DNA from: Oceanospirillaceae bacterium
GTDB lineage: Bacteria > Pseudomonadota > Gammaproteobacteria > Pseudomonadales > Litoribrevibacteraceae
Direction: 5' to 3'
NCBI GenBank assembly: GCA_015665455.1
Contig: JADFAD010000001.1
Span: 124,001 to 188,000 of the forward strand
Length of the DNA stretch: 64,000 nt
The translations under genes and the position numbers were made by a program. Shown here piece by piece: positions 1-64,000 of the stretch (position 1 is the stretch's first letter; every line of letters begins with the position of its first letter). Below the pieces are notes generated by a model, which did no database searches, was not told the DNA's origin, and saw nothing but the letters and a program-made list of their open reading frames with translations.

Positions 1-417
1 GTAGCCTACGGTTGCGAATAAGGTGAGTACTAAGCATAAGTAATTGACTTGGGTAAGTAAGGTCGTACCTATGGCAAGTAAGACTGCGGCGAAGCTTAAT
101 GCTTTATAAACGGGCATATTTCCAGCGGCTACCGGTCTTCTTCTTGTTCGAGCCATTTTTTGATCGCGCCAGCGATCAACGACATGATTGATGACTGCTG
201 ATGATGACGCGCAAAAAGCAATCCCTACGGTTGCCATTATCATGTGGCTGATTTGAGTGGCCGTTGGGAGTGCATTCAGTGCTAATATCATGCCCACTGT
301 TGAGGTGATAAGCATGAGAAGAACGACTTTGGGTTTACACAGTTCTAAGTAATCAAACCACGTGGCGTTAAATTTTTTTTCAATGGGTTGTGGATTAATT
401 GTGGTAGACAAGGCCAT
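1..417 (-). CDS. ctaB: Heme O synthase (protoheme IX farnesyltransferase), C-terminus cut by window edge
   Basis: Integral membrane prenyltransferase that adds a farnesyl group to heme B to give heme O, the substrate of the neighbouring heme A synthase. Only the first 139 codons are present, because the gene runs off the left edge. The ATG is at 415-417. The diagnostic prenyl-diphosphate-binding motif is visible in the order NHVVDRWRD (N-x3-D-x3-D), followed by the basic stretch KMARTRRRPVAAG and flanked by hydrophobic helices. The start overlaps the end of ctaA by 23 bases, which indicates translational coupling at the 3' end of the oxidase operon. The symbol cyoE is used for the same family; ctaB is preferred here because the neighbours are ctaA and an aa3-type oxidase. 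Confidence 0.93.
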   Translation of the reverse strand, partial: MALSTTINPQPIEKKFNATWFDYLELCKPKVVLLMLITSTVGMILALNALPTATQISHMIMATVGIAFCASSSAVINHVVDRWRDQKMARTRRRPVAAGNMPVYKALSFAAVLLAIGTTLLTQVNYLCLVLTLFATVGY

Positions 418-1447
418 GCTCAATCTCCTTTGTAGTCACAGTATGAACAAGGTTGTGTGTTGTGATAAATACTAAAAGCGCTAATAAAGAAGCGGCTATT
501 AAATTGTGGGCTAATGCGATAGACAGAGGCAGTAGCCAAATTGCAGACAAAATTCCGAGGGTGATTTGAAGCGTAAGAGTCAGCGTCATAGCGATAGAAA
601 ATTTCTTATTGAGGCGGGATTCCGTTTTAAATAGTTTAAATACAAATAGAAGCAAAATGAGTGTCGTAAGCAAGGCGCCGATCCTGTGTAGGTATTGGAT
701 GGACACTCGGGTTTGCGCATCCGTACGGCCATGTAAAAAAGATAAATTATCGTACTTCGGTATGCTTAATGCTTTGGAAGGGGATATGTCTGGTAGCCAC
801 TGATTTTGACACGTTGGGAAATCAGGGCAGGCTAACCCCGCATAGTTACTGCTTGTCCATGCACCGAGAGTAATTTGTGAGACTAGTACTATCAGCGCTA
901 AAGCGCCAATATACGAGGGGAATGGTTTCTTTGCTGGCATTGGGTTTGTTAATGAGCCCGCAGTTTGTGTAGTTTTGCTTTCAGAGCCAATTAAACTTTT
1001 TAAAATGATTAACAACGAGAGGGTAGTGAACCCTCCTAACAAATGAAGGGTTACAATTGGAGGCCAAAGTTTTAAAGTTACTGTCCACATACCGAATAGC
1101 GCTTGCCCAACCACAATAAAACACAGTGCAATACATGTTCTCTTAATCGCTGCTGAATGTTTATTTCGAACAGCGATGATAGTCATGCTTAGGATTATGA
1201 TACCAAGTGCTCCGGCAGCATAACGGTGAATCATTTCCATCCAGGCTTGGTGACTAATGATTGGGGTGTCAGGGAAAAGTGCTTTAGCTGTTTTGATTTC
1301 AGTCACATCGCCGGGCGGTGTTAATAACCCATAACACCCAGGCCAATCCGGGCAGCCCAGGCCTGCATCAAGAAGACGCGTTAAAGCCCCTAGACCAATG
1401 ACGAAAAATACAAATACCAAACCAATGTTAGTGAGTGATTTGAGCAT
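395..1447 (-). CDS. ctaA: Heme A synthase (COX15/CtaA)
   Basis: Membrane monooxygenase that oxidises the C8 methyl of heme O to a formyl group, giving heme A for the aa3 oxidase encoded upstream. The 350-residue protein has about eight predicted transmembrane helices in two halves. The paired histidines expected of the family are visible in HRYAAGALG and HLLGG in the first half and in HRIGALLTTL and HNLIAASLLALL in the second. A Cys pair sits in the loop around GLGCPDWPGCYG, and a second such loop reads GLACPDFPTCQ. Its stop lies inside the start of ctaB, and it begins only a few bases after the unknown gene at 1452-1994. Confidence 0.95.
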   Translation of the reverse strand: MLKSLTNIGLVFVFFVIGLGALTRLLDAGLGCPDWPGCYGLLTPPGDVTEIKTAKALFPDTPIISHQAWMEMIHRYAAGALGIIILSMTIIAVRNKHSAAIKRTCIALCFIVVGQALFGMWTVTLKLWPPIVTLHLLGGFTTLSLLIILKSLIGSESKTTQTAGSLTNPMPAKKPFPSYIGALALIVLVSQITLGAWTSSNYAGLACPDFPTCQNQWLPDISPSKALSIPKYDNLSFLHGRTDAQTRVSIQYLHRIGALLTTLILLLFVFKLFKTESRLNKKFSIAMTLTLTLQITLGILSAIWLLPLSIALAHNLIAASLLALLVFITTHNLVHTVTTKEIEHGLVYHN

Positions 1448-1451
1448 ATTT

Positions 1452-1994
1452 TTAACCTAATTTACTGTATTTAAGTAACCGTTTCATATCTTGATAAATA
1501 TCTTTTTGTGAGGCTTGGTCTGAATACACCATGATTAAGTTATTAAGAGGGTCAATGATTCCTGTATTGGCTTTAATGTCTTTGGGAAGTTTCAGTGTTA
1601 ATTCTTTAGAAATGCAAAGCGCACTTCTATGAACTCTATGAGCTTCGCGACCGAGCGCTTGAATGACTTGGTCAAGTTTGAGGAACGCTTTCTCTCCATT
1701 TATGGGGGTTACGCAAATAGCATCATTAGCTTCCGAGTGAGAGTCTGAAGAGGTGATCGTGACTAAACGCCAGCGGTTGTTGGGTTGATCGTCTGACTGC
1801 GTGTTTAACGGTTGAGGAGGATCTAATAATGAAATGGCAGGCGAGAGCAGTGTTCCGTTGTGTTTGGAGTTCGGGCTGTAATCGAAATCTCCAAAAAATA
1901 GCACCACTGCTGAAACCAATGGTAAGAGGCCACAAAGAGAAATTAAGACCAGTGGCATCCATTGTTTAAATCTTGATTTAACGTGTTCACTCAT
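1452..1994 (-). CDS. Unknown membrane-anchored protein of the oxidase locus
   Basis: A 180-residue protein with one N-terminal hydrophobic helix (around residues 13-33), a short charged cytoplasmic lead and a roughly 145-residue domain predicted to be periplasmic. I recognise no catalytic motif. Two cysteines are present, in ICVTPINGEK and SALCISKEL, but they do not form a CxxxC copper site as in Sco proteins. It sits between surf1 and ctaA. Proteins of similar size and position occur in cox operons of marine gammaproteobacteria, so an accessory role in oxidase assembly is a fair inference from position only. It is separated from ctaA by 4 bases and from surf1 by 36. Confidence 0.75.
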   Translation of the reverse strand: MSEHVKSRFKQWMPLVLISLCGLLPLVSAVVLFFGDFDYSPNSKHNGTLLSPAISLLDPPQPLNTQSDDQPNNRWRLVTITSSDSHSEANDAICVTPINGEKAFLKLDQVIQALGREAHRVHRSALCISKELTLKLPKDIKANTGIIDPLNNLIMVYSDQASQKDIYQDMKRLLKYSKLG

Positions 1995-2030
1995 ACGCTA
2001 TTCCCTTCATTTTTATATTAATACCAATGG

Positions 2031-2777
2031 TTAAATTCTTTCCATGGATTGATGGCTTGTATTTGTTGGTTTAGCTTCAAAAGAACTGCAGACCAAAATA
2101 ACAAAGGCAACAAATGCCAGTAAAAACCATTGAATGGCATAGCCTTGGTGTTTTTCTGGTGTCATATAAACTGAAGCCCAGTGACTTACCGAAAGAGCTG
2201 AACGACCTTGAGTGATTTTGTAATAAGGTGCTTGTTCTTGCAGTCCTATGTTGATCAATGTCTCTTTGTTGAGCGCTTGGATTCGGATTACGGAATCTGA
2301 CACATGTTCAATGTTGTGGTTTGGTGACCGAACAGAAAGTTCTGATGCTTTTGTAATGATTGTTGAGTCCGTTGCATAAGTGGTTGGAATATCAGGAAGT
2401 AAGTGTCTTTCTTTTTTTGCCGGCACCCAGCCCCGATTTACTAACACTATTTGCTGCGTTGTCTCCGTTTTGAATAGCTGAATAACTTCATAACCCACCT
2501 TTCCATTGACGACTTGGTTATCCAGTAGGAGTATGGGAGCATGGACGTATTCGCCAGATATATTCAGTTCTGCGTTGTTTTTCTGTTTTTGCAACAGGTC
2601 TACTTTCTGCTGCGCTCGATCCAGTTGCCAGAACCCGAGGAAAATACCAAGGGTTATGACCGCAATCATAAACAGCCAATAATAAATACGAACATGAAAA
2701 CACCTGACCCAACCATTCAAGCTAAACTGAACAGTGAGTATTTTTTTGGGAGTATTTTCTATGGTTTTTAAATCCAT
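2031..2777 (-). CDS. SURF1 family cytochrome oxidase biogenesis protein
   Basis: Helper for maturation of heme-copper oxidase subunit I, thought to assist heme A insertion. The 248-residue protein has the family layout: a transmembrane helix near residues 32-50 ending in the signature GFWQLDRAQQK, a periplasmic domain containing VNRGWVPAKK, and a second transmembrane helix near the C-terminus. The only ATG that keeps the first helix is at 2775-2777. That start lies inside the divergently transcribed small gene at 2761, so the two genes overlap head to head by 17 bases. A TTG further in cannot be excluded. It belongs to the minus-strand oxidase transcription unit. Confidence 0.9.
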   Translation of the reverse strand: MDLKTIENTPKKILTVQFSLNGWVRCFHVRIYYWLFMIAVITLGIFLGFWQLDRAQQKVDLLQKQKNNAELNISGEYVHAPILLLDNQVVNGKVGYEVIQLFKTETTQQIVLVNRGWVPAKKERHLLPDIPTTYATDSTIITKASELSVRSPNHNIEHVSDSVIRIQALNKETLINIGLQEQAPYYKITQGRSALSVSHWASVYMTPEKHQGYAIQWFLLAFVAFVILVCSSFEAKPTNTSHQSMERI

Positions 2778-2955
2778 TATTGTTGTTCTTCTTATTGCTG
2801 TTGTTGTGAGCTTATTTTGGTCTTTTTGGCATCTTATTCGTCATGCTGAACCAGACCGCAAGGTGTTAAACGGTCTGGCTCTAAGGGTTGTGTTAAGTGG
2901 ATTCACGTTAGCCATTGTATTTGTGTATTTATGGCAAAAGAGCTCCGTCGTTTAA
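2761..2955 (+). CDS. DUF2909-type small two-helix membrane protein
   Basis: A 64-residue protein made of two hydrophobic helices separated by the polar loop HLIRHAEPDRKVL. It matches the pattern of the DUF2909 or twin transmembrane family commonly found inside cytochrome oxidase loci of gammaproteobacteria; the function is not known. I start at the ATG at 2761 because GGGAG lies eight bases upstream. An upstream GTG at 2734 has no comparable ribosome-binding site. It is the only plus-strand gene in the first 7.2 kb, and its 5' end overlaps that of SURF1. Confidence 0.8.
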   Translation: MVFKSIIVVLLIAVVVSLFWSFWHLIRHAEPDRKVLNGLALRVVLSGFTLAIVFVYLWQKSSVV

Positions 2956-2962
2956 TGAACGG

Positions 2963-3865
2963 TTAAATCACGTAGACGAAGGTAAATAATAATAACCAAA
3001 CCACGTCAACAAAGTGCCAATACCATGCCGCAGCTTCAAAACCAAAGTGCTTTTGCTTCGAGAAATGCCCTTTCATTATGCGAACCAAGATGACGGCCAG
3101 CATGATCGTCCCTATGGTCACGTGAGCGCCATGAAAGCCTGTAAGTAAAAAGAATGTTGAACCGTAAATGCCTGAAGATAAGGTCAGCTGTAAATGGTTG
3201 TAGGCTTCTTGGTATTCGAAGACTTGAAAACCAAGAAAAATAATCCCAAGAATGACGGTAGTCAGTAACCACAGAGTGCATTTATTTCGTTCGTCTTTTT
3301 TTAAAGCATGGTGAGCTAAGGTGAGGGTAAAGCTTGATGTCACAAGAATGACGGTGTTTAGGAATGGGATTTGCCACGCAGGGATGGTAGCGCTAGGTCC
3401 AGGAAATAACTCTGGATCAGGTGTATTGAGCAGAGGCCAGTGAGCAGTAAAATTTGGCCATAATAAATTACTAACCCCTTTTGCTCCTTCCCCTCCAAGC
3501 CAGGGAATCGATAGCGTTCTCACGTAAAGTAAAACCCCGAAGAATGCGGCGAAAAACATGACTTCAGAGAATATGAACCAGGCCATGCCCAACCGAAAGG
3601 ATTTGTCGAGTTGGGGAGAATAAAGCCCAGATTGGCTTTCTTGAACTACATTAGAGAACCAGCCGTAGAGCATGTATACCGTCAAACCTAGGCCGAACAG
3701 CATGATCCAGCTTGGCGTTGCACTGGCTTCTCCTATTTTTGAACTGTAAAGCATTGATGCGATGCCATAGATAAAAGCGACTACTGCAACGGTTGCAATG
3801 ATTGGCCATTTACTCTGATGAGGAACATAGTAATTAGGAACATTAGAGTTATGTACTTGGCTCAT
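2963..3865 (-). CDS. ctaE: Cytochrome c oxidase subunit III
   Basis: Third core subunit of the aa3-type oxidase, which stabilises subunit I and its proton uptake. The 300-residue protein has seven predicted helices and the family landmarks MAWFIFSEVMFFAAFF, GFHGAHVTIGTI and the C-terminal WYWHFVDVVWLLLF. The N-terminus (about 25 residues) and the loop around residues 120-165 are hydrophilic, as in the long marine gammaproteobacterial form. Its first 17 bases overlap the end of the cox11 gene, so the two are probably translationally coupled. The symbol coxC is also used. Confidence 0.96.
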   Translation of the reverse strand: MSQVHNSNVPNYYVPHQSKWPIIATVAVVAFIYGIASMLYSSKIGEASATPSWIMLFGLGLTVYMLYGWFSNVVQESQSGLYSPQLDKSFRLGMAWFIFSEVMFFAAFFGVLLYVRTLSIPWLGGEGAKGVSNLLWPNFTAHWPLLNTPDPELFPGPSATIPAWQIPFLNTVILVTSSFTLTLAHHALKKDERNKCTLWLLTTVILGIIFLGFQVFEYQEAYNHLQLTLSSGIYGSTFFLLTGFHGAHVTIGTIMLAVILVRIMKGHFSKQKHFGFEAAAWYWHFVDVVWLLLFTFVYVI

Positions 3866-4457
3866 TTGATAGTCCTCCTGTTTGATCTGTTGAGTCTATT
3901 CTGACGTGTGTTTCTTCATTAGACATAGACTCAATGGGATAAAGCGAATATGAAAAAGTAATGGTTGATATATGCTCGGGTAGATCTTCAGAGATTTTAA
4001 AGGTTAAGCCCATTTCTCTTGTTTGTCCGGGAGATAAGCTTTGTTGATTGAAGCAAAAGCATTCCATTTTGGTTACATAGGATGATGCTTCCGAGGGTGA
4101 AATACTCGGGATTGCTTGTAAATGAATCATTTTGTCGGAGGCGTTTCTGGCAAAATAAGCGGTACTCACCGAACGATTTAAAGACGCAGGCAGCGTTGTT
4201 GATGCGGGATAAAAGTTTCCTGAAAAGCCGCTCTGGGGGCTAGCAATGAATTGAACATTGATAGCTCTCTGTGTTTCAGAGATTGACGCTTCTATAGCCC
4301 CGCTCTGGTTACTGGTGCCGGGCGCTCTTTCAAATCCCTTGCCGTTAATCCCTGTGATGTCACAAAAAACATCGTATAGAGGAACCAGAGCAAAGCCGAA
4401 ACCGAACATGCCGATCGTGGCGATTGTTAATTTAGCGGGCAAATTATTTATGGCCAT
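3849..4457 (-). CDS. ctaG: Cytochrome c oxidase assembly protein CtaG/Cox11
   Basis: Membrane-tethered copper chaperone that delivers copper to the Cu(B) site of subunit I. The 202-residue protein has a single N-terminal transmembrane helix ending in PLYDVFCDITGINGKG. Its periplasmic domain carries the conserved copper motif MECFCFNQQSLSPGQ. This is Cox11-type CtaG, not the unrelated Bacillus CtaG. It starts two bases after the subunit I stop and overlaps subunit III by 17 bases, an order (I, Cox11, III) that is standard for this locus. Confidence 0.95.
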   Translation of the reverse strand: MAINNLPAKLTIATIGMFGFGFALVPLYDVFCDITGINGKGFERAPGTSNQSGAIEASISETQRAINVQFIASPQSGFSGNFYPASTTLPASLNRSVSTAYFARNASDKMIHLQAIPSISPSEASSYVTKMECFCFNQQSLSPGQTREMGLTFKISEDLPEHISTITFSYSLYPIESMSNEETHVRIDSTDQTGGLSNEPST

Positions 4458-4459
4458 GA

Positions 4460-6064
4460 TTAATCCACCTTTGGTGGCGTGTCAAAGGTGTGTAATGGGG
4501 CGGGCGAAGGGATAGACCACTCAAGCCCTTCTGCTCCCTCCCAAGGCCTTTGTGGTGCGGGTTCACCTTTACCGCGAGCGCACTGAATAACAATATATAA
4601 AAACAACAATTGGGTTGTTCCGAAAAGGAACGCGCCTACGCTAGTGATCATATTGAAGTCGGCAAATTGAAGTGCGTAATCAGGAATTCGACGCGGCATG
4701 CCTGCAAGCCCTAAGAAGTGCATTGGGAAAAACGTCAGGTTTAAACCAATGAATGACAGCCAAAAGTGAAGCTTGGCTAATGGTTCGTTGTACATAAAAC
4801 CGGACCATTTAGGCATCCAGTAATAGACCGCAGCCATGATGCCGAATATGGCGCCTGGAACTAACACATAATGAAAGTGAGCAACCACAAAGTAGGTGTC
4901 ATGGTATTGAAAATCCGCAGGGGCGATTGAAAGCATTAAGCCGGACAAGCCTCCAATCGTGAACAGAACAACGAAGGCAACGGAGAAGAGCATAGGCGCT
5001 TCAAAAGTCATTGACCCTCGAAACATCGTGCTTACCCAATTAAATACTTTTACGCCGGTAGGGATGGCAATTAACATGGTGGAATACATAAAGAACAGTT
5101 CGGCCACCGCAGGTAGTCCGACAGTGAACATATGGTGAGCCCAAACGATGAAGGATAGGATTGCGATGGAAGCTGTTGCGTAAACCATTGACTTATAACC
5201 AAAGAGTGGTTTTCGAGCAAATGCAGGAATGATCTGAGAGACAACCCCGAAGGCCGGTAGAATCATGATGTACACTTCTGGGTGACCAAAGAACCAGAAA
5301 ATATGCTGGAATAATACAGGGTCACCGCCACCTGCTGCATTGAAGAAACTGGTACCGAAGTGAATGTCCATCAGCATCATGGTGACTGCCCCTGCGAGAA
5401 CCGGCATGACGGCAATCAGAAGAAACGCCGTTATGAGCCACGTCCATACAAACATCGGCATCTTCATAAGCGTCATTCCTGGCGCTCGCATGTTTAAAAT
5501 AGTGGTAATAATATTGATTGCCCCCATGATTGAAGACAGCCCCATCAAATGGACACCGAAGATAAAGAACGTCGTACTTGGCGGCGCATAGGTGGTGGAT
5601 AACGGGGCGTAAAATGTCCAGCCAAAATTAGGGCCGCCACCTTCCATAAATAAAGTCGAAAGCAGGATGCTGAAAGCAAATGGCATAATCCAGAAGCTCC
5701 AGTTATTCATTCTAGGGAGCGCCATGTCTGGAGCCCCTATCATTAATGGAACCATCCAGTTTGCTAGACCAACGAAGGCGGGCATGACCACGCCAAAAAC
5801 CATGATTAAGCCATGCATGGTGGTCATTTGATTGAAAAATTCGGGTTCAATGAACTGTAAGCCAGGCTGAAACAGCTCTGCTCGAATCATGAACGCCATT
5901 CCGCCGCCAATAAATAACATGACAAAACTAAAAATTAGATACAGCGAACCAATGTCTTTATGGTTTGTTGTGTACAACCAACGGCTAATGCCAGTCGGAT
6001 GAGCGTGGTGTTCTGTTGTTGGAGTATCGACTTCTTTTGTTGAAATTGACGTTGTTTCATTCAT
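4460..6064 (-). CDS. ctaD: Cytochrome c oxidase subunit I
   Basis: Catalytic subunit of the aa3-type heme-copper oxidase, which reduces oxygen to water and pumps protons. It has twelve predicted helices. Visible landmarks are the heme a ligand region TTMHGLIMVFG, the proton-channel loop APDMALPRMNNW, FFGHPEVYI (Cu(B) histidine and cross-linked tyrosine), WAHHMFTVG (two Cu(B) histidines) and HDTYFVVAHFHYVLVPG (heme ligands). I start at the ATG at 6062-6064 because GGAG lies eight bases upstream; another ATG six codons earlier (6082) has only a weak site. The subunit II gene ends 20 bases upstream of this start. The symbol coxA is also used. Confidence 0.97.
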   Translation of the reverse strand: MNETTSISTKEVDTPTTEHHAHPTGISRWLYTTNHKDIGSLYLIFSFVMLFIGGGMAFMIRAELFQPGLQFIEPEFFNQMTTMHGLIMVFGVVMPAFVGLANWMVPLMIGAPDMALPRMNNWSFWIMPFAFSILLSTLFMEGGGPNFGWTFYAPLSTTYAPPSTTFFIFGVHLMGLSSIMGAINIITTILNMRAPGMTLMKMPMFVWTWLITAFLLIAVMPVLAGAVTMMLMDIHFGTSFFNAAGGGDPVLFQHIFWFFGHPEVYIMILPAFGVVSQIIPAFARKPLFGYKSMVYATASIAILSFIVWAHHMFTVGLPAVAELFFMYSTMLIAIPTGVKVFNWVSTMFRGSMTFEAPMLFSVAFVVLFTIGGLSGLMLSIAPADFQYHDTYFVVAHFHYVLVPGAIFGIMAAVYYWMPKWSGFMYNEPLAKLHFWLSFIGLNLTFFPMHFLGLAGMPRRIPDYALQFADFNMITSVGAFLFGTTQLLFLYIVIQCARGKGEPAPQRPWEGAEGLEWSIPSPAPLHTFDTPPKVD

Positions 6065-6084
6065 GTTCTGCTCTCCATGCATCT

Positions 6085-7224
6085 CTAACGAAGTTTCGTT
6101 ACGTCGGAAGGTTGAACGGTCTCATTAGAGTTTTGACCCCAAGCATTTCTTTCATAGGTAACAAGAGCCGCAACTTCGGAATCACTGAGTTGTGGGGCGT
6201 ATGCAGCCATTGCCGTACCTGAGCGGCCATGGAGTATGATTTGAATGTGCTCAGAAATAGGACCTTTAATGACAGGGCTGTTTTTAAGCGCAGGGAATAC
6301 AGGAGGAAGGCCTTCCCCGTTCGCTTGATGGCAAGCTAAGCAGTTCTTTTCATAGAGGGGTTTCCCTGACGCCATGAGCCGGTCCATATCCCATGTTTGT
6401 GCTGCTTCTTTTGCTGCTTGGGCTAATCTTAATGCGGTTTCTTCTTGCTTTTGTTGTATCCATAGATCGTATTGCTCTTGTTCTACCGCCTCGACAACAA
6501 TAGGCATGAATCCATGGTCTTTACCGCACAGCTCGGCGCATTGTCCTCTGTAAATGCCCGGTTCTTTTACTAACGTCCAAGATTCATTGATGAACCCTGG
6601 TATTGCGTCTTTCTTGACGGCAAGTTCAGGAACCCACCAAGAATGGATTACATCGTTAGAGGTCAGAAGAAATCGTATCTTTTTACCAATGGGCACTACG
6701 ATTGGGTTATCCACTTCTAGAAGATAATTTTTGTTTTTGGTTTGTTGATTGTGAATTTCCTCCGTTGTCGTAGTGAGTGTTGAAAAGAAATCGATGTCGT
6801 CATTGATGTATTCGTAGCGCCATTTCCATTGATAGCCCGTGACTTTGATATCAACCTCAGAGTCATCATAGTTGTACATGGCAAATACACCCTCGGTGGC
6901 TGGGATGGCCATGACGATGAGAATAATGAGTGGAATGACTGTCCAAATTACTTCGACGAGGGTACTTTCATGGAAGTTAGCCGGTTTGTAACCTCTTGAT
7001 TTTCTGTGATAGAAAATGGACCAAAGCATGACCCCAAACACTATGACGGCAATGACAACGCATATATAAAAGATAATCATGTGGAGGTCGTAGACGGTTT
7101 CACTAATGGGGGTTACGCCTTTCGGCATATTCAGTTCCCAAGCAGCCATTGTAGGAAATGACAAAAATAGTGCGAAGATAGATACTAAAAATCGAAGACA
7201 ATGCGATAGAGCTGATGGCAGCAT
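6085..7224 (-). CDS. ctaC: Cytochrome c oxidase subunit II with fused C-terminal cytochrome c domain
   Basis: Electron-entry subunit carrying the binuclear Cu(A) centre. The 379-residue precursor has a signal peptide, two transmembrane helices, the Cu(A) domain and then an extra heme-c domain. Cu(A) ligands are seen in CAELCGKDHGFM (Cys229, Cys233, His237, Met240). The heme-c motif CLACH is at residues 295-299, with a later Met-containing loop. The fusion makes this a caa3-like enzyme that can carry its own electron-donating cytochrome. It is the first gene of the minus-strand oxidase unit, and the 262-base gap upstream should hold the promoter. The symbol coxB is also used. Confidence 0.96.
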   Translation of the reverse strand: MLPSALSHCLRFLVSIFALFLSFPTMAAWELNMPKGVTPISETVYDLHMIIFYICVVIAVIVFGVMLWSIFYHRKSRGYKPANFHESTLVEVIWTVIPLIILIVMAIPATEGVFAMYNYDDSEVDIKVTGYQWKWRYEYINDDIDFFSTLTTTTEEIHNQQTKNKNYLLEVDNPIVVPIGKKIRFLLTSNDVIHSWWVPELAVKKDAIPGFINESWTLVKEPGIYRGQCAELCGKDHGFMPIVVEAVEQEQYDLWIQQKQEETALRLAQAAKEAAQTWDMDRLMASGKPLYEKNCLACHQANGEGLPPVFPALKNSPVIKGPISEHIQIILHGRSGTAMAAYAPQLSDSEVAALVTYERNAWGQNSNETVQPSDVTKLR

Positions 7225-7359
7225 AAAGGCGACTCCCTGAGACCTGTTTAGCCACTATTCCATGTGGTTATGGCTGTTTGTCCAACACATCCATTCAGCC
7301 GAAATTCCGTTTAAATTCTTATTGTTCAATTTTTAGTCAGTATAGACAGCGCGTGTATT

Positions 7360-7387
7360 TTGACAAATTTCAATTAGAAAATATTTT
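7360..7387 (+). promoter_or_regulatory. Candidate promoter for the Sel1-repeat gene
   Basis: TTGACA at 7360-7365 is followed after 16 bases by TATTTT at 7382-7387. The perfect -35 hexamer makes this the best sigma-70-like match in the gap between the oxidase operon and the gene at 7487. The -10 is imperfect, and another -10-like TATGCT lies at 7406-7411. The oxidase operon promoter on the other strand must also lie in this AT-rich gap, but I cannot single it out. Confidence 0.35.
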
Positions 7388-7486
7388 GATTTTATTGGTC
7401 TTTAATATGCTATGTTTATGAAATCAAAGGATTAATTTCTCGGTGATTTTTTATTGGTTTTTTGTAAGGCGGTTGAGAGATAAATT

Positions 7487-7954
7487 ATGCTTTTTATTAA
7501 ATATGTTTTGATTTCTTTCTTTGTGTGCTTACAAGCTTTGTCTGTAACTGCTGGGACGGTTACTTATCAGAAAGGATCAGTTAATCCATTGCAGGAAACC
7601 TCTTCGACCAGAGGTTCTTATCAAGTAAGTAAAGGTGAAAGAGGGCAGAGAGAATACAACGAGGGGGAGCGTTATCGATTGGCGAAAGACTTCGTGAATG
7701 CTGAGAAATATTTGTCTAAATCAGCAGAAAAGGGCTATGGTCCTGCGCACTTTAGACTGGGGCAGATGTATGCTACAGGGCGAGGTAGTGTCCGGAGCAT
7801 CGTAGAAGCGCACATGCACTACAACCTTGCATCTTACCTTGGAATAAATGATGGCCGAAAAGCTATGTTGGCCATTGAACCTCAAATGACGGACGATCAA
7901 TTAGAGAACGCCATGAGAAGAGCAGTCAGTTATCGTAAACGCCATAATATATAA
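7487..7954 (+). CDS. Exported Sel1-like repeat protein
   Basis: A 155-residue protein with a cleavable-looking signal peptide (about residues 1-22, ending VTAG) and at least one and a half Sel1/TPR-like repeats. The repeat signature is seen in AEKYLSKSAEKGYGPAHFRL followed by GQMYATGRG, and a second helix pair ends in AHMHYNLASYLG. Such repeats mediate protein-protein contacts in the periplasm or cell surface; no enzymatic motif is present. GAGAG precedes the ATG. It is followed by the histidine kinase 89 bases downstream with no terminator seen between them, so co-transcription is possible. Confidence 0.8.
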   Translation: MLFIKYVLISFFVCLQALSVTAGTVTYQKGSVNPLQETSSTRGSYQVSKGERGQREYNEGERYRLAKDFVNAEKYLSKSAEKGYGPAHFRLGQMYATGRGSVRSIVEAHMHYNLASYLGINDGRKAMLAIEPQMTDDQLENAMRRAVSYRKRHNI

Positions 7955-8043
7955 GCATTAAAGCAATCTTTAGCTAAACTAATGCTACGTACTCTCACTG
8001 ATCGTAAAGTAATGCTTCAGCAGCTTATAGGAAAGGATTCAAC

Positions 8044-10656
8044 ATGCTGATTTGCTCGACTTCGTCCTTGTCTCCATTGATTCGATTATTTCCATCTATT
8101 CTCAGAGTCGCATGTTTGAGCGGCTCGTTTTTATACCCAACGCTGTCCTATGCTGATGAGACTTTAATTCAGGCGGGAGGCAGTGTTTTTGTCATTGCTG
8201 TTATGGCGATTCTTTTAGTGATATTGGCAGTGGCTTTTTACGTGTCTTTAAAATCAATAAGTGATTTAAAAGTATCGTTAGATCATACGAAGCAATCTGA
8301 GCTGAACTTTAAGCGATCCGAAGAAAAATACGCGCTTGCTTTTCATGCAAGCCCAGATGCTGTTCTTATTGTTCGATACTCTGATATGCAAATCCTAGAT
8401 GTGAATGAAGGCTTTGAACGGTTTATTGGGTATTGCCAGAAAGAAGCTGTGGGGAAAACAACGTTAGATTTGGACTTATGGCAGGATTTAATGCGCCGAG
8501 ATGTGCTCTTAAAACATGTGGTTGAGCATGGCGAGGCCAATGGTTGGGAAATGGGCATTGTCTCTAAAGATGGGACAACTTTGCAGTGTGAGATGTCGTC
8601 TAGCTTAATTAACTTGGATGGCGACATGTGTTTGTTGACCATTCTTAGGGATATTCGAGACAGAAAAGAGGCTGAACACGAGCTGAAAAGAGTGAGTGCT
8701 TTATTAGAGGCCGCGCTTGTTAATTCCCCTGTAGGGATCATTATTGTTGATGCGCCTGACGGTCGTATTCGATTGATTAATGAGTCTGCTCAGAGAATAC
8801 GGCGTTTGTCTCACTCTCAATACGTTGGTGGTCGAGAAGATCATTGTTTGGTGCTTGATGGTAAAGATAAGCCCTTAGTTGGGGATGAGTTGCCAATACT
8901 ACGAGCTGTGAAAGCCGGTGAGCATATTATTAATAAAGAGATAAAAATTGTTTATCCGGATAAAAGTTATTGTTGGGCTATTGCTAATGCAGCCCCAGTG
9001 TTGGACGGGAAAGATAATATTATTGCTGCTGTCGTTGTCTATTTGGATGTCACAGATATGAAGTCGGTTCAGCACGATCTTAAAGATTTAAATCGGGACC
9101 TTGAGGGACGTGTTGAAGAGCGGACTAAGGCTATGAGTGACGCCAACTTGCAATTGAACCAGGCAATTAAGAAGGCAGAGGTGGCTAATCAGGCGAAAAG
9201 TGATTTTTTAGCAAATATAAGTCATGAGATAAGAACACCGATGAATGGGATATTGGGGATGACCCAGTTAGCGATTAGTCGCTGTAAAGACGATGATTTG
9301 CAACGTTTTCTGGGTAATATTGAGAAGTCTTCTGAAGTTTTGATGCACATGATTAATGATGTTTTGGATTATTCCAGAATTGATACAGGTCGCATGGTCA
9401 TCGAGCATGCACCTTTTAATCTCAGAGAAATAATTGAGCAATTACGAACCTTTTCAGATAAAAAAGCCAGTTCTAGAGGGTTGGAGTATCGCTTCGAGGC
9501 AGAGGATGAGTTGCCGGAACTTGTAATGGGAGACGCTTCACGTACTAAACAAGTTCTCATTAATTTACTTGATAATGCGATGAAGTTTACGTCAGAAGGG
9601 CACGTTCTGCTGAAGGTGTCGGTGGATCAATCCAACCTTCAAGAGAGTAAATTGGTCTTTTCTGTATCTGATACAGGAATCGGTATCAAGCAAGAGAACA
9701 TAGCAGGGCTGTTTGATTCTTTTGAACAGTTAGACAGTTCTATGACGCGTCAATACGGTGGCACAGGCTTAGGGTTGGCATTGTGTCATAAGTTGTCTGG
9801 GTTGATGGATGGAAAAATAGAAGTCACCAGTAAAGAAGGCCAAGGAAGTACATTCAGTCTGAGCATTCCTTATTTAACGAGCGACCAAGCGAACCTTAAT
9901 ATGCCTGTTCTTAATGTACAAAATAATAATGCGTTAGAACCTGACAATGGTTCAGCTGCTGAGGCGATTATCCCTATTGAGGAGGTTGTCGCAGAATCTC
10001 TTGATATTAAGCTCTCGGGTCATTTCAATATCGATGAATTAATCGGGAAACTGGGAGGAAATAAAAAAACATTAGGTCGACTTTTGATGATGTTTTACAC
10101 GGATTATATAGATTCATTTACAGAGGTAGAGCGCTTAATTGAGGGGCTTGTTTGTAACGATGCTGAAGACGTGGATAAGGTTACAGAAGGTATAGTATCG
10201 AAGGTTCATGCTTTGAAAGGGGTTGCAGGAAACCTCTGTAATGCATATGTGCATGGGATTGCTCAAGATGTGGAAGAGTCCCTTAGAGACAATGGCGTGA
10301 CGGATACGATGAAAGAACACGTTCGTTCATTATTTATGGTCGCGCAACGAGAGGCCGCTGAATTAGAACCTGTTTTGGTTTATTTTGAAGATGAAAACAA
10401 AAATACGTTTAGTGAAGACTATTCTAAGGAGGATGTGAAAGAGAGCATGCTGCCTTTGTACAATATATTGCTGGAGCAAGTTACGAATAGCTTTATGGTT
10501 GACAGTAAAGACCTTGAGGAATTTAAGTCCTTGGCGGATAAATTGCAATTGGGTGAATTAGCTAAGGGCATTGAACAGTCTTTAATGACGTTCGATTATC
10601 AGAAGGCAGAAAAGCTGTTAAGGGAAATGAATCAATCCTTGGAGGATACGCTTTAG
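8044..10656 (+). CDS. PAS-PAS histidine kinase with C-terminal Hpt domain
   Basis: A membrane sensor kinase of 870 residues, starting after AAGGA. Order of parts: signal-like segment (to about 38), transmembrane helix (about 47-68), PAS domain (about 90-215), second PAS (about 220-345), coiled coil, and HisKA with phospho-acceptor His394 in SHEIRTPMNG. The ATPase domain follows (N box DNAMKFTSEGH, G1 DTGIGI, G2 GGTGLGLAL), then after a linker an Hpt domain with His722 in VHALKG. Unusually there is no receiver domain between kinase and Hpt, and no response regulator gene is adjacent. A separate receiver protein would therefore have to relay phosphate to His722. The ligand cannot be read from sequence. 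Confidence 0.9.
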   Translation: MLICSTSSLSPLIRLFPSILRVACLSGSFLYPTLSYADETLIQAGGSVFVIAVMAILLVILAVAFYVSLKSISDLKVSLDHTKQSELNFKRSEEKYALAFHASPDAVLIVRYSDMQILDVNEGFERFIGYCQKEAVGKTTLDLDLWQDLMRRDVLLKHVVEHGEANGWEMGIVSKDGTTLQCEMSSSLINLDGDMCLLTILRDIRDRKEAEHELKRVSALLEAALVNSPVGIIIVDAPDGRIRLINESAQRIRRLSHSQYVGGREDHCLVLDGKDKPLVGDELPILRAVKAGEHIINKEIKIVYPDKSYCWAIANAAPVLDGKDNIIAAVVVYLDVTDMKSVQHDLKDLNRDLEGRVEERTKAMSDANLQLNQAIKKAEVANQAKSDFLANISHEIRTPMNGILGMTQLAISRCKDDDLQRFLGNIEKSSEVLMHMINDVLDYSRIDTGRMVIEHAPFNLREIIEQLRTFSDKKASSRGLEYRFEAEDELPELVMGDASRTKQVLINLLDNAMKFTSEGHVLLKVSVDQSNLQESKLVFSVSDTGIGIKQENIAGLFDSFEQLDSSMTRQYGGTGLGLALCHKLSGLMDGKIEVTSKEGQGSTFSLSIPYLTSDQANLNMPVLNVQNNNALEPDNGSAAEAIIPIEEVVAESLDIKLSGHFNIDELIGKLGGNKKTLGRLLMMFYTDYIDSFTEVERLIEGLVCNDAEDVDKVTEGIVSKVHALKGVAGNLCNAYVHGIAQDVEESLRDNGVTDTMKEHVRSLFMVAQREAAELEPVLVYFEDENKNTFSEDYSKEDVKESMLPLYNILLEQVTNSFMVDSKDLEEFKSLADKLQLGELAKGIEQSLMTFDYQKAEKLLREMNQSLEDTL

Positions 10657-10681
10657 TTGATTATTCATAATGTTCAGACAT

Positions 10682-10713
10682 AAAAAAACCGAGATAGAAT
10701 CTCGGTTCTTTTT
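10682..10713. terminator. Bidirectional hairpin terminator
   Basis: AACCGAGAT at 10687-10695 pairs with ATCTCGGTT at 10699-10707 around a three-base loop. A T-rich tract follows on the plus side and an A tract precedes it, so it can end both the kinase gene (plus) and the tRNA transcript (minus). Confidence 0.85.
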
Positions 10714-10718
10714 AAAAC

Positions 10719-10795
<77 letters not shown>

Positions 10796-10871
10796 TCATT
10801 GTGGGCGCTATTATAGATATAATTACTGCACTGTCAATGAGTAAGTGAAAATAAGCGTCTTTTATTTACCT

Positions 10872-11459
10872 TTAATACATTATTCTTCGAAATGTTAAGT
10901 TAATACGCGCTTCATTGATGGTTTTTGTCTTGGGCAGAGCGTGTTGATAATTGCTTTGACAGCCGGATTTCATAATTAATAAAGAGTTATGTTCAAGGGG
11001 GAGGGACAGTAACTGCTTTGTTTCTTTTTTCTTTCTTAAGGCAAATTTTCTGGGAGCCCCTAATGATACGGAAGCAATGATGGGGTCTCGTCCCATTTCT
11101 GGTTCATTATCACTGTGCCAACCCATGGAGTCGGTTCCATCTCTATAAAAGTTACACAAGACGGCATTGAAGCTTTCTTTACAATATCGGTTGAGTTGGT
11201 TCTTCAGTCTCTCTAATTCGGGAACCCAGTTCAGTGGTTTAAATGTTTTGCCTGAATATCGATATTGAGCGTGGGGGTCGCCATAAAAACATTGCAACCT
11301 TGGAGAGAGTATATCTTTGCCGTAAATTTTTATGCGCTCTTGCTTCCATTCTAGGGTGTCTTTTAATGAATCAAAAAGCGCTGATGCTTTATGGGGAGGA
11401 AGAAGGTTTCGGGCATACTCGATACTGCATGAATTGAGTATTATGTTGTGAGAAATCAT
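10872..11459 (-). CDS. alkB: AlkB-like 2-oxoglutarate/Fe(II)-dependent dioxygenase
   Basis: Predicted to reverse alkylation damage (1-methyladenine, 3-methylcytosine) by oxidative demethylation. The 195-residue protein has the iron-binding triad: His115 and Asp117 in GWHSDNEP and His173 in QHALPK. It also has the 2-oxoglutarate-binding arginine region ARINLTFRRI at the C-terminus and PRLQCFYGD, typical of AlkB2/3-like short forms. It lacks the N-terminal extension of classical E. coli AlkB, so substrate assignment is by family only. It stands close to, but separate from, the lrgB-type gene at 11507. Confidence 0.88.
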   Translation of the reverse strand: MISHNIILNSCSIEYARNLLPPHKASALFDSLKDTLEWKQERIKIYGKDILSPRLQCFYGDPHAQYRYSGKTFKPLNWVPELERLKNQLNRYCKESFNAVLCNFYRDGTDSMGWHSDNEPEMGRDPIIASVSLGAPRKFALRKKKETKQLLSLPLEHNSLLIMKSGCQSNYQHALPKTKTINEARINLTFRRIMY

Positions 11460-11506
11460 GGATAGATCGAATCCTGAATGAAGTTCTTCTGAAGCGGGTT
11501 AGGCCG

Positions 11507-12241
11507 TCAAGGTAAGATATTCTGGGAACGAAGTATGGCAATGGCGTAAGGCAGTACAAGTGCTGTGTAGGCACCGGTTAATCCCATAGACAGAGCAGAA
11601 AATGCACCGCATTGTGGGCTTATTTCAAGTGCTTTCGCGGTGCCTACGCCGTGAGCAGTAATGCCAATGGCCATGCCTTTAATTCCATCGTCTTCTTCTC
11701 CAATGAGTCTAAATAAAGGCTCAGCGAACACAGCACCAACAACGCCGGTTATTAATACAAATGCGGCAGTTAGTGAGGGGATTGCTCCGATACTGTCTGA
11801 AATACTCAATGCGATGGGGGTTGTAACGGACTTAGGCGCAAGAGATAGCAGCACTTCATTGGATGCTCCGAGACCCCAAGCAATCAAAATAGAAATAAAT
11901 ACCGCCATACTACCTCCAATAATCACAGCAAGGCATAGGGGAATGGCCAATTCTTTAATTCTGTCTTTGTTTTTATAAAGGGGGATCGCAAGCGCAACAG
12001 TTGCAGGGCCAAGTAGAAAATGGATTGGGTAATTGTGTTGGAAGTAAGTTTGGTAAGGAATCTCGATGAATGTTAAGACAGAGATAATTACGATGATACT
12101 AACCATTACTGGTTGTAAGATCGCCAGATGATTGAAGCGCTTGTATAGAGATAGGCAAAGATAATAACAGGATAGAGTAATGAAGAGACTTACTGCTGCA
12201 TTAGCTTGCACCCAATCGGAAATATTAGTCATTGTTCTCAA
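11507..12241 (-). CDS. LrgB/CidB family membrane protein
   Basis: A 244-residue inner-membrane protein with about seven helices and the LrgB-family core TPIALSISDSIGAIPSLTA and GITAHGVGTAKALE. Family members act with a CidA/LrgA partner. They have been linked to murein hydrolase control, and in some bacteria and plants to transport of small carboxylates; which applies here cannot be told. The start overlaps the end of the CidA/LrgA-like gene by 17 bases, so the two are made together. Confidence 0.9.
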   Translation of the reverse strand: MRTMTNISDWVQANAAVSLFITLSCYYLCLSLYKRFNHLAILQPVMVSIIVIISVLTFIEIPYQTYFQHNYPIHFLLGPATVALAIPLYKNKDRIKELAIPLCLAVIIGGSMAVFISILIAWGLGASNEVLLSLAPKSVTTPIALSISDSIGAIPSLTAAFVLITGVVGAVFAEPLFRLIGEEDDGIKGMAIGITAHGVGTAKALEISPQCGAFSALSMGLTGAYTALVLPYAIAILRSQNILP

Positions 12242-12590
12242 CTCTACTTGGCTTTTTTAGCTTGAAAAAAGAGCGAGTAAATAAAGCGATTAAGATCATT
12301 GAAAGGCTTGTTCCTATAAGAAGAGCGCAGATGATCGCAATGGCTTCTTCTTTCAAAAGTTCGAAATACTGCATCACTCCTACGCCCGCAGGAACGAGAA
12401 GTAGAGGTAGATAAAGAAGGAGATTTTCGCTGGTTGTAATCAGCCCTTTTGGGGCTTTTCCCCAAAAAAGTAAAAATGTGAAGAGCAAAAGCATACCTGC
12501 TACTGAACCGGGTATCGGGCTAGCAAGGAAATGGACTACAAACTCACCTAAAATATAAAAAAAGAAAAGAATAGAAATACCAAGTAACAT
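12225..12590 (-). CDS. CidA/LrgA family holin-like protein
   Basis: A 121-residue protein with four predicted transmembrane helices. It has the family stretch HFLASPIPGSVAGMLLLF, then a central helix around NLLLYLPLLLVPAGVGVMQY, and ends in a basic tail (KLKKPSR). Members form oligomeric membrane complexes resembling holins. It is the promoter-proximal gene of a two-gene unit with the LrgB/CidB gene, overlapping it by 17 bases. No LysR regulator (CidR) is adjacent. Confidence 0.9.
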   Translation of the reverse strand: MLLGISILFFFYILGEFVVHFLASPIPGSVAGMLLLFTFLLFWGKAPKGLITTSENLLLYLPLLLVPAGVGVMQYFELLKEEAIAIICALLIGTSLSMILIALFTRSFFKLKKPSRVENND

Positions 12591-12734
12591 AATTTTACTG
12601 TTTTAAAGTCGGAACGGAGATTTTCTTTAATTTGCAAAATTGCTAAAGCAGTTTAACTTTTATATAGGAGTATGGACACTTAATGAACGGATAAAGAATT
12701 ATATTTTTATCTGATGCAATGAGAGGGGTACGTA

Positions 12735-12944
12735 ATGTCTCGTTTAGATCTTAAACATGTTCGTGTGGGTAATGAAGTTTTCCTTAAAACTCAAGTGCTT
12801 AAGAAGTTTTCAGAAGAAATTAGTTTTATGGCCCAACATATGGTTGACCTATACTCTAGTGGTCACGGGGACAGGGAAATTGAAAAAATAGACGCTATGA
12901 TTCGGGATAGGGCTGAGGTGATTGTACAGCTGACCGAGGGATAA
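12735..12944 (+). CDS. Unknown small protein (69 aa)
   Basis: A short soluble, mostly helical protein with alternating charge (FLKTQVLKKFSEEISFM, then HGDREIEKIDAMIRDR). There is no cysteine, signal peptide or membrane segment, and I recognise no domain. The ATG is preceded by GAGAGGGGTACGTA, an acceptable ribosome-binding site, which is the main support for its being real. It sits between the cidA-like gene (divergent) and another small gene at 13062. Confidence 0.6.
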   Translation: MSRLDLKHVRVGNEVFLKTQVLKKFSEEISFMAQHMVDLYSSGHGDREIEKIDAMIRDRAEVIVQLTEG

Positions 12945-13061
12945 GCTGTTTATTTCTGAAATGCGTCACTGATTATGTCGCTTTTTTTGTAGGATTTCGG
13001 CTTCAGATTGATCTATGATATGCCTATCTAATATAGGAAGTTGTTAGTAGAGGTTACTGTT

Positions 13062-13217
13062 ATGGATTACGAAGTTATTTTTGCATTGATTGCTATTGTG
13101 TTGTTTATGAGTCTTTGCGGCTTTATTTTGCGCAATCAATGGACTGATTATTGTTCTCGACTTTTTAAACGTTCTCAAAAAAGAGGGCGTCGTCAGAGTA
13201 AAACTAATCATGCTTGA
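13062..13217 (+). CDS. Small single-span membrane protein (51 aa)
   Basis: The start is supported by AGAGG eight bases upstream of the ATG. The product begins MDYEVIF, runs through one hydrophobic helix (about residues 5-23, with a Cys at 19) and ends in a strongly basic tail containing KRSQKRGRRQSK. This fits a small N-out, C-in inner-membrane protein by the positive-inside rule. I cannot assign a function. A hairpin terminator follows at 13284-13310. Confidence 0.55.
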   Translation: MDYEVIFALIAIVLFMSLCGFILRNQWTDYCSRLFKRSQKRGRRQSKTNHA

Positions 13218-13283
13218 AGGTTGAAGTTACTTTAGCCTTGTTCAAGGTATGAGAGCTTAGAGCGTAACAACGGATTGTAATAT

Positions 13284-13310
13284 AAAAAAAGGGCTCAAGG
13301 AGCCCTTTTT
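13284..13310. terminator. Bidirectional hairpin terminator
   Basis: AAAAAGGGCT at 13286-13295 pairs with AGCCCTTTTT at 13301-13310. It lies between the small membrane protein gene (plus) and the ycaR-like gene (minus) and can serve both. Confidence 0.85.
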
Positions 13311-13324
13311 AGTTATCACTGTTA

Positions 13325-13522
13325 TCAGTCATTTTTAATGCTTTCGTATTCTTCGAGAGTTAATTCTCGAGCTTCGTGCTCCAGCATTACTGGTATGTCA
13401 TCGCGAACCGGGTAGGCGAGTTTACTTTTTCTACACCAAAGTTCTTCAGTCAGTTGATTATAGGTAAGCGGGCCTTGGCTAACAGGGCACACCAGCATGG
13501 CAAGTAACTGTTTATCAATCAT
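13325..13522 (-). CDS. Trm112 family protein (YcaR-like)
   Basis: A 65-residue zinc-ribbon-like protein beginning [19 protein letters not shown] and containing ELWCRKSKLAYPVRDDIPVM, which matches the bacterial YcaR/Trm112 family. Family members in eukaryotes activate methyltransferases; the bacterial role is less clear. The first motif is CPVS rather than CPxC, so the zinc site is incomplete. I start at the ATG at 13520-13522; the reading frame stays open 21 codons further upstream, but that part lies inside yidD. It overlaps the end of yidD by eight bases. Confidence 0.88.
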   Translation of the reverse strand: MIDKQLLAMLVCPVSQGPLTYNQLTEELWCRKSKLAYPVRDDIPVMLEHEARELTLEEYESIKND

Positions 13523-13814
13523 TTGAAGTATCCACTTTTTTACAACATTCTTGTTCTGTGCCGGGTACGAAGTCCAAACCACCATCGCTCCATGGATGGC
13601 ATCGGCCGATACGTTTCATAGCAAGCCAGCTGCCTTTGAATATACCATGCTTTTTAATGGCAATGACGCTATATTCAGAGCAGGTTGGATAGAATCGGCA
13701 GTTACTGGCGAGTACGGGACTAATACACCATTTATATACAGTGATTAAGCCAACCAGTAACTGACTAATTAATTTATGCACGCTGCCAGCGAGTGCCTTC
13801 ACGAGTGTCTTCAA
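13515..13814 (-). CDS. yidD: Membrane protein insertion efficiency factor YidD
   Basis: A small membrane-associated protein that helps YidC/Sec insert inner-membrane proteins. The family core is clear: [19 protein letters not shown], then [15 protein letters not shown], preceded by an amphipathic helix with YKWCISPVL. There is no ATG at the expected place. The candidates are TTG at 13814 (AAGG eight bases upstream), GTG at 13802 and GTG at 13781; I list the longest. With TTG it overlaps the end of cysS by 41 bases. yidD normally lies with rpmH-rnpA-yidC, so this location is atypical. Confidence 0.88.
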
Positions 13815-15174
13815 GCTCGATACCTTGTGCTTTTAGTTCGTCTCTTATTTGGTCTGAACGTGCAAAGTCTTTGTTCTTCTTAGCATCAACGCGTTCTTGA
13901 ATTAAAGCTTCAATAGCTTCATCACTTAGACCGTCAGAGGTTTGATTGCCTCGGGATTTAAACCAGCTTTCAGGTTCATGTGTCAGTAAACCGAGCAATG
14001 ATGCTGACTTAAGTAATTGGGCCGCTAAAGTTTGTTTTTCAGCGCCGCTGGTGGTTTTGTTTATTTGTTTAGCTAAGTTATGTAATTCAGCGATTGCCTT
14101 GGGTGTGTTCAAATCATCGTCTAAGGCTGCAATAAAGCTGTCTGATACCTTGTCATCGGATTCTGTATTTATTGGAACATCACGTAGCGCTGTGTATAGG
14201 CGATCAAGAGCTGTGTATGCCTGCTCAATAAGGTCAAGAGACCAATTAAGCTGTGATCGGTAGTGTGCAGAAAGTAAAGCAAATCGAATGACCTCTCCTG
14301 GTATGTTTTCTAACAGTTCACGAACTGTAATGAAATTACCTAAAGATTTAGACATCTTCTCTTGGCTACTGCTTTCTTTGTTCTGAATGGTAATGTAGCC
14401 GTTGTGCATCCAATATTTTACGTATGTTTCACCGTCATGGGCGCACGTGCTTTGCGCTATTTCATTTTCGTGATGAGGAAAAGTTAGGTCTTGGCCACCG
14501 CCATGAATGTCAATAGTAGTACCTAAATGTCTTTCGATCATAGCAGAGCATTCTATGTGCCAACCTGGTCGTCCTGTTCCCCATGGACTTTCCCAACCAG
14601 GAACGTCATCTGTGGAAGGCTTCCATAAGACAAAGTCACCTGCATATTGCTTGTAAGGTGCTACTTCAACGCGTGCGCCGGCAAGCATGTCGTCTAATGA
14701 TCGTTTAGAAAGCTCTCCGTATTTTTCATAAGACTTAACGTTAAAAAGTACGTGGCCTTCGGCCGCATAAGCAAAGCCCTTCTCGATTAATCGCTCGATC
14801 ATATTAATCATTTGATCAATGTTTTCTGTCGCTCTAGGCTCGATATCAGGAGCAAGTACATTTAATTGGTTAATATCATCGCGGTAAGCTTGGGCGAATT
14901 TGTCACTGATGACTCGAATATCGACGCCTTGCTCATGGGCTGCCTTGTTAATCTTATCGTCAACGTCGGTAATGTTGCGAGCATAAGTCACTTTTGGGAA
15001 GTGATGTTTAAGCACCCGGAATAATGTATCAAATACAACAGCAGGACGAGCGTTTCCTATGTGGATGTAGTTATAAACAGTCGGCCCACACACGTACATT
15101 TTAATATTTTCTGGGTTGTGGGGTTCAAAGATTTCTTTCTGTTGCGTCAGAGTGTTATATACCGAAAGAGTCAT
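13774..15174 (-). CDS. cysS: Cysteine--tRNA ligase
   Basis: Class I aminoacyl-tRNA synthetase that charges tRNA-Cys, 466 residues, the usual length. The HIGH motif appears in [11 protein letters not shown] and KMSKS in [11 protein letters not shown]. The zinc-binding Cys and His residues are in the first CGPTVYN, then [10 protein letters not shown] and HHENEIAQS. The C-terminal anticodon-binding part ends in [11 protein letters not shown] and [11 protein letters not shown]. It is the first gene of an overlapping cysS-yidD-ycaR unit on the minus strand, with an independent promoter probably in the 109 bases before it. Confidence 0.97.
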
Positions 15175-15283
15175 CTGTTATTTCTATCCTGATAGTCGTC
15201 AATTTCTGTTGATGTGATTCAATATTAAATAGTATATAAAGCGAGGCTTTATATACTCGTTTTATCGTTAGTCTGATGTTTCG

Positions 15284-16135
15284 TTAGTATTGTGCAATGG
15301 AGCCTTTACGATACCCTTCGAAAGCTTTTACTTTAAAATCACTTTCTGGGTGTAAGTGCTTGAGTGATAAGGCTATATGATCAGCAATCCACTCGACAGT
15401 TGTATCAGTATCCATTATATAAACTTGATCTTGATTCATCGTTAACTCAAAGTAGCCTTGAGGCGCTTGGTAGCTGAATTTAGTGCAAAGAGTTTTGTCT
15501 ATTTCTGTATCTGTAAACTCAATATCTTCTCGTGTACCAATATAGATATCGTTGAACAAATTCGCCCATTTTTTCTCCAGCGCCTTATCTCTTATTTGAT
15601 TCTTGAAAATTTGAATGGGAGAGCGATGTCCGTGAGCAATTCGCTGACAATTACCATCATGCTTTTTTAAACCATGGCTGTAGTGGTAAAAACTGTCTGT
15701 CAGTACTTCAGGGTAAAGGTGTAATTTAATGTTAGATACATTTGGGGGCAGGAGCTTTTTTATCTCTGATTCTAAGTGGTCAGATACGATGTCGACTTCA
15801 ATTTTATCTGTATCGATTACGAGGTAAGCATCATTAGGTGCTTTTGTCTTCAGTAGCTTACCGTTATTGTGCCAATGTAGCTCTGTAGATTCGATGCTTT
15901 CAGCGATGCCTAAATTTGGTGTCTGTTTAGCTATGAGTAGCTTATGATCCGCAAAATCATCAATAAAATGTTTAATCGTTTTTTTTACATGACCAAAATC
16001 GAAAAGCATACCCTCATCATTCAGTTCGCCTGTTAGTTCACAATCAACCAACCAACTTTCACCAAGTAAACCTCGTTCGTGGTGAAGGTAAGAGAAATCA
16101 ATAACAGTAAGCTGATCAACAAAGAGGGTTTTCAT
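15284..16135 (-). CDS. 6-carboxy/6-pyruvoyl-tetrahydropterin synthase-like protein, two-domain
   Basis: A 283-residue protein that looks like two joined halves of the tunnel-fold pterin synthase family. The first half has the landmarks HHERGLLGESWLVD, then LFDFGHVKKTIK and DFADHKLL. The second carries CQRIAHGHRSPIQIF, resembling the Cys and His-Gly-His metal/catalytic signature of QueD. It may act in queuosine or a related deazapurine/pterin route, but no queC, queE or queF gene is adjacent, so the pathway is open. The long charged insert between halves is unlike the short canonical QueD of about 120 residues. Confidence 0.75.
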   Translation of the reverse strand: MKTLFVDQLTVIDFSYLHHERGLLGESWLVDCELTGELNDEGMLFDFGHVKKTIKHFIDDFADHKLLIAKQTPNLGIAESIESTELHWHNNGKLLKTKAPNDAYLVIDTDKIEVDIVSDHLESEIKKLLPPNVSNIKLHLYPEVLTDSFYHYSHGLKKHDGNCQRIAHGHRSPIQIFKNQIRDKALEKKWANLFNDIYIGTREDIEFTDTEIDKTLCTKFSYQAPQGYFELTMNQDQVYIMDTDTTVEWIADHIALSLKHLHPESDFKVKAFEGYRKGSIAQY

Positions 16136-16278
16136 TATCTAAACAACATTAAGCAGAAAAAGGTCGGTAATGATACCTTATTTCGCCCCTTTTGTATCTG
16201 CTTAACATTATCTGATGTTTGGATGTTCTCGAGACGGAGAATTCTCTATAAATGAATTAATTGATTTAAATAATGTAT

Positions 16279-16641
16279 TTAGGTAAGTACTTTTTCTACC
16301 GTCTTTATTAGAGTGTCTGGATTGAACGGTTTAACGATCCACCCAGTAATACCTGCTTGCTTTCCTTCAATTTTCTTTTCTTTATCGCTTTCAGTTGTCA
16401 GCATCAAGATAGGTGTGAAGCGGTAGATAGCGAGTTTTCGAAGTTCTTTGGACATCTCTATGCCATCCATAACTGGCATGTTTCGATCTGTAATAATCAA
16501 ATCGAAGTCAATACTGTTGGCTTTATCTAGACCTTGTTTTCCGTCTGGAGCCTCTTCTACTTGGTGCCCTTTGGACTTCAAGGTGAGACTTGCAAGTTGT
16601 CTCATTGCAGAAGAATCATCAACCATTAAGATTTTTGCCAT
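16279..16641 (-). CDS. CheY-like single-domain response regulator
   Basis: A 120-residue receiver with no output domain. The acidic pair is in ILMVDDSSAMRQL, the phospho-acceptor aspartate in LIITDRNMPVMDG, the switch Thr in LMLTTES and the conserved Lys in WIVKPFNPD. I start at the ATG at 16639-16641 because AGGA lies eight bases upstream; a start six codons earlier has no such site. It belongs to the family of chemotaxis/two-component receivers that signal by protein binding. It is alone here and could in principle pair with the Hpt-bearing kinase at 8044, which lacks a receiver. Confidence 0.92.
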   Translation of the reverse strand: MAKILMVDDSSAMRQLASLTLKSKGHQVEEAPDGKQGLDKANSIDFDLIITDRNMPVMDGIEMSKELRKLAIYRFTPILMLTTESDKEKKIEGKQAGITGWIVKPFNPDTLIKTVEKVLT

Positions 16642-16808
16642 TAGTATATTCCTGTACATCCATTCATTTTAACTAGTTATACTTATTCAGCCCTTTATAT
16701 TGCAACCATTTATAGGTTGAAAGGATTTAAATAACGTTAAAGAAGTGTAGCATTTTAGTTGTTGCTTTGAATGAAAGAATTGAAATTAGACATCATTTTT
16801 TTGAAATG

Positions 16809-16835
16809 AAAAAGGCGTCTTAAAGACGCCTTTTT
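16809..16835. terminator. Hairpin terminator of sodB (bidirectional form)
   Basis: AAAAAGGCGTCT at 16809-16820 pairs with AGACGCCTTTTT at 16824-16835 around a three-base loop. It lies 20 bases past the stop of sodB on the minus strand. On the plus strand no gene runs into it. Confidence 0.85.
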
Positions 16836-16855
16836 GAACTCTTTGAGCAACTTAA

Positions 16856-17437
16856 TTAAGCAAAGTTCTTAGCTGCAAAGTCCCAATTAACTAGAGCCCA
16901 GAAACCTTTTAGATACTCAGGACGTACATTACGGTAGTCAATGTAGTATGCGTGTTCCCAAAGATCGACAGTCATAAGCGGAGTAACACCTTCTTCAGTG
17001 ATTGGTGTTGCAGCGTTTGATGTGTTCACGATGTCTAGAGAGCCATCTGCCTTCTTAACTAACCAAGTCCAGCTAGAACCAAAGTTATTTACAGCTTTAT
17101 CGTTGAATTTAGCTTGGAAGTCTTCAAAAGAACCAAAAGCAGCATTGATTGCATCAGCAAGTGCGCCTGTAGGTTGGTTGCCTCCATTTGGAGAAAGACT
17201 GTTCCAATAAAAAGTGTGATTCCAGATTTGAGCTGCGTTGTTGAAAACAGGACCTTCAGAAGACTTGATGATTTCTTCTAGGGTCTTATTTGCTAGGTCA
17301 GTACCTTCAACCAAACCGTTCAGCTTTTGAACGTAGGTGTTGTGGTGTTTGCCATGATGGAACTCAAGAGTCTCTTGAGAAATATGTGGTTCTAATGCAT
17401 TTATCTCGTAAGGTAGTGCTGGTAATTCAAAAGCCAT
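16856..17437 (-). CDS. sodB: Iron superoxide dismutase
   Basis: Cytoplasmic enzyme that dismutates superoxide to oxygen and peroxide; 193 residues, the standard size. Metal ligands fit His27 (EFHHGKHH), His74 (IWNHTFYW), and Asp158 and His162 in the signature [14 protein letters not shown]. The stretch [16 protein letters not shown], with Gln before IWNH, and the context FGSSWTWLV are typical of the Fe rather than Mn type. It is monocistronic: its own terminator follows, and the next upstream gene (17570) is more than 100 bases away. Confidence 0.96.
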
Positions 17438-17569
17438 TTTTTAACTCTCCATATCAAATCATGATTATACGGCGTCAGTAGGATAGGTGTTATTGTTGCC
17501 TCTGACACTCTGTGGGGCGATAGTATCATTGATTAAATATGTTATCTATTCATGAAAAAAGTGTGGGTT

Positions 17570-18625
17570 TTATCCATCCATATCGCCATACCGGATGACA
17601 CTGCAACCAGGAATCTTTTCGATAAACTGCCAAGTCATTAATTGAGCTGGGGTATAAACGCCACCACTTCTTTCATGTTTGAGTAAATAAAGCGAAATAT
17701 AAGTGCTTGCTTCAATTGTAAATCTATAGATGTCCGGTGTGGATACTCGAGCTACCATGACTCGTTCATCTTTCGATGTTCCTTTGGCCCAGAAATGACT
17801 GATGGCTGATTGCTTTCCTGTTTGACCTGAAAGTAGCTTATCAATCATTTTGTGAAGAGGTTTATATCGCAATAGGTTTGGTATCCAATTAAGAAGCTTT
17901 ACCATTGGAGAAAACTGTTTTGTTATTGCGAAGTAACTCTGAATATTAGGGCAATGGGTGCTTTGTTTTATAGCAATAAGATCCCCGGTGGGGACTTGGC
18001 TAACATACTTCATTCGACTGCCGAACAGAATTCGTCTTGAGCTGAGGGAGTACTGAGTAGGTGAAGGCTGTCCATTTGAAAGCTCTAAGTTTCCTCGGCT
18101 TAATCTATTTAACGTGGATTTTATACTTCCTGCTGAGAACCGGTGACTAATATCGTAGGCAATTTCCAGCTTGTCCAAGTGCTTTAAGCTGTTGTGGATG
18201 CTTCCTGCTAGGCAATCTCCGGGTATGCATTCAGCGCCAACACCTGCACAAACTACGGACTGTCCGTTACTTGCTAAGTCAGATAAGTTTTGAATGGTGG
18301 ATAATGTGTGGAATTGCCCACCTATATCTAAATAGTGGCATTGCTTGCTTATAGCTGCTCTCACTGCGGGCTCTGGGTTTTCAATGAGAGAGCCTGCGCA
18401 GTTTAAGAAAATTTCTGCGTTTTCTATCTGCCTTTCAATAGTTCGAGAATTAATGAGGTCGAAAGTAATAAAGGGGAGGTTAGTTTTATTAGCGATCTGT
18501 TTGAGTTTCTTTTTATTTCTTCCTGCTAGTAAGGGATAGATGCCTTGGTTTAACAGTTGCCGAGTAATCGCTTGACCTACTTGGCCGTATGCTCCGTAAA
18601 TAATGATACCGACACTTTTTGACAT
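17570..18625 (-). CDS. Saccharopine dehydrogenase-like NAD(P)-binding protein
   Basis: A 351-residue protein with an N-terminal Rossmann fold. The nucleotide loop is IIYGAYGQVGQAITRQL and the following strand ends in LAGRNKKKL, typical of the saccharopine dehydrogenase NADP-binding family (trans-acting enoyl reductase-like members included). The catalytic function of this branch is unassigned. I start at the ATG at 18623-18625, which begins the Rossmann strand (MSKSVGIIIYG) and has GAAGA upstream. The frame stays open a further 41 codons, but that extension is AT-rich and not conserved-looking. Unlinked to lysine genes. Confidence 0.75.
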   Translation of the reverse strand: MSKSVGIIIYGAYGQVGQAITRQLLNQGIYPLLAGRNKKKLKQIANKTNLPFITFDLINSRTIERQIENAEIFLNCAGSLIENPEPAVRAAISKQCHYLDIGGQFHTLSTIQNLSDLASNGQSVVCAGVGAECIPGDCLAGSIHNSLKHLDKLEIAYDISHRFSAGSIKSTLNRLSRGNLELSNGQPSPTQYSLSSRRILFGSRMKYVSQVPTGDLIAIKQSTHCPNIQSYFAITKQFSPMVKLLNWIPNLLRYKPLHKMIDKLLSGQTGKQSAISHFWAKGTSKDERVMVARVSTPDIYRFTIEASTYISLYLLKHERSGGVYTPAQLMTWQFIEKIPGCSVIRYGDMDG

Positions 18626-18823
18626 GTATCTTCTCTTTATAGGTCGTAAGGGAATGTTTTTTAGTAATATGACAGGCTTGTTAATGTAATTCGAGCAGAA
18701 GATATCTTTTAATCTCGTTATAATGGCAATAGTTGTTGGTAACAGCAAAATTGCGTGAATTTGTATTGGTTTCGATGGGATTTCTCTTGTTGGAAGTAAT
18801 AATTAAGTAATAGGAAATGCTTA

Positions 18824-19705
18824 ATGGCACATGATGATTTGTTTGATTTAAAAGCTGAAAGGGATGAGTGGCACGATAATGCGCCGAAGGATGGTTCCTC
18901 AAAAAATAAGAGGCGTAACAGGGATTCTTCGTCTGGCGATAGCAGTGGCACTGTGATTATCATTGTTACTTTAATATTGGCGGTTTTGCTTGGTGCATTG
19001 GGGTATTGGGTTTCAGAACAATTTAATCAAGTTTATGGTCAATTTGATCGGGTGAATCAGCAATTCGATTTACTTTCTAAGCGAGTTAAAGTACTTGAAA
19101 GTAAATTGGATGTGTCTAATGACAATATGTTGAACAGTGATGCTGCAGTGAAAGCAACCTTAAAGGAACATGGCTCTGAAATTCGTAAACTTTGGGGGAT
19201 TAGTTATGACCGAAACAAAAAGTCCATTAAAGCGAATCAAGACGCATTGAAGTCATTAAAGAAAACGGCAAAGCAATTACAGGCAGAAAGTAAGGCGTAT
19301 TCCGGGAAGTTTAAAGCGACTGAGCAAAAGCTAAGTTCCTTAGGTGGGCAGTTAGGCGATATTGACTTTAAAGCGACGATGGCAAAACTTTCTTCTTCTC
19401 AGAAGGCTTCTGAGACTAAGCTAAATGCTTTGTCAGAGAAGGTCGAGCCAATAGGCAGTTTGCTAGAAAAACAGGCTGTAGAGGTTAAACTTCAGGCCAA
19501 AAAGGTTAATGAATTGAACGATGAGCTGTTGAGGTCGATCACAGATCTTCAGATTCAATTAAATGATGAAAGCCTTAAAAAGAAAGTTAATAAATTGAGC
19601 GGATTAATTGATTCAATTGATAAGAATAGAAGTAGAGTTAATTCGGAATTAGTTAAGCTTTCTAATCGAGTTAACGAGCTTCAGAAAGCAAGCGTCAGCC
19701 CTTAG
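18824..19705 (+). CDS. Membrane-anchored coiled-coil protein of unknown role
   Basis: A 293-residue protein. A charged cytoplasmic N-terminus (about 43 residues, with SSKNKRRNRDSSSGDSSG) is followed by one hydrophobic helix (about 44-63). Then comes a roughly 220-residue heptad-rich region with repeated motifs such as FNQVYGQFDRVNQQFDLLSK and QKASETKLNALSEKVEPI. There is no enzyme motif. The topology suggests a periplasmic coiled coil anchored in the inner membrane, perhaps a scaffold. It is followed directly by a strong terminator. Confidence 0.75.
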   Translation: MAHDDLFDLKAERDEWHDNAPKDGSSKNKRRNRDSSSGDSSGTVIIIVTLILAVLLGALGYWVSEQFNQVYGQFDRVNQQFDLLSKRVKVLESKLDVSNDNMLNSDAAVKATLKEHGSEIRKLWGISYDRNKKSIKANQDALKSLKKTAKQLQAESKAYSGKFKATEQKLSSLGGQLGDIDFKATMAKLSSSQKASETKLNALSEKVEPIGSLLEKQAVEVKLQAKKVNELNDELLRSITDLQIQLNDESLKKKVNKLSGLIDSIDKNRSRVNSELVKLSNRVNELQKASVSP

Positions 19706-19709
19706 ACAT

Positions 19710-19739
19710 AAAAAAGGTAGTCGAGAGGCTACCTTTTTT
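19710..19739. terminator. Bidirectional hairpin terminator
   Basis: AAAAAAGGTAG at 19710-19720 pairs with CTACCTTTTTT at 19729-19739. It separates the convergent coiled-coil protein (plus) and lipoprotein (minus) genes. Confidence 0.87.
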
Positions 19740-19756
19740 ATTTTAGGTTTGGATCT

Positions 19757-20332
19757 TTATGATTTTTTATTTAAGCTATCAAACTTTTGAATAAGTGCTG
19801 TAGGGTGCTTTTTCTTGTTGCCTTTATTTAGAACAAAAACAACGGTTTCACCGTTTGCTCCGTAGCCGATTTTCGCATGACGATAGGCAGCTTCACCGGT
19901 TTTTCGTACTGCGGCCATATCTTTTAAAGTACTAAAAACAAACGTTCGGCCTTCTAAATTCATTTCTGCATAGAAGTTTTCTGCTGGCGCTAGCTTTCCA
20001 TCAAGTAATTCAACACTAGGGATGCCTTCTCTTTTCTTTTTATCTTGCTTTGTAAGCCCAAACACCATTGTTTCACCCTTCGGTCCTGAACCAATTCGAG
20101 TGTACATATACGCTGTGTGTCCATGCTTCAGGAAGTCTTGATATAATGCGAAATCGTAGAATGAATAGATTCGGTGATCTTTATGTACTTCAAATAATTG
20201 ATCGTTTCGTTTATTTTCAAGTTGTTGGCTTTGTGTACTGGAAGCTTGGCTACCAGTAGTTTCTTGAGTGGTTTGGCACGCAGCAGTAAACGCAATGGAA
20301 GTAGCAAGAAGTGCAATTTTTAATGATTTCAT
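19757..20332 (-). CDS. Lipoprotein with an internal repeat, unknown function
   Basis: A 191-residue protein with a lipoprotein signal peptide whose lipobox reads FTAAC (Cys at residue 19), so it should be lipidated. Two related segments are visible in the mature part. One contains AYMYTRIGSGPKGETMVFGL and the other AYRHAKIGYGANGETVVFVL; each is followed by a Lys-rich turn (KQDKKK and KGNKKK). The duplication suggests two copies of a small beta domain. I do not recognise the family. AGGAG-like sequence precedes the ATG. Confidence 0.72.
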   Translation of the reverse strand: MKSLKIALLATSIAFTAACQTTQETTGSQASSTQSQQLENKRNDQLFEVHKDHRIYSFYDFALYQDFLKHGHTAYMYTRIGSGPKGETMVFGLTKQDKKKREGIPSVELLDGKLAPAENFYAEMNLEGRTFVFSTLKDMAAVRKTGEAAYRHAKIGYGANGETVVFVLNKGNKKKHPTALIQKFDSLNKKS

Positions 20333-20414
20333 ATTAGTCTCCTATTTGAATTGCCTAATAGGCTAAGGAGGCTTTGTTTCAAAATGATGACATTGTAAGG
20401 CTGGGGTGTAGAAA

Positions 20415-21359
20415 ATGGATGTTTGGACAAAGATAGAACAAACTGTGGGGCAGAGTAAGTCGATAGAAGATCAAACTTTGTGGGTTAAAAGTTTATTTTC
20501 ACTCTTTGCGAATACTCAAGAATGTTCATTTGAGCAAACATTTCTTGCGGGAGTTGCCAGCGAGTCATCATCTTCAGCGTTTTGGGCTGGGTATCAAGTG
20601 GCTATTCAACGGCTTTTTGGTCCTCAGTTAAAAGATGAAATTGCTTCTTTTGTTGTTAATGAAAAGAAGAGTTTTAAACCTAAAAACTGGTCTACTTCTC
20701 TTGTTCAGACTGAAGGTTCTGACGAGTTGCTACTTTCCGGTAATAAAGATTTTGTGACAGCCGTAGATCAAATAGATGTATTGCTTATCGGTGCAAACAC
20801 GGTAGAGCTGTCTAATGAGAGTAATACAGTAGGTCATTCAAAGGTTTGTAAATTAGGAGTTGAAGTGGAAGGGCTAAGCTTTTTTGAGTTTTCTGGTCTT
20901 CCTGTGTTTAAAGAGCTAAAGAAATCGAGAGTCGAAATTAAGACAACAGAAGTGCATGCTGATAGTATTTTTGTCGGTGACGGATACGATAACTATATTA
21001 AGCCCTTTCGAATAATAGAGGACTTCTATATTACGAGTGTATTACTTGGGTATGTTATTCGTTTACTTCTTCAATCAGATAATAGAGTGGATGATGCATT
21101 CGATTTGATGGTTGTTATTGAAGATTTGAAGACGTCAGAGAAAGAGCTTCTGGTTGGAATGCCGCAATGTAAGAGCTCAAGTCTTTTATTTGAAACCACG
21201 TTAAGAAATGTCTCTGACTTAATTTTGAAAACGGTCCAGAAGCATGAAAGTGAAGAAGGTTTTTCTAATTTACGTAAGGACTTGATGATACTCAAGATAG
21301 GGGAGAAAGCTCGATCGATTAGATATGATCGAGCTTTGAAGGCTTCTATCGAAAGTTAG
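20415..21359 (+). CDS. Divergent acyl-CoA dehydrogenase-like protein
   Basis: A 314-residue soluble protein. Its outline resembles the acyl-CoA dehydrogenase fold without the usual motifs: an N-terminal helical part with FWAGYQVAIQRLF, a middle strand region with LLLSGNKDFVTAVDQIDVLL (a position where dehydrogenases carry an L-x-G-x-K-x-[FY]-[IV]-T substrate/FAD segment), and a C-terminal helical bundle. The family catalytic glutamate cannot be located, so it may be inactive or do something else; treat the family link as tentative. The last 14 bases overlap the convergent gene at 21346. Confidence 0.6.
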   Translation: MDVWTKIEQTVGQSKSIEDQTLWVKSLFSLFANTQECSFEQTFLAGVASESSSSAFWAGYQVAIQRLFGPQLKDEIASFVVNEKKSFKPKNWSTSLVQTEGSDELLLSGNKDFVTAVDQIDVLLIGANTVELSNESNTVGHSKVCKLGVEVEGLSFFEFSGLPVFKELKKSRVEIKTTEVHADSIFVGDGYDNYIKPFRIIEDFYITSVLLGYVIRLLLQSDNRVDDAFDLMVVIEDLKTSEKELLVGMPQCKSSSLLFETTLRNVSDLILKTVQKHESEEGFSNLRKDLMILKIGEKARSIRYDRALKASIES

Positions 21360-22770
21360 TATTATTTAAATTAGTTTGACGAATGTTTGTAAGGGAATTA
21401 TTTGTAGCCCTAGAAGATAAAGTGGCGGTTACGTTAACACCGGTAGCATTCATGGCTCCGATATTTGTGTTGCCTGAAGAGTTGCCTCTGTTTTGTGCTG
21501 CGCTTAATTGCTCGAGCGCTTCTTTAACTCGTTTGTTTAAGTCATCTTGATTTAGAGCATCTTTTAATTCTTCTGATTCTTCATCTACATCTTTTTCTAT
21601 ATCGTCAAAAATATCTGTGTCAGGGACAACAACAACCGTTTTTAGTGTGGTGGTACTTACGCCTCCAGCGGCTGTTGAATCAAGTGCACCAACAACGACT
21701 AAATCAGACATTTCATTTGATTCGAGTGCTGGTAATTTAGCACTGACAATCTGATTTTCAGGAATCTCAATGTCTTGGTCTACGGATGAATTCGCTTTCG
21801 CAATGGCTTCCAATATGTCTGAGCTGTAGTAAGAATCCACTTGGCGGTTAGGAGAGATATAATCACCAAAGTATTCATTCGATTCTTGTGGAACTACATC
21901 TGAGGGATGAAGTTCATCCGAATAAGCTTGGCCTGTAGATTGTTGCTGTTTCTCAAGTTCTCTTTGTTGAAGTACAGCAGTGTCTTCAATGACTTTTGAT
22001 GCTTTAGCAGGAATGCTTTCGTTTGCTAACTCAGTGTCTGAAATTGCACTGGGCTCAGGGCTGTCTGTTATTTGTTCAGTTTTAATGGTGTTTTTATCTA
22101 CCTGAGAGGCAGTTTCGTGTTTAGGCTTCGCCTTATATTCGTCTTTAGCATCTACAGCTAGCGTTTTTGGCTCATCTATAGGCGCTATCGACTGTGCAGG
22201 CTCCTCCGGGGCTAAAAAAGGAAATGCTGTCTCTTGATCCTGGGAAATCGTGGAAACTTCTTGTTTATCACCGCTAATTTCAGCATTTTGATCTTTCGAT
22301 AACTGCTCGTGAGTCGTATCTTCTTCAGTGGTAGGAAGCAGTTGCTTTGTATTTTCTTTATTGGTTGGCGCTGCTTCTACTATTGTGTCTTTAACTTCCT
22401 GAGAAACAATCGGTTCAACTTCTGAGAGCTCAGTAACCTGTGAATTACCTGTAGTTCTCTCTACTTCATTTGGTATTCCTTTGCTGCCTTCTTCTGCAAT
22501 GTCACCAATAACTTGTGCAGAGACTTCAGATTCGGATTTATCTTCTTTAGTTGCTCCAGGCTTTTTAACAATAACGATGGTTAATTCTTCATCTTCCAGT
22601 TCTATGCCTGCTTCTTTTACAGCTTCTGCAATTAATTTATTGAGTTCTGCTTGCTTTTCCGCTGATAGTTTAGATGTTGGGTCAGCTGCATTGGCGTTTG
22701 CTGATATAGCTAATCCTAGAAACAAAGATACAGCTGTTTTGTTATAAATTTCCTTAGTAAGAAATTTCAT
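21346..22770 (-). CDS. Large acidic exported protein, unknown function
   Basis: A protein of about 474 residues with a signal peptide ending ISANANA, then a very long acidic, low-complexity region rich in Glu, Asp, Ser and Thr with almost no hydrophobic core. It finishes in a Gly/Asn/Thr-rich tail (NTNIGAMNATGVNVT, then TNIRQTNLNNTNFR). A short ordered piece, EEELTIVIVKK-like, lies near residues 45-55. It is probably disordered and surface-associated. I prefer the ATG at 22768-22770 because AGG lies seven bases upstream; the ATG two codons earlier has AGGT abutting it. It overlaps the convergent gene at its 3' end. Confidence 0.65.
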   Translation of the reverse strand: MKFLTKEIYNKTAVSLFLGLAISANANAADPTSKLSAEKQAELNKLIAEAVKEAGIELEDEELTIVIVKKPGATKEDKSESEVSAQVIGDIAEEGSKGIPNEVERTTGNSQVTELSEVEPIVSQEVKDTIVEAAPTNKENTKQLLPTTEEDTTHEQLSKDQNAEISGDKQEVSTISQDQETAFPFLAPEEPAQSIAPIDEPKTLAVDAKDEYKAKPKHETASQVDKNTIKTEQITDSPEPSAISDTELANESIPAKASKVIEDTAVLQQRELEKQQQSTGQAYSDELHPSDVVPQESNEYFGDYISPNRQVDSYYSSDILEAIAKANSSVDQDIEIPENQIVSAKLPALESNEMSDLVVVGALDSTAAGGVSTTTLKTVVVVPDTDIFDDIEKDVDEESEELKDALNQDDLNKRVKEALEQLSAAQNRGNSSGNTNIGAMNATGVNVTATLSSRATNNSLTNIRQTNLNNTNFR

Positions 22771-22979
22771 ATCCATACCTAGATGATGTTGTATTTATTA
22801 TTGTTAATTGTTTTCTATTGTTATTAATATTTGTATAAATCTCAATCAAAAATCGATTTATAGACAGGAAAGTGTGAACAAGCTCCACAAACTAGAGGAA
22901 TACCATTCTTTTAGTTGGTATTAGTTGGTATAGTCACTGTTACAAAATAACAATAAAAGACTATAACTTGGATTGAGTT

Positions 22980-23648
22980 ATGCCTTCAAAAATAGCAAAA
23001 AGTATTACACTCGTTTTAATCGCCTTAATTACGGTTAACCTTAGTGGTTGTCGTATTTATCAGTCGCTTGGGAAAAGCATTCCTGGTTCTTGGTTGCACC
23101 CAGTGAATGGTCCTGAGTTTTCATTGCCTGAAGACGTTGATATGGAGAACCATGCTTTATTGGTTATCTATCGTCCTCATTCTCAATGGGCTTCAGAAGA
23201 AATTGAGTCGCCTAGCTTTTATATTGATGATGAACGAGAGTTCGGAATTAAAAATGATGCGTTTTATTGGTTTGAAGTTGAGCCGGGCAAGCGTCATCTA
23301 GTGATTCGACGTCCTTTGTTGGGGCTTGAGGGAACAAGTCATTTTAGCTTAAGAATTATTTCAGACTTTAATGTCGATTTAAAAGCAGGACAAACTTACT
23401 ATTTGAGATACTCGGAGTTAACCGCGCCTCCAATGGACAAAGCATTAAGCGAAGAAGAACCAATGGGAGATGGGGCAATGTTTTTGATTCCTGAAGTATT
23501 AGCCCAACGTGATATTCTAACCACTCAATTTGATGACCAAAGTGGTCGTTTCTTGACGTATAAAATGGAGTATCATGAGCCAGAACGTTATGAAGAATTA
23601 CAAGAGCAGAAAAACCATGGTAAATCAAAATGGTACTGGCCTTTTTGA
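22980..23648 (+). CDS. DUF2846-like lipoprotein
   Basis: A 222-residue protein with a lipoprotein signal ending in VNLSGC (Cys at residue 24). The mature part has the pattern of DUF2846 proteins: LLVIYRPHSQW, then PSFYIDDEREFG, then WFEVEPGKRHLVI, then LKAGQTYYLRY. These are strands of a small beta domain of unknown activity. The C-terminus is charged and ends WYWPF. It is isolated from the upstream divergent gene and followed by a weak hairpin and then the 8-bp repeat array. Confidence 0.75.
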   Translation: MPSKIAKSITLVLIALITVNLSGCRIYQSLGKSIPGSWLHPVNGPEFSLPEDVDMENHALLVIYRPHSQWASEEIESPSFYIDDEREFGIKNDAFYWFEVEPGKRHLVIRRPLLGLEGTSHFSLRIISDFNVDLKAGQTYYLRYSELTAPPMDKALSEEEPMGDGAMFLIPEVLAQRDILTTQFDDQSGRFLTYKMEYHEPERYEELQEQKNHGKSKWYWPF

Positions 23649-23660
23649 TGGTTTTTTGCA

Positions 23661-23690
23661 AGGCAGGCCTTGATTAGGCCTGCTTTAATT
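23661..23690 (+). terminator. Hairpin terminator, weak T tract
   Basis: GCAGGCCT at 23663-23670 pairs with AGGCCTGC at 23676-23683, followed by TTTAATT. It is placed 12 bases past the lipoprotein stop. Confidence 0.65.
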
Positions 23691-23700
23691 GAGTTACTAT

Positions 23701-23820
23701 CCGCTAATCCGCTAATCCGCTAATCCGCTAATCCGCTAATCCGCTAATCCGCTAATCCGCTAATCCGCTAATCCGCTAATCCGCTAATCCGCTAATCCGC
23801 TAATCCGCTAATCCGCTAAT
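23701..23820. repeat. Tandem array: 15 perfect copies of an 8-bp unit (CCGCTAAT)
   Basis: The unit CCGCTAAT repeats without a single mismatch from 23701 to 23820. Part-units flank it (AT before, CCG after). The array fills the space between two convergent genes; the stop codon of the diguanylate cyclase lies three bases from its right end. Because the unit length is not a multiple of three and contains TAA (TAG on the other strand), the array stops translation in all six frames. It is a likely length-variable locus. Confidence 0.97.
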
Positions 23821-23824
23821 CCGT

Positions 23825-25009
23825 TTAGGCAGCGAAATTATCGTTTACAGCTGGCTCTGCTAGAATAACTTGGTTACGTCCACGTTGTTTTGCATTATAT
23901 AAAGCGGCATCAGCACGGGCGATCAAGTTTTCTGACTTCTGATGATCACAGTTAGATGAATATAACGTTACGCCTATTGAGAGAGTAAAGGATGGCGACT
24001 CTTCAATTTCGTGGAATATGACCTTACCAAATTCTGTACGGATTCTTTCTGCGCATTCCATGGCTGCGAATTTATCCGCGCGCGGTAAGAATAAGATAAA
24101 CTCTTCGCCTCCATAGCGTGCGAGAAGGTCATTTTTACGTAAGCACTTCCTTGCCGTTGTTGCGAATTTCTTGAGTACTAAATCTCCTGTGTTGTGACCA
24201 TACCTATCATTAACTTGTTTAAAGTGGTCTAGATCGAGTAGGCATATTGAAAATTCACTGTCATCTTTTGATTGCTCTAGATAGGGTTGCAGGCAGTCAA
24301 TAAAGTGCCTTCTATTTGCTAAACCTGTTAATTCATCGGTAGTTGCTTGGGTGCTTAATTTAGAGAGTACAACTTGAAGTTCATTATTGGTTCTGTGTAT
24401 TTCATCCCTTTGGCGTTCGATTTCCATACGCTTTCGGATTAATTGAGATTTTTTTACCTTATTTTCATTACGCAGTTCGTGAACTTCATGACCAAAATAT
24501 GAAAACCAGATTAATAAAATAGCGAGAACAGCCCACTGAACTAGGTTTAGGGTTAGATTGAAGTGTGGAGATACAGCTGCCACATCTTGAGCGATGATGA
24601 GGCCGTATCCAACTAAAGCAAGAAGTGATAGTGCTAGATATTGTTTCGCTGTAAGCCTGAAAATACCAAACATTAAAATGACAAAATAAAATACAAGAAC
24701 AATTCCTCTTACTGACTGTGTGATAGAGAGTAAGTAGGTGACCCAAATAAACCCAGGGATCATTTGTTGGATCGTAAGCGAAGGATCTTTAAATTTAAGG
24801 TTTCTACCTTGTTTCATATATAGGTAAAAGCCTGCCTGCATGACAAGCGACAATATTGTTGCAAAGGCAATTTCTGAAATGTGGGTTTGTTCAGTTTGAT
24901 TGGTTAAATAGTAAAGCCAAACAATTGTGCCACACACAACATATGCAGCGAATGCCATGACTAGTCGCTTTAAACGGATTCTTTGTTTTCTTTGAGTCTC
25001 TTCTGACAA
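23825..25009 (-). CDS. Membrane diguanylate cyclase (GGDEF)
   Basis: A 394-residue protein with about six N-terminal transmembrane helices (to about residue 175), a short coiled coil and a GGDEF domain. The active-site motif is RYGGEEF, with the start of the domain in DELTGLANRRHF and LLDLDHFKQVNDRYGH. An RxxD inhibitory-site motif (RKND) precedes it, so product inhibition by c-di-GMP is likely. The best start is TTG at 25007-25009, preceded by AAGGA eight bases upstream; the first in-frame ATG lies at codon 18, too close to the first helix. The sensor part resembles no named MASE type that I can confirm. Confidence 0.9.
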   Translation of the reverse strand: MSEETQRKQRIRLKRLVMAFAAYVVCGTIVWLYYLTNQTEQTHISEIAFATILSLVMQAGFYLYMKQGRNLKFKDPSLTIQQMIPGFIWVTYLLSITQSVRGIVLVFYFVILMFGIFRLTAKQYLALSLLALVGYGLIIAQDVAAVSPHFNLTLNLVQWAVLAILLIWFSYFGHEVHELRNENKVKKSQLIRKRMEIERQRDEIHRTNNELQVVLSKLSTQATTDELTGLANRRHFIDCLQPYLEQSKDDSEFSICLLDLDHFKQVNDRYGHNTGDLVLKKFATTARKCLRKNDLLARYGGEEFILFLPRADKFAAMECAERIRTEFGKVIFHEIEESPSFTLSIGVTLYSSNCDHQKSENLIARADAALYNAKQRGRNQVILAEPAVNDNFAA

Positions 25010-25379
25010 ACTTTTGTTCCTTAACCATTTTCTTTTATCGTTATAAATAATGATTAAAATTGGGCTTTACGCGCCAAAACTCATATATAAAGGCTACCAT
25101 GATGGCTTGTTAGTGAAATTAATGATTCGTTCTGTTTTGTTACTGTATGTCGAACACAGTGTTGCCTTAGCAAGTATAAAGGTAGGCGAAGTCTGCTAAA
25201 TTCATGCTTTCTTTTGTTAAATAATGTAGAATCGCCCTGTTTTTTGAACGCATATAATATGGGTAAACACGAAATTTTAACGGTTTAATTCAAAGCGTTT
25301 GTTCTTTGTGTGTAATTGAATTGGTTGATATCTCGAAAAATAAGATTTGCCCACCGATTAGCCGGAAAGAGGTTCCTCA
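25010..25379. other. 370-base intergenic region upstream of fumarase
   Basis: It separates the divergent diguanylate cyclase and fumarase genes. It holds no convincing gene; the longest open stretch with an ATG (near 25122) is about 25 codons. A TATAAT box sits at 25253-25258, about 120 bases before the fumarase start, but without a good -35. AATTCAA and TTGAATT around 25284-25321 form an inverted repeat that could fold in the leader RNA. AGAGG upstream of the ATG at 25380 is the fumarase ribosome-binding site. Confidence 0.5.
25253..25258 (+). promoter_or_regulatory. Candidate -10 box for the fumarase gene
   Basis: A perfect TATAAT within CATATAATATGGG. The expected -35 position reads AATCGC, a poor match, so recognition might need an activator or the site may be chance in AT-rich DNA. 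Confidence 0.35.
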
Positions 25380-26900
25380 ATGACTGTAATTCGCCAAGAT
25401 GATTTAATCGATAGTGTAGCGGATGCCCTGCAATACATTTCTTATTATCACCCAAAAGATTTTATTGATGCGGTGCATGAAGCATATCAACGTGAAGAAT
25501 CTCAAGCTGCTAAAGATGCAATGGCTCAGATTTTAATTAACTCCAGGATGTGTGCCGAAGGTAAGCGCCCACTTTGTCAGGATACTGGTATTGTTACTGT
25601 CTTCGTTAAGGTTGGTATGGATGTTCAGTGGGATGCTGACATGGCCCTCGAAGATATGATCAACGAAGGTGTTCGTAGAGCGTATACTCATCCAGACAAC
25701 GTACTTCGTGCCTCTATTCTTGCTGATCCAGCTGGGAAGCGTCAAAACACGAAAGATAATACGCCTGCAGTGATTCATACACAGATTGTGGCTGGTAATA
25801 CCGTTGACATTCAAGTGGCTGCAAAAGGTGGTGGTTCAGAGAATAAGTCTAAGATGGTTATGTTGAATCCATCAGATAGTATCGTTGATTGGGTTGTTAA
25901 AACGGTTCCTACCATGGGTGCAGGCTGGTGTCCACCGGGTATGCTAGGTCTTGGTATTGGTGGTACCGCAGAGAAAGCTGCATTAATGGCTAAAGAATCG
26001 TTGATGGAGCCAGTGGATATTCATGAGCTTAGAGAACGGGGCCCTCAAAATCGAGTTGAAGAGCTTCGTTTAGAAATCATGGAAGCAGTTAATAACCTTG
26101 GTATTGGCGCGCAAGGTTTGGGCGGTTTAACAACGGTATTAGATGTTAAAATCCATGACTATCCTACGCACGCAGCTTCATTGCCTGTTTGTATGATCCC
26201 GAACTGTGCTGCAACACGTCATGCTCACTTTGAGTTAGATGGCTCTGGTCCTGCATTGCAAACGCCACCGAGTTTGGAAGACTGGCCTGAAATCACTTGG
26301 GAAGTGGGAGATTCCGTTCGACGAGTGAATCTTGATACAGTTACTCAAGAAGAAATGGACGAGTGGAAAGCAGGCGAAACTGTTTTGCTGTCCGGTAAAA
26401 TGTTAACGGGCCGTGACGCTGCTCATAAGAAGATGGTCGACATGATTTCCAATGGCGAAGAGCTGCCAGTCGATCTTAAAGGCCGTTTCATTTACTACGT
26501 TGGTCCTGTTGATCCAGTTCGTGAAGAAGTCGTTGGCCCTGCTGGTCCGACAACTGCGACACGTATGGATAAGTTTACACGCACTATGCTGTCTGAAACA
26601 GGCTTGATGGGCATGATTGGTAAAGCTGAACGTGGCCAGGCTGCTGTTGATGCAATTAAAGACTACAAGGCTACCTATTTGATGGCTGTTGGTGGTGCTG
26701 CTTATTTAGTATCTAAGGCTATTAAGAACGCTGAGGTGGTTGCTTTTCCTGAGATGGGAATGGAAGCGATTTATGAATTCGACGTTCAGGATATGCCTGT
26801 TACGGTTGCTGTTGATGTAAACGGTGTTTCCGTTCACCAGACAGGACCTCAGGAATGGTTTGAAAAAATTCATGAGGCAAAAGTTGTAGAAGTTAAATAA
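25380..26900 (+). CDS. fumA: Class I fumarate hydratase (iron-sulfur)
   Basis: TCA-cycle enzyme interconverting fumarate and malate by an oxygen-sensitive 4Fe-4S cluster. The 506-residue protein has the N-terminal cluster half (LCQDTGIVTVFVKVGM, VCMIPNCAATRHAHFELDG as candidate cluster cysteines) and the C-terminal half with GRDAAHKKMVDM and FIYYVGPVDPVREE, as in the single-chain class I enzyme. A tartrate dehydratase relative is less likely, because in that family the two halves are often separate chains. It is monocistronic with a strong terminator after it. Confidence 0.93.
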   Translation: MTVIRQDDLIDSVADALQYISYYHPKDFIDAVHEAYQREESQAAKDAMAQILINSRMCAEGKRPLCQDTGIVTVFVKVGMDVQWDADMALEDMINEGVRRAYTHPDNVLRASILADPAGKRQNTKDNTPAVIHTQIVAGNTVDIQVAAKGGGSENKSKMVMLNPSDSIVDWVVKTVPTMGAGWCPPGMLGLGIGGTAEKAALMAKESLMEPVDIHELRERGPQNRVEELRLEIMEAVNNLGIGAQGLGGLTTVLDVKIHDYPTHAASLPVCMIPNCAATRHAHFELDGSGPALQTPPSLEDWPEITWEVGDSVRRVNLDTVTQEEMDEWKAGETVLLSGKMLTGRDAAHKKMVDMISNGEELPVDLKGRFIYYVGPVDPVREEVVGPAGPTTATRMDKFTRTMLSETGLMGMIGKAERGQAAVDAIKDYKATYLMAVGGAAYLVSKAIKNAEVVAFPEMGMEAIYEFDVQDMPVTVAVDVNGVSVHQTGPQEWFEKIHEAKVVEVK

Positions 26901-26920
26901 ACTTCAATTGCTGAAATAAT

Positions 26921-26960
26921 AAACCCCAAGGTTGCCGCTGGTGACGTTGGGGTTTTTTTA
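26921..26960 (+). terminator. Fumarase terminator
   Basis: AACCCCAA at 26922-26929 pairs with TTGGGGTT at 26947-26954 and is followed by a T run. Confidence 0.88.
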
Positions 26961-27013
26961 TTGTTTAATGAAAATAAAGATATTCATGCATTTATTTATT
27001 ATTGGGTTGTTAC

Positions 27014-27868
27014 ATGGAACGCGTTTATAGATTAGTTATTTCTTGTCCGGATGGTACGGGAATTGTTTCTAAAGTAAGTAATTTTCTATCCGGGCATAAT
27101 GGTTGGATTACAGAAGCAAATCACCATGCTGATCGCCCCAGTGGTATGTTTTATATGCGCAATGAGATTCGTGCGGATTCTCTACCATTTGATCTTGAAG
27201 AGTTCGAGACGTTATTTCAGCCCATTGCTGAAGAATATGGCATGAAATGGCGGATTACAGATTCTCATCAACCGAAGAAAGTTGTATTGATGGCATCTAA
27301 GGAAAGCCATTGTTTGGCTGATATTCTTCATAGGTGGCACAGTAATGAATTGCCGTGTGAAATTTCATGTGTCATTGCAAATCATGACCACCTTAGATCG
27401 ATGGTTGAATGGCATGACATTCCGTTCCACCATGTTCCGGTTGACCCAAATGACAAACCAAAAGCTTTTGCTCAAGTTTCTGGTTTAATCGAGAAATACC
27501 AAGCAGACACGATCGTACTTGCTCGTTACATGCAGATTCTTCCTCCTGAGTTATGTGCTACTCATTCTGGTCGGATTATTAATATCCATCACAGCTTTCT
27601 ACCTTCATTTGCCGGTGCTCGGCCTTACCATCAGGCTGCAGATCGCGGTGTTAAATTGATAGGGGCAACCTGCCATTATGTTACTGAAGTACTGGATGCA
27701 GGGCCGATTATTGATCAGGATGTCAGCCGTATTAGCCACAGAGATACAGTGGAGGATATGGTTCGCTTGGGGAAAGATGTAGAAAAAAGCGTTCTGGCTC
27801 GTGGGCTTCGCTGGCATCTTGAGGACCGCGTAATAGTTCATGGGAACAAAACGGTAGTCTTTACATAA
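27014..27868 (+). CDS. purU: Formyltetrahydrofolate deformylase
   Basis: Hydrolyses 10-formyl-tetrahydrofolate to formate and tetrahydrofolate, balancing one-carbon pools. The 284-residue protein has an N-terminal ACT domain (LVISCPDGTGIVSKVSNFL) and a C-terminal formyltransferase fold with INIHHSFLPSFAGARPYHQA and LDAGPIIDQDVSRISH, which hold the catalytic Asn, His and Asp. I use the ATG at 27014; a TTG four codons earlier is the only other option. The ribosome-binding site is weak. A large hairpin terminator follows. Confidence 0.95.
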   Translation: MERVYRLVISCPDGTGIVSKVSNFLSGHNGWITEANHHADRPSGMFYMRNEIRADSLPFDLEEFETLFQPIAEEYGMKWRITDSHQPKKVVLMASKESHCLADILHRWHSNELPCEISCVIANHDHLRSMVEWHDIPFHHVPVDPNDKPKAFAQVSGLIEKYQADTIVLARYMQILPPELCATHSGRIINIHHSFLPSFAGARPYHQAADRGVKLIGATCHYVTEVLDAGPIIDQDVSRISHRDTVEDMVRLGKDVEKSVLARGLRWHLEDRVIVHGNKTVVFT

Positions 27869-27881
27869 GTAAGCTTTCTAT

Positions 27882-27934
27882 AAAGTGTGTTCCAGCCATT
27901 ACTTATGAATGGGCAGTATGGAATACACTTTTTA
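27882..27934. terminator. Long hairpin terminator between convergent genes
   Basis: AAAGTGTGTTCCA at 27882-27894 pairs with TGGAATACACTTT at 27919-27931 (one G-U pair), with an additional inner stem GCCATT/AATGGGC, then a T run. It ends purU and could also serve the gene on the minus strand. Confidence 0.85.
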
Positions 27935-27939
27935 TTGAT

Positions 27940-29163
27940 TCAATTGAATATTGATAAATCAAGAGGTTCGTTGTTTAACGTTATTTTTCCTTTGTTAATC
28001 CTAATGTCTTCTTTTTCATTGTTTGTTCTGAGCTCAATATCCCCTGACGTTTGCGAAATTAAAGATATTAAATGATCGTCCATGTATTCAGGTAAGTCAG
28101 GAAAGAATATTTCACCTGTAATGTTCTTGATTTGTTTTTCTTGAGTAGAGTAATAAGAGAGTGCCTTAAATTTCACAGTGGCATTATCTGAAAGGAGTTC
28201 AGGCGTCAGGGTCTGAATCGTTGTCATATATTCAAGCTGAGCATACTCATCAAATGCCGAGTCAAATTCAAAATAGGCCCGCTGGATGAGGTCGTACAGT
28301 GAAATCATCGCATTTAGGTCTGCATCTTGTATTAGGGCGTTTAGTGTTAAGTTTTCCCAGTGATTCCACGGTGTCTTGAGTACTCTGGACTCTGCTTCAA
28401 TAGTCAGGTTTGTTGCTCTGTTAGACTCTTCAATTGAAATGCTATTTGTGACTTTAAGGCGTAGGTTTTTTAGATCAATTGGTGTTGAGGGAACTGAAAG
28501 ATCTTGTATTGATAAAATTGACTCTCCCTGCCAGTGCTCATCGTCCTGTCTTGAAAGGCGTGAGAGTAAACTTATATTTTCGATTTTTACTTTGTTATTA
28601 GAATGATGTTTGGGGTTTGTTCCTTGCCAATGAAGTCGAAAATTAATTTGGTTGAATTCGCTATCAGAGTCAACGGATATAATCATTGGTAGAAAGTCGG
28701 CCGTCGAGTTTGATGCATGAGTTGAGCTTTGCTCTGGAATGTTCAAGTTGAGGTTGAGTTGAATGTTTCCAAGGAAGCCTGCTCGGGCATGGGCGATAAA
28801 ATGGAGTGGGGAAGCATCTTGTGAATGTGTCTTTTGGGGCGTATTACTAAATATGTAGAATGCACCAACCCCTGGTTGGTTATTAATGAATGTAATTGGC
28901 CCATGTTTGAGGGAAAAATCGTAAGTCCCCAAGTCTGTATTGGATTCTTCAAATTCATCTTCGATGCTGGACGCGATTTGAAATGAACTGCTAAACCAAT
29001 TTTGTTGGTAATTTAGTATTTCAAAATCGAGGGCGGTATTGAGATTGCTCAGATATACCGCTCTTTCAATATGTTGTTTGGCTAAGAACCCCATTAGGCC
29101 AGGTAAACCAAATAGAAAAGCGGTTAGGACGATCAAAGCAATAGTAAGTTGTTTTTTATTCAT
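27940..29163 (-). CDS. DUF945 (YdgA-like) family protein
   Basis: A 407-residue protein with one N-terminal hydrophobic helix (ALIVLTAFLFGLPGLMGFLA) and a long extracytoplasmic part of beta-rich character. The pattern following the anchor (HIERAVYLSNLNTALDFEIL, then NWFSSSFQI) matches the DUF945/YdgA family, whose members are membrane-attached and of uncertain function. The C-terminus ends in a short strand after GKITLNNEPLDLS. It is 17 bases downstream of the DUF2971 gene and probably shares its transcript. Confidence 0.8.
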   Translation of the reverse strand: MNKKQLTIALIVLTAFLFGLPGLMGFLAKQHIERAVYLSNLNTALDFEILNYQQNWFSSSFQIASSIEDEFEESNTDLGTYDFSLKHGPITFINNQPGVGAFYIFSNTPQKTHSQDASPLHFIAHARAGFLGNIQLNLNLNIPEQSSTHASNSTADFLPMIISVDSDSEFNQINFRLHWQGTNPKHHSNNKVKIENISLLSRLSRQDDEHWQGESILSIQDLSVPSTPIDLKNLRLKVTNSISIEESNRATNLTIEAESRVLKTPWNHWENLTLNALIQDADLNAMISLYDLIQRAYFEFDSAFDEYAQLEYMTTIQTLTPELLSDNATVKFKALSYYSTQEKQIKNITGEIFFPDLPEYMDDHLISLISQTSGDIELRTNNEKEDIRINKGKITLNNEPLDLSIFN

Positions 29164-29180
29164 TATTTATTAGTAACTTA

Positions 29181-30098
29181 TTATTTGCCTGAATGGATTT
29201 TTTCTATCTTAAGAGTAAATTGATTCATGTTTGGGCTACAAGAGTAGATATCGGTTTCAGGCAGGCTCTCTTTTATTGTGTTTATGAGCTTGATTTTTTC
29301 GTCAGCTGGTACCGCTGCTCCGAAGTAGATTCTTTTCAAGTTTGACTTGTTGAAATTGAAGTCCGTGTGCTTATTCTGCTCTGATTGGAGCACTTGGCCT
29401 TCAGATAGAACTCGCAAACACCTCCATTCCTGTTCAGGCATGGACGCTTTTGATTTTACTAAAAACTGCCCAGAAAACATGGTCTTTGGATCTAAACGGC
29501 GTATTCCCAAGATATGTTCAATTTGAGCTCTCATGTCGGTTAAAACTGGACGTTGCTCACCGTATTTAACTTTCGTCGGGTTTTGAGGGGTTCCGTCGTC
29601 GTGAGAGGCATTAACATCAAATCCGAAGGCAACTCCATTGTGGTTGTTGGCATGATTCTGCCAAAGCGCCAAGTTGTCTGGTTTGTCACCGAGAGACAAT
29701 ATTCTTAAATGGGTTAAGTAGTAATCCCAATGCTCCAACATTTCTTGGTTTTTTTCTTGTTGCTTCATGATGGTACTTTGCAACAGATCCGTTAATACAG
29801 ATCGAGCTTCTTCTTCTGAATCGAATCGGTCTGTAGAGCGCCAGCGGATGATTGCTTTGACGATGGGATTTGTCGTGTCTTTGAAAGGCAAAGAATGGGT
29901 AAATATCATGCCAGCGACAAATTTTGCCAGAGCTTCGGTCAAAATATCATCTTTGATCATTAATGATTTCGCAGAGTTTACGGCAAAAGGCTCAGGTAGC
30001 TCGCTAGGTGAAAGCCAGCGAAGTTTTTGAGAGCTGATGATGTTGTTTGCAGTATTTAAATCAGCGTATTTATAAAGTAATGCGGGAATGGAGGACAC
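29181..30098 (-). CDS. DUF2971 domain protein
   Basis: A 305-residue soluble protein beginning with LLYKYADLNTANNIISSQKL, then RWLSPSELPEPF, and containing LALWQNHANNHNGVAFGFDV and EQEWRCLRVLSEG, the landmarks of DUF2971 proteins. The biochemical function is unknown; relatives often sit in variable or defence-associated regions, but nothing else here supports such a role. It carries no signal peptide. It is transcribed away from the ParA gene, with 257 bases between. Confidence 0.82.
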   Translation of the reverse strand: MSSIPALLYKYADLNTANNIISSQKLRWLSPSELPEPFAVNSAKSLMIKDDILTEALAKFVAGMIFTHSLPFKDTTNPIVKAIIRWRSTDRFDSEEEARSVLTDLLQSTIMKQQEKNQEMLEHWDYYLTHLRILSLGDKPDNLALWQNHANNHNGVAFGFDVNASHDDGTPQNPTKVKYGEQRPVLTDMRAQIEHILGIRRLDPKTMFSGQFLVKSKASMPEQEWRCLRVLSEGQVLQSEQNKHTDFNFNKSNLKRIYFGAAVPADEKIKLINTIKESLPETDIYSCSPNMNQFTLKIEKIHSGK

Positions 30099-30355
30099 TC
30101 CAAAACTCCATGTCAGGCTAAATCGTAATTTTTAGAATAAAATGAAAATATTAGTATTGTTTAGATCGGCGTTGAAAGCAATTGCTTTAGGCTTCTTGTG
30201 TATAAATAACTAATTTTTGTGAAGTTCTTAGAAAAGCACCTAGACTTGGAGAATTAGTTAGGCTCTCGGATGAATACCTATCGACCCTAATGATTGTTTA
30301 GATTAAAATATGACCGAAATCCGACAGTAGAATTCAAGATCAGGGGAATATATAA

Positions 30356-31150
30356 ATGCGTCGAGTCGTGTTTAACCAGAAAGGTGGAGTAGGGAAGTCC
30401 AGTATTACATGTAACTTAGCTGCAATCAGTGCGCAGCAAGGCCTGAAAACACTGGTTATTGATCTGGATATACAAGGGAATACAACTCATTACTTGTTGG
30501 GTAAGCCTTCATCTGAGTGTGAAAATAATATAGCTCAATACTTTGAACAAATTCTTTCATTTAAAGTATTTAATAAAAAGCCTGAAGATTTTATAACGCC
30601 AACGCCTTATGAAAACCTTGATGTGATTGCATCCAGTCCTGAGCTTGAACATTTAGAGAGAAAGCTAGAATCTAAACATAAAATCTATAAGTTGCGTGAT
30701 GCCTTAAAAGGTCTTGAGCGTAAATATGATCGGATATTTGTGGATACGGCTCCTGCTCTCAATTTCTATACTCAGTCCGCTTTAATCGGCTGCAATAAAT
30801 GTTTGATTCCATTCGATTGCGATGACTTTTCCCGTAAAGCACTTTATAACTTGGGAATGGAAATTCAAGAGATTCAAGAAGATCATAATGACGAGCTTAA
30901 GATCGAAGGAATTATTGTGAATCAGTTTCAGCCGAGAGCAAGCTTGCCTCAGCAGCTTATCAAAGAACTGATTGAGGAAGGTCTACCAGTTCTTCCTGTT
31001 TACTTAACAAGCTCGATTAAGATGAAAGAATCTCATCAAAAAAATCGACCTCTTATTCATTTAGACCCTAAGCATAAATTGACTCAGCAATTTGTTGAGT
31101 TGAGTGCGGTACTCGAGGGGAAAAAGGTAGATCACCCTGAATTTGCTTGA
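30356..31150 (+). CDS. ParA family ATPase without an adjacent ParB
   Basis: A 264-residue deviant Walker-type ATPase. Walker A is QKGGVGKSS (residues 8-16, including the signature Lys9 and the catalytic Lys14), the A' segment is LVIDLDIQGNTTH, and Walker B lies in RIFVDTAPALNFYTQ. It most resembles the ParA/Soj type that positions cargo or chromosome regions. No ParB or parS-like repeat is nearby, and chromosomal parAB is normally by the origin, so this is an orphan with unknown cargo. AGGGG precedes the ATG. A strong terminator follows. Confidence 0.9.
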   Translation: MRRVVFNQKGGVGKSSITCNLAAISAQQGLKTLVIDLDIQGNTTHYLLGKPSSECENNIAQYFEQILSFKVFNKKPEDFITPTPYENLDVIASSPELEHLERKLESKHKIYKLRDALKGLERKYDRIFVDTAPALNFYTQSALIGCNKCLIPFDCDDFSRKALYNLGMEIQEIQEDHNDELKIEGIIVNQFQPRASLPQQLIKELIEEGLPVLPVYLTSSIKMKESHQKNRPLIHLDPKHKLTQQFVELSAVLEGKKVDHPEFA

Positions 31151-31170
31151 TGGATGTATTTTAGGAATAT

Positions 31171-31207
31171 AAAAACGCCGCTCTGGAAACAGTGCGGCGT
31201 TTTTTTT
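31171..31207. terminator. Bidirectional hairpin terminator
   Basis: AAAAACGCCGC at 31171-31181 pairs with GCGGCGTTTTT at 31194-31204. It sits between the convergent parA-like and DUF3549 genes. Confidence 0.88.
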
Positions 31208-31229
31208 AGACTATGGGGAGGCTTATTTC

Positions 31230-32282
31230 TTATTTGATTCCACTGAAAAGGCTGCCAATGCATTTGCTTAGTGCTTCAGATCGTTCAGTTCTTCGGATCG
31301 TGTTCATTAACCAAGGTCGAACGCCTGGGATGGCAACGAGATCGGTAAAAAATTGAATGAATATATACTCTGCGCTTTCTTGATGAGCGATCTTTTCAAA
31401 CAGCTGGTAGCAAAGCTCTTCATTTTCTAAGTCTTTCCAACAGCGACTGGCAATGGTTGACAATACTTCTAGGTTCCCTCCGATGGAAGGAATGTTCAGC
31501 ATTTTAAGGATTAAGTCTTGTCTGGGTTGAGTCGCCTTCGAACCAGATAATGCACGAAGTAGAGCAATCAGAGTTAATATGTCAGGCGTCTCTTTAGTTA
31601 ATTCGGTTTTAGCCTGCTTGAGAATCGCTTGAGTCAGTTCGGTAGAAGGTGACTCATTTTCCAGTAAAGATAAAACTATTTGTTTGGGTGTTTCTGGTAG
31701 CCAGGCTAACGCTTTAGTAATGAGTTCATCATGATTCATTTCTTCAAGTCTTGCACAGACATCAGCAAGGCCTTGTAAGCCGATACTTTCCCAGCTTTGT
31801 TCGGTTTGCTCTTGTTTCAGATAACTAATGGCTGGCTCATAAAAGCTGGACGCATTTTTATTCAAGAAATGAGATATTTTCGAGTGGAAGGCTGCCATCC
31901 TTTCTTGATTCGGAGTGAATGCTAGGTTCGATTCATTAAGAATGGACTGTTCTTTTGATTCTGGGTTGTTCAGTCTGTTTTGAACTGCTTTCATTAAGCG
32001 TTGAATAAAGTCATCTCTAGATGCAGGAATGATGATGCCTTGCTCATCCAACGGTAATTTAAGGAACCAAATGAGTGGTTCATCTTTGGTTTCGTTCCAC
32101 CAGATAAGAATCCCAAGCCAAGCATGGCGTTGCAGAGGTGTGGGATAAGGTGCTTTAAAATTCTCAAAGGTCTGGAATTGATTGTTTGAGAGTCGATATA
32201 CTTTACGACCCATATCAAAAACACGAAGTTCAGCGTCCAGTGATTTTACAAAATCGGTGATCGTATTGATGACGGTTTCCAT
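31230..32282 (-). CDS. DUF3549 family protein
   Basis: A 350-residue soluble, helical protein. The N-terminal part (DFVKSLDAELRVFDMGRKVY, then LQRHAWLGILIWWNE and PLIWFLKLPLDEQGIIIPA) matches the DUF3549 pattern. The remainder is a string of helical pairs reminiscent of HEAT repeats. No catalytic motif is visible. It is divergent from the yqcC gene, an arrangement I associate with Pseudomonas and Oceanospirillales chromosomes. Confidence 0.8.
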   Translation of the reverse strand: METVINTITDFVKSLDAELRVFDMGRKVYRLSNNQFQTFENFKAPYPTPLQRHAWLGILIWWNETKDEPLIWFLKLPLDEQGIIIPASRDDFIQRLMKAVQNRLNNPESKEQSILNESNLAFTPNQERMAAFHSKISHFLNKNASSFYEPAISYLKQEQTEQSWESIGLQGLADVCARLEEMNHDELITKALAWLPETPKQIVLSLLENESPSTELTQAILKQAKTELTKETPDILTLIALLRALSGSKATQPRQDLILKMLNIPSIGGNLEVLSTIASRCWKDLENEELCYQLFEKIAHQESAEYIFIQFFTDLVAIPGVRPWLMNTIRRTERSEALSKCIGSLFSGIK

Positions 32283-32370
32283 AGTACCTCTTGAATTGGT
32301 GTTCGTTTTTCGTATTGCGAATTTATACGCAATTATAACACGCTGTTTATAAAACGTAGGTCTCTCTTTT

Positions 32371-32709
32371 ATGTCTGATATTAAGTACCAAGAAGTTAAA
32401 AAAGTTTTGCTGAGTATTGAAAGTGAAATGCAGAGAGTTGGTTTATGGTCTGCAGGAGCGCCTTCTCCAGAAGCTTTTCTGAGTGATCAGCCCTTTTCAT
32501 ACGATACTATGACGTTAATTGAGTGGGTTCAGTTTGTCTTTTTGAAGAAAATGAAAGAGCTTATTGAAAATGATATGCCGCTGCCTTCTCGCTGCGGCAT
32601 ATCCCCCATGGCAGAAGAATACTTTAAGGGCTTATCTGTTGATAGTAGTCGGTTACTCGCCTTATTTGGCGAAGTGGATGTTATTTTAGGTGGTTTGGCT
32701 GAAAATTAA
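32371..32709 (+). CDS. yqcC: YqcC family protein
   Basis: A 112-residue helical protein of the DUF446/YqcC family, recognised from QRVGLWSAGAPSPEAFLSDQ, then PFSYDTMTLIEWVQFVFL and ISPMAEEYF. Its biochemical role is not known; in other gammaproteobacteria yqcC often precedes truC (tRNA pseudouridine synthase), which is not the next gene here. Confidence 0.88.
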   Translation: MSDIKYQEVKKVLLSIESEMQRVGLWSAGAPSPEAFLSDQPFSYDTMTLIEWVQFVFLKKMKELIENDMPLPSRCGISPMAEEYFKGLSVDSSRLLALFGEVDVILGGLAEN

Positions 32710-32778
32710 CCAATTTGGTATGGGATGTGCATTCATCTATTTATGGATACGAGATGTTACATAGATAGAGGCTAGACC

Positions 32779-33279
32779 ATGGCAATTAATCAGGTTTCTG
32801 GAAATGGTGTCAATACTTCGACTCAGTCTACGTCGAGACAAGCTATTGATACTGTTGATAAGTCAAAAAGCAGTCATCATAAGGAAGAAGGTGAACAAAG
32901 CAGTCCTTACAGTGATCGAGTTTCAATATCTTCTAAGGCATCGCAATTGGAACGGTTATCTCAGGAGTTATTTTCACAGATGGCTCCTGAAACGCAAATC
33001 GGCGATGTCGCCCACAAGCTCTATGAATACGGGTTTATTTCAATCGAGGATTTAAACCACTTGCCTTTGGAAACGCGAACGCATCAGATTGAGAGCCCAG
33101 CTCAAGCGGTTGATGTTTTACAATCTCAAGCCAAAGAGTTGGTTCTTCAAGGGGAAGACTCCGATACATTGGAAGGTGTAAATAAAGTGCTTGTCACGTT
33201 AAAGAATATGACCGCACCAAGTTATCCTGCAAGTGCTTATCAGCGTGTAACTGGCTATGGGTACGTTGGTATTCAATAA
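32779..33279 (+). CDS. Unknown protein with a FlgM-like N-terminal pattern
   Basis: A 166-residue soluble protein. The first 60 residues are polar and probably disordered (Ser, Thr and Gln rich), followed by SDRVSISSKASQLERLSQEL, which resembles the serine-rich entry to the FlgM anti-sigma and flagellar-protein segments. The likeness is short, so I assign no function. The C-terminus ends YQRVTGYGYVGIQ. It is 70 bases after yqcC and followed by a weak hairpin (CCCA/TGGG with a T run near 33345). Confidence 0.6.
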   Translation: MAINQVSGNGVNTSTQSTSRQAIDTVDKSKSSHHKEEGEQSSPYSDRVSISSKASQLERLSQELFSQMAPETQIGDVAHKLYEYGFISIEDLNHLPLETRTHQIESPAQAVDVLQSQAKELVLQGEDSDTLEGVNKVLVTLKNMTAPSYPASAYQRVTGYGYVGIQ

Positions 33280-33522
33280 GCTATCTCTTGCTTCCTTCCA
33301 TATGTAACTCTCATAAAAGCCCATTCTGATCCTAAAGTTTGGGTTTTTTACTTTTAAATAGTAATAACTTCTCTTTGTTTTCTTTTTTTGTTTTCGTCTA
33401 TCTAACTAGTATGTCTATTCTAAATACCGTTGCTAGCATCGAGGTAACCTTCAGCACACTTTGATTGGTTAAGTTGCACTTTCAAGGACGTGTTTGTGTT
33501 TAACTTGTAAAAGGAAAAAGCT

Positions 33523-33948
33523 ATGTCTGAAGTTATTGATGCTATTGAAACAGAAGAGAATATTAGTACTAAAGTTGCGGAACGTATTCGTGTATCGGCT
33601 CACCAGATTTGGTTGGCTGGTCTGGGCGCTTATGCCAAGGCTGAAGAAGAGGGTATTAAGGCTATAGATTCTCTTATAAAAGAGGGTGAGGGTGTGGAGT
33701 CGCGAGCGAGTGAGGTTCGTAAAGACACGGCTGCAAAGACAAATGAAATTCGTGAAAAGGCGACTCAAAAGATTGATGACGTTAAAAGCAATGTTGTTGA
33801 GAGAATTGAAAAGCTTCAGTCTGAAATAGATCAGCGTATTGCAGTAGTGATTAACTTCTTTGGTTTACCGAGTAAATCAGATGTTGAAGAGTTGATTGAA
33901 AAAGTTGAGGAATTGAATAAGTCAGTTAAGGCTTTGTCTAAGGCTTAG
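33523..33948 (+). CDS. Phasin family protein (polyhydroxyalkanoate granule-associated)
   Basis: A 141-residue amphipathic helical protein. It begins with the phasin signature HQIWLAGLGAYAKAEEEG and continues in heptad-like repeats (RKDTAAKTNEIREKATQKID) with a C-terminal leucine-zipper-like coil. Phasins coat storage granules and stabilise them; family members also act as general chaperones. A PhaD-like regulator lies convergently beside it, and a thiolase is at 48775, though no PHA synthase gene is in the window. Confidence 0.88.
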   Translation: MSEVIDAIETEENISTKVAERIRVSAHQIWLAGLGAYAKAEEEGIKAIDSLIKEGEGVESRASEVRKDTAAKTNEIREKATQKIDDVKSNVVERIEKLQSEIDQRIAVVINFFGLPSKSDVEELIEKVEELNKSVKALSKA

Positions 33949-33957
33949 ATATAAACC

Positions 33958-33992
33958 TAGTTATTAGGCTTCATGATGAAGCCTAATAACTA
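33958..33992. terminator. Perfect palindromic hairpin between phasin and regulator genes
   Basis: TAGTTATTAGGCTTCAT at 33958-33974 is followed after one base by its exact reverse complement (33976-33992). It starts nine bases past the phasin stop and ends 12 bases before the regulator stop. The stem is strong, but there is no long T tract, so it may act as a bidirectional terminator or RNA 3'-end stabiliser. Confidence 0.7.
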
Positions 33993-34003
33993 TTGATTCT
34001 TCA

Positions 34004-34624
34004 TTAAAGGTACTTCTTACTTAGGTCTTGCATGAATGCCCTGTGTGTTGGCTCAAGGTAGGGCGTCAATAGGCTCATGACTTGGTAAACGCCTTTTCCT
34101 AAATCTTCAGTATGTTTACCTTTGTTTCTAACATTTTCATAGTTGAGCCAGTAGGTCATGGTCATGGCTATGTTTTGTGATATTGACTCAATTTCTTCTT
34201 CACTGGCGATCATCGTAGCGTTAGCGACAAGGCCTTTGCAGATGGCCCTGTTTACACGTTCTTTTTTATCTAAGATACGATTGAAGTGAGTCGCCAGTTT
34301 ATCAACGCTTGCTAAGAGATCTGGCAGGTTGCGATATATAAAGCGATATTCCCAAATATGCTCAAATAATAAATGAATGAATAACCAGTGATCCTCCATA
34401 GTGATATCACGGTCTTCGGGTGGCGGAACCAGAATTTCATTCATTCTTCGCTCGAACTGTTGGTAGAGTTCGTAAATAATTTCGTTTTTATTTCGAAAGT
34501 GGTAATAAAGATTCCCTGGAGAAATATCCATTTCATCTGCAATGTGAATGGTGGTTACATTTGGTTCACCAAACTCATTGAATAACTCCAGACTGGTTAC
34601 AAGAATTCTATCTCTAGTTTTCAT
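34004..34624 (-). CDS. TetR family regulator, PhaD-like
   Basis: A 206-residue regulator with an N-terminal helix-turn-helix: MKTRDRILVTSLELFNEFG, then HIADEMDISPGNLYYHFRNK, the classic TetR recognition helix. The ligand-binding part is typical of PhaD, which activates phasin and storage-granule genes in pseudomonads. I start at the ATG at 34622-34624, matching PhaD-type N-termini; a TTG seven codons upstream is the alternative. It is convergent with the phasin gene. Confidence 0.85.
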   Translation of the reverse strand: MKTRDRILVTSLELFNEFGEPNVTTIHIADEMDISPGNLYYHFRNKNEIIYELYQQFERRMNEILVPPPEDRDITMEDHWLFIHLLFEHIWEYRFIYRNLPDLLASVDKLATHFNRILDKKERVNRAICKGLVANATMIASEEEIESISQNIAMTMTYWLNYENVRNKGKHTEDLGKGVYQVMSLLTPYLEPTHRAFMQDLSKKYL

Positions 34625-34716
34625 AACTGCCGACCGCCTAGTCAATCCTTATGACACAAACATACTGTTATCAGCATGTTATGATTCAAATAATGTTATA
34701 ACGAATTAGATTAGAA

Positions 34717-35937
34717 TCAGCCACCAAAAATGAAAACTAGTTGGCCAAAACCTGCAAGGAGTCCCAAAATGCCTCCGGCAAGGATCAGCATCCATTCATC
34801 TTCTTGAAATGCAGGCCTTAAAACACCTTGGAATTCTTCAGAAGATAGGGCTTCCATTCTTTCTCTTATCATATCGGATACGAGATTGGCTCGGCCTTCG
34901 TTGAATTGTTTGTCTGTAAAGGGTTGCTTTGAGTACTCAAAAGCAATGTCTGAGATATTATCTTTTAGGTTGGCATAGCCTGCAGGGCCCATGGTGACTT
35001 GAGCTAACGTTCTTAATGCAAGAGATTCATCAAGAAGAGAGCGTACATGCTTGTCGACCAGTGCTTTGGTTTGATGAGCATTTGGGCCTTCCAATAATGT
35101 TTTGCTGAAATTCTCGACCGTGAGCAGCTCATGGGCAACAATATCGCACCACGCTCGTGAAACCTCTTTTTGTCGTTTTAAGAAGATTCCCTGAATTGTA
35201 AATTTCCCAAGCTTGAAGGGCTTGAGTGGCCTGAATACGATGTTCAGTGCGATCCAGTTGGTAATGTAGCCAACTAATAGGCCAAACAAAGGAAGAATCC
35301 ACCAAGCAGGTAGAAAGTACCAAATTAGCATTTGAATGAAACCGAACGCCAACCCGAAATAGAGTCCTGAATTTACAATGAACTTAAATTCGGCGCTTCC
35401 TGATTCTAGAAAAATTCGGTTAAGTAGTTGTTTGTCATTACCTAATTCAGTCACAACCATTTGTTTTAAATCTATAAGTTGGTCAGCATCTTTTTGGAAG
35501 TCATTAACTATTGAGTCAATGCGCTTTGGTAATTCGCTTTTTATGTGGTTATAAACTTTATTCTTTGCAACTTTTGGAAGGTTTTCCCAGAGGACGGGTT
35601 TTTCTTTACGCATTATTTCATCAACCATGGTCTCTACTTTGGGTAGAAACACATGAATCATTCGATCTATGAGTACTTTTGGCTCGAGGCTTTGAATGAT
35701 TTCAGAGAGGGTGCCAAGTTTGCTCATGGTGGTGTCAACGCAAATGGAAGCCATTTTTTTGTATGAGCGAGGGACAATACCTTGCCAGCCTAAATACGGT
35801 TTTTTATAACCTATAAACTCAACGGGATAGAAGGTTAACTGAATAGCCAGCCAGTTAGTGCTCCAACCGACTAAGCCTGCAATTAATGGGATACTTAGGT
35901 ATTTCAGAATATCTATATTAAGAAGAACTTCCTGCAT
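34717..35937 (-). CDS. DUF445 family membrane protein
   Basis: A 406-residue protein with N-terminal hydrophobic segments (PLIAGLVGWSTNWLAIQLTF) followed by FIGYKKPYLGWQGIVPRSYK, the defining pattern of DUF445/YheB. A repeat of the motif occurs at GLLVGYITNWIALNIVFRP, and a final hydrophobic segment ends the protein. It probably sits in the inner membrane; no function is established. Confidence 0.85.
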   Translation of the reverse strand: MQEVLLNIDILKYLSIPLIAGLVGWSTNWLAIQLTFYPVEFIGYKKPYLGWQGIVPRSYKKMASICVDTTMSKLGTLSEIIQSLEPKVLIDRMIHVFLPKVETMVDEIMRKEKPVLWENLPKVAKNKVYNHIKSELPKRIDSIVNDFQKDADQLIDLKQMVVTELGNDKQLLNRIFLESGSAEFKFIVNSGLYFGLAFGFIQMLIWYFLPAWWILPLFGLLVGYITNWIALNIVFRPLKPFKLGKFTIQGIFLKRQKEVSRAWCDIVAHELLTVENFSKTLLEGPNAHQTKALVDKHVRSLLDESLALRTLAQVTMGPAGYANLKDNISDIAFEYSKQPFTDKQFNEGRANLVSDMIRERMEALSSEEFQGVLRPAFQEDEWMLILAGGILGLLAGFGQLVFIFGG

Positions 35938-36148
35938 GCAGATGTACCAATATTATCATTGTAGTTATATGGTTTTAAAACCTTAGAGTATAACAAGCGG
36001 TCGATGATATAAAGTTGAGAAATTACGACAAAGTCGTTCTTGAATTAATTTCCTGTGGATGTCTTTGTTTCAAAATGTAAATCGCTATTGAGTTCAGCTA
36101 TTTAGGACACTATATTGCGCGCATGGAACGGTCGAGGATTTCAGAACA

Positions 36149-36382
36149 ATGAAATGTATTTTTTGTGAACGTAGCGTTATAGGAAGTAGTGATGCGGTTA
36201 CTGTTGATGGTGGAGCGCCTTCCCACCGTCATTGTTATCACTTTGAGTTGATGTCACAGCGGGTATTTAAAAACCTGAAATTGAAAGCGTTAACCGATTA
36301 TGAACTGCAAGAGTTGGGCGATTTGGTTAAACAAGAAAAGAATAGCAGAGACGAATCTGCAGATATGGTTGAGTTGTTTTAA
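36149..36382 (+). CDS. Small putative zinc-binding protein (77 aa)
   Basis: The N-terminus reads MKCIFCERSVIGS, followed by PSHRHCYHFEL. Two cysteines spaced CxxC and a later H-x-x-H-C give a plausible four-ligand metal site. The remainder is charged and helical, ending in MVELF. No family recognised. An unusually clear hairpin terminator lies right after it. Confidence 0.65.
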   Translation: MKCIFCERSVIGSSDAVTVDGGAPSHRHCYHFELMSQRVFKNLKLKALTDYELQELGDLVKQEKNSRDESADMVELF

Positions 36383-36398
36383 AGCCGTTTAGGCAAAC

Positions 36399-36431
36399 GA
36401 AGCAGAGATGACCTCTGCTTTCCGGTTTTTT
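36399..36431 (+). terminator. Hairpin terminator
   Basis: AAGCAGAG at 36400-36407 pairs with CTCTGCTT at 36413-36420, and a T run follows (TCCGGTTTTTT). Confidence 0.75.
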
Positions 36432-36439
36432 ATTTAGAC

Positions 36440-36922
36440 TTATTTGATTTCAAAAATCCCTTCTTTTACATTCTTCTTAACTTTGCCTGCTTCAAAAATT
36501 CGACCGCTCATGGATATATAAACTCCGTTAGGTAAGGATTGTACGGCACCGACGGCGCATCCAGCATTGAATTCAGCATCACTGGTTTTGTACATTGCAG
36601 GTTCCATTGCACCGAATAGCACGATGGTTTTATTTGTAATCGCTTTCAGTGTTTCAGCTGTTTCTGGCATGGTGTCTGTGCCATGGGTAACCAGTATTAG
36701 ATCGTTATCGCACTTTTCTATTTCAGACTTGAGCAGGTCTCTATCTTGTTGTGTCATTTCTAAACTGTCTTTACGTAAAATAGAATGTACTTCAAAGTCA
36801 ATGTTGAGGTTGTAGGCTTCTAAAATACGACCCACTTTGGGCTCACCAACTTGGTAATCGCTTTTTGCATCAAAGTAAATCTTATCGATGGTGCCACCAG
36901 CACAAAAAATATCTATTTTCAT
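36440..36922 (-). CDS. Single-domain asparaginase-like protein
   Basis: A 160-residue protein equivalent to the N-terminal domain of L-asparaginases. The first catalytic Thr is in CAGGTIDKIYF and the second in LVTHGTDTMPETAE, with the following strand TIVLFGAMEPAMY. The C-terminal domain, and the family's usual 320-350 residues, are missing, but the gene is intact with a normal stop, so it is a genuine short form rather than a clear pseudogene. Substrate is unknown. Confidence 0.82.
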   Translation of the reverse strand: MKIDIFCAGGTIDKIYFDAKSDYQVGEPKVGRILEAYNLNIDFEVHSILRKDSLEMTQQDRDLLKSEIEKCDNDLILVTHGTDTMPETAETLKAITNKTIVLFGAMEPAMYKTSDAEFNAGCAVGAVQSLPNGVYISMSGRIFEAGKVKKNVKEGIFEIK

Positions 36923-36967
36923 AAGTATCTACAGTCTTGGATTGGGATAGTAAAATCAAGATTAAAC

Positions 36968-36993
36968 AAAAAAGGAGGCTTTCGCCTCCTTTT
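36968..36993. terminator. Hairpin terminator of valS
   Basis: AAAAGGAGGC at 36970-36979 pairs with GCCTCCTTTT at 36984-36993; on the minus strand a T run follows. It is 22 bases past the valS stop. Confidence 0.87.
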
Positions 36994-37014
36994 ATTTGGC
37001 TTTCAAAATGGGGG

Positions 37015-39882
37015 TTAGATGTTTTTAATCTTTTCCATTTGTTCTGAAAGCTGCTTCGTTGCGGTTGTCATATCTTCTAGCTTAGCTTTTTCTTTAGCTA
37101 CGACCGCTTCGGGTGCTTTGCTAACGAACTTCTCGTTATTCAGTTTGCCTGAAATACGTTGCATATCTTTTTCAAGCTTTTCAAGTTCTTTAGAAAGGCG
37201 AGCAACTTCTGCATCTTTATCAATTAAGCCTGCCATTGGAACAAGAACTTCCATTTGACCAACTAACTGCGTTGCAGACATAGGTGCTTCTTGCTCTGGT
37301 GTTAGCCACTCGATAGATTCCAGTTTCGCGAGAGACTTTAAGAACGTTTCATTCTCTTCTAAGCGTTTCTTATCTTCATTTGAACCATTTCGGAACAATA
37401 AGTTAAGAGGCTTAGCCGGTGAAATGTTCATTTCCCCACGGATGTTACGAACGCCGTCAATGATGCCTTTTAGCCATTCAATGTCTTGTTCTGCATTCGT
37501 ATCAATTTTACTGTCGTCAGCTTCAGGGAATGCTTGAAGCATGATGGACTCGCCTTCAGCGCCAGCGATTTCTTTGATTGACTGCCAAATCTCTTCTGAA
37601 ATGAAAGGCATGATTGGGTGAATCAATCGCAGAATGGTTTCTAGAACTCGAACCAAGGTTTGGCGAGAGCCTCGAAGTTGCGCTTCAGTGCTATCTTCAT
37701 TCCAGAATACAGGCTTTGAAAGCTCAAGGTACCAAGCACAATATTCATTTAAGATGAAGTCATACAGTGTCTGGCTCATCAAATCGAAACGATATTGCTC
37801 AAAGTTCTTATGAACTTCAGTTTCTACTTGCTGAAGACGTGAAACGATCCAGCGGTCAGCTAAACTAAGCTCTATATCGCCACCGCTTTGACCACAATCA
37901 AGGGTATTGCCTTGTTCGTCTTCTGTATTCATTTGGACGTATCGAGCCGCGTTCCAAATCTTATTACAGAAGTTTCTATAACCTTCTAATCGTTTAACAT
38001 CAAATTTGATATCACGACCGAGTGATGCCATGGACGTCATGGTAAATCTCAATGCATCGGTGCCGCTTTCAGCAAAACCTTCAGGGAATGCTTTGCGAGT
38101 CGCTTTTTCAATCTTCTGTTGAAGCTTTGGTTGCATCATTCCACTTGTGCGTTTAGTCACAAGGTCTTCGATGTCGATGCCGTCAATTAAGTCGATTGGG
38201 TCAAGAACATTCCCTTTAGACTTAGACATCTTCTGGCCGTTCTCATCACGAATTAAACCTGTAACGTACACTTTCTTAAACGGTACTTGAGGTGTTCCGT
38301 CATCATTTTTGATGAAGTGCATCGTCATCATGATCATTCGGGCAACCCAAAAGAAGATGATGTCGAAACCGGTAACTAACACGTCGGTTGAATGGAAGGT
38401 TTTAACGGCTTCCATATCATTTGGCCAACCGAGCGTTGAGAATGTCCACAATGCAGAGCTGAACCAAGTATCCAGAACGTCATCATCTTGGCGAAGCTTT
38501 ATGTCAGGTGATATGTCGTGTTTTTGGCGAACTTCGTCTTCGGTACGGCCAACATAAACCTTACCATCTTCGTCATACCATGCAGGAATTTGATGTCCCC
38601 ACCATAATTGACGAGAAATACACCAGTCTTGAATGTCTCGCATCCAAGAGAAGTATGTGTTTTCCCACTGTTTTGGTACGAATTCAATATCACCGTCTTC
38701 AACGGCTTTAATGGCGGGCTCTGCCAGTGTTTTTGCAGAAACATACCATTGGTCTGTTAACCAAGGCTCAATAACAACGCCAGAACGGTCACCACGAGGC
38801 ACCACCAAACTGTGATCTTTAACTTCCTCAAGCAAGCCTAGCGCGTCGAAGTCATCGACAATCTTTTTACGAGCATCGTAACGTTCTAAACCGGCATACC
38901 CTGCCGGGATGTTGCAATCAACACCTTCGATTGCTTTACCTTCAAAGTTGAATGATTCAGCTTCTTTTAGGATTTTAGCATCGCGATTGAATACATTAAT
39001 CAGTGCTGTGTTATGACGTTTGCCCACTTCATAGTCATTGAAGTCATGTGCAGGGGTGATTTTTACACAACCAGTACCGAAGTCTTTATCTACGTAGTCA
39101 TCTGCAACAATAGGAACTCGACGGCCTACCAGCGGAAGTTCAATGAACTTACCAACGAGGGCGGAATAGCGTTCGTCTTCTGGGTGAACGGCAACAGCTG
39201 TATCTCCCAGCATGGTTTCAGGTCGAGTGGTCGCAACTACGATGTAGTCTTTCCCTTCCGCAGTGGTTGCGCCATCTGCCAACGGGTAGCGGAAATGCCA
39301 CATGAAACCAGATTCGTCTTTATTTTCAACTTCAAGGTCTGAAATCGCGGTGTGAAGTTTTGGATCCCAGTTTACGAGTCGTTTGCCTCGATAAATAAGG
39401 TTTTCTTCATAAAGGCGGACAAAGACTTCGTTTACTGCGTTTGAAAGACCTGAATCCATTGTGAATCGTTCACGAGACCAATCAACTGAGGTGCCTAATC
39501 TACGCTGTTGAGTCGTGATTGTGCCTCCGGACTGCTCTTTCCAATCCCATACTTTATCAATGAATTTCTCACGACCAAGGTCATGTCGAGTGACATCATC
39601 TTTTGCTAGTAAACGCTCAACAACCATTTGCGTTGCAATACCCGCATGATCGGTACCTGGCTGCCACAAGGTGTTATGACCCTTCATTCGATGATAACGA
39701 GTGAGGGCATCCATAATGGTTTGTTGAAATGCATGACCCATATGAAGGCTGCCTGTGACGTTCGGCGGCGGGATCATGATGCAATAAGAATCCCCTTCTC
39801 CAGAAGGTGCAAAGTAGTTTTTCTCTTCCCAGTTTTTATACCAGTTAGTTTCAATATCTTGAGGTGTGTATGTTTTATCCAT
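37015..39882 (-). CDS. valS: Valine--tRNA ligase
   Basis: Class I synthetase of 955 residues, full length. The HIGH motif is in [15 protein letters not shown] and the KMSKS motif in [14 protein letters not shown]. The editing domain lies between ([19 protein letters not shown]), and a C-terminal coiled coil arm follows ([17 protein letters not shown]). It is followed on the same strand by its terminator. Upstream are the unknown gene at 39994 and holC, an order common in gammaproteobacteria, and the three with pepA probably form one or two transcripts. Confidence 0.97.
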
Positions 39883-39993
39883 AATGTCCGAACGTCTATA
39901 TGCTTAGATGCAGAAAAATGCAGAATATTATATAGGGGTCGGGTGGTATTAGCTACGTCTGGAAAGGATCAATTTTGGTGCGGTGAACGTTGT

Positions 39994-40656
39994 TTATTTT
40001 TTCGAGTTATCTTGCAGTGAATTCTTGATGAATTCGGTTAAAGATTCCTTGAGCGCTTCTTCTAGTACCGGTCGATATTCGTCGATGATGTCATCCACAA
40101 TTTCACTGATTTCAGTGTCTGATGGAAGCTTAATAACGCTTTTTGGAGAGAGCCTATTTTCTTGAGAGGCGGGGCGGGGGGCATCCGAGTTTGCTTTGTT
40201 GGTATTGTTTGGTGTTGATGTCACTTGATGTGTTTTGGAGTATTTAAATAAATCAAACGAATCAACTTGAGAGTTTTCCATGCCTTGCTGTGCTGCTTGC
40301 ATGACTTCCGCAGCAAAATTTCGCATAGAGCTACGTTCTTTATTTAAACGGTCAATGGCTTCGTAGGGAATGAATGGGTTGTTGTGTTTGTCTTGGTCTG
40401 CAGAATGCGGTTCTGCTTCCGGTGTTGTGTGACCGGAGGTGGAATCTGATTCGCTGTTTGGTTCTTCGCTTACAATATCTGAAAGTGTTGGAATATCAGG
40501 TTGGTTTTTGTCTTGATTTAAAGGGAGGGCATTACAATCTTCGTCATTTAATGGCGCGTCTTTGGATGATCCGTTAGAAGGTGATTGATTAAGAATGTTC
40601 TGGATTTTTTCCAAATCACCTAAAAGATCTTTGTTATTACCCTTTGAATCGCTCAT
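39994..40656 (-). CDS. Unknown acidic protein between holC and valS
   Basis: A 220-residue protein, rich in Ser, Asn, Asp and Glu over the first 150 residues and probably disordered. It ends in a conserved-looking helical region (DTEISEIVDDIIDEYRPVLE, then ALKESLTEFIKNSL). No recognised family. Genes of this type occupying the slot between holC and valS occur in related genomes, but a role in replication or translation is only positional inference. A start codon at 40654-40656 follows GGTTCACT, a weak site. Confidence 0.65.
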   Translation of the reverse strand: MSDSKGNNKDLLGDLEKIQNILNQSPSNGSSKDAPLNDEDCNALPLNQDKNQPDIPTLSDIVSEEPNSESDSTSGHTTPEAEPHSADQDKHNNPFIPYEAIDRLNKERSSMRNFAAEVMQAAQQGMENSQVDSFDLFKYSKTHQVTSTPNNTNKANSDAPRPASQENRLSPKSVIKLPSDTEISEIVDDIIDEYRPVLEEALKESLTEFIKNSLQDNSKK

Positions 40657-40673
40657 AGTGAACCTGTCGAAGA

Positions 40674-41099
40674 TTACCTGTTTCTTAAGTCATGGTTATG
40701 AAGAGGGTAGCCTCGTTCTTTGTAAAACTTATAGTGTTTTCTGCTGGTTGCTCGTTGTTCTTCATTTTGAGATGCAATCTGAGTGACTCGTTGAAAACGG
40801 GTGAACTCTAGCGGTATCTCATTTGACAGATTGATAAGTACTTCGTAATCATTTCCTAATTGATCCCAAACAATCTTAATAGGAGCATCTTCGGAATCAT
40901 TTTCTTTCACATGAGGTAAAAAACTCTCAGGTTTGAACTCCCATAATAGACGATCCAGTTCAATTGCTTGGTCTTCATTGTCTACTTTTATGGTTACTTT
41001 ATGTTCGAGTTTGTATGCTTTCTCTGCCAACTTACAGGCAAACACCATCACCTGTTGAAGTTCATTTTGGGGGATAATGTAGAAATCGATCCGGGTCAT
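40674..41099 (-). CDS. holC: DNA polymerase III chi subunit
   Basis: Links the clamp loader to single-stranded DNA-binding protein. The 141-residue protein begins TRIDFYIIPQ and has the family core ACKLAEKAYKLEHKVTIKV, then LDRLLWEFKPESFLPH, and the C-terminal stretch HYKFYKERGYPLHNHDL. It stands between pepA and the acidic gene, as in the widespread pepA-holC-valS order. Confidence 0.92.
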   Translation of the reverse strand: MTRIDFYIIPQNELQQVMVFACKLAEKAYKLEHKVTIKVDNEDQAIELDRLLWEFKPESFLPHVKENDSEDAPIKIVWDQLGNDYEVLINLSNEIPLEFTRFQRVTQIASQNEEQRATSRKHYKFYKERGYPLHNHDLRNR

Positions 41100-41161
41100 T
41101 GCTAGTAGATACCAAACTTTTGAAGTCTAAATATTGCGTTGATCTAGGTGGCGTCAGTTTA

Positions 41162-41210
41162 TTATCTCTTCACCTGGTATTGGATAGTTCAATACCAGGT
41201 GAAGAGATAA
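41162..41210. repeat. Perfect 21-bp inverted repeat (hairpin) between pepA and holC
   Basis: TTATCTCTTCACCTGGTATTG at 41162-41182 pairs exactly with 41190-41210 across a seven-base loop. It begins 63 bases before the holC start and its right arm ends 11 bases before the pepA stop codon, in pepA's downstream region. No T tract follows on either strand. It could be a processing/stability stem or a site for a factor; as a simple terminator it is atypical. Confidence 0.9.
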
Positions 41211-41220
41211 CGCTTTATAA

Positions 41221-42687
41221 CTAAGCCTGAGTCAGAAGATAATCAACTAATAGTGGTACTGGTCGGCCTGAACTACCTTTCTTTTTACCGCCACTGTGCC
41301 AAGCTGTTCCTGCGATATCGAGATGTGCCCACTTGTACTTTTTAGTGAATCGAGAAAGGAAACAAGCCGCAGTAATACTTCCACCCCAGCGACTGCCAAT
41401 ATTAGCCATGTCTGCAAAATTAGAGTCCAGTTCTTCTTGATACTCATCCCACATCGGCATTGGCCAAACACGGTCCCATGCTTTTAAGCCAGACTCAACG
41501 ATGGTTTTACTTAATTCTTCATCGTTAGAATAAACTGCAGATGGGTGGTGACCTAGAGCAACAACACATGCGCCAGTGAGTGTGGCTATGTCTATGACCG
41601 ATTTAGGATTGAACTTTTCAACGTAGGTGAGGGCGTCACACAATACCAGGCGGCCTTCTGCATCTGTATTTAAGATTTCTACGGTCTGGCCTGACATCGT
41701 GGTTACAATGTCACCCGGTTTGGTTGCATTGCCACTCGGCATGTTCTCTGCTGCAACAGCAACACAAATAATATTGGCTTTAGGCTCAATATCTATGATG
41801 GCTTGCATGGTGCCGAACACACTGGCTGCACCGCACATGTCCCATTTCATTTCGTCCATGCCAGCGCCAGGCTTAAGGCTTATGCCCCCTGTATCGAAGG
41901 TAATGCCTTTGCCTACAAGTACGTTTGGCTGGTTATCACCGTCATTGGTATATTGCATGACGATTAACTTTGCTGGTTGATCGCTGCCTTGGCTGACTGA
42001 AAGAAGAGAACCCATGCCGAGCTTTTCCATGTCGCTTTCTTCAAGAATAGTGACATTCAGCTTGCTTGATTTGGTTTCTAGTTCAAGTGCTTGTTCTGCT
42101 AAATAGGTTGGCGTACAAACGTTCCCAGGTAAGTTTCCTAGGGTTTTCGTCAGTGACATGCCTTTAGCGACGGCTTGAGCCTTAGGTAATTCTTCTGCAT
42201 TCGTATCGCTGCTGTGAATAGCAATGGACTCAAGCGTAGCTTTAGGGGCTTTTTCGCTTTTAAGTTCATCGAAAACGTAATGAGCTGTTTCAATAGCAAT
42301 AACTTGCTGTTGTGCTTTCCAGTTGTTATCACGGCCCGTAACGTCTACTTCGGATAAAAATAAGGCTGCTGACGTTGCTGGTGTTGTTTTAACGGCAGAG
42401 GCTGCTGCAGTAACGGCTGCGATATAAGAAGATTCAGAAAGTTCGTCCGAGCCTAAGCCTATAAGAATCAGGCGGTCAGTCGATAAACCGGTTGGGCGAT
42501 GAAGCGTAAGTGTTTCGCCTTTTTTACCTTTAAAGTCATCAGAGGATATTAATTCGTTAATTAAACCTTCTGTAGATTTATCAGCAGTTAAAGAAGAACC
42601 TGTTAATGGTTGACTCTGTTGTACACCAATAACAATGCAATTCGCTGAGCTGGATAGAATGTCTCCGCTTTCCAGTACAAAATTCAT
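41221..42687 (-). CDS. pepA: Leucyl aminopeptidase
   Basis: Cytosolic M17 metallopeptidase that removes N-terminal residues; in some bacteria PepA also binds DNA. The 488-residue protein contains the signature NTDAEGRLVLCDAL and the metal/catalytic segment GKGITFDTGGISLKPG, with the conserved MKWDMCGAASV. It diverges from lptF across 196 bases, the conserved pepA/lptFG arrangement in gammaproteobacteria. Confidence 0.96.
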   Translation of the reverse strand: MNFVLESGDILSSSANCIVIGVQQSQPLTGSSLTADKSTEGLINELISSDDFKGKKGETLTLHRPTGLSTDRLILIGLGSDELSESSYIAAVTAAASAVKTTPATSAALFLSEVDVTGRDNNWKAQQQVIAIETAHYVFDELKSEKAPKATLESIAIHSSDTNAEELPKAQAVAKGMSLTKTLGNLPGNVCTPTYLAEQALELETKSSKLNVTILEESDMEKLGMGSLLSVSQGSDQPAKLIVMQYTNDGDNQPNVLVGKGITFDTGGISLKPGAGMDEMKWDMCGAASVFGTMQAIIDIEPKANIICVAVAAENMPSGNATKPGDIVTTMSGQTVEILNTDAEGRLVLCDALTYVEKFNPKSVIDIATLTGACVVALGHHPSAVYSNDEELSKTIVESGLKAWDRVWPMPMWDEYQEELDSNFADMANIGSRWGGSITAACFLSRFTKKYKWAHLDIAGTAWHSGGKKKGSSGRPVPLLVDYLLTQA

Positions 42688-42883
42688 TAGTTGCTCCGCA
42701 AGACTTTATATGGATATTTGTGGATAATTGCCATTTTTTATAGCCGTAAGATAATTCCCAAGGGTAAATTCTGTTCTGGCTGTATTTTTATAGATGACAA
42801 TTTGTCTTAATTGTAAATTGAATTAGTGTATCCCTCCATTCAACGGACTTCCAGTGCCAATAGAGAGGGAATAAGGGTTTCTT

Positions 42884-43999
42884 TTGATTATATTTCGATA
42901 TTTAGCCCGGCAGGTTCTCGTTAATATGCTTGCCATTGTTAGTATTTTATTAATGATCATCGTCAGTGCTAGGTTAGTGAAATACTTTCGTTACATTGCT
43001 GAAGGTACGTTAGCACCTGAGTTTTTGCTTTTGTTTATTGGTTATCGTATTCCAGGGTTTTTAGAACTTATTCTGCCTCTTGCGTTTTTCTTAAGTATTT
43101 TATTGGCTTATGGGCGAATGTACCTAGACAGTGAAATGGCTGTTCTCTCTTCTTGTGGAATGAGCAGACAACATTTATTGAGATATACCTTGGGCGTAAG
43201 TGTCGTTGCATTCGCCGGCGTTGCTTCTATGACGCTGGGCATAACGGCTTGGGGGGAACGCGAAGTTCAAAACATCAAAGATCAACAACGCTCAATGCAT
43301 GTTTTGGATTTTATTTCTCCTAAGGCCTTCAGTTTCATTGGTCGTACCGGCATGGTCGTCTATGCCGGAGATATGTCAGAAGATCGTTCTGAAATGTTTA
43401 ATGTATTTGCGACTCGTCATAATCTAGAACAGCCTGAGATGAGGGATGTGGTGGTTGCAGCGAAAGGCCATCAAATTACGTCTTCAGAGGGGGAGAGAAT
43501 GTTGGTTCTTGAAGACGGTGAAAGGGTCATGCTCATTCCAGGTAAACATGAAGCTGATGTTGTTAAGTTTGAAGAACTAAGGGTTCGTTTGCCTCAATCG
43601 GTTGTTGTTAAACAAAAAGACGTAGAGGGAATGGACATTACAGAGCTTTGGGCGCATGAAGATACCGAAGCTCAGGCTTACTTACATTGGCGTTTGGCCT
43701 TACCTTTTATGTTGCCTATCTTAGCTTTGTTGGCGGTACCGTTAAGTGAAATTAATCCACGAGATGGCCAAGTGAAACGTTTTGTCCCTGCAATTGCAAT
43801 TATCCTAGGTTATGCCGGTTTGATGATTTGGGCGAGAGACAACATTGAAAAGGATCGTTTACCCGTGGTTGCAATGTGGTCGGTTCACTTTTTGTTTTTA
43901 GCGCTGGCTGCGTTTTTAAATCGTCAAATATGGAAAGATAAAAAGGTAATGGCCGCAAGCCAACCAAGCCGAAAGACATCGAATGAGGAAGCCGCATGA
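42884..43999 (+). CDS. lptF: Lipopolysaccharide export permease LptF
   Basis: Inner-membrane half of the LptB2FG ABC transporter that extracts lipopolysaccharide for transport to the surface. The 371-residue protein has the six-helix layout with a periplasmic beta-jellyroll (about residues 130-265). The start is TTG, preceded by AAGGG with a six-base spacer; the reading begins MIIFRYLARQVL, the expected N-terminus of LptF, so the non-ATG start is well supported. Its last four bases overlap lptG (ATGA). Confidence 0.95.
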   Translation: MIIFRYLARQVLVNMLAIVSILLMIIVSARLVKYFRYIAEGTLAPEFLLLFIGYRIPGFLELILPLAFFLSILLAYGRMYLDSEMAVLSSCGMSRQHLLRYTLGVSVVAFAGVASMTLGITAWGEREVQNIKDQQRSMHVLDFISPKAFSFIGRTGMVVYAGDMSEDRSEMFNVFATRHNLEQPEMRDVVVAAKGHQITSSEGERMLVLEDGERVMLIPGKHEADVVKFEELRVRLPQSVVVKQKDVEGMDITELWAHEDTEAQAYLHWRLALPFMLPILALLAVPLSEINPRDGQVKRFVPAIAIILGYAGLMIWARDNIEKDRLPVVAMWSVHFLFLALAAFLNRQIWKDKKVMAASQPSRKTSNEEAA

Positions 44000-45063
44000 A
44001 CACGATAGAACGATATATCGCAAAAGTGGTGTTCTCTTCATTTGCTGCATTGGCATTAATCATTCTTGGGCTTGATCTTTTATTTTCATTTCTTTCTGAA
44101 TTGGGTGATACACGAAATCAATACCAGTTCATTGATGCAATGATGTTTATGCTTATGACAACGCCTCGTCGTTTGTATGAATATCTCCCTTTATTAGCAA
44201 TGATTGGTGCGTTGGTTGGTATTGGTCGATTGGCCAACAACAGTGAATTAGTGATTCTACGTGCTGCGGGCATGTCAACGTATCGAATTGTCTATGCCGT
44301 CATGAAGGCTGCTTTCTTTTTAATGCTAATCGGCTTTTTACTTGGTCAGTTAGTTGTACCAGTATCGGAAGAGTACGCACAAACCAATAAAGCGATTAAA
44401 ATGGCTGACGGAAAAGTCCAGCTGAGCGGAAAGAAAAGAGGCTTCTGGCACAAAGAAAACACGGAGTTTGTGCATTTCAGTTTGGTTGAACCTTCGGGGC
44501 GTTTGCACGGAGTGACGCGATATCGATTTGATGACAGTAAGCAATTAACATCCATTGAATACTCGAAGCGTGCAGAGTATCAAGAAAATCAGTGGATTCT
44601 GTTTAATACCGAAAAAACCGAATTTGTAGAAAATAAAACCAAAACTGAACAAATAGATGAACAAATCTGGGAGGTGTCATTACAGCCAGCGCTGCTATCC
44701 GTCATCGTGTTGAAGCCTGATTATCTAGCCATGACAGACCTTTACAGCCTCTCCAGTTACCTTGAAGAGCAAGGACTTGATGCCAGTGCGTTTCAGCTGT
44801 CGTTTTGGCGAAAGGTGTATCAGCCATTGGCTATTGGCGCTTTGGTGCTCATTGGAATTTCGTTTGTGTTCGGTCCACTCCGTTCTGTCGCGATGGGGAC
44901 TCGACTGTTCTATGGCATTATTACTGGATTGAGCTTTAAATACCTGCAGGATTTTATGGGGCCGGCTGCTTCTGTGTTCGGTATTGAAGCATGGTTGGCA
45001 GCTTTGTTGCCTACTGTGCTGTGTGCGTTTTTGGGTTGGTTTATGCTCAAACGAGCAGGGTGA
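43996..45063 (+). CDS. lptG: Lipopolysaccharide export permease LptG
   Basis: Partner of LptF in the LPS extraction ABC transporter. The 355-residue protein has the same architecture (three helices, periplasmic domain, three helices), with landmarks TTPRRLYEYLPLLAMIGALV and PLRSVAMGTRLFYGIITGL. The ATGA overlap with lptF implies coupled translation. A long terminator follows. Confidence 0.96.
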   Translation: MNTIERYIAKVVFSSFAALALIILGLDLLFSFLSELGDTRNQYQFIDAMMFMLMTTPRRLYEYLPLLAMIGALVGIGRLANNSELVILRAAGMSTYRIVYAVMKAAFFLMLIGFLLGQLVVPVSEEYAQTNKAIKMADGKVQLSGKKRGFWHKENTEFVHFSLVEPSGRLHGVTRYRFDDSKQLTSIEYSKRAEYQENQWILFNTEKTEFVENKTKTEQIDEQIWEVSLQPALLSVIVLKPDYLAMTDLYSLSSYLEEQGLDASAFQLSFWRKVYQPLAIGALVLIGISFVFGPLRSVAMGTRLFYGIITGLSFKYLQDFMGPAASVFGIEAWLAALLPTVLCAFLGWFMLKRAG

Positions 45064-45100
45064 CCATATTCAGGACGGGATTGATTTAGGATGAGACAGC

Positions 45101-45149
45101 CCCAACAAAAAAGGCATCAGGATGATCTCCAGATGCCTTTTTTGTTGGG
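45101..45149. terminator. Long bidirectional hairpin terminator
   Basis: CCCAACAAAAAAGGCATC at 45101-45118 pairs with its reverse complement at 45132-45149. It separates lptG from the convergent RDD gene. Confidence 0.88.
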
Positions 45150-45161
45150 TTGAACGTGTTT

Positions 45162-45626
45162 TTATTTTTTCCCTTTTGGAATCACTGTCGTTCGGGTATT
45201 CGATAAACGTTCATGCCAAGTAAGCTGCTCTTTGTCGATTAAAACCCAAAGATACCCTAGGCCAAAACAACCGGCAGAAAGAAAAGCAAAAAGAAATCTA
45301 ATGAGGGCCTGTTGCAGAGAAATGGCTCGGCCATCAATGGTTTCTGCTCGAATTTTCCACGCTTTCATCCCTGCTGTTTGGCCTCCGCTGGTCCAGAATT
45401 TGGCAAAAAAAGTAAAAATTACAATAAATAACAGACTTTGGAATATTGGTCCGTTAACTTCTTCCATTCCATTAATGCCTGTAGCGATTAGCGCTACGGC
45501 GAATCCAAGACCAAGAACAATAAGGACGTCATAAACAATTGCTGCTACGCGAAGAATTAAATTCGCACTCGGTTTAATTGCTTTGACTGGATACGGTTGA
45601 GATAAATTTGGTTGCATAATTTCCAT
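45162..45626 (-). CDS. RDD family membrane protein
   Basis: A 154-residue protein with about three hydrophobic segments. It carries the family motifs LILRVAAIVYDVLIV (the Arg and Asp-Asp pattern is partly replaced) and GGQTAGMKAWKIRAE, ending in LTWHERLSNTRTTVIPK. RDD proteins are linked to ion or solute movement in some bacteria; this one is unassigned. It is convergent with lptG. Confidence 0.82.
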   Translation of the reverse strand: MEIMQPNLSQPYPVKAIKPSANLILRVAAIVYDVLIVLGLGFAVALIATGINGMEEVNGPIFQSLLFIVIFTFFAKFWTSGGQTAGMKAWKIRAETIDGRAISLQQALIRFLFAFLSAGCFGLGYLWVLIDKEQLTWHERLSNTRTTVIPKGKK

Positions 45627-45753
45627 TGACCATTAGAACAAGCGAAGTGCATTCTAATGGATAGATCGTGAGGGTTCAAAGCAACATGTTGCTTAAACCG
45701 TTTTGGATTCGGTGTAGAATGTTTTTATTTTAGGTTCCTTGAAAGGATTGTGT

Positions 45754-46992
45754 GTGACAGCTCGTTTGAAACCGTATTTGGTTGGTTTGTTTATTATCGC
45801 TTTTGTTCAATGGCTTCTTGAGACTCAAACCGGGTTCTTAAAAGGCTCCTTTGAGTTTTTAAAGTGGTCAGGGTATGGATTGTTAATCTTGACGCTAGTT
45901 GTGTCTGTGCATTTCAATCGACCTGTTTATGCGCATTTAATCGTTATTGTTGGTTTGCAATATTATTTAATTCAAAACTTTCTTCAGGTGTCATTAAATG
46001 AGGCGATTACTCAGGTTCTCTTTTTAACCCTCGCAGTTTGGTTTCCTTTGAGTGGGCTTTTGGTTTCTAACGTCCCAGCAAAACCAATGAAACATTGGTT
46101 TCAAGCTCTGATTGCGAGTATTTATTTAACACCGTTACTATGTATTGTCACCTTTTCTGATGCGATTTCAGCCAGTTATGTAGGGCTTACAGAAAGTGGT
46201 TTTGTTCCTGGGTTTTTATATGCTTTTTGGCCATCTGAAGGGTGGGTTGCGCCTGTCGGGGTCGTTTGTGCGTACGTTGTATTCTTAATGGCATCTTTGA
46301 CCCTTGTTCGTTTTAGAAAGGTTTCAGTTGTTCTCCCCTTGTTGATGGTCTTGCAATTGGTGTTGTTGATTCGGTTCCACTTGCCTTATGAATCGACGCT
46401 GATGTTCATTGCCGGGATCTTATTGGTTTTTGTGTATTTACTTCAGCAATCGTGGCAGTTGGTGTATTTAGATGAGTTAACTGGGTTACCTGGCCGTAGA
46501 GCCATGAATGAGTCGCTTCAAGGACTTGGGCGCCGCTATACGTTAGCAATGATGGATGTAGACCACTTCAAGAAATTCAATGACACCTACGGTCATGACA
46601 TTGGTGATCAAGTATTAAAAATGGTTGCGGCAAGAATTGGGGAAGTCGGAGGGGGAGGTAAGCCTTTCCGATACGGCGGAGAGGAATTTGCAATTGTATT
46701 TCAGGGGAAGGCATTAGGTGAAACCTTAGTTCATCTGGAGGCTGTACGGAATGCGATAGAAAACTATCAAATGACCATAAGACAACCTGATCGTCCGAAA
46801 GACAACCTTGAAGGCTCTAAAAAGCGCAGTCCCAAAGAGGATGCAGGTTCTGTGAAGCAAGTATCAGTCACGATCAGTATTGGCGCAGCGGAGCGATCGC
46901 AAGGTGAAAAAGACCCTAATCTTGTACTAAAAAATGCCGATAAGGTTCTGTACCAGGCAAAAGAAGCGGGCAGAAACTGTGTGTGTTATTAA
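45754..46992 (+). CDS. Membrane diguanylate cyclase (GGDEF) with an insertion
   Basis: A 412-residue protein with about seven N-terminal helices and a GGDEF domain whose active motif is RYGGEEF. GLPGRRAMNES and MMDVDHFKKFNDTYGHD begin the domain. The residues four positions before the motif (GKPF) do not form the RxxD inhibitory site, so product inhibition is probably absent. A charged insert of about 25 residues (DRPKDNLEGSKKRSPKEDAG) precedes the strand with SVTISIGAAE. I start at GTG 45754-45756, six bases after AAAGGA; a TTG five codons earlier has no ribosome-binding site. Confidence 0.88.
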   Translation: MTARLKPYLVGLFIIAFVQWLLETQTGFLKGSFEFLKWSGYGLLILTLVVSVHFNRPVYAHLIVIVGLQYYLIQNFLQVSLNEAITQVLFLTLAVWFPLSGLLVSNVPAKPMKHWFQALIASIYLTPLLCIVTFSDAISASYVGLTESGFVPGFLYAFWPSEGWVAPVGVVCAYVVFLMASLTLVRFRKVSVVLPLLMVLQLVLLIRFHLPYESTLMFIAGILLVFVYLLQQSWQLVYLDELTGLPGRRAMNESLQGLGRRYTLAMMDVDHFKKFNDTYGHDIGDQVLKMVAARIGEVGGGGKPFRYGGEEFAIVFQGKALGETLVHLEAVRNAIENYQMTIRQPDRPKDNLEGSKKRSPKEDAGSVKQVSVTISIGAAERSQGEKDPNLVLKNADKVLYQAKEAGRNCVCY

Positions 46993-47073
46993 TCTGTTAA
47001 ATCATTCATTCCCGTAAGCAAATTCACTTGCTTGGTCTAAAGTTATAAATAGATCGATTAGTTAGGTGAATCC

Positions 47074-48699
47074 ATGTCAGTTTTTTCTTCAAGCCTTTCC
47101 GCACGGCTCCTTACTGTGACCTTTGTAGGTACTCTTATTTCGCTTGTTATTGCACTTTGGGGCATGACAAACATTAATTCTTCTGTAAATGGTTATCGAG
47201 ACTTAATTTCAGTGGAGGTGGAGTCTGAGCGAACCATTGCGGCTATGAATTATGCTTTTAAGGTACAAGTTCAAGAATGGAAAAATGTTCTGATTAGAGG
47301 CCATGATTCTCAACAGTTGCAGAAGTATTGGGGGAAATTTCAAAAGAAGAGATCAGAGATAGAGTCGTTGTCCAAACATTTAAAAAGTATCTTGGAAAAT
47401 GAAGATGCGGCTCACTTAGTCGATGAGTTTATCAAAGCTTATTCAGAAGCAATCCCTAAATATGAAGCGGGTTATCGGTCTTTTCAAGACGCAGGGTTTG
47501 ATCATAAGGTGGGTGATAAGTCTGTAAAGGGAATTGATCGAGCGCCAGCAAAACTTTTGAGTCAAGCACAAGAAATAATCTCACAACTCGCTGAAGAAGA
47601 AAGTCAGCTTATGAACACCAATGCGTCTTCTGCGTTTACTTTATCCATTGTTGTTCTTTTGGTTGCTTCTTTTGCCGTATTAGCTTTACTGGTTTTCGGG
47701 TTTAATCGGGGGCTTATAAAACCAACGAAAGACTTGGAGTACTTTTTCAGTGAATTAGCCGATGGCGATTTAACGGTTCAGACGAGCATTCGAAGTCAGG
47801 ATGAGATTGGTCGGCTTGCTGCCTCTGCTCGTTCATTGCAAGTCTATTTAAGAGATGTGTCGGAGGGGTTAAACAACTCTGTTTCCAGTGTTGATCAAGC
47901 ATTTACTGAAATTAAGATGGCGTCGGGCCAAGTCTCGGATGCAGCGCAAGAGCAGAGTACCCGATCAGAAGCGGTAGCTTCAGCCGTTCATGAAATGTCG
48001 ACTGCGGCTCAGGAAATATCCTCCAATGCCACTCATGCTGCAGAAGCGGTTGATGAAACGCGTGATATTTCTGCTAAAGGCACGTTAATCATGCAGAGTA
48101 CGGTCGGTGGTATTAATCAACTTGCAGAAGAAATTGGAAATGCTTCACATGTAGTTCAGAAGCTAGAAGAAGAGTCTCAGAATATTGGGACAGTGCTGAG
48201 TGTTATTCAGGGTATTGCCGAGCAAACCAATTTACTTGCTTTGAATGCAGCCATTGAAGCTGCTCGGGCGGGAGAGCAGGGCCGAGGCTTCGCTGTGGTG
48301 GCGGATGAAGTGAGGACGTTAGCTCAGAGAACCCAAGACTCAACCACTGAAATTCAAGACATCATCGATAATATTCAAAAAGGTGCTCAGGCTGCGGTAT
48401 CCGCAATGGCCAGCGGTTCAGAAAGAACAGCAACGTCTGTATCACAAGTGAATGAAGCGGGCTCGGCGTTAGAACAAATTAATGAACAAGTTATGCGTAT
48501 TCACGATATGAACATGCAGATAGCTGCTGCTTCAGAGGAGCAAACTCAGGTCATTGATGAGATATCTTCAAACGTTAGAAGCATTTCGGACTTGTCTGTA
48601 AAAACATCAGAATATGCAACGCATGGCAAAGATTCATTAGCCTGCTTGGATAGCGTGAAAGAAGAACAAATCAAGTTGGCCAGCCGTTTGAGAACATAA
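47074..48699 (+). CDS. Methyl-accepting chemotaxis protein
   Basis: A 541-residue chemoreceptor. Transmembrane helix one is about residues 10-30, then a helical periplasmic four-helix-bundle ligand domain, helix two about residues 190-212, HAMP ([18 protein letters not shown]) and the signalling domain with the hairpin tip [20 protein letters not shown]. It lacks a C-terminal NWETF-type pentapeptide tether. The ligand is not predictable. It has its own terminator before the thiolase. Confidence 0.95.
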
Positions 48700-48719
48700 A
48701 ATGAACTAAGGTGCTTTAT

Positions 48720-48755
48720 AAATGCCTACATTCGAATAGAATGTGGGCATTTTTT
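48720..48755 (+). terminator. Chemoreceptor gene terminator
   Basis: AAATGCCTACATTC at 48720-48733 pairs with GAATGTGGGCATTT (one G-U), and a T run follows. It separates the receptor and thiolase transcripts. Confidence 0.83.
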
Positions 48756-48774
48756 ATGGATCGGAGAATTTGGA

Positions 48775-49956
48775 ATGAAAGATGTAGTGATAGTTTCAGC
48801 AGTACGTACAGCCATTGGTAGTTTCGGTGGTGGCTTGTCTAGCCTTTCTGCTGCGAAGTTAGGTGAGATTGTTATTTCTTCTGCATTGGAAAAGACAGGC
48901 ATTGCTTCCGATCAAGTTGACGAAGTTATTATGGGACAAGTGCTTACTGCAGGTTGCGGTCAGAACCCTGCTCGTCAAGCGTCGATTAATGCGGGTTTAG
49001 CAAACACAACACCAGCAATGACGATTAATAAAGTGTGTGGGTCTGGTTTAAAAGCGGTGCATATGGCGGTGCAAGCCATTCAGTGTGGTGATGCAGATAT
49101 CGTGATTGCTGGTGGGCAAGAAAGCATGAGCCAGTCGCCTCATGTACTTCCTAAGTCTCGTGACGGTCAGCGCATGGGTAATTGGAATATGGTCGACACC
49201 ATGGTGAACGATGGATTATGGGACGCGTTTAACGACTACCACATGGGGATTACGGCAGAAAACTTAGCTGAAAAGTTTGATATAAGCCGTGAAGCACAAG
49301 ATGAGTTTGCCGCAGCGTCTCAACAGAAAGCGGTTGCAGCGATTGAAGCCGGTAAATTCGTTGAGGAAATTGTGCCAGTATCGATCCCTCAGCGTAAGGG
49401 CGACCCTATTGTTGTGGATCAGGATGAGTGCCCTCGAGCAGGAACAACGGCAGAGAAACTGTCGGGCATGCGAGCTGCATTTAAGAAAGACGGTTCTGTG
49501 ACTGCTGCAAACGCCTCTTCATTGAATGATGGCGCAGCTGTTGTCGTTGTAATGAGCAAAGAAAAAGCAGAGGAACTTGGCTTGGAGCCATTGGCCATTA
49601 TTCGAGGCTATGCGAATGCTGGGGTTGCTCCTGAAATTATGGGAATAGGCCCTGTGACAGCGACGCAGCGCTGTTTGGAAAAAGCGGGGTGGTCCATTGA
49701 TGATCTGGACGTTGTGGAAGCAAACGAAGCATTTGCAGTGCAATCTTTATCTGTGGCAAAAGAATTGGGATGGGATGCAGAGAAAGTGAACGTCAATGGT
49801 GGTGCCATCGCTTTAGGCCATCCAATTGGTGCTTCAGGTTGTCGAATCCTAGTCAGTTTACTTCATGAGATGAAGCGTCAAGGTCAAGCGAAAGGTCTAG
49901 CTACTTTATGTATTGGTGGCGGTATGGGCGTTTCGTTGGCGGTTGAAACAGTTTAA
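48775..49956 (+). CDS. Acetyl-CoA acetyltransferase (thiolase)
   Basis: A 393-residue thiolase. The nucleophile Cys88 lies in [13 protein letters not shown] and the second catalytic pair in [14 protein letters not shown] and [11 protein letters not shown] (Cys near 379). Length and the [13 protein letters not shown] loop fit the biosynthetic type (condensing two acetyl-CoA), as for PhaA/AtoB, but degradative use cannot be excluded. GGAGAATTTGGA precedes the ATG. A terminator follows, so it is monocistronic. Confidence 0.94.
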
Positions 49957-50003
49957 GTTTTGCACTTATTATCTGAATTCAGGTTGTAAGTCGATTGATA
50001 TTA

Positions 50004-50048
50004 AATGCCCCAATACAAACCTTTCAATGTTTGTATTGGGGCATTTTT
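50004..50048 (+). terminator. Thiolase terminator
   Basis: AATGCCCCAATACAAAC at 50004-50020 pairs perfectly with 50029-50045, and a T tract follows. Confidence 0.9.
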
Positions 50049-50160
50049 GTTTGTTTATCATTGGTTGAGTTGAAATATGTAAGCAAAAACATAGGGTTAG
50101 GTGTTGGCTTAGAACTTGTATAGAAGAAGGTAGTGTTGCAAATTATTTAGGGAGTTAATT

Positions 50161-51057
50161 ATGCACAGTACTCAAACCATTGCTTTTTTCTTACTGGTGT
50201 TTTGTGGCGTCAGTACCTCTTTTCTGATGATTTTATACTTTTCAACGTCCTATTCTAAGAAGTCTTTACAGCGAAAATCCCTTAGAAACTATGAGCTTGT
50301 TTTAACGCTGATTCGACTTATTCAGCAACACAGGGGGTTAAGCCAAGGGGTTATTTCAGGTGAAAAAGCGTTATTTGATCGTCTGAATGAAGTCCAAGTT
50401 AGTATCTCGCGTTCAATTGATGAATTAAGTGCTTACTTAATTGGTGGTTCAAATGAACGTTGGGTCAGTTTTCTGGATCACTGGGCTAGATTGAGTCATA
50501 AATCTGTGACGGTGGAAGGAGAAGACAGTTTTAAACAACATAATCAAATGATCAGTAACTTGATGTACTTGTCAGAAGATATTTGTCTCAATTCTGACTT
50601 AGGGCATGGAGATTCTTTGGGCGCAAACCCTAGCTTTTGGCACGAGTTGCTGGTGCTTTCTGAAAGTTTAGGGCAATCAAGAGCCTTAGGAACTGCCGTA
50701 CTCATACGGGGTGATATCAATTATATAGAGCAAATTCGAGCTAAGTTATCGGTCGATCGCATTGAGCATCAATTGTCGTTTTTACAAAAGGGTATGCCGT
50801 TAGATGATTTTATTATCATCAAGGAACGGATTGAGCCTGTACTTGGCGTCCTGAAACGATTTTTAGTCGATGCCTCAGAAAGCGATTTCAGTGGGCAGGA
50901 GTTCTTTGCCATAGCAACTTCGGCAATCGTTTCCGTGTCAGACTTACTTGAGCAAGGAATACAGGAAATAAAGCGCGAACTAGGTTGTGGATCATCGTCA
51001 GACCGTCAACGTTCCAGGTTTAGTTGCCAAAGAGAGCCGAGACTTTCTATGTCCTGA
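50161..51057 (+). CDS. Single-helix membrane protein with NIT-like sensor domain
   Basis: A 298-residue protein with an N-terminal transmembrane helix (about residues 8-30) and a helical domain. The segment LIRLIQQHRGLSQGVISGEK resembles the first helix of NIT (nitrate/nitrite-sensing) domains, which read LQxERGxSxGYL-like. A matching later helix is SLGQSRALGTAVLIRG. There is no HAMP, kinase, GGDEF or methyl-accepting output domain, so it may be a partner subunit or a decayed receptor. AGGGAG precedes the ATG. Its last 11 bases overlap the convergent gene at 51047. Confidence 0.65.
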   Translation: MHSTQTIAFFLLVFCGVSTSFLMILYFSTSYSKKSLQRKSLRNYELVLTLIRLIQQHRGLSQGVISGEKALFDRLNEVQVSISRSIDELSAYLIGGSNERWVSFLDHWARLSHKSVTVEGEDSFKQHNQMISNLMYLSEDICLNSDLGHGDSLGANPSFWHELLVLSESLGQSRALGTAVLIRGDINYIEQIRAKLSVDRIEHQLSFLQKGMPLDDFIIIKERIEPVLGVLKRFLVDASESDFSGQEFFAIATSAIVSVSDLLEQGIQEIKRELGCGSSSDRQRSRFSCQREPRLSMS

Positions 51058-53917
51058 TTTCGGCTTTGTGATGTTTGAAAAATTCAAGGATTTGATCGTT
51101 AGCAAGGGGTTTTGAATACAAATAGCCTTGAGCTTCGTCGCAGAGGTATTCTTTTAGAAAGGCAGACTGTTGCTCTGTTTCGACGCCTTCTGCGATCACT
51201 TTTAATCCCATTTGGTGGGCCAAAGCAATGGTTGATGTCGCTATGGCTGCCCCTCCTTCACCCGTCAATATGTCATCTACAAAGCTCTTGTCAATTTTGA
51301 GCTTGTCGATAGAAAAACGCTTTAGGTAGCTTAGAGATGAATAACCGGTGCCAAAATCATCAATAGCAATGTAGATACCTAATGATTTGAGTTCTTTTAG
51401 GGTCTCTATCGTCACTTCAATGTTCTCGATGGCGATGCCTTCAGTGATCTCTAACTCTAAATTATGGGCAGGTAAGTTATGTTCTTTCAGCGCATTTTTC
51501 ACTTGGCTTACAATATTTGATCGATGGAACTGCTTTGCTGATAGGTTCACTGCGACACGGCCAAATTGGTAACCTTGGTCGAGCCACTCTCGTGCTTGCC
51601 GACAAGACTCCATGAGTACCCATTCGCCCAATTGAAGGATCAATCCGCTTTCTTCGGCAAGAGGAATAAAATCACCAGGCGATATCATGCCTTTTTCAGT
51701 ATGTATCCAGCGAACGAGACTTTCTAAACCAATAATTGATTCATTCTCAAGCGAGATCTGAGGCTGGTAGTGAAGAATAAACCCCTGCTCTTGAAGTGCC
51801 TTATGCATGTCATTTTCAAGAATTAAGAGCTCAACGGCGCGGTTGTTTATTTCTTTGGTGTAGAACTGGTAATTATTTTTACCTTTCTCTTTTACCTGAT
51901 ACATAGCACTGTCAGCGCAGCGTAATAGTTCGTCGCCTTGTTCTCCGTCATCAGGGTATATGCTAATGCCTATGCTGGCGGTGCTGTGTAAATCATGGTT
52001 TTCTATGCGAATGGGCTTTGATATTGCTTGAAGAAGTTTATTGGCGACTAAGATAACATCATGATTATCGTTGATGTCTTCCAGTAAAACGACAAATTCA
52101 TCACCACCTAATCGTGCAAAAGTGTCCGATTGACGCATGGTTTTACAGGATCGGTTGGCAATGCACTTCAAGAATTGGTCACCCACTTCATGTCCTAGGC
52201 TGTCATTGATGTTTTTAAATCGATCTAAATCGAGTAACAATACAGCAAGCTTGTAATTCTCCCTCGATGCTCTACTTATTGCGTGTTTTAATCGATCGTT
52301 ATATAAAAGTCGGTTAGGTAGACCTGTTAGCGTGTCATGGTGTGCTAAATGCTTAAGATGTGATTCGTGCTTCAACAGTTTATCTTGGGCGACCCTTGTT
52401 TCCGTGATGTCTTGAATTGCACCTACGATGGTTTTAGAGCCAAGTTCATTCAGTTTGACATGCCCCTGTACTCGAAGCCATTGAAGTTGATTATCTTGGA
52501 TTACTTTTAAATTAAGGTCGAGAGGCTCTTCTGTTTCTAACGTTATTTCTGCAGACTTCTTGAATAGGTATCTATGCTCTTCATGAAACATGTTTGCAAG
52601 AGCCTCTAAGTTACTTTGATTCGACGTTAAATTTAAAATGGACACCGTTTCTTGGGTAAAATAAATTGTATCATCGGATAGCATTTCCCAGCCCCCGACT
52701 TTTGCGAGTTTTCCTGTTTCTGTTAGAAGTTGTTTACTGTGATTTAATTTCTCCATAGTTTCTTTTTGCCTGCTGATGTCCCTTACTAACAGCCAGAGCG
52801 CAACGGGTTTTCCAAGTTCGTTTAGATGTAGACATTGGCGAATATTGACTGGGAACGCAGTGCCGTCAATGTGGAGAAGTTCTTTTTCGTACTCTTGGCA
52901 GGGAAGACGTTGTTCGACCTGAACGTCTCGAAGCATTTGGTCTTTGTTTAACCAGTTCTTAGGCGTTACATCTTGTAGAGAACTTTCGAGGACATTTTCC
53001 CATTTTCGACCAAGCATGATGCAGTAGGTTTCGTTGGCATCTAAACATTGGCCAGTCAAATCATAGTAGGCAATGCCATCTGCGTTGGTTTCAAAGAGCG
53101 TTCGGTATCGACGTTCAGACTCTTTTAGTGCACCTTCTACTACCATTTGATCGGTAATGTCGTATTGGATACCGATGAAGTGTGTGACTTCACCAAGGCC
53201 GTTACTTACAGGAGAGATCGAAAGTTCGTTCCAAAACATTTCTCCTGACTTTTTATAATTCCTAAGTACGGTCTTACAGTCGGTGCCGTGCTCAAGTGCT
53301 TCTCTGATGATTGGTATGGCTCTTTGATCTCTATCTTCACTTTGGAGAAAACGGCAGTTTTTTCCTAATATCTCTTGAACGTCATAACCGGTAAGCTTTG
53401 AAAACGCTTGGTTACTGTAAATAATCGGTTGGTTAGTTAAGCGTGCGTCTGAAATTGTAACCCCATGCTGAGCGGCTTCTAGAGCTCTTGAGAGTAAATA
53501 CATGAATGAGCTGTCTGTCTCGGGTTCAGCCACGGATAGATGAACTAAGATTAATTCCGGTTGTTGAAGAGACGTCTGAGAATCCGATTCAGGACTGGTA
53601 CTTGTTAAGTTAAATTTTATAGGGCTTGCACTGACATTGAGCTCGCAATTACCGAGGTTGATTTTATTCTGGAAATTCCCTGCCTTGAGTGAATATTTAA
53701 ATTCTTTTTTGATCGTGTTTAGCTCAGGAATTAAATCAAATAAAGGCTTATTAACAAATGCGTTTAAGCAGCGCTGTAAAGAATGCTCTTTACTAGAAAT
53801 AGACGCGACACGGGTAGTGATTAGATCAATGACGATTGAGATATGATCTATTTGCCTAAGGTATGCCGCTAAAAGGGGTTGATCAACATCCTTGTCTGTT
53901 GGCATGGATGGTTGCAT
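51047..53917 (-). CDS. LOV-PAS-PAS-GGDEF-EAL protein (putative light-responsive c-di-GMP enzyme)
   Basis: A 956-residue cytoplasmic protein. An N-terminal part of about 135 residues is unassigned. A LOV domain (about 140-265) follows with the flavin motif GKNCRFLQ; Cys188 is the adduct-forming position, and NYKKSGEMFWNELSISPV and THFIGIQYDIT are matching LOV strands. Two more PAS domains follow. GGDEF is canonical (RLGGDEF, 604-608) with an RxxD site (RQSD). The EAL domain reads ESL at 732-734, with catalytic-region DDFGTGYSSL and AEGVET intact. I start at the ATG after AGGA; an upstream TTG is unlikely. It overlaps its convergent neighbour by 11 bases. Confidence 0.9.
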   Translation of the reverse strand: MQPSMPTDKDVDQPLLAAYLRQIDHISIVIDLITTRVASISSKEHSLQRCLNAFVNKPLFDLIPELNTIKKEFKYSLKAGNFQNKINLGNCELNVSASPIKFNLTSTSPESDSQTSLQQPELILVHLSVAEPETDSSFMYLLSRALEAAQHGVTISDARLTNQPIIYSNQAFSKLTGYDVQEILGKNCRFLQSEDRDQRAIPIIREALEHGTDCKTVLRNYKKSGEMFWNELSISPVSNGLGEVTHFIGIQYDITDQMVVEGALKESERRYRTLFETNADGIAYYDLTGQCLDANETYCIMLGRKWENVLESSLQDVTPKNWLNKDQMLRDVQVEQRLPCQEYEKELLHIDGTAFPVNIRQCLHLNELGKPVALWLLVRDISRQKETMEKLNHSKQLLTETGKLAKVGGWEMLSDDTIYFTQETVSILNLTSNQSNLEALANMFHEEHRYLFKKSAEITLETEEPLDLNLKVIQDNQLQWLRVQGHVKLNELGSKTIVGAIQDITETRVAQDKLLKHESHLKHLAHHDTLTGLPNRLLYNDRLKHAISRASRENYKLAVLLLDLDRFKNINDSLGHEVGDQFLKCIANRSCKTMRQSDTFARLGGDEFVVLLEDINDNHDVILVANKLLQAISKPIRIENHDLHSTASIGISIYPDDGEQGDELLRCADSAMYQVKEKGKNNYQFYTKEINNRAVELLILENDMHKALQEQGFILHYQPQISLENESIIGLESLVRWIHTEKGMISPGDFIPLAEESGLILQLGEWVLMESCRQAREWLDQGYQFGRVAVNLSAKQFHRSNIVSQVKNALKEHNLPAHNLELEITEGIAIENIEVTIETLKELKSLGIYIAIDDFGTGYSSLSYLKRFSIDKLKIDKSFVDDILTGEGGAAIATSTIALAHQMGLKVIAEGVETEQQSAFLKEYLCDEAQGYLYSKPLANDQILEFFKHHKAEIRT

Positions 53918-54017
53918 TCCTTTATCCTGAACTGTTGCTATTTTGTACAACTATAGATGATTTTTAGCTCAATGTTAGGATAATTAACCATACGCTTTAA
54001 GCTGCTCTTAGTAGGTG

Positions 54018-56159
54018 TCAGCTTAGAAAGGAGGACGCATCCTCTACATCATTTTGTTCTGGAAGCAAAACTTTCAGAGCGTACTTTTTCCAGACTTTTG
54101 ACTTGATAAATAACTCGAATAAGTCGGGATCAATATGGTTGCTCTCTTTCATATTTTTTAAGATTTTCAAAGCAAGACTGAGTGGCATTGGTGGCTTGTA
54201 GGGTCTATCTCTCGCCGTTAATGCTTCAAAGATGTCTGCAATGGCCATCATGCGAGCAGGAAGTGACATTTGATCTCTTGTCAGCCCTTTAGGAAATCCA
54301 GTCCCGTCCATCTTTTCATGATGTCCTCCTGCGTATTCAGGTACGCGTTTGAGTTTTTTAGGGAAAGGAAGTGATTCAAGCATATCAATGGTGACTTGCA
54401 TGTGGTTGTTAATCACTTTTCTTTCATCTAAGGAAAGTGTCCCTTTTTGAATGCATAGATTTTCAACTTCGTCTTCTGTCAGCAAAGATTGTATTTGTCC
54501 CTGAAGATCGACCCACTTAATTCTGGATAAGTCTCGTACTTTTTCTTGGTCTTCTTCTTTCATGAATTCGCCGCCTTTATTGGCAGCGGTGATGAACTTG
54601 GCAATACCTTGGATTTCATTAACAGAAAGTTCATTGTTCTCGTTAATTTCTGAAATATTACTGATGTTGTGCTTGAGAGCGGCAAGTCGAGCGAGTACGA
54701 GTTCTATGCCGTCTCTCATGGTATGGAGTTTCGTGGACTTCTCCAGTACTGTGTCGGGCGTCGCAAGTTTTCCACAGTCGTGCATCCATGCGGCAACTCG
54801 AACTTCGTACCACTCATCGTCGTCCAGATTAAAGTCTTTGAAGGTTTCGTCGTCGTCACATGCGGCTTGAGCAATCAACTCCATGAGCATCGGAACTCGT
54901 TGGCAATGCGCTGATGTGTGTGGTGACTTAGCATCAATGGCTTGTGCAATGCATTGGATGAAGGCATCCAATAGGTCCTTATGATCTTGAAGTAATATTT
55001 GATTGTTCAAGGCAATGGCCGCGTAGGTCGCTAAGCCTTTAACTAGGGGTTCTACACGTCGACTGAAAGGAATGGATGCTTTCGTTTCTGGGTGCTTTGC
55101 GTTTATTAATTGTAGAACGCCAATGACATCTTCATTGTGATTAAGCAGTGGTACAGCTAAGAACGAGCAGGACTTGTAGCCACTTGCTTCATCGAATGCT
55201 TTGGTGCCTTCGAAATCAAATGCTTTATTTTCGTAAGCGTTTTCAATATTAACTAATTGTTTGGTATTAGCGCAGAAGGTGGCAATGTTGGTTAGGTTGT
55301 CGTGTCCGTTTTCGTCTTTTAAAAGAATAGGAGGAAAGTTACTTTTCTCATGCGATCCTAATAGGTTTTTGTCTATTTTTAATGTTTTGTTTCGTATGAC
55401 AGAGAAACACAGCTTTGGCTCCGTTTCTTCATCTTGCATTAAATAAATAGTACCAGCATCGGCCATTGTTAGCGCTTGGGCTTCTTTTAATATTTTAGGC
55501 AGTAAAGTCTGTGTGGATGAAAAAGCAGACAGTTCAGAAAGTAGGGCTCTTTGGCTGTTAATTTGAAGCTGTTGATCTAATGCGACGGAAGCAAACCGGC
55601 CAAGTTCGGTGAGTATTTCTTCACAGCTTTTATCGAAGCTTATAATATTCTTGTTTTCGTCTTGGGCGTTGATCAGTTGTAGGACTCCTACGAGTTGATT
55701 CGCTTGGTTGGTTAGGGGGAGCGCAAGTACAGATTCTGTATGATATTGTGACTGTTTATCAATTTGTGTTGTTCCTGAGTGCTTGTTTTCATTATCGTAA
55801 ACATCGGAAATGTTAATTAACTCTCGATGATGGGCTGCTTGGGTAACTACCGTACTTAAGTTTGGCTCGCAACTGAATGAGTCATACAAAGGAATCGGTG
55901 AGAATTTGACTCTATTATTTGAGGTCCCTCCTTGGTGTATGTTTAATGATGTGTTTTTAACAATGATAAATTCTAACGATTTCGGTTGGTGGGGGTTAGT
56001 GATGTACAGTGTTCCCCCATCTGCACGAGTGAGTTGTTGAGCATACGTCAAAACCTTCTCATACAGCTGAGACACGTCTCGTTCAGCAAACAGTTCATGC
56101 GCTATATCCATAAGGTGTCGACTGGTTTCGAGATCTAAGACCCGCTTTACTTGATTCAT
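54018..56159 (-). CDS. GAF-GAF-HD-GYP phosphodiesterase
   Basis: Predicted c-di-GMP phosphodiesterase of about 713 residues. There are two GAF domains (about 15-195 and 205-390; the matching cores end GVLQLINAQDENK and GVLQLINAKHPET), then the HD-GYP domain. HD is seen in WMHDCGKLATPDTVLEKS (His460) and the extended motif in HHEKMDGTGFPKGL (from His613), with GYP represented by GTGFP. I prefer the second ATG (56157-56159) because GGGAG lies eight bases before it; the first ATG is only two bases from it. An insert of about 65 residues separates the HD pair from the HHE motif. Confidence 0.9.
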   Translation of the reverse strand: MNQVKRVLDLETSRHLMDIAHELFAERDVSQLYEKVLTYAQQLTRADGGTLYITNPHQPKSLEFIIVKNTSLNIHQGGTSNNRVKFSPIPLYDSFSCEPNLSTVVTQAAHHRELINISDVYDNENKHSGTTQIDKQSQYHTESVLALPLTNQANQLVGVLQLINAQDENKNIISFDKSCEEILTELGRFASVALDQQLQINSQRALLSELSAFSSTQTLLPKILKEAQALTMADAGTIYLMQDEETEPKLCFSVIRNKTLKIDKNLLGSHEKSNFPPILLKDENGHDNLTNIATFCANTKQLVNIENAYENKAFDFEGTKAFDEASGYKSCSFLAVPLLNHNEDVIGVLQLINAKHPETKASIPFSRRVEPLVKGLATYAAIALNNQILLQDHKDLLDAFIQCIAQAIDAKSPHTSAHCQRVPMLMELIAQAACDDDETFKDFNLDDDEWYEVRVAAWMHDCGKLATPDTVLEKSTKLHTMRDGIELVLARLAALKHNISNISEINENNELSVNEIQGIAKFITAANKGGEFMKEEDQEKVRDLSRIKWVDLQGQIQSLLTEDEVENLCIQKGTLSLDERKVINNHMQVTIDMLESLPFPKKLKRVPEYAGGHHEKMDGTGFPKGLTRDQMSLPARMMAIADIFEALTARDRPYKPPMPLSLALKILKNMKESNHIDPDLFELFIKSKVWKKYALKVLLPEQNDVEDASSFLS

Positions 56160-56408
56160 TGTCATTGCTCCCGTGCTTAAATCTCCGTCGTAAACCTTAG
56201 ATTCTTATTGTTGAACTTAGAAGTAGACCTGTAAGGTGTCAAACTATTCGCTTGATATGAATCAAGTGGCTCTATTGGGAAACTGTGGTAAAGTTGCCAG
56301 CCGTTTTTTCAGCGAACAAATGGCCACTGAAATTGGTTGTTTAAGTATGAATAAGGCTAGGTGATATTCCTGTCTTTTCGAAGAATGAAGCCAGAGATAA
56401 GAGAAATA

Positions 56409-57881
56409 ATGAATTCCACAATTGATACTTTTACAAAACCAACAGACTCAAATTCTCTTGATGTAGGGGATGACCAAGCGTTTTCTGAGGTTGTTTTAAA
56501 GGAAAGCGTGCCGTCAATCGTTAACAGCACTGGCAGTGACGCGCCTGATGGTTTTGGTTTCAATTGGCATCCAAGTAGGAATCGACTGTATGAAGAGTTG
56601 CATACGCGCCCATTTCCTGTGGTAAGTACCTCTGTGAGAGTGTCTCATTTTGCTGTACTGAATCAAGGTAATGGTAAGTCCCAAGCGCATTCTCACTTGA
56701 AAGAGCTTTGTGCTCGTTATGGTGTTAATCCTCCTGCGGAAGAGAGCACTTGTTATTATCAGAACTTTGGTGCGTTTGAAGTACGTTGGGAGGCTCATAC
56801 TGAGTTTTGTACTTATACTGTTATTCGACAAAATAAATCCTCGGAGCCGTTCAGTACGACCGCACTTTCCACATTACCCTCGGATTGGGTATCGGGCATA
56901 CCGGGACAGATCATTGCTGCAATCCACGTAGAGGTATTGAACGAGCAGGAAGTGATTCCGCCTTTAGATACATTGCATGATTTCTTTGAAGGGCATCGTT
57001 TAATTGGATGTGTCGTCGGTGAAAATCAAGCGCGAATGTGGACCGCATTCAGGCCCCACAGTGATGGTTTTGGTCGAATCTTAGTTCATAACCTGTCATT
57101 AAATGCCTGTCAAACAGGTCGTTTATTGCGCCGACTTCTTGAACTCGAAGCTTATCGTTCAATGGCGCTACTGGGATTACCGTTGGCTCAGAGTTTAAAC
57201 AGTGAGCTAACAGAGCTCGAACAAAAGTTGGTGAATTTGACCAACGAGATCTCGGACATTCAAGGCGTGGCGGATGAAAAAAGAATGCTGAGTCAGTTGT
57301 CCATACTTTCGGCCCGAATAGAACAGATGATTTCTTCTCATGGGTATCGGTTTTCAGCGACGAAGGCGTATTATGAATTAGTCATGACTCGACTTTCCGA
57401 GTTAAGAGAAACGGAGGTGGCAGGGTTATTGACCATGACTGAATTTCTTACTCGACGGGTAACGCCTGCTTACCGTACGTGTTTAGCAACTAGCGAGCGT
57501 ATGAACGCGTTGTCCAGTCGGGTTGATCGAGCCAGTGAGTTACTTCGAACCCGAATTGACATGGTGATTGAACAGCAGAATCAATATCTACTGAAATCCA
57601 TGGATCGACGAAGCAAGTTGCAATTGTACATGCAGCAAACGGTTGAGGGGTTGTCCGTTACCGCAATCAGTTATTATCTTCTATCTATGTTGGATTTGGT
57701 GTTAGGCTCAAGTCATATTATCAGTGTGGATTTAGATCATAAGCTGATTATTGGTTTGGCTGCTCCGTTTGTACTGGCCTTGGTATGGCTGTCTCAGAAG
57801 CGGCTTAAGCAGAAAATAAACTCGGTAAATCAAACAATGAAAGAAAAGCAAAGAATTACTGATGACCATAAGCTTGAATAA
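56409..57881 (+). CDS. DUF3422 family protein
   Basis: A 490-residue protein with the family opening HPSRNRLYEELHTRPFPVV, then LCARYGVNPP, then WEAHTEFCTYTVIR, a central coiled region, and two C-terminal hydrophobic helices (about 415-440 and 455-472), so it is membrane-attached by its tail. The function is unknown. Start choice is open: ATG at 56409, ATG at 56385 or GTG at 56361; I use 56409, which has AAGAG before it and lies closest to the conserved region. Confidence 0.85.
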   Translation: MNSTIDTFTKPTDSNSLDVGDDQAFSEVVLKESVPSIVNSTGSDAPDGFGFNWHPSRNRLYEELHTRPFPVVSTSVRVSHFAVLNQGNGKSQAHSHLKELCARYGVNPPAEESTCYYQNFGAFEVRWEAHTEFCTYTVIRQNKSSEPFSTTALSTLPSDWVSGIPGQIIAAIHVEVLNEQEVIPPLDTLHDFFEGHRLIGCVVGENQARMWTAFRPHSDGFGRILVHNLSLNACQTGRLLRRLLELEAYRSMALLGLPLAQSLNSELTELEQKLVNLTNEISDIQGVADEKRMLSQLSILSARIEQMISSHGYRFSATKAYYELVMTRLSELRETEVAGLLTMTEFLTRRVTPAYRTCLATSERMNALSSRVDRASELLRTRIDMVIEQQNQYLLKSMDRRSKLQLYMQQTVEGLSVTAISYYLLSMLDLVLGSSHIISVDLDHKLIIGLAAPFVLALVWLSQKRLKQKINSVNQTMKEKQRITDDHKLE

Positions 57882-57934
57882 ACGTTTAACGATCGGTCGC
57901 GGTTGTTTGTTTTTGTATGCGATTTAACGCGAAT

Positions 57935-57961
57935 AAAGGTCACCATTAGGTGACCTTTTTT
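57935..57961. terminator. Bidirectional hairpin terminator
   Basis: AAAGGTCACC at 57935-57944 pairs with GGTGACCTTT, followed by a T run. It lies between DUF3422 (plus) and DUF1499 (minus) genes. Confidence 0.87.
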
Positions 57962-57967
57962 GATCTA

Positions 57968-58492
57968 TTATTTGTTTTGGTTGGGTGAACTCTCTAAGTT
58001 TAGGAGCCTTGTAAATTCTTCCATTCGAGCTCGGTTCACACCAAAGTCAGAATAGCCAACTCGACTTGATGACCTTAATAAAATTTCAGCTTTATCATCA
58101 TTTATCATTACTTCTACATCGTCCACAAATCGAAACCATTTAGATACAGCTTCGGCTCGCACGTACTTGCTATCGTTATAGGTGACTTCAAGCCCCATTT
58201 TATTGGTCATAACGTCTATAATTTCATCGATGGTTTGTCGCTTGGGATCGATTTGATTCACGTTGAGAGGCACTGGCTTGATGAAAAAATCGTTCCGCTC
58301 ATCGGTAGATGAAACGCAATTGGGCGATGAGCTGCATGGAGCGAGATTCTCTGGAGGCGAGAAACCATGGGCGATTGGTGTTGTGCTGCATCCAGAAATA
58401 GCCCCCGTGATTAGCGAAACACTTAAAAATAGTGCTGGCGTAATTGAAAAGGTTTTTAGATAATCTGACTCTTTGGTCAATAATTTGATCAT
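57968..58492 (-). CDS. DUF1499 lipoprotein
   Basis: A 174-residue protein. A long signal ends in the lipobox ISGC, so it is probably lipidated. The family pattern is present: LAPCSSSPNCVSSTDER, then FRFVDDVEVMINDD and LRSSSRVGYSDFGVNRARME. DUF1499 proteins have no established biochemical activity. It is divergent from the purine permease gene. Confidence 0.83.
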   Translation of the reverse strand: MIKLLTKESDYLKTFSITPALFLSVSLITGAISGCSTTPIAHGFSPPENLAPCSSSPNCVSSTDERNDFFIKPVPLNVNQIDPKRQTIDEIIDVMTNKMGLEVTYNDSKYVRAEAVSKWFRFVDDVEVMINDDKAEILLRSSSRVGYSDFGVNRARMEEFTRLLNLESSPNQNK

Positions 58493-58536
58493 AAAAATAA
58501 ACTCAAATAAAAATACATCGACAGAAGAAAGTGCTT

Positions 58537-59829
58537 ATGTTGGAAAGACTCTTTAAACTATCTGAACACAACACTAATGTGAAGACTGAGCTGGTGGCTG
58601 GTCTCACTACATTCCTTACAATGGCTTATATTTTGTTTGTTAATCCGGATATCTTATCCACAACAGGCATGGATAAAGGCTCGTTATTTACAGCGACTGC
58701 AGTTGCCGCTGCCATTGGTTGTTTGATTATGGGGTTCGTTGCTAACTTCCCTGTAGCTTTGGCGCCAGCCATGGGTTTGAATGCCTTTTTTGCTTTCACC
58801 GTCTGCGGTTCCATGGGGTATACCTGGCAAGAAGCCATGGGCGCTGTGTTCGTTGCGGGCATCATCTTTTTCATTCTGAGTGCTTTTAAGGTACGAGAGT
58901 GGATAATGAACAGCATTCCAATGAATCTTCGTTTTGGTATTGCGGCGGGTATTGGGTTATTTCTTTCTATTATCGCATTGAAGAATGCGGGCATCGTTGT
59001 TGACCATCCTGCGACGTTCGTTACGTTAGGGGACTTTACTCAGATAGGCCCACTATTAGCAGCAGTGGGATTGTTTTTAATCATTGCGCTTGAATATAGA
59101 AAAGTGCCTGGTGATGTTCTGATCAGTGTTTTGATCGTAACGGCAATTTCGGTTGTGATTACGGGCCAAGAAGTGGGTTCTTTAGTTTCTTTTCCTCCTA
59201 GTGTAGCGCCTACATTCTGGCAAATGGATTTCAGCAAGGTCATGGAAGGCGCCATGATTTCTGTGGTATTTGCTTTTGTATTTGTCGACCTGTTTGATAC
59301 ATCTGGAACGTTATTGGCTGTTGCTCAGAAAGCAGAGTTGATTGATGAAGATGGTAAAATTGAGAACCTTGGTAAAGCGATGGTTGCTGATTCAACTGCA
59401 AGTGTTGCAGGCGCTGTACTTGGTGCGTCAACGGTAACCAGTTATGTTGAAAGTGCTTCGGGTATCGCTCAAGGCGGTCGTACTGGATTAACGGCTGTTG
59501 TTGTCGGTGTTTTATTCCTACTTGCTTTATTCTTTGCTCCTATTGCAGGGCTAGTGCCTTCTTACGCAACAGCGCCCGCTTTGTTGTATGTGGCTGTGTT
59601 GATGATGTCTGAACTTCGTCATGTTGAGTGGGATGATTTAACAGAATCAGCACCTGTGTTTGTTGCTGCTTTAGGCATGCCTTTGACGTTCTCAATTGCA
59701 GACGGTATTGGTCTTGCGTTTATTACTTACGCAGTAGGTAAAGCAGTTACGGGTCGCTTTAAAGATGTTAGCCCTGCGGTTTGGTTAGTTGCGTTTGTGT
59801 TTGCTCTTAAGCTTGCTCATGTTTTCTAA
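58537..59829 (+). CDS. NCS2-family purine permease (AzgA/PbuG type)
   Basis: A 430-residue inner-membrane transporter with about 12-14 helices. It opens MLERLFKLSEHNTNVKTELV and has the family stretches LTTFLTMAYILFVNPDILS, then APAMGLNAFFAFTVCG and VDLFDTSGTLLAVAQKA, typical of adenine/guanine/hypoxanthine proton symporters. Substrate within purines cannot be fixed. I use the ATG at 58537, which matches the usual N-terminus; a GTG two codons earlier is the alternative. Confidence 0.93.
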   Translation: MLERLFKLSEHNTNVKTELVAGLTTFLTMAYILFVNPDILSTTGMDKGSLFTATAVAAAIGCLIMGFVANFPVALAPAMGLNAFFAFTVCGSMGYTWQEAMGAVFVAGIIFFILSAFKVREWIMNSIPMNLRFGIAAGIGLFLSIIALKNAGIVVDHPATFVTLGDFTQIGPLLAAVGLFLIIALEYRKVPGDVLISVLIVTAISVVITGQEVGSLVSFPPSVAPTFWQMDFSKVMEGAMISVVFAFVFVDLFDTSGTLLAVAQKAELIDEDGKIENLGKAMVADSTASVAGAVLGASTVTSYVESASGIAQGGRTGLTAVVVGVLFLLALFFAPIAGLVPSYATAPALLYVAVLMMSELRHVEWDDLTESAPVFVAALGMPLTFSIADGIGLAFITYAVGKAVTGRFKDVSPAVWLVAFVFALKLAHVF

Positions 59830-59853
59830 TGGGTAGTTTTACTCATTAGAACG

Positions 59854-59881
59854 AAAAAACCGCACGTTTGTGCGGTTTTTT
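59854..59881. terminator. Bidirectional hairpin terminator
   Basis: AAAAAACCGCAC at 59854-59865 pairs with GTGCGGTTTTTT at 59870-59881. It lies between the permease gene and the convergent PAS-GGDEF gene. Confidence 0.9.
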
Positions 59882-59897
59882 GTATTTTGGACAATAA

Positions 59898-60812
59898 CTA
59901 ATGGGTGATTATGACGGACCCATTGCCTTTGGTTTTAGCCTCAAGAAGTGCTTCTTCTGTATTGTGATACATTTGATCAAAGGGGAGTTGAGATCTGCCT
60001 AATACATGGGCACCAATGGTTATTGATGTTTTAAATACTCTTCCTTCGAATTCTAGATCCAGTTCTTTAAAGAGATTTTGCGTTCGCTGAGCTATGCTTT
60101 CTGTTTGCTCTTGATTGGCGCCTGACAGCAATATTGAGAATTCATCGCCGTCTAGACGTCCAATCAGATCATAATCCCTGTACAGCTCTTTGAGTTCATG
60201 TGCGACTTGAACCAAACAATGATCGCCAGCATGGTGGCCGTATTTATCATTGATGTCTTTGAGTTTACATAAATCCACTAAGAGAAGCGCAGTTGGCTCG
60301 TTGGCTCGGTATCCGCGACTGATTTCGTTTTTTGCTCGATCAACAAAGGTTCGGTGATTTAATAACCCTGTCATTAAATCGTGGCTGCTGGCTTCGTTTA
60401 AAAGGGACTTGGAATGAGCCAGTTCTTCTTGTGCTTCTCTGTTGACAGTTTGGTCATAAAAGAACACACAAAGGTGGTCGTCTTCTAAAAGCTGCTCAAC
60501 AATTAAGAACCACCGGCCATCAAGGCTATCCACCTCAAAAGAGCGGTAGACTTCAGTACGTCTTAGTAGCATTGCGTCGGTTAACCATTGATCAATATCA
60601 TGGGATTGAATGGATAAACCGGTTTGAGTCTCATAGGCATGACGGATAAGGCCTTGATATTCTTTACCGTTAATTTCATGGCTGTGATAGCCAAAAAGCT
60701 CCGATGCCATTTGATTGCAATACACCACGACATCGTCCTTATTGAGAATCATGATCCCGTTTTCAGTGAGATCAAGCGCCGCAGATAATAACTTGTTTAT
60801 ATTTGAGTCCAT
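59898..60812 (-). CDS. PAS-GGDEF protein with variant DGDEF motif
   Basis: A 304-residue soluble protein. The PAS domain (about 5-125) begins LDLTENGIMILNKDDVVVYC; the GGDEF domain (about 145-302) has DLMTGLLNHRTF and LLVDLCKLKDINDKYGHHAG. The active motif reads RLDGDEFSILL, so the first Gly of GGDEF is Asp. Some enzymes tolerate this, but activity is uncertain. An RxxD inhibitory-site motif (RDYD) is intact. No membrane segment, so the PAS domain should sense something in the cytoplasm. Confidence 0.9.
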   Translation of the reverse strand: MDSNINKLLSAALDLTENGIMILNKDDVVVYCNQMASELFGYHSHEINGKEYQGLIRHAYETQTGLSIQSHDIDQWLTDAMLLRRTEVYRSFEVDSLDGRWFLIVEQLLEDDHLCVFFYDQTVNREAQEELAHSKSLLNEASSHDLMTGLLNHRTFVDRAKNEISRGYRANEPTALLLVDLCKLKDINDKYGHHAGDHCLVQVAHELKELYRDYDLIGRLDGDEFSILLSGANQEQTESIAQRTQNLFKELDLEFEGRVFKTSITIGAHVLGRSQLPFDQMYHNTEEALLEAKTKGNGSVIITH

Positions 60813-60897
60813 AGATAGCCAACTGACAAAACACGTTTAGTGTATAAAGTATTAGTTCTATTTCCTGCTTTTTGCAACTTAGTGACTGATTTAATTG

Positions 60898-61785
60898 CTA
60901 AATCTGACAAAGATGTGCAAGTCGATATTGGAAACTGTCTTCCAACCAGTACATGTGCCCTTGGCCAGGCAGTAGCTGGTAATCAACGTTAGGTAGGCAA
61001 TCTGCTAGGTGTTGTCCAATGCGTTCAGGCACGAAAGTATCGCAATCGCCCTGAAATACGGTAACGGGACATTCGATACTCTTTAAGAAAAAAGGCCATT
61101 CTCCGAACTGACTCAGTAAATCCACAAAAAGGCCTGAAGCAGACTGGGAAAAACTTTGACGTTGTGCCTCCAATAATATTTCACTGAATAGGGGGTTTGC
61201 TTCAATGATTTCTACGTCTTGGGTATGGCATTGGTTCACGAGAATTTTGAAATATACGGAGGGAAAATACTTGGCAAGATAGCCAGTTACGTTACATGCA
61301 AATAACCCCACAATTGGAAAATGCGTTGTCAGTTGTTTTAATAAGGACGCATGGCCAACGAAATGAGCAGGGGCTTGATCAAGTTCTGCAAAATGGCTGT
61401 AGCTACTTAAAAGAATGACTTGAGATATTAATGTATCACTGTGCTTGGCTTGCCATAGGGACGGAACCCCGCCAGACGACCAACCGATGACAGTCACGTG
61501 ATGGCATTCCAGCAGATTGAGTAAACAAAATGCATCTTCGGTAATTTGCTGCAGTGAGTGATTACTTAGCTTAGAGGATCGACCAATACCGGGGCGGTTA
61601 GGACATATAACTCTTAGGCCATTATCTTTAAAAACGTCATGCAATAGGTTTGCTTCAAAGGCTGAACCAGGCATGCCGTGGTTGTAAAGTACTGGTGTTC
61701 CGTTTAAATCTCCGTATTCCACATACTCTAAAACTCTTCCGTCTGGCAGTTTAATGAGGTTTGAAAGACACTCTTTTTCTTCCAT
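60898..61785 (-). CDS. Alpha/beta hydrolase
   Basis: A 295-residue soluble hydrolase. The oxyanion-side segment is LYNHGMPGSAFEANL and the nucleophile elbow is IGWSSGGVPSL (Ser in G-x-S-x-G). The acid and histidine are likely in FQGDCDTFVPE and LLPGQGHMYWLED. The extra cap region in the middle (about residues 125-215) is typical of the epoxide-hydrolase/haloalkane-dehalogenase fold class, but the substrate cannot be read. Monocistronic, transcribed away from bolA. Confidence 0.85.
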   Translation of the reverse strand: MEEKECLSNLIKLPDGRVLEYVEYGDLNGTPVLYNHGMPGSAFEANLLHDVFKDNGLRVICPNRPGIGRSSKLSNHSLQQITEDAFCLLNLLECHHVTVIGWSSGGVPSLWQAKHSDTLISQVILLSSYSHFAELDQAPAHFVGHASLLKQLTTHFPIVGLFACNVTGYLAKYFPSVYFKILVNQCHTQDVEIIEANPLFSEILLEAQRQSFSQSASGLFVDLLSQFGEWPFFLKSIECPVTVFQGDCDTFVPERIGQHLADCLPNVDYQLLPGQGHMYWLEDSFQYRLAHLCQI

Positions 61786-61929
61786 TTTGTTTAAACGCTT
61801 CCTTAGCCTTCAATGGCTTTGTTGCTTAACCTGACCAATGTTTGTACCAACTTTTCTGCTTTTTGGTACAATGCCGCCTGAATTAACAATGACACCTTTA
61901 ACGGCTGAGTGATAAGCAGGCTGACCTAT

Positions 61930-62235
61930 ATGAAAATTCAAGCACAAATTGAGCAAATGATTAGCTCAAATTTTGAACCTCAGTATTTCGAAGTTCTGAA
62001 CGAAAGCTATATGCACAACGTTCCGGAAGGTTCTGAATCGCATTTTAAGATGGTTTTAGTCTCGGATAAGTTTGAAGGCAAACGTTCCGTTGCGCGTCAT
62101 CAAATGGTTTACGCCGCGTTGAGTGACATTATGGATTCATTCCATGCACTTGCGTTGCATACCTATACCCCAGTTGAGTATCAAGAGATTCAAGGTGCAC
62201 CTGAATCGCCTCAATGCATGGGCGGCGGCAAGTAA
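61930..62235 (+). CDS. bolA: BolA family protein
   Basis: A 101-residue protein with a BolA-type fold. The recognisable stretch is [20 protein letters not shown], then [17 protein letters not shown] and [11 protein letters not shown]. BolA proteins, with monothiol glutaredoxins, take part in iron-sulfur trafficking and affect growth-phase gene expression. I start at the ATG at 61930 preceded by AGG nine bases upstream; a GTG seven codons earlier is weaker. It is followed 32 bases later by trhO. Confidence 0.9.
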
Positions 62236-62267
62236 GACTGATAATTTTCTTAAAGGCTAAGTTTAGA

Positions 62268-63296
62268 ATGACAAATACAAGTAACAGTGAAATAAAAAAT
62301 GAAGGCTCAAATCTTCAGGGCAACATTGTTGTCGCAGCAATGTACCTCTTTGTAACGTTGGATGACTATCAGGAAATAAGAGAGCCCTTAAAAGCATTCT
62401 GTGATGCCCATGAAATTAAAGGGACGTTATTGCTCGCTCAGGAAGGGATTAACGGTACCGTTGCTGGAAGCAGAGAAGCAATTGATGCTTTATTAGCGTA
62501 CATGAAGAAAGATGACCGCTTTGAAAACTTAGGGCATAAAGAGTCTTTTGATGAAACACAGCCTTTTGTTCGAATGAAGGTGAAGCTAAAGAAAGAAATT
62601 GTCACCATGGGGATTGATGGTGTAGACCCTAACCAAGAAGTGGGTACTTACATCAAGCCTAAAGATTGGAATGCCATTATTTCTGATCCTGATGTCATTC
62701 TTCTTGATACTCGTAATGATTACGAAGTAGAAGTCGGAACATTTGAATACGCTGTAGACCCTAATACGAAAATTTTCCGAGAGTTTCCTGAGTATGTTCG
62801 GGAAAATGTAGATAAGAACAAGCACAAGAAAGTCGCTATGTTTTGTACTGGCGGGATTCGCTGTGAAAAAGCGTCGTCGTTCATGAAAAATGAAGGTTTT
62901 GAAGAGGTTTATCATCTTGAGGGCGGAATTCTAAAGTATCTAGAAGAAGTTCCTAAAGAAGAAAGCTTATGGAAGGGTGAATGCTTTGTATTTGATAACC
63001 GAGTAACGGTTGATCATGACTTGAACAAAGGATCATACGATTTGTGTCATGCGTGTCGTTTGCCCATTACAGAAGAAGATAAGAACTCAGAACACTACGA
63101 AGAAGGGATTTCTTGTCATCATTGTTTTGATTCATTGGACGAAGAAACACGCAAACGTGCCCGTGAGCGCCAGAAGCAAATGGCTTTAGCTGAAGCAAGA
63201 GGCGAAGCTCATATCGGTATGTCAATTGATGCCCGAAAAGCTGAGAAGTTGGCTAAGAAAGAAGAGCAGCGTGCTCGCTCTCAAAAGGTTTCATAA
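62268..63296 (+). CDS. trhO: tRNA uridine(34) hydroxylase, rhodanese-type (TrhO/YceA)
   Basis: Enzyme that converts U34 to 5-hydroxyuridine in certain tRNAs. The 342-residue protein has an N-terminal domain with [19 protein letters not shown] and a rhodanese domain with the catalytic Cys in [16 protein letters not shown], then the stretch [16 protein letters not shown] zinc-binding-like C-terminal segment follows (CHACRLPI, then CHHCFDSL). I start at the ATG at 62268, because the usual N-terminus begins near here; the frame continues 18 codons upstream into bolA. Confidence 0.93.
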
Positions 63297-63313
63297 AAAG
63301 TTCCCTAAATTCT

Positions 63314-63505
63314 GTTCTAGTAGTGAGACGCTTGTGTGGCGCACCTAGAACTAAAAAGGGCTTAGTATAGGAACAGTAGAAACATGATGTGTGTTTCGAA
63401 GTCTTTGCTAAATGTAGTTTTTGCAAAGCAGTATTAATCTTTGTGATTAATACACCCTCCTATGATGTGCCCTTTTGCCCTGCTTATGAGTAGGGCTTTT
63501 TTATG
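63314..63505 (+). ncRNA. Candidate structured RNA: four hairpins followed by a terminator
   Basis: In the 261-base gap between trhO and rsmE there are successive inverted repeats: GTTCTAG/CTAGAAC (63314-63351, with inner GTG/CAC and CGC/GCG), GAAACA/TGTTTC (63379-63397), CTTTGC/GCAAAG (63403-63428) and GTATTAATC/GATTAATAC (63431-63453). The terminator GCCCT/AGGGC plus T run (63477-63502) closes the set. No open reading frame covers this. It could be a small RNA or simply the trhO 3' untranslated region. Confidence 0.4.
63477..63502 (+). terminator. Hairpin terminator before rsmE
   Basis: GCCCT at 63477-63481 pairs with AGGGC at 63492-63496, followed by six T residues. Confidence 0.72.
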
Positions 63506-63557
63506 TCTGTTAATTTTTTATTGGATTATGTATTTCATTTTGAAAAGGACTGGTTGA

Positions 63558-64000
63558 GTGAACATCATTCTGATGACGTCTCAAGATTTTATAGATGAGA
63601 GTACGGTGAGGTTGAGTGATGAACGTGCCGAGCACATCATCCGTGTTCACCAAGCCGAGGTTGGCCGGTGTTTGAAAGTAGGCATGATCGATGGCTTGAT
63701 GGGCGAGGGTGAAGTAATAAGTATTGAAGAGGGAAGTGTTACTTTAAGGGTCTTATGTGATCAACGACCGCCCAAGAAACTTCCTTTAACCGTTGTGCTG
63801 GCTTTACCTCGGCCTAAAATGCTTCGTAGGATCATTCAAAATCTTTCGTCTCTAGGTGTCAGTAAGTTGGTACTCATTAACTCATACCGCGTTGAAAAGA
63901 GTTACTGGCAATCTCCGTTGTTAGATCAAATATCAAATTATGTGCAGCTCGGTTTGGAGCAAGCGGTTGATACTGTTCCAATGGTGGTGGAGCTTGAAAA
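63558..64000 (+). CDS. rsmE: 16S rRNA (uracil-1498-N3) methyltransferase, cut by window edge
   Basis: SPOUT-class methyltransferase that modifies U1498 of 16S rRNA. Only the first 147 codons are present. The start is GTG (AAGGA about nine bases upstream), giving MNIILMTSQDF. The N-terminal PUA-like domain has ERAEHIIRVHQAEVG, and the beginning of the methyltransferase domain has VLALPRPKMLRRIIQ and LVLINSYRVEKSYWQS. These match RsmE, and the usual C-terminal knot lies outside the window. Confidence 0.92.
   Translation, partial: MNIILMTSQDFIDESTVRLSDERAEHIIRVHQAEVGRCLKVGMIDGLMGEGEVISIEEGSVTLRVLCDQRPPKKLPLTVVLALPRPKMLRRIIQNLSSLGVSKLVLINSYRVEKSYWQSPLLDQISNYVQLGLEQAVDTVPMVVELE

Follow-up and report, generated by a model that had tools for sequence, protein, structure and literature searches.

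A LOV-PAS-PAS-GGDEF-EAL protein of an Oceanospirillaceae bacterium, a probable blue-light sensor joined to c-di-GMP enzyme domains

Here we describe a gene from an Oceanospirillaceae bacterium whose product is very probably a blue-light sensor fused to c-di-GMP-making and c-di-GMP-breaking enzyme domains. It occupies positions 51047..53917 of the minus strand in the window, the whole 64,000-nucleotide stretch of DNA that was analysed. LOV, GGDEF and EAL domains follow one another in that order on one polypeptide, and the protein is a genuine, fairly ordinary example of the known LOV-GGDEF-EAL class. Its chief distinction is a pair of additional relay domains that separate the sensor from the enzymes. 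Judged from sequence and structure model, it is quite likely that a photoactive LOV domain controls the GGDEF-EAL output. The protein offers a well-preserved, testable case of light input to c-di-GMP.

The translated frame of 956 aa begins with an ATG at 53917 and ends at 51047, in agreement with the first-pass annotation, and Pfam matches and an ortholog support the LOV-PAS-PAS-GGDEF-EAL assignment. An in-frame TTG at 53950, upstream of this ATG, would add 11 residues.

The LOV domain

The LOV domain (aa 139-257; 53147..53503, minus strand) was assigned from a PDB sequence search, alignment, profile and fold matches. By sequence and model it appears to be a real, canonical LOV domain and an apparently intact photoreceptor. 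The motif GKNCRFLQ, which had been read from the sequence as a LOV flavin-binding signature, lies at aa 185-192 and is a full GxNCRFLQ. Its cysteine, Cys188, is equivalent in the alignment to the adduct-forming cysteine, and the codon is found where it had been placed (53354..53356, minus strand). The LOV-like strands described at the same time, NYKKSGEMFWNELSISPV and THFIGIQYDIT, come after the motif.

A comparison of FMN contacts had been proposed, and the core positions agree with those of YtvA and AsLOV2, whose reference sequences match their PDB entries letter for letter. Seven core pocket residues are conserved in the alignment (C188, R189, Q192, R205, N220, N230 and Q251). These comprise the adduct-type cysteine, the FMN-coordinating Arg, Gln, Arg, Asn and Asn, and the signalling Gln. 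The roles of the AsLOV2 equivalents of N220, N230 and Q251 (N482, N492 and Q513) have been described (PMC9098866). The position of the AsLOV2 contact Asn425 is Gln163 here and Cys in the ortholog, and that of Thr418 is Ser156. Both 156 and 163 are peripheral contacts that vary among the LOV domains in the alignment.

A 143-aa segment (aa 135-277) was searched against the PDB with phmmer. The best match (E 2.5e-35) is 7r5n, named in the Foldseek listing as PF5-LOV of Pseudomonas fluorescens, and all 60 PDB chains among the matches listed are LOV proteins or LOV fusions, the LOV-diguanylate cyclase 8c05 among them. The domain is also the top PAS_9 match of the genome, at 77.5 bits. A profile search and a structure model had both been suggested as checks, and both point to a LOV domain. 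The YtvA_fam profile matches the segment at 3.3e-43, and the AlphaFold2 model of aa 1-400, with pLDDT mostly about 90 over aa 150-260, has a LOV-type PAS fold whose nearest solved folds are LOVs. VIA-align returned a list filled by LOV proteins, including the Meiothermus ruber LOV 9vf7 (Z 20.3, rmsd 1.3 over 141 aa). The top Foldseek match is the LOV-PAS of Brucella LOV-HK (6pps, 6ph4), in which a LOV is likewise followed by a PAS; its output is a histidine kinase, unlike that of the present protein.

In the 4.85-Mb genome there is a single exact copy of the degenerate DNA motif for the LOV signature. The closest other matches to the pattern carry at least two mismatches, and a reversed-pattern control yields at least as many. 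A chance motif is ruled out by the PDB E-values and the single exact match in the genome.

Relay and output domains

The first-pass annotation had called the LOV domain the first PAS domain of the protein. The LOV identity stands, but the description omits an N-terminal region of about 130 aa. This region (aa 14-131; 53525..53878, minus strand) matched no Pfam model, even with the cut-off relaxed to E 10, and aa 1-138 gave no meaningful match to PDB profiles. In the 400-aa model it has a PAS-like order of strands and helices at pLDDT about 24-75, and modelled alone it gave a poor, unreliable model. It is possibly a degenerate PAS domain, to go by this low-confidence order.

PAS2 (aa 267-383; 52769..53119, minus strand) is a clear PAS domain. 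It matches PAS_8 and the TIGR00229 sensory box, takes a PAS fold in the model, and is 37-41% identical to the PAS that follows the LOV in L081 and L082, two proteins from the same order (genomes G213 and G253). The assignment of PAS3 (aa 396-506; 52400..52732, minus strand) is weak. Its Pfam PAS match is sub-threshold (E = 0.059) and its NCBIfam matches are to FixL and PRK09776 (E about 1e-4); the region is tentatively assigned because it aligns with a homologous region of L108, a class-level relative, that lies above the PAS_3 cut-off. A helical linker of 28 residues joins PAS3 to the GGDEF domain (52328..52411, minus strand). It was counted by the Asp-to-Leu rule used for the LOV-activated diguanylate cyclases, or LadCs (PMC10396304), and runs from aa 503, the Asp of DIT, to aa 530, the Leu of DTLT. 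Its length is one heptad more than the 21-residue class and one heptad less than the 35-residue class.

Both output domains that had been reported were found with their catalytic residues, with the nuance that the EAL signature reads ESL. The GGDEF domain (aa 525-682; 51872..52345, minus strand) was identified by Pfam (1.3e-51) and PDB matches. Its GGDEF signature lies at aa 604-608, and RQSD at 595-598 provides the RxxD inhibitory site five residues upstream. The EAL domain (aa 702-937; 51107..51814, minus strand) was identified by Pfam (2.3e-73) and PDB matches, and its ESL signature (732-734) is also found in the ortholog. Aligned with MorA (4rnh), it has the metal-binding and catalytic residues E732, N791, E823, D853, D854, K874, E910, E913 and Q930, and it appears catalytically intact although the signature is ESL. 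The best GGDEF-EAL matches are MorA (E about 1e-124) and 5m3c (E about 1e-121).

A LOV-region match was found in 82 of 390 order-level genomes. Twenty of these order-level regions were examined with longer frames; they were hand-picked from the best matches and therefore are not a random sample, and 16 proteins among them have both the LOV motif and the EAL signature. Because the motif script demanded FLQ, LOV variants with, for example, NCRIFQ or NCRFLN escaped it. In ten proteins the script placed the LOV directly before the GGDEF, at 21 residues Asp to Leu or 18 Asp to Asp, and the same arrangement was seen by eye in L091, L096, L098 and L100. Several relatives have SGDEF or no recognisable GGDEF motif. 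A single PAS separates LOV from GGDEF in L081 and L082, against two in the present protein and its ortholog. These four group together in the GGDEF-EAL tree (99/99), where L081 and L082 are the closest GGDEF-EAL relatives. They share a related PAS after the LOV, and L081 also has a final linker of 28 residues, counted by eye; they differ in having one PAS instead of two and in their N-terminal region.

At class level two further proteins, L107 (motif NCRFLN) and L108 (NCRIFQ), aligned across LOV-PAS-PAS; the latter is longer and also carries GGDEF and EAL-like domains. The two-PAS layout is therefore not unique. It appears uncommon among the relatives examined, most of which have the LOV directly on the GGDEF, and mildly unusual, which bears out the earlier description of two extra PAS domains as less usual. 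The series of LOV placed on GGDEF, LOV-PAS and LOV-PAS-PAS offers a natural set of proteins in which to study how the signal from a LOV passes through PAS domains placed after it. The final linkers of 21, 28 and 35 residues allow one to ask whether heptad steps are involved.

LOV domains were also seen on IMG/VR contigs, which are putatively viral (L064-L080); two such contigs are 155 and 212 kb long. LOV-like domains occur in the multi-PAS proteins L109 (G508) and L110 (G963), with the motifs NGRFLQ and NCGFLQ. The motif NGRFLQ has Gly in place of the adduct Cys.

Ortholog and gene neighbourhood

Among 56 genomes, the bacterium's own and those of relatives, a near-full-length match was found only in G001, the sole further genome sampled from this bacterium's family. 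A close-relative scan of genome contigs gave two loci only. Over almost the whole protein the ortholog shows 67-68% identity (68% in the search, 67% in the alignment). It keeps Cys188, the full GxNCRFLQ, the core LOV residues and the GGDEF-EAL catalytic residues in the alignment. The gene is thus conserved rather than decaying, since a near-full-length ortholog with the same neighbours exists; a decayed gene is ruled out by that identity and the intact catalytic residues.

The two genomes share a gene order of MCP, thiolase, NIT-like, LOV gene, GAF-GAF-HD-GYP, DUF3422, permease and PAS-GGDEF. The GAF-GAF-HD-GYP protein (715 aa; 54018..56165, minus strand) was identified from Pfam and motifs and is the same neighbour in G001. 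Its gene lies upstream of the LOV gene in the same orientation, with a gap of 100 nt here and 223 nt in G001. It has the HD-GYP motifs HDCGK and HHEKMDGTGFP, in which GFP replaces GYP. A long insert separates the two motifs. An intergenic scan found no terminator-like site on the minus strand between the two genes, so co-transcription is possible. The promoter scan around the LOV gene was at background (14 found against 12.9 expected). A functional link between the two proteins may be supposed from this arrangement.

On the other side, a putative membrane-anchored NIT-like protein is encoded at 50161-51057 on the plus strand. Its Pfam NIT match (20.4 bits) is below the cut-off and no output domain was recognised in it; the 3' end of its gene overlaps that of the LOV gene by 11 bp. 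The PAS-GGDEF protein at 59898-60812 (minus strand) has the signature DGDEF, as does its syntenic counterpart in G001 (L053:15964-16914).

Light control and its direction

SL2 of Synechococcus elongatus, which has canonical LOV, GGDEF and EAL domains in the same order, is a light-activated phosphodiesterase (PMC8846402). It is described with these three domains only (PMC8846402), whereas the present protein adds two PAS domains and the N-terminal region. RmcA of Pseudomonas aeruginosa is likewise a multi-PAS GGDEF-EAL protein and has been linked to light-lowered c-di-GMP (PMC8846402). Its LOV-like PASd lacks the cysteine, in contrast to the canonical LOV described here, and it has a periplasmic sensing domain, of which none was identified in the present protein. 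Light-activated EAL activity thus has a precedent in SL2 and, genetically, in RmcA (PMC8846402). Because of these precedents we lean modestly towards light favouring c-di-GMP hydrolysis.

A scheme for the signal can be drawn from the literature on LOV domains and LadC (PMC9098866, PMC10396304, PMC12805367). Blue light would produce a thioether adduct between Cys188 and the LOV FMN, with FMN binding and the photocycle taken as predicted. Gln251 and the two asparagines would pass the change on to the beta-sheet. A shift in helical or coiled-coil register may then travel down PAS2 and PAS3 and along the 28-residue linker until it reaches the GGDEF-EAL dimer. The net effect would most likely be that the EAL domain hydrolyses more c-di-GMP in the light. 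The GGDEF domain could regulate the EAL by binding GTP, or could provide a second, switched cyclase activity. Against this scheme stand the deviating positions of AsLOV2 Asn425 and Thr418 (Gln163, Ser156) and the ESL signature, and the two intervening PAS domains could make the coupling of light to output weak or conditional on PAS ligands.

The less probable direction is that light raises c-di-GMP, with the GGDEF as the switched output as in LadC. In its favour, the GGDEF and RxxD motifs are intact, unlike those of the several relatives with SGDEF or none, and the linker is one heptad away from both the 21- and the 35-residue class. LadC resembles the present protein in coupling a LOV through helices to a GGDEF. 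However, LadCs have one LOV directly before the GGDEF, linkers of 21 or 35 residues and no EAL (PMC10396304), whereas here two PAS domains intervene, the final 28-residue linker comes after PAS3 and an EAL is present. Against it, that EAL is catalytically intact by sequence, and SL2, the characterised LOV-GGDEF-EAL precedent, is a light-activated phosphodiesterase.

We regard as unlikely a broader role as an integrator of several inputs, in which ligands of PAS2 and PAS3 would gate the LOV signal to a bifunctional GGDEF-EAL, with the HD-GYP protein forming part of a light-controlled c-di-GMP module. It is quite improbable that the LOV, with its flavin bound, serves chiefly to sense redox state or oxygen, with light incidental in the cell. 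Redox state is indeed reported by flavin PAS domains of GGDEF/EAL proteins, RmcA among them (PMC8846402), and the further PAS domains here could bind other ligands; the ortholog, however, keeps the photoactive-type Cys188 and the full GxNCRFLQ. The motif is also present in 17 order-level LOV proteins, weak evidence because these were chosen for having it. A non-photoactive PAS that only resembles a LOV, as the two deviating peripheral positions (S156, Q163) might suggest, is highly improbable, given that no core residue is missing, the cysteine included, and that LOVs are the closest among solved sequences and folds.

The genome that houses this candidate light-controlled GGDEF-EAL protein has 27 EAL matches and one exact LOV motif. 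No phytochrome PHY domain was detected in the genome. One BLUF protein (139 aa; L101:3604-4023) adjoins a divergent PAS-GGDEF gene (2493-3404) and is a likely second blue-light sensor of the genome.
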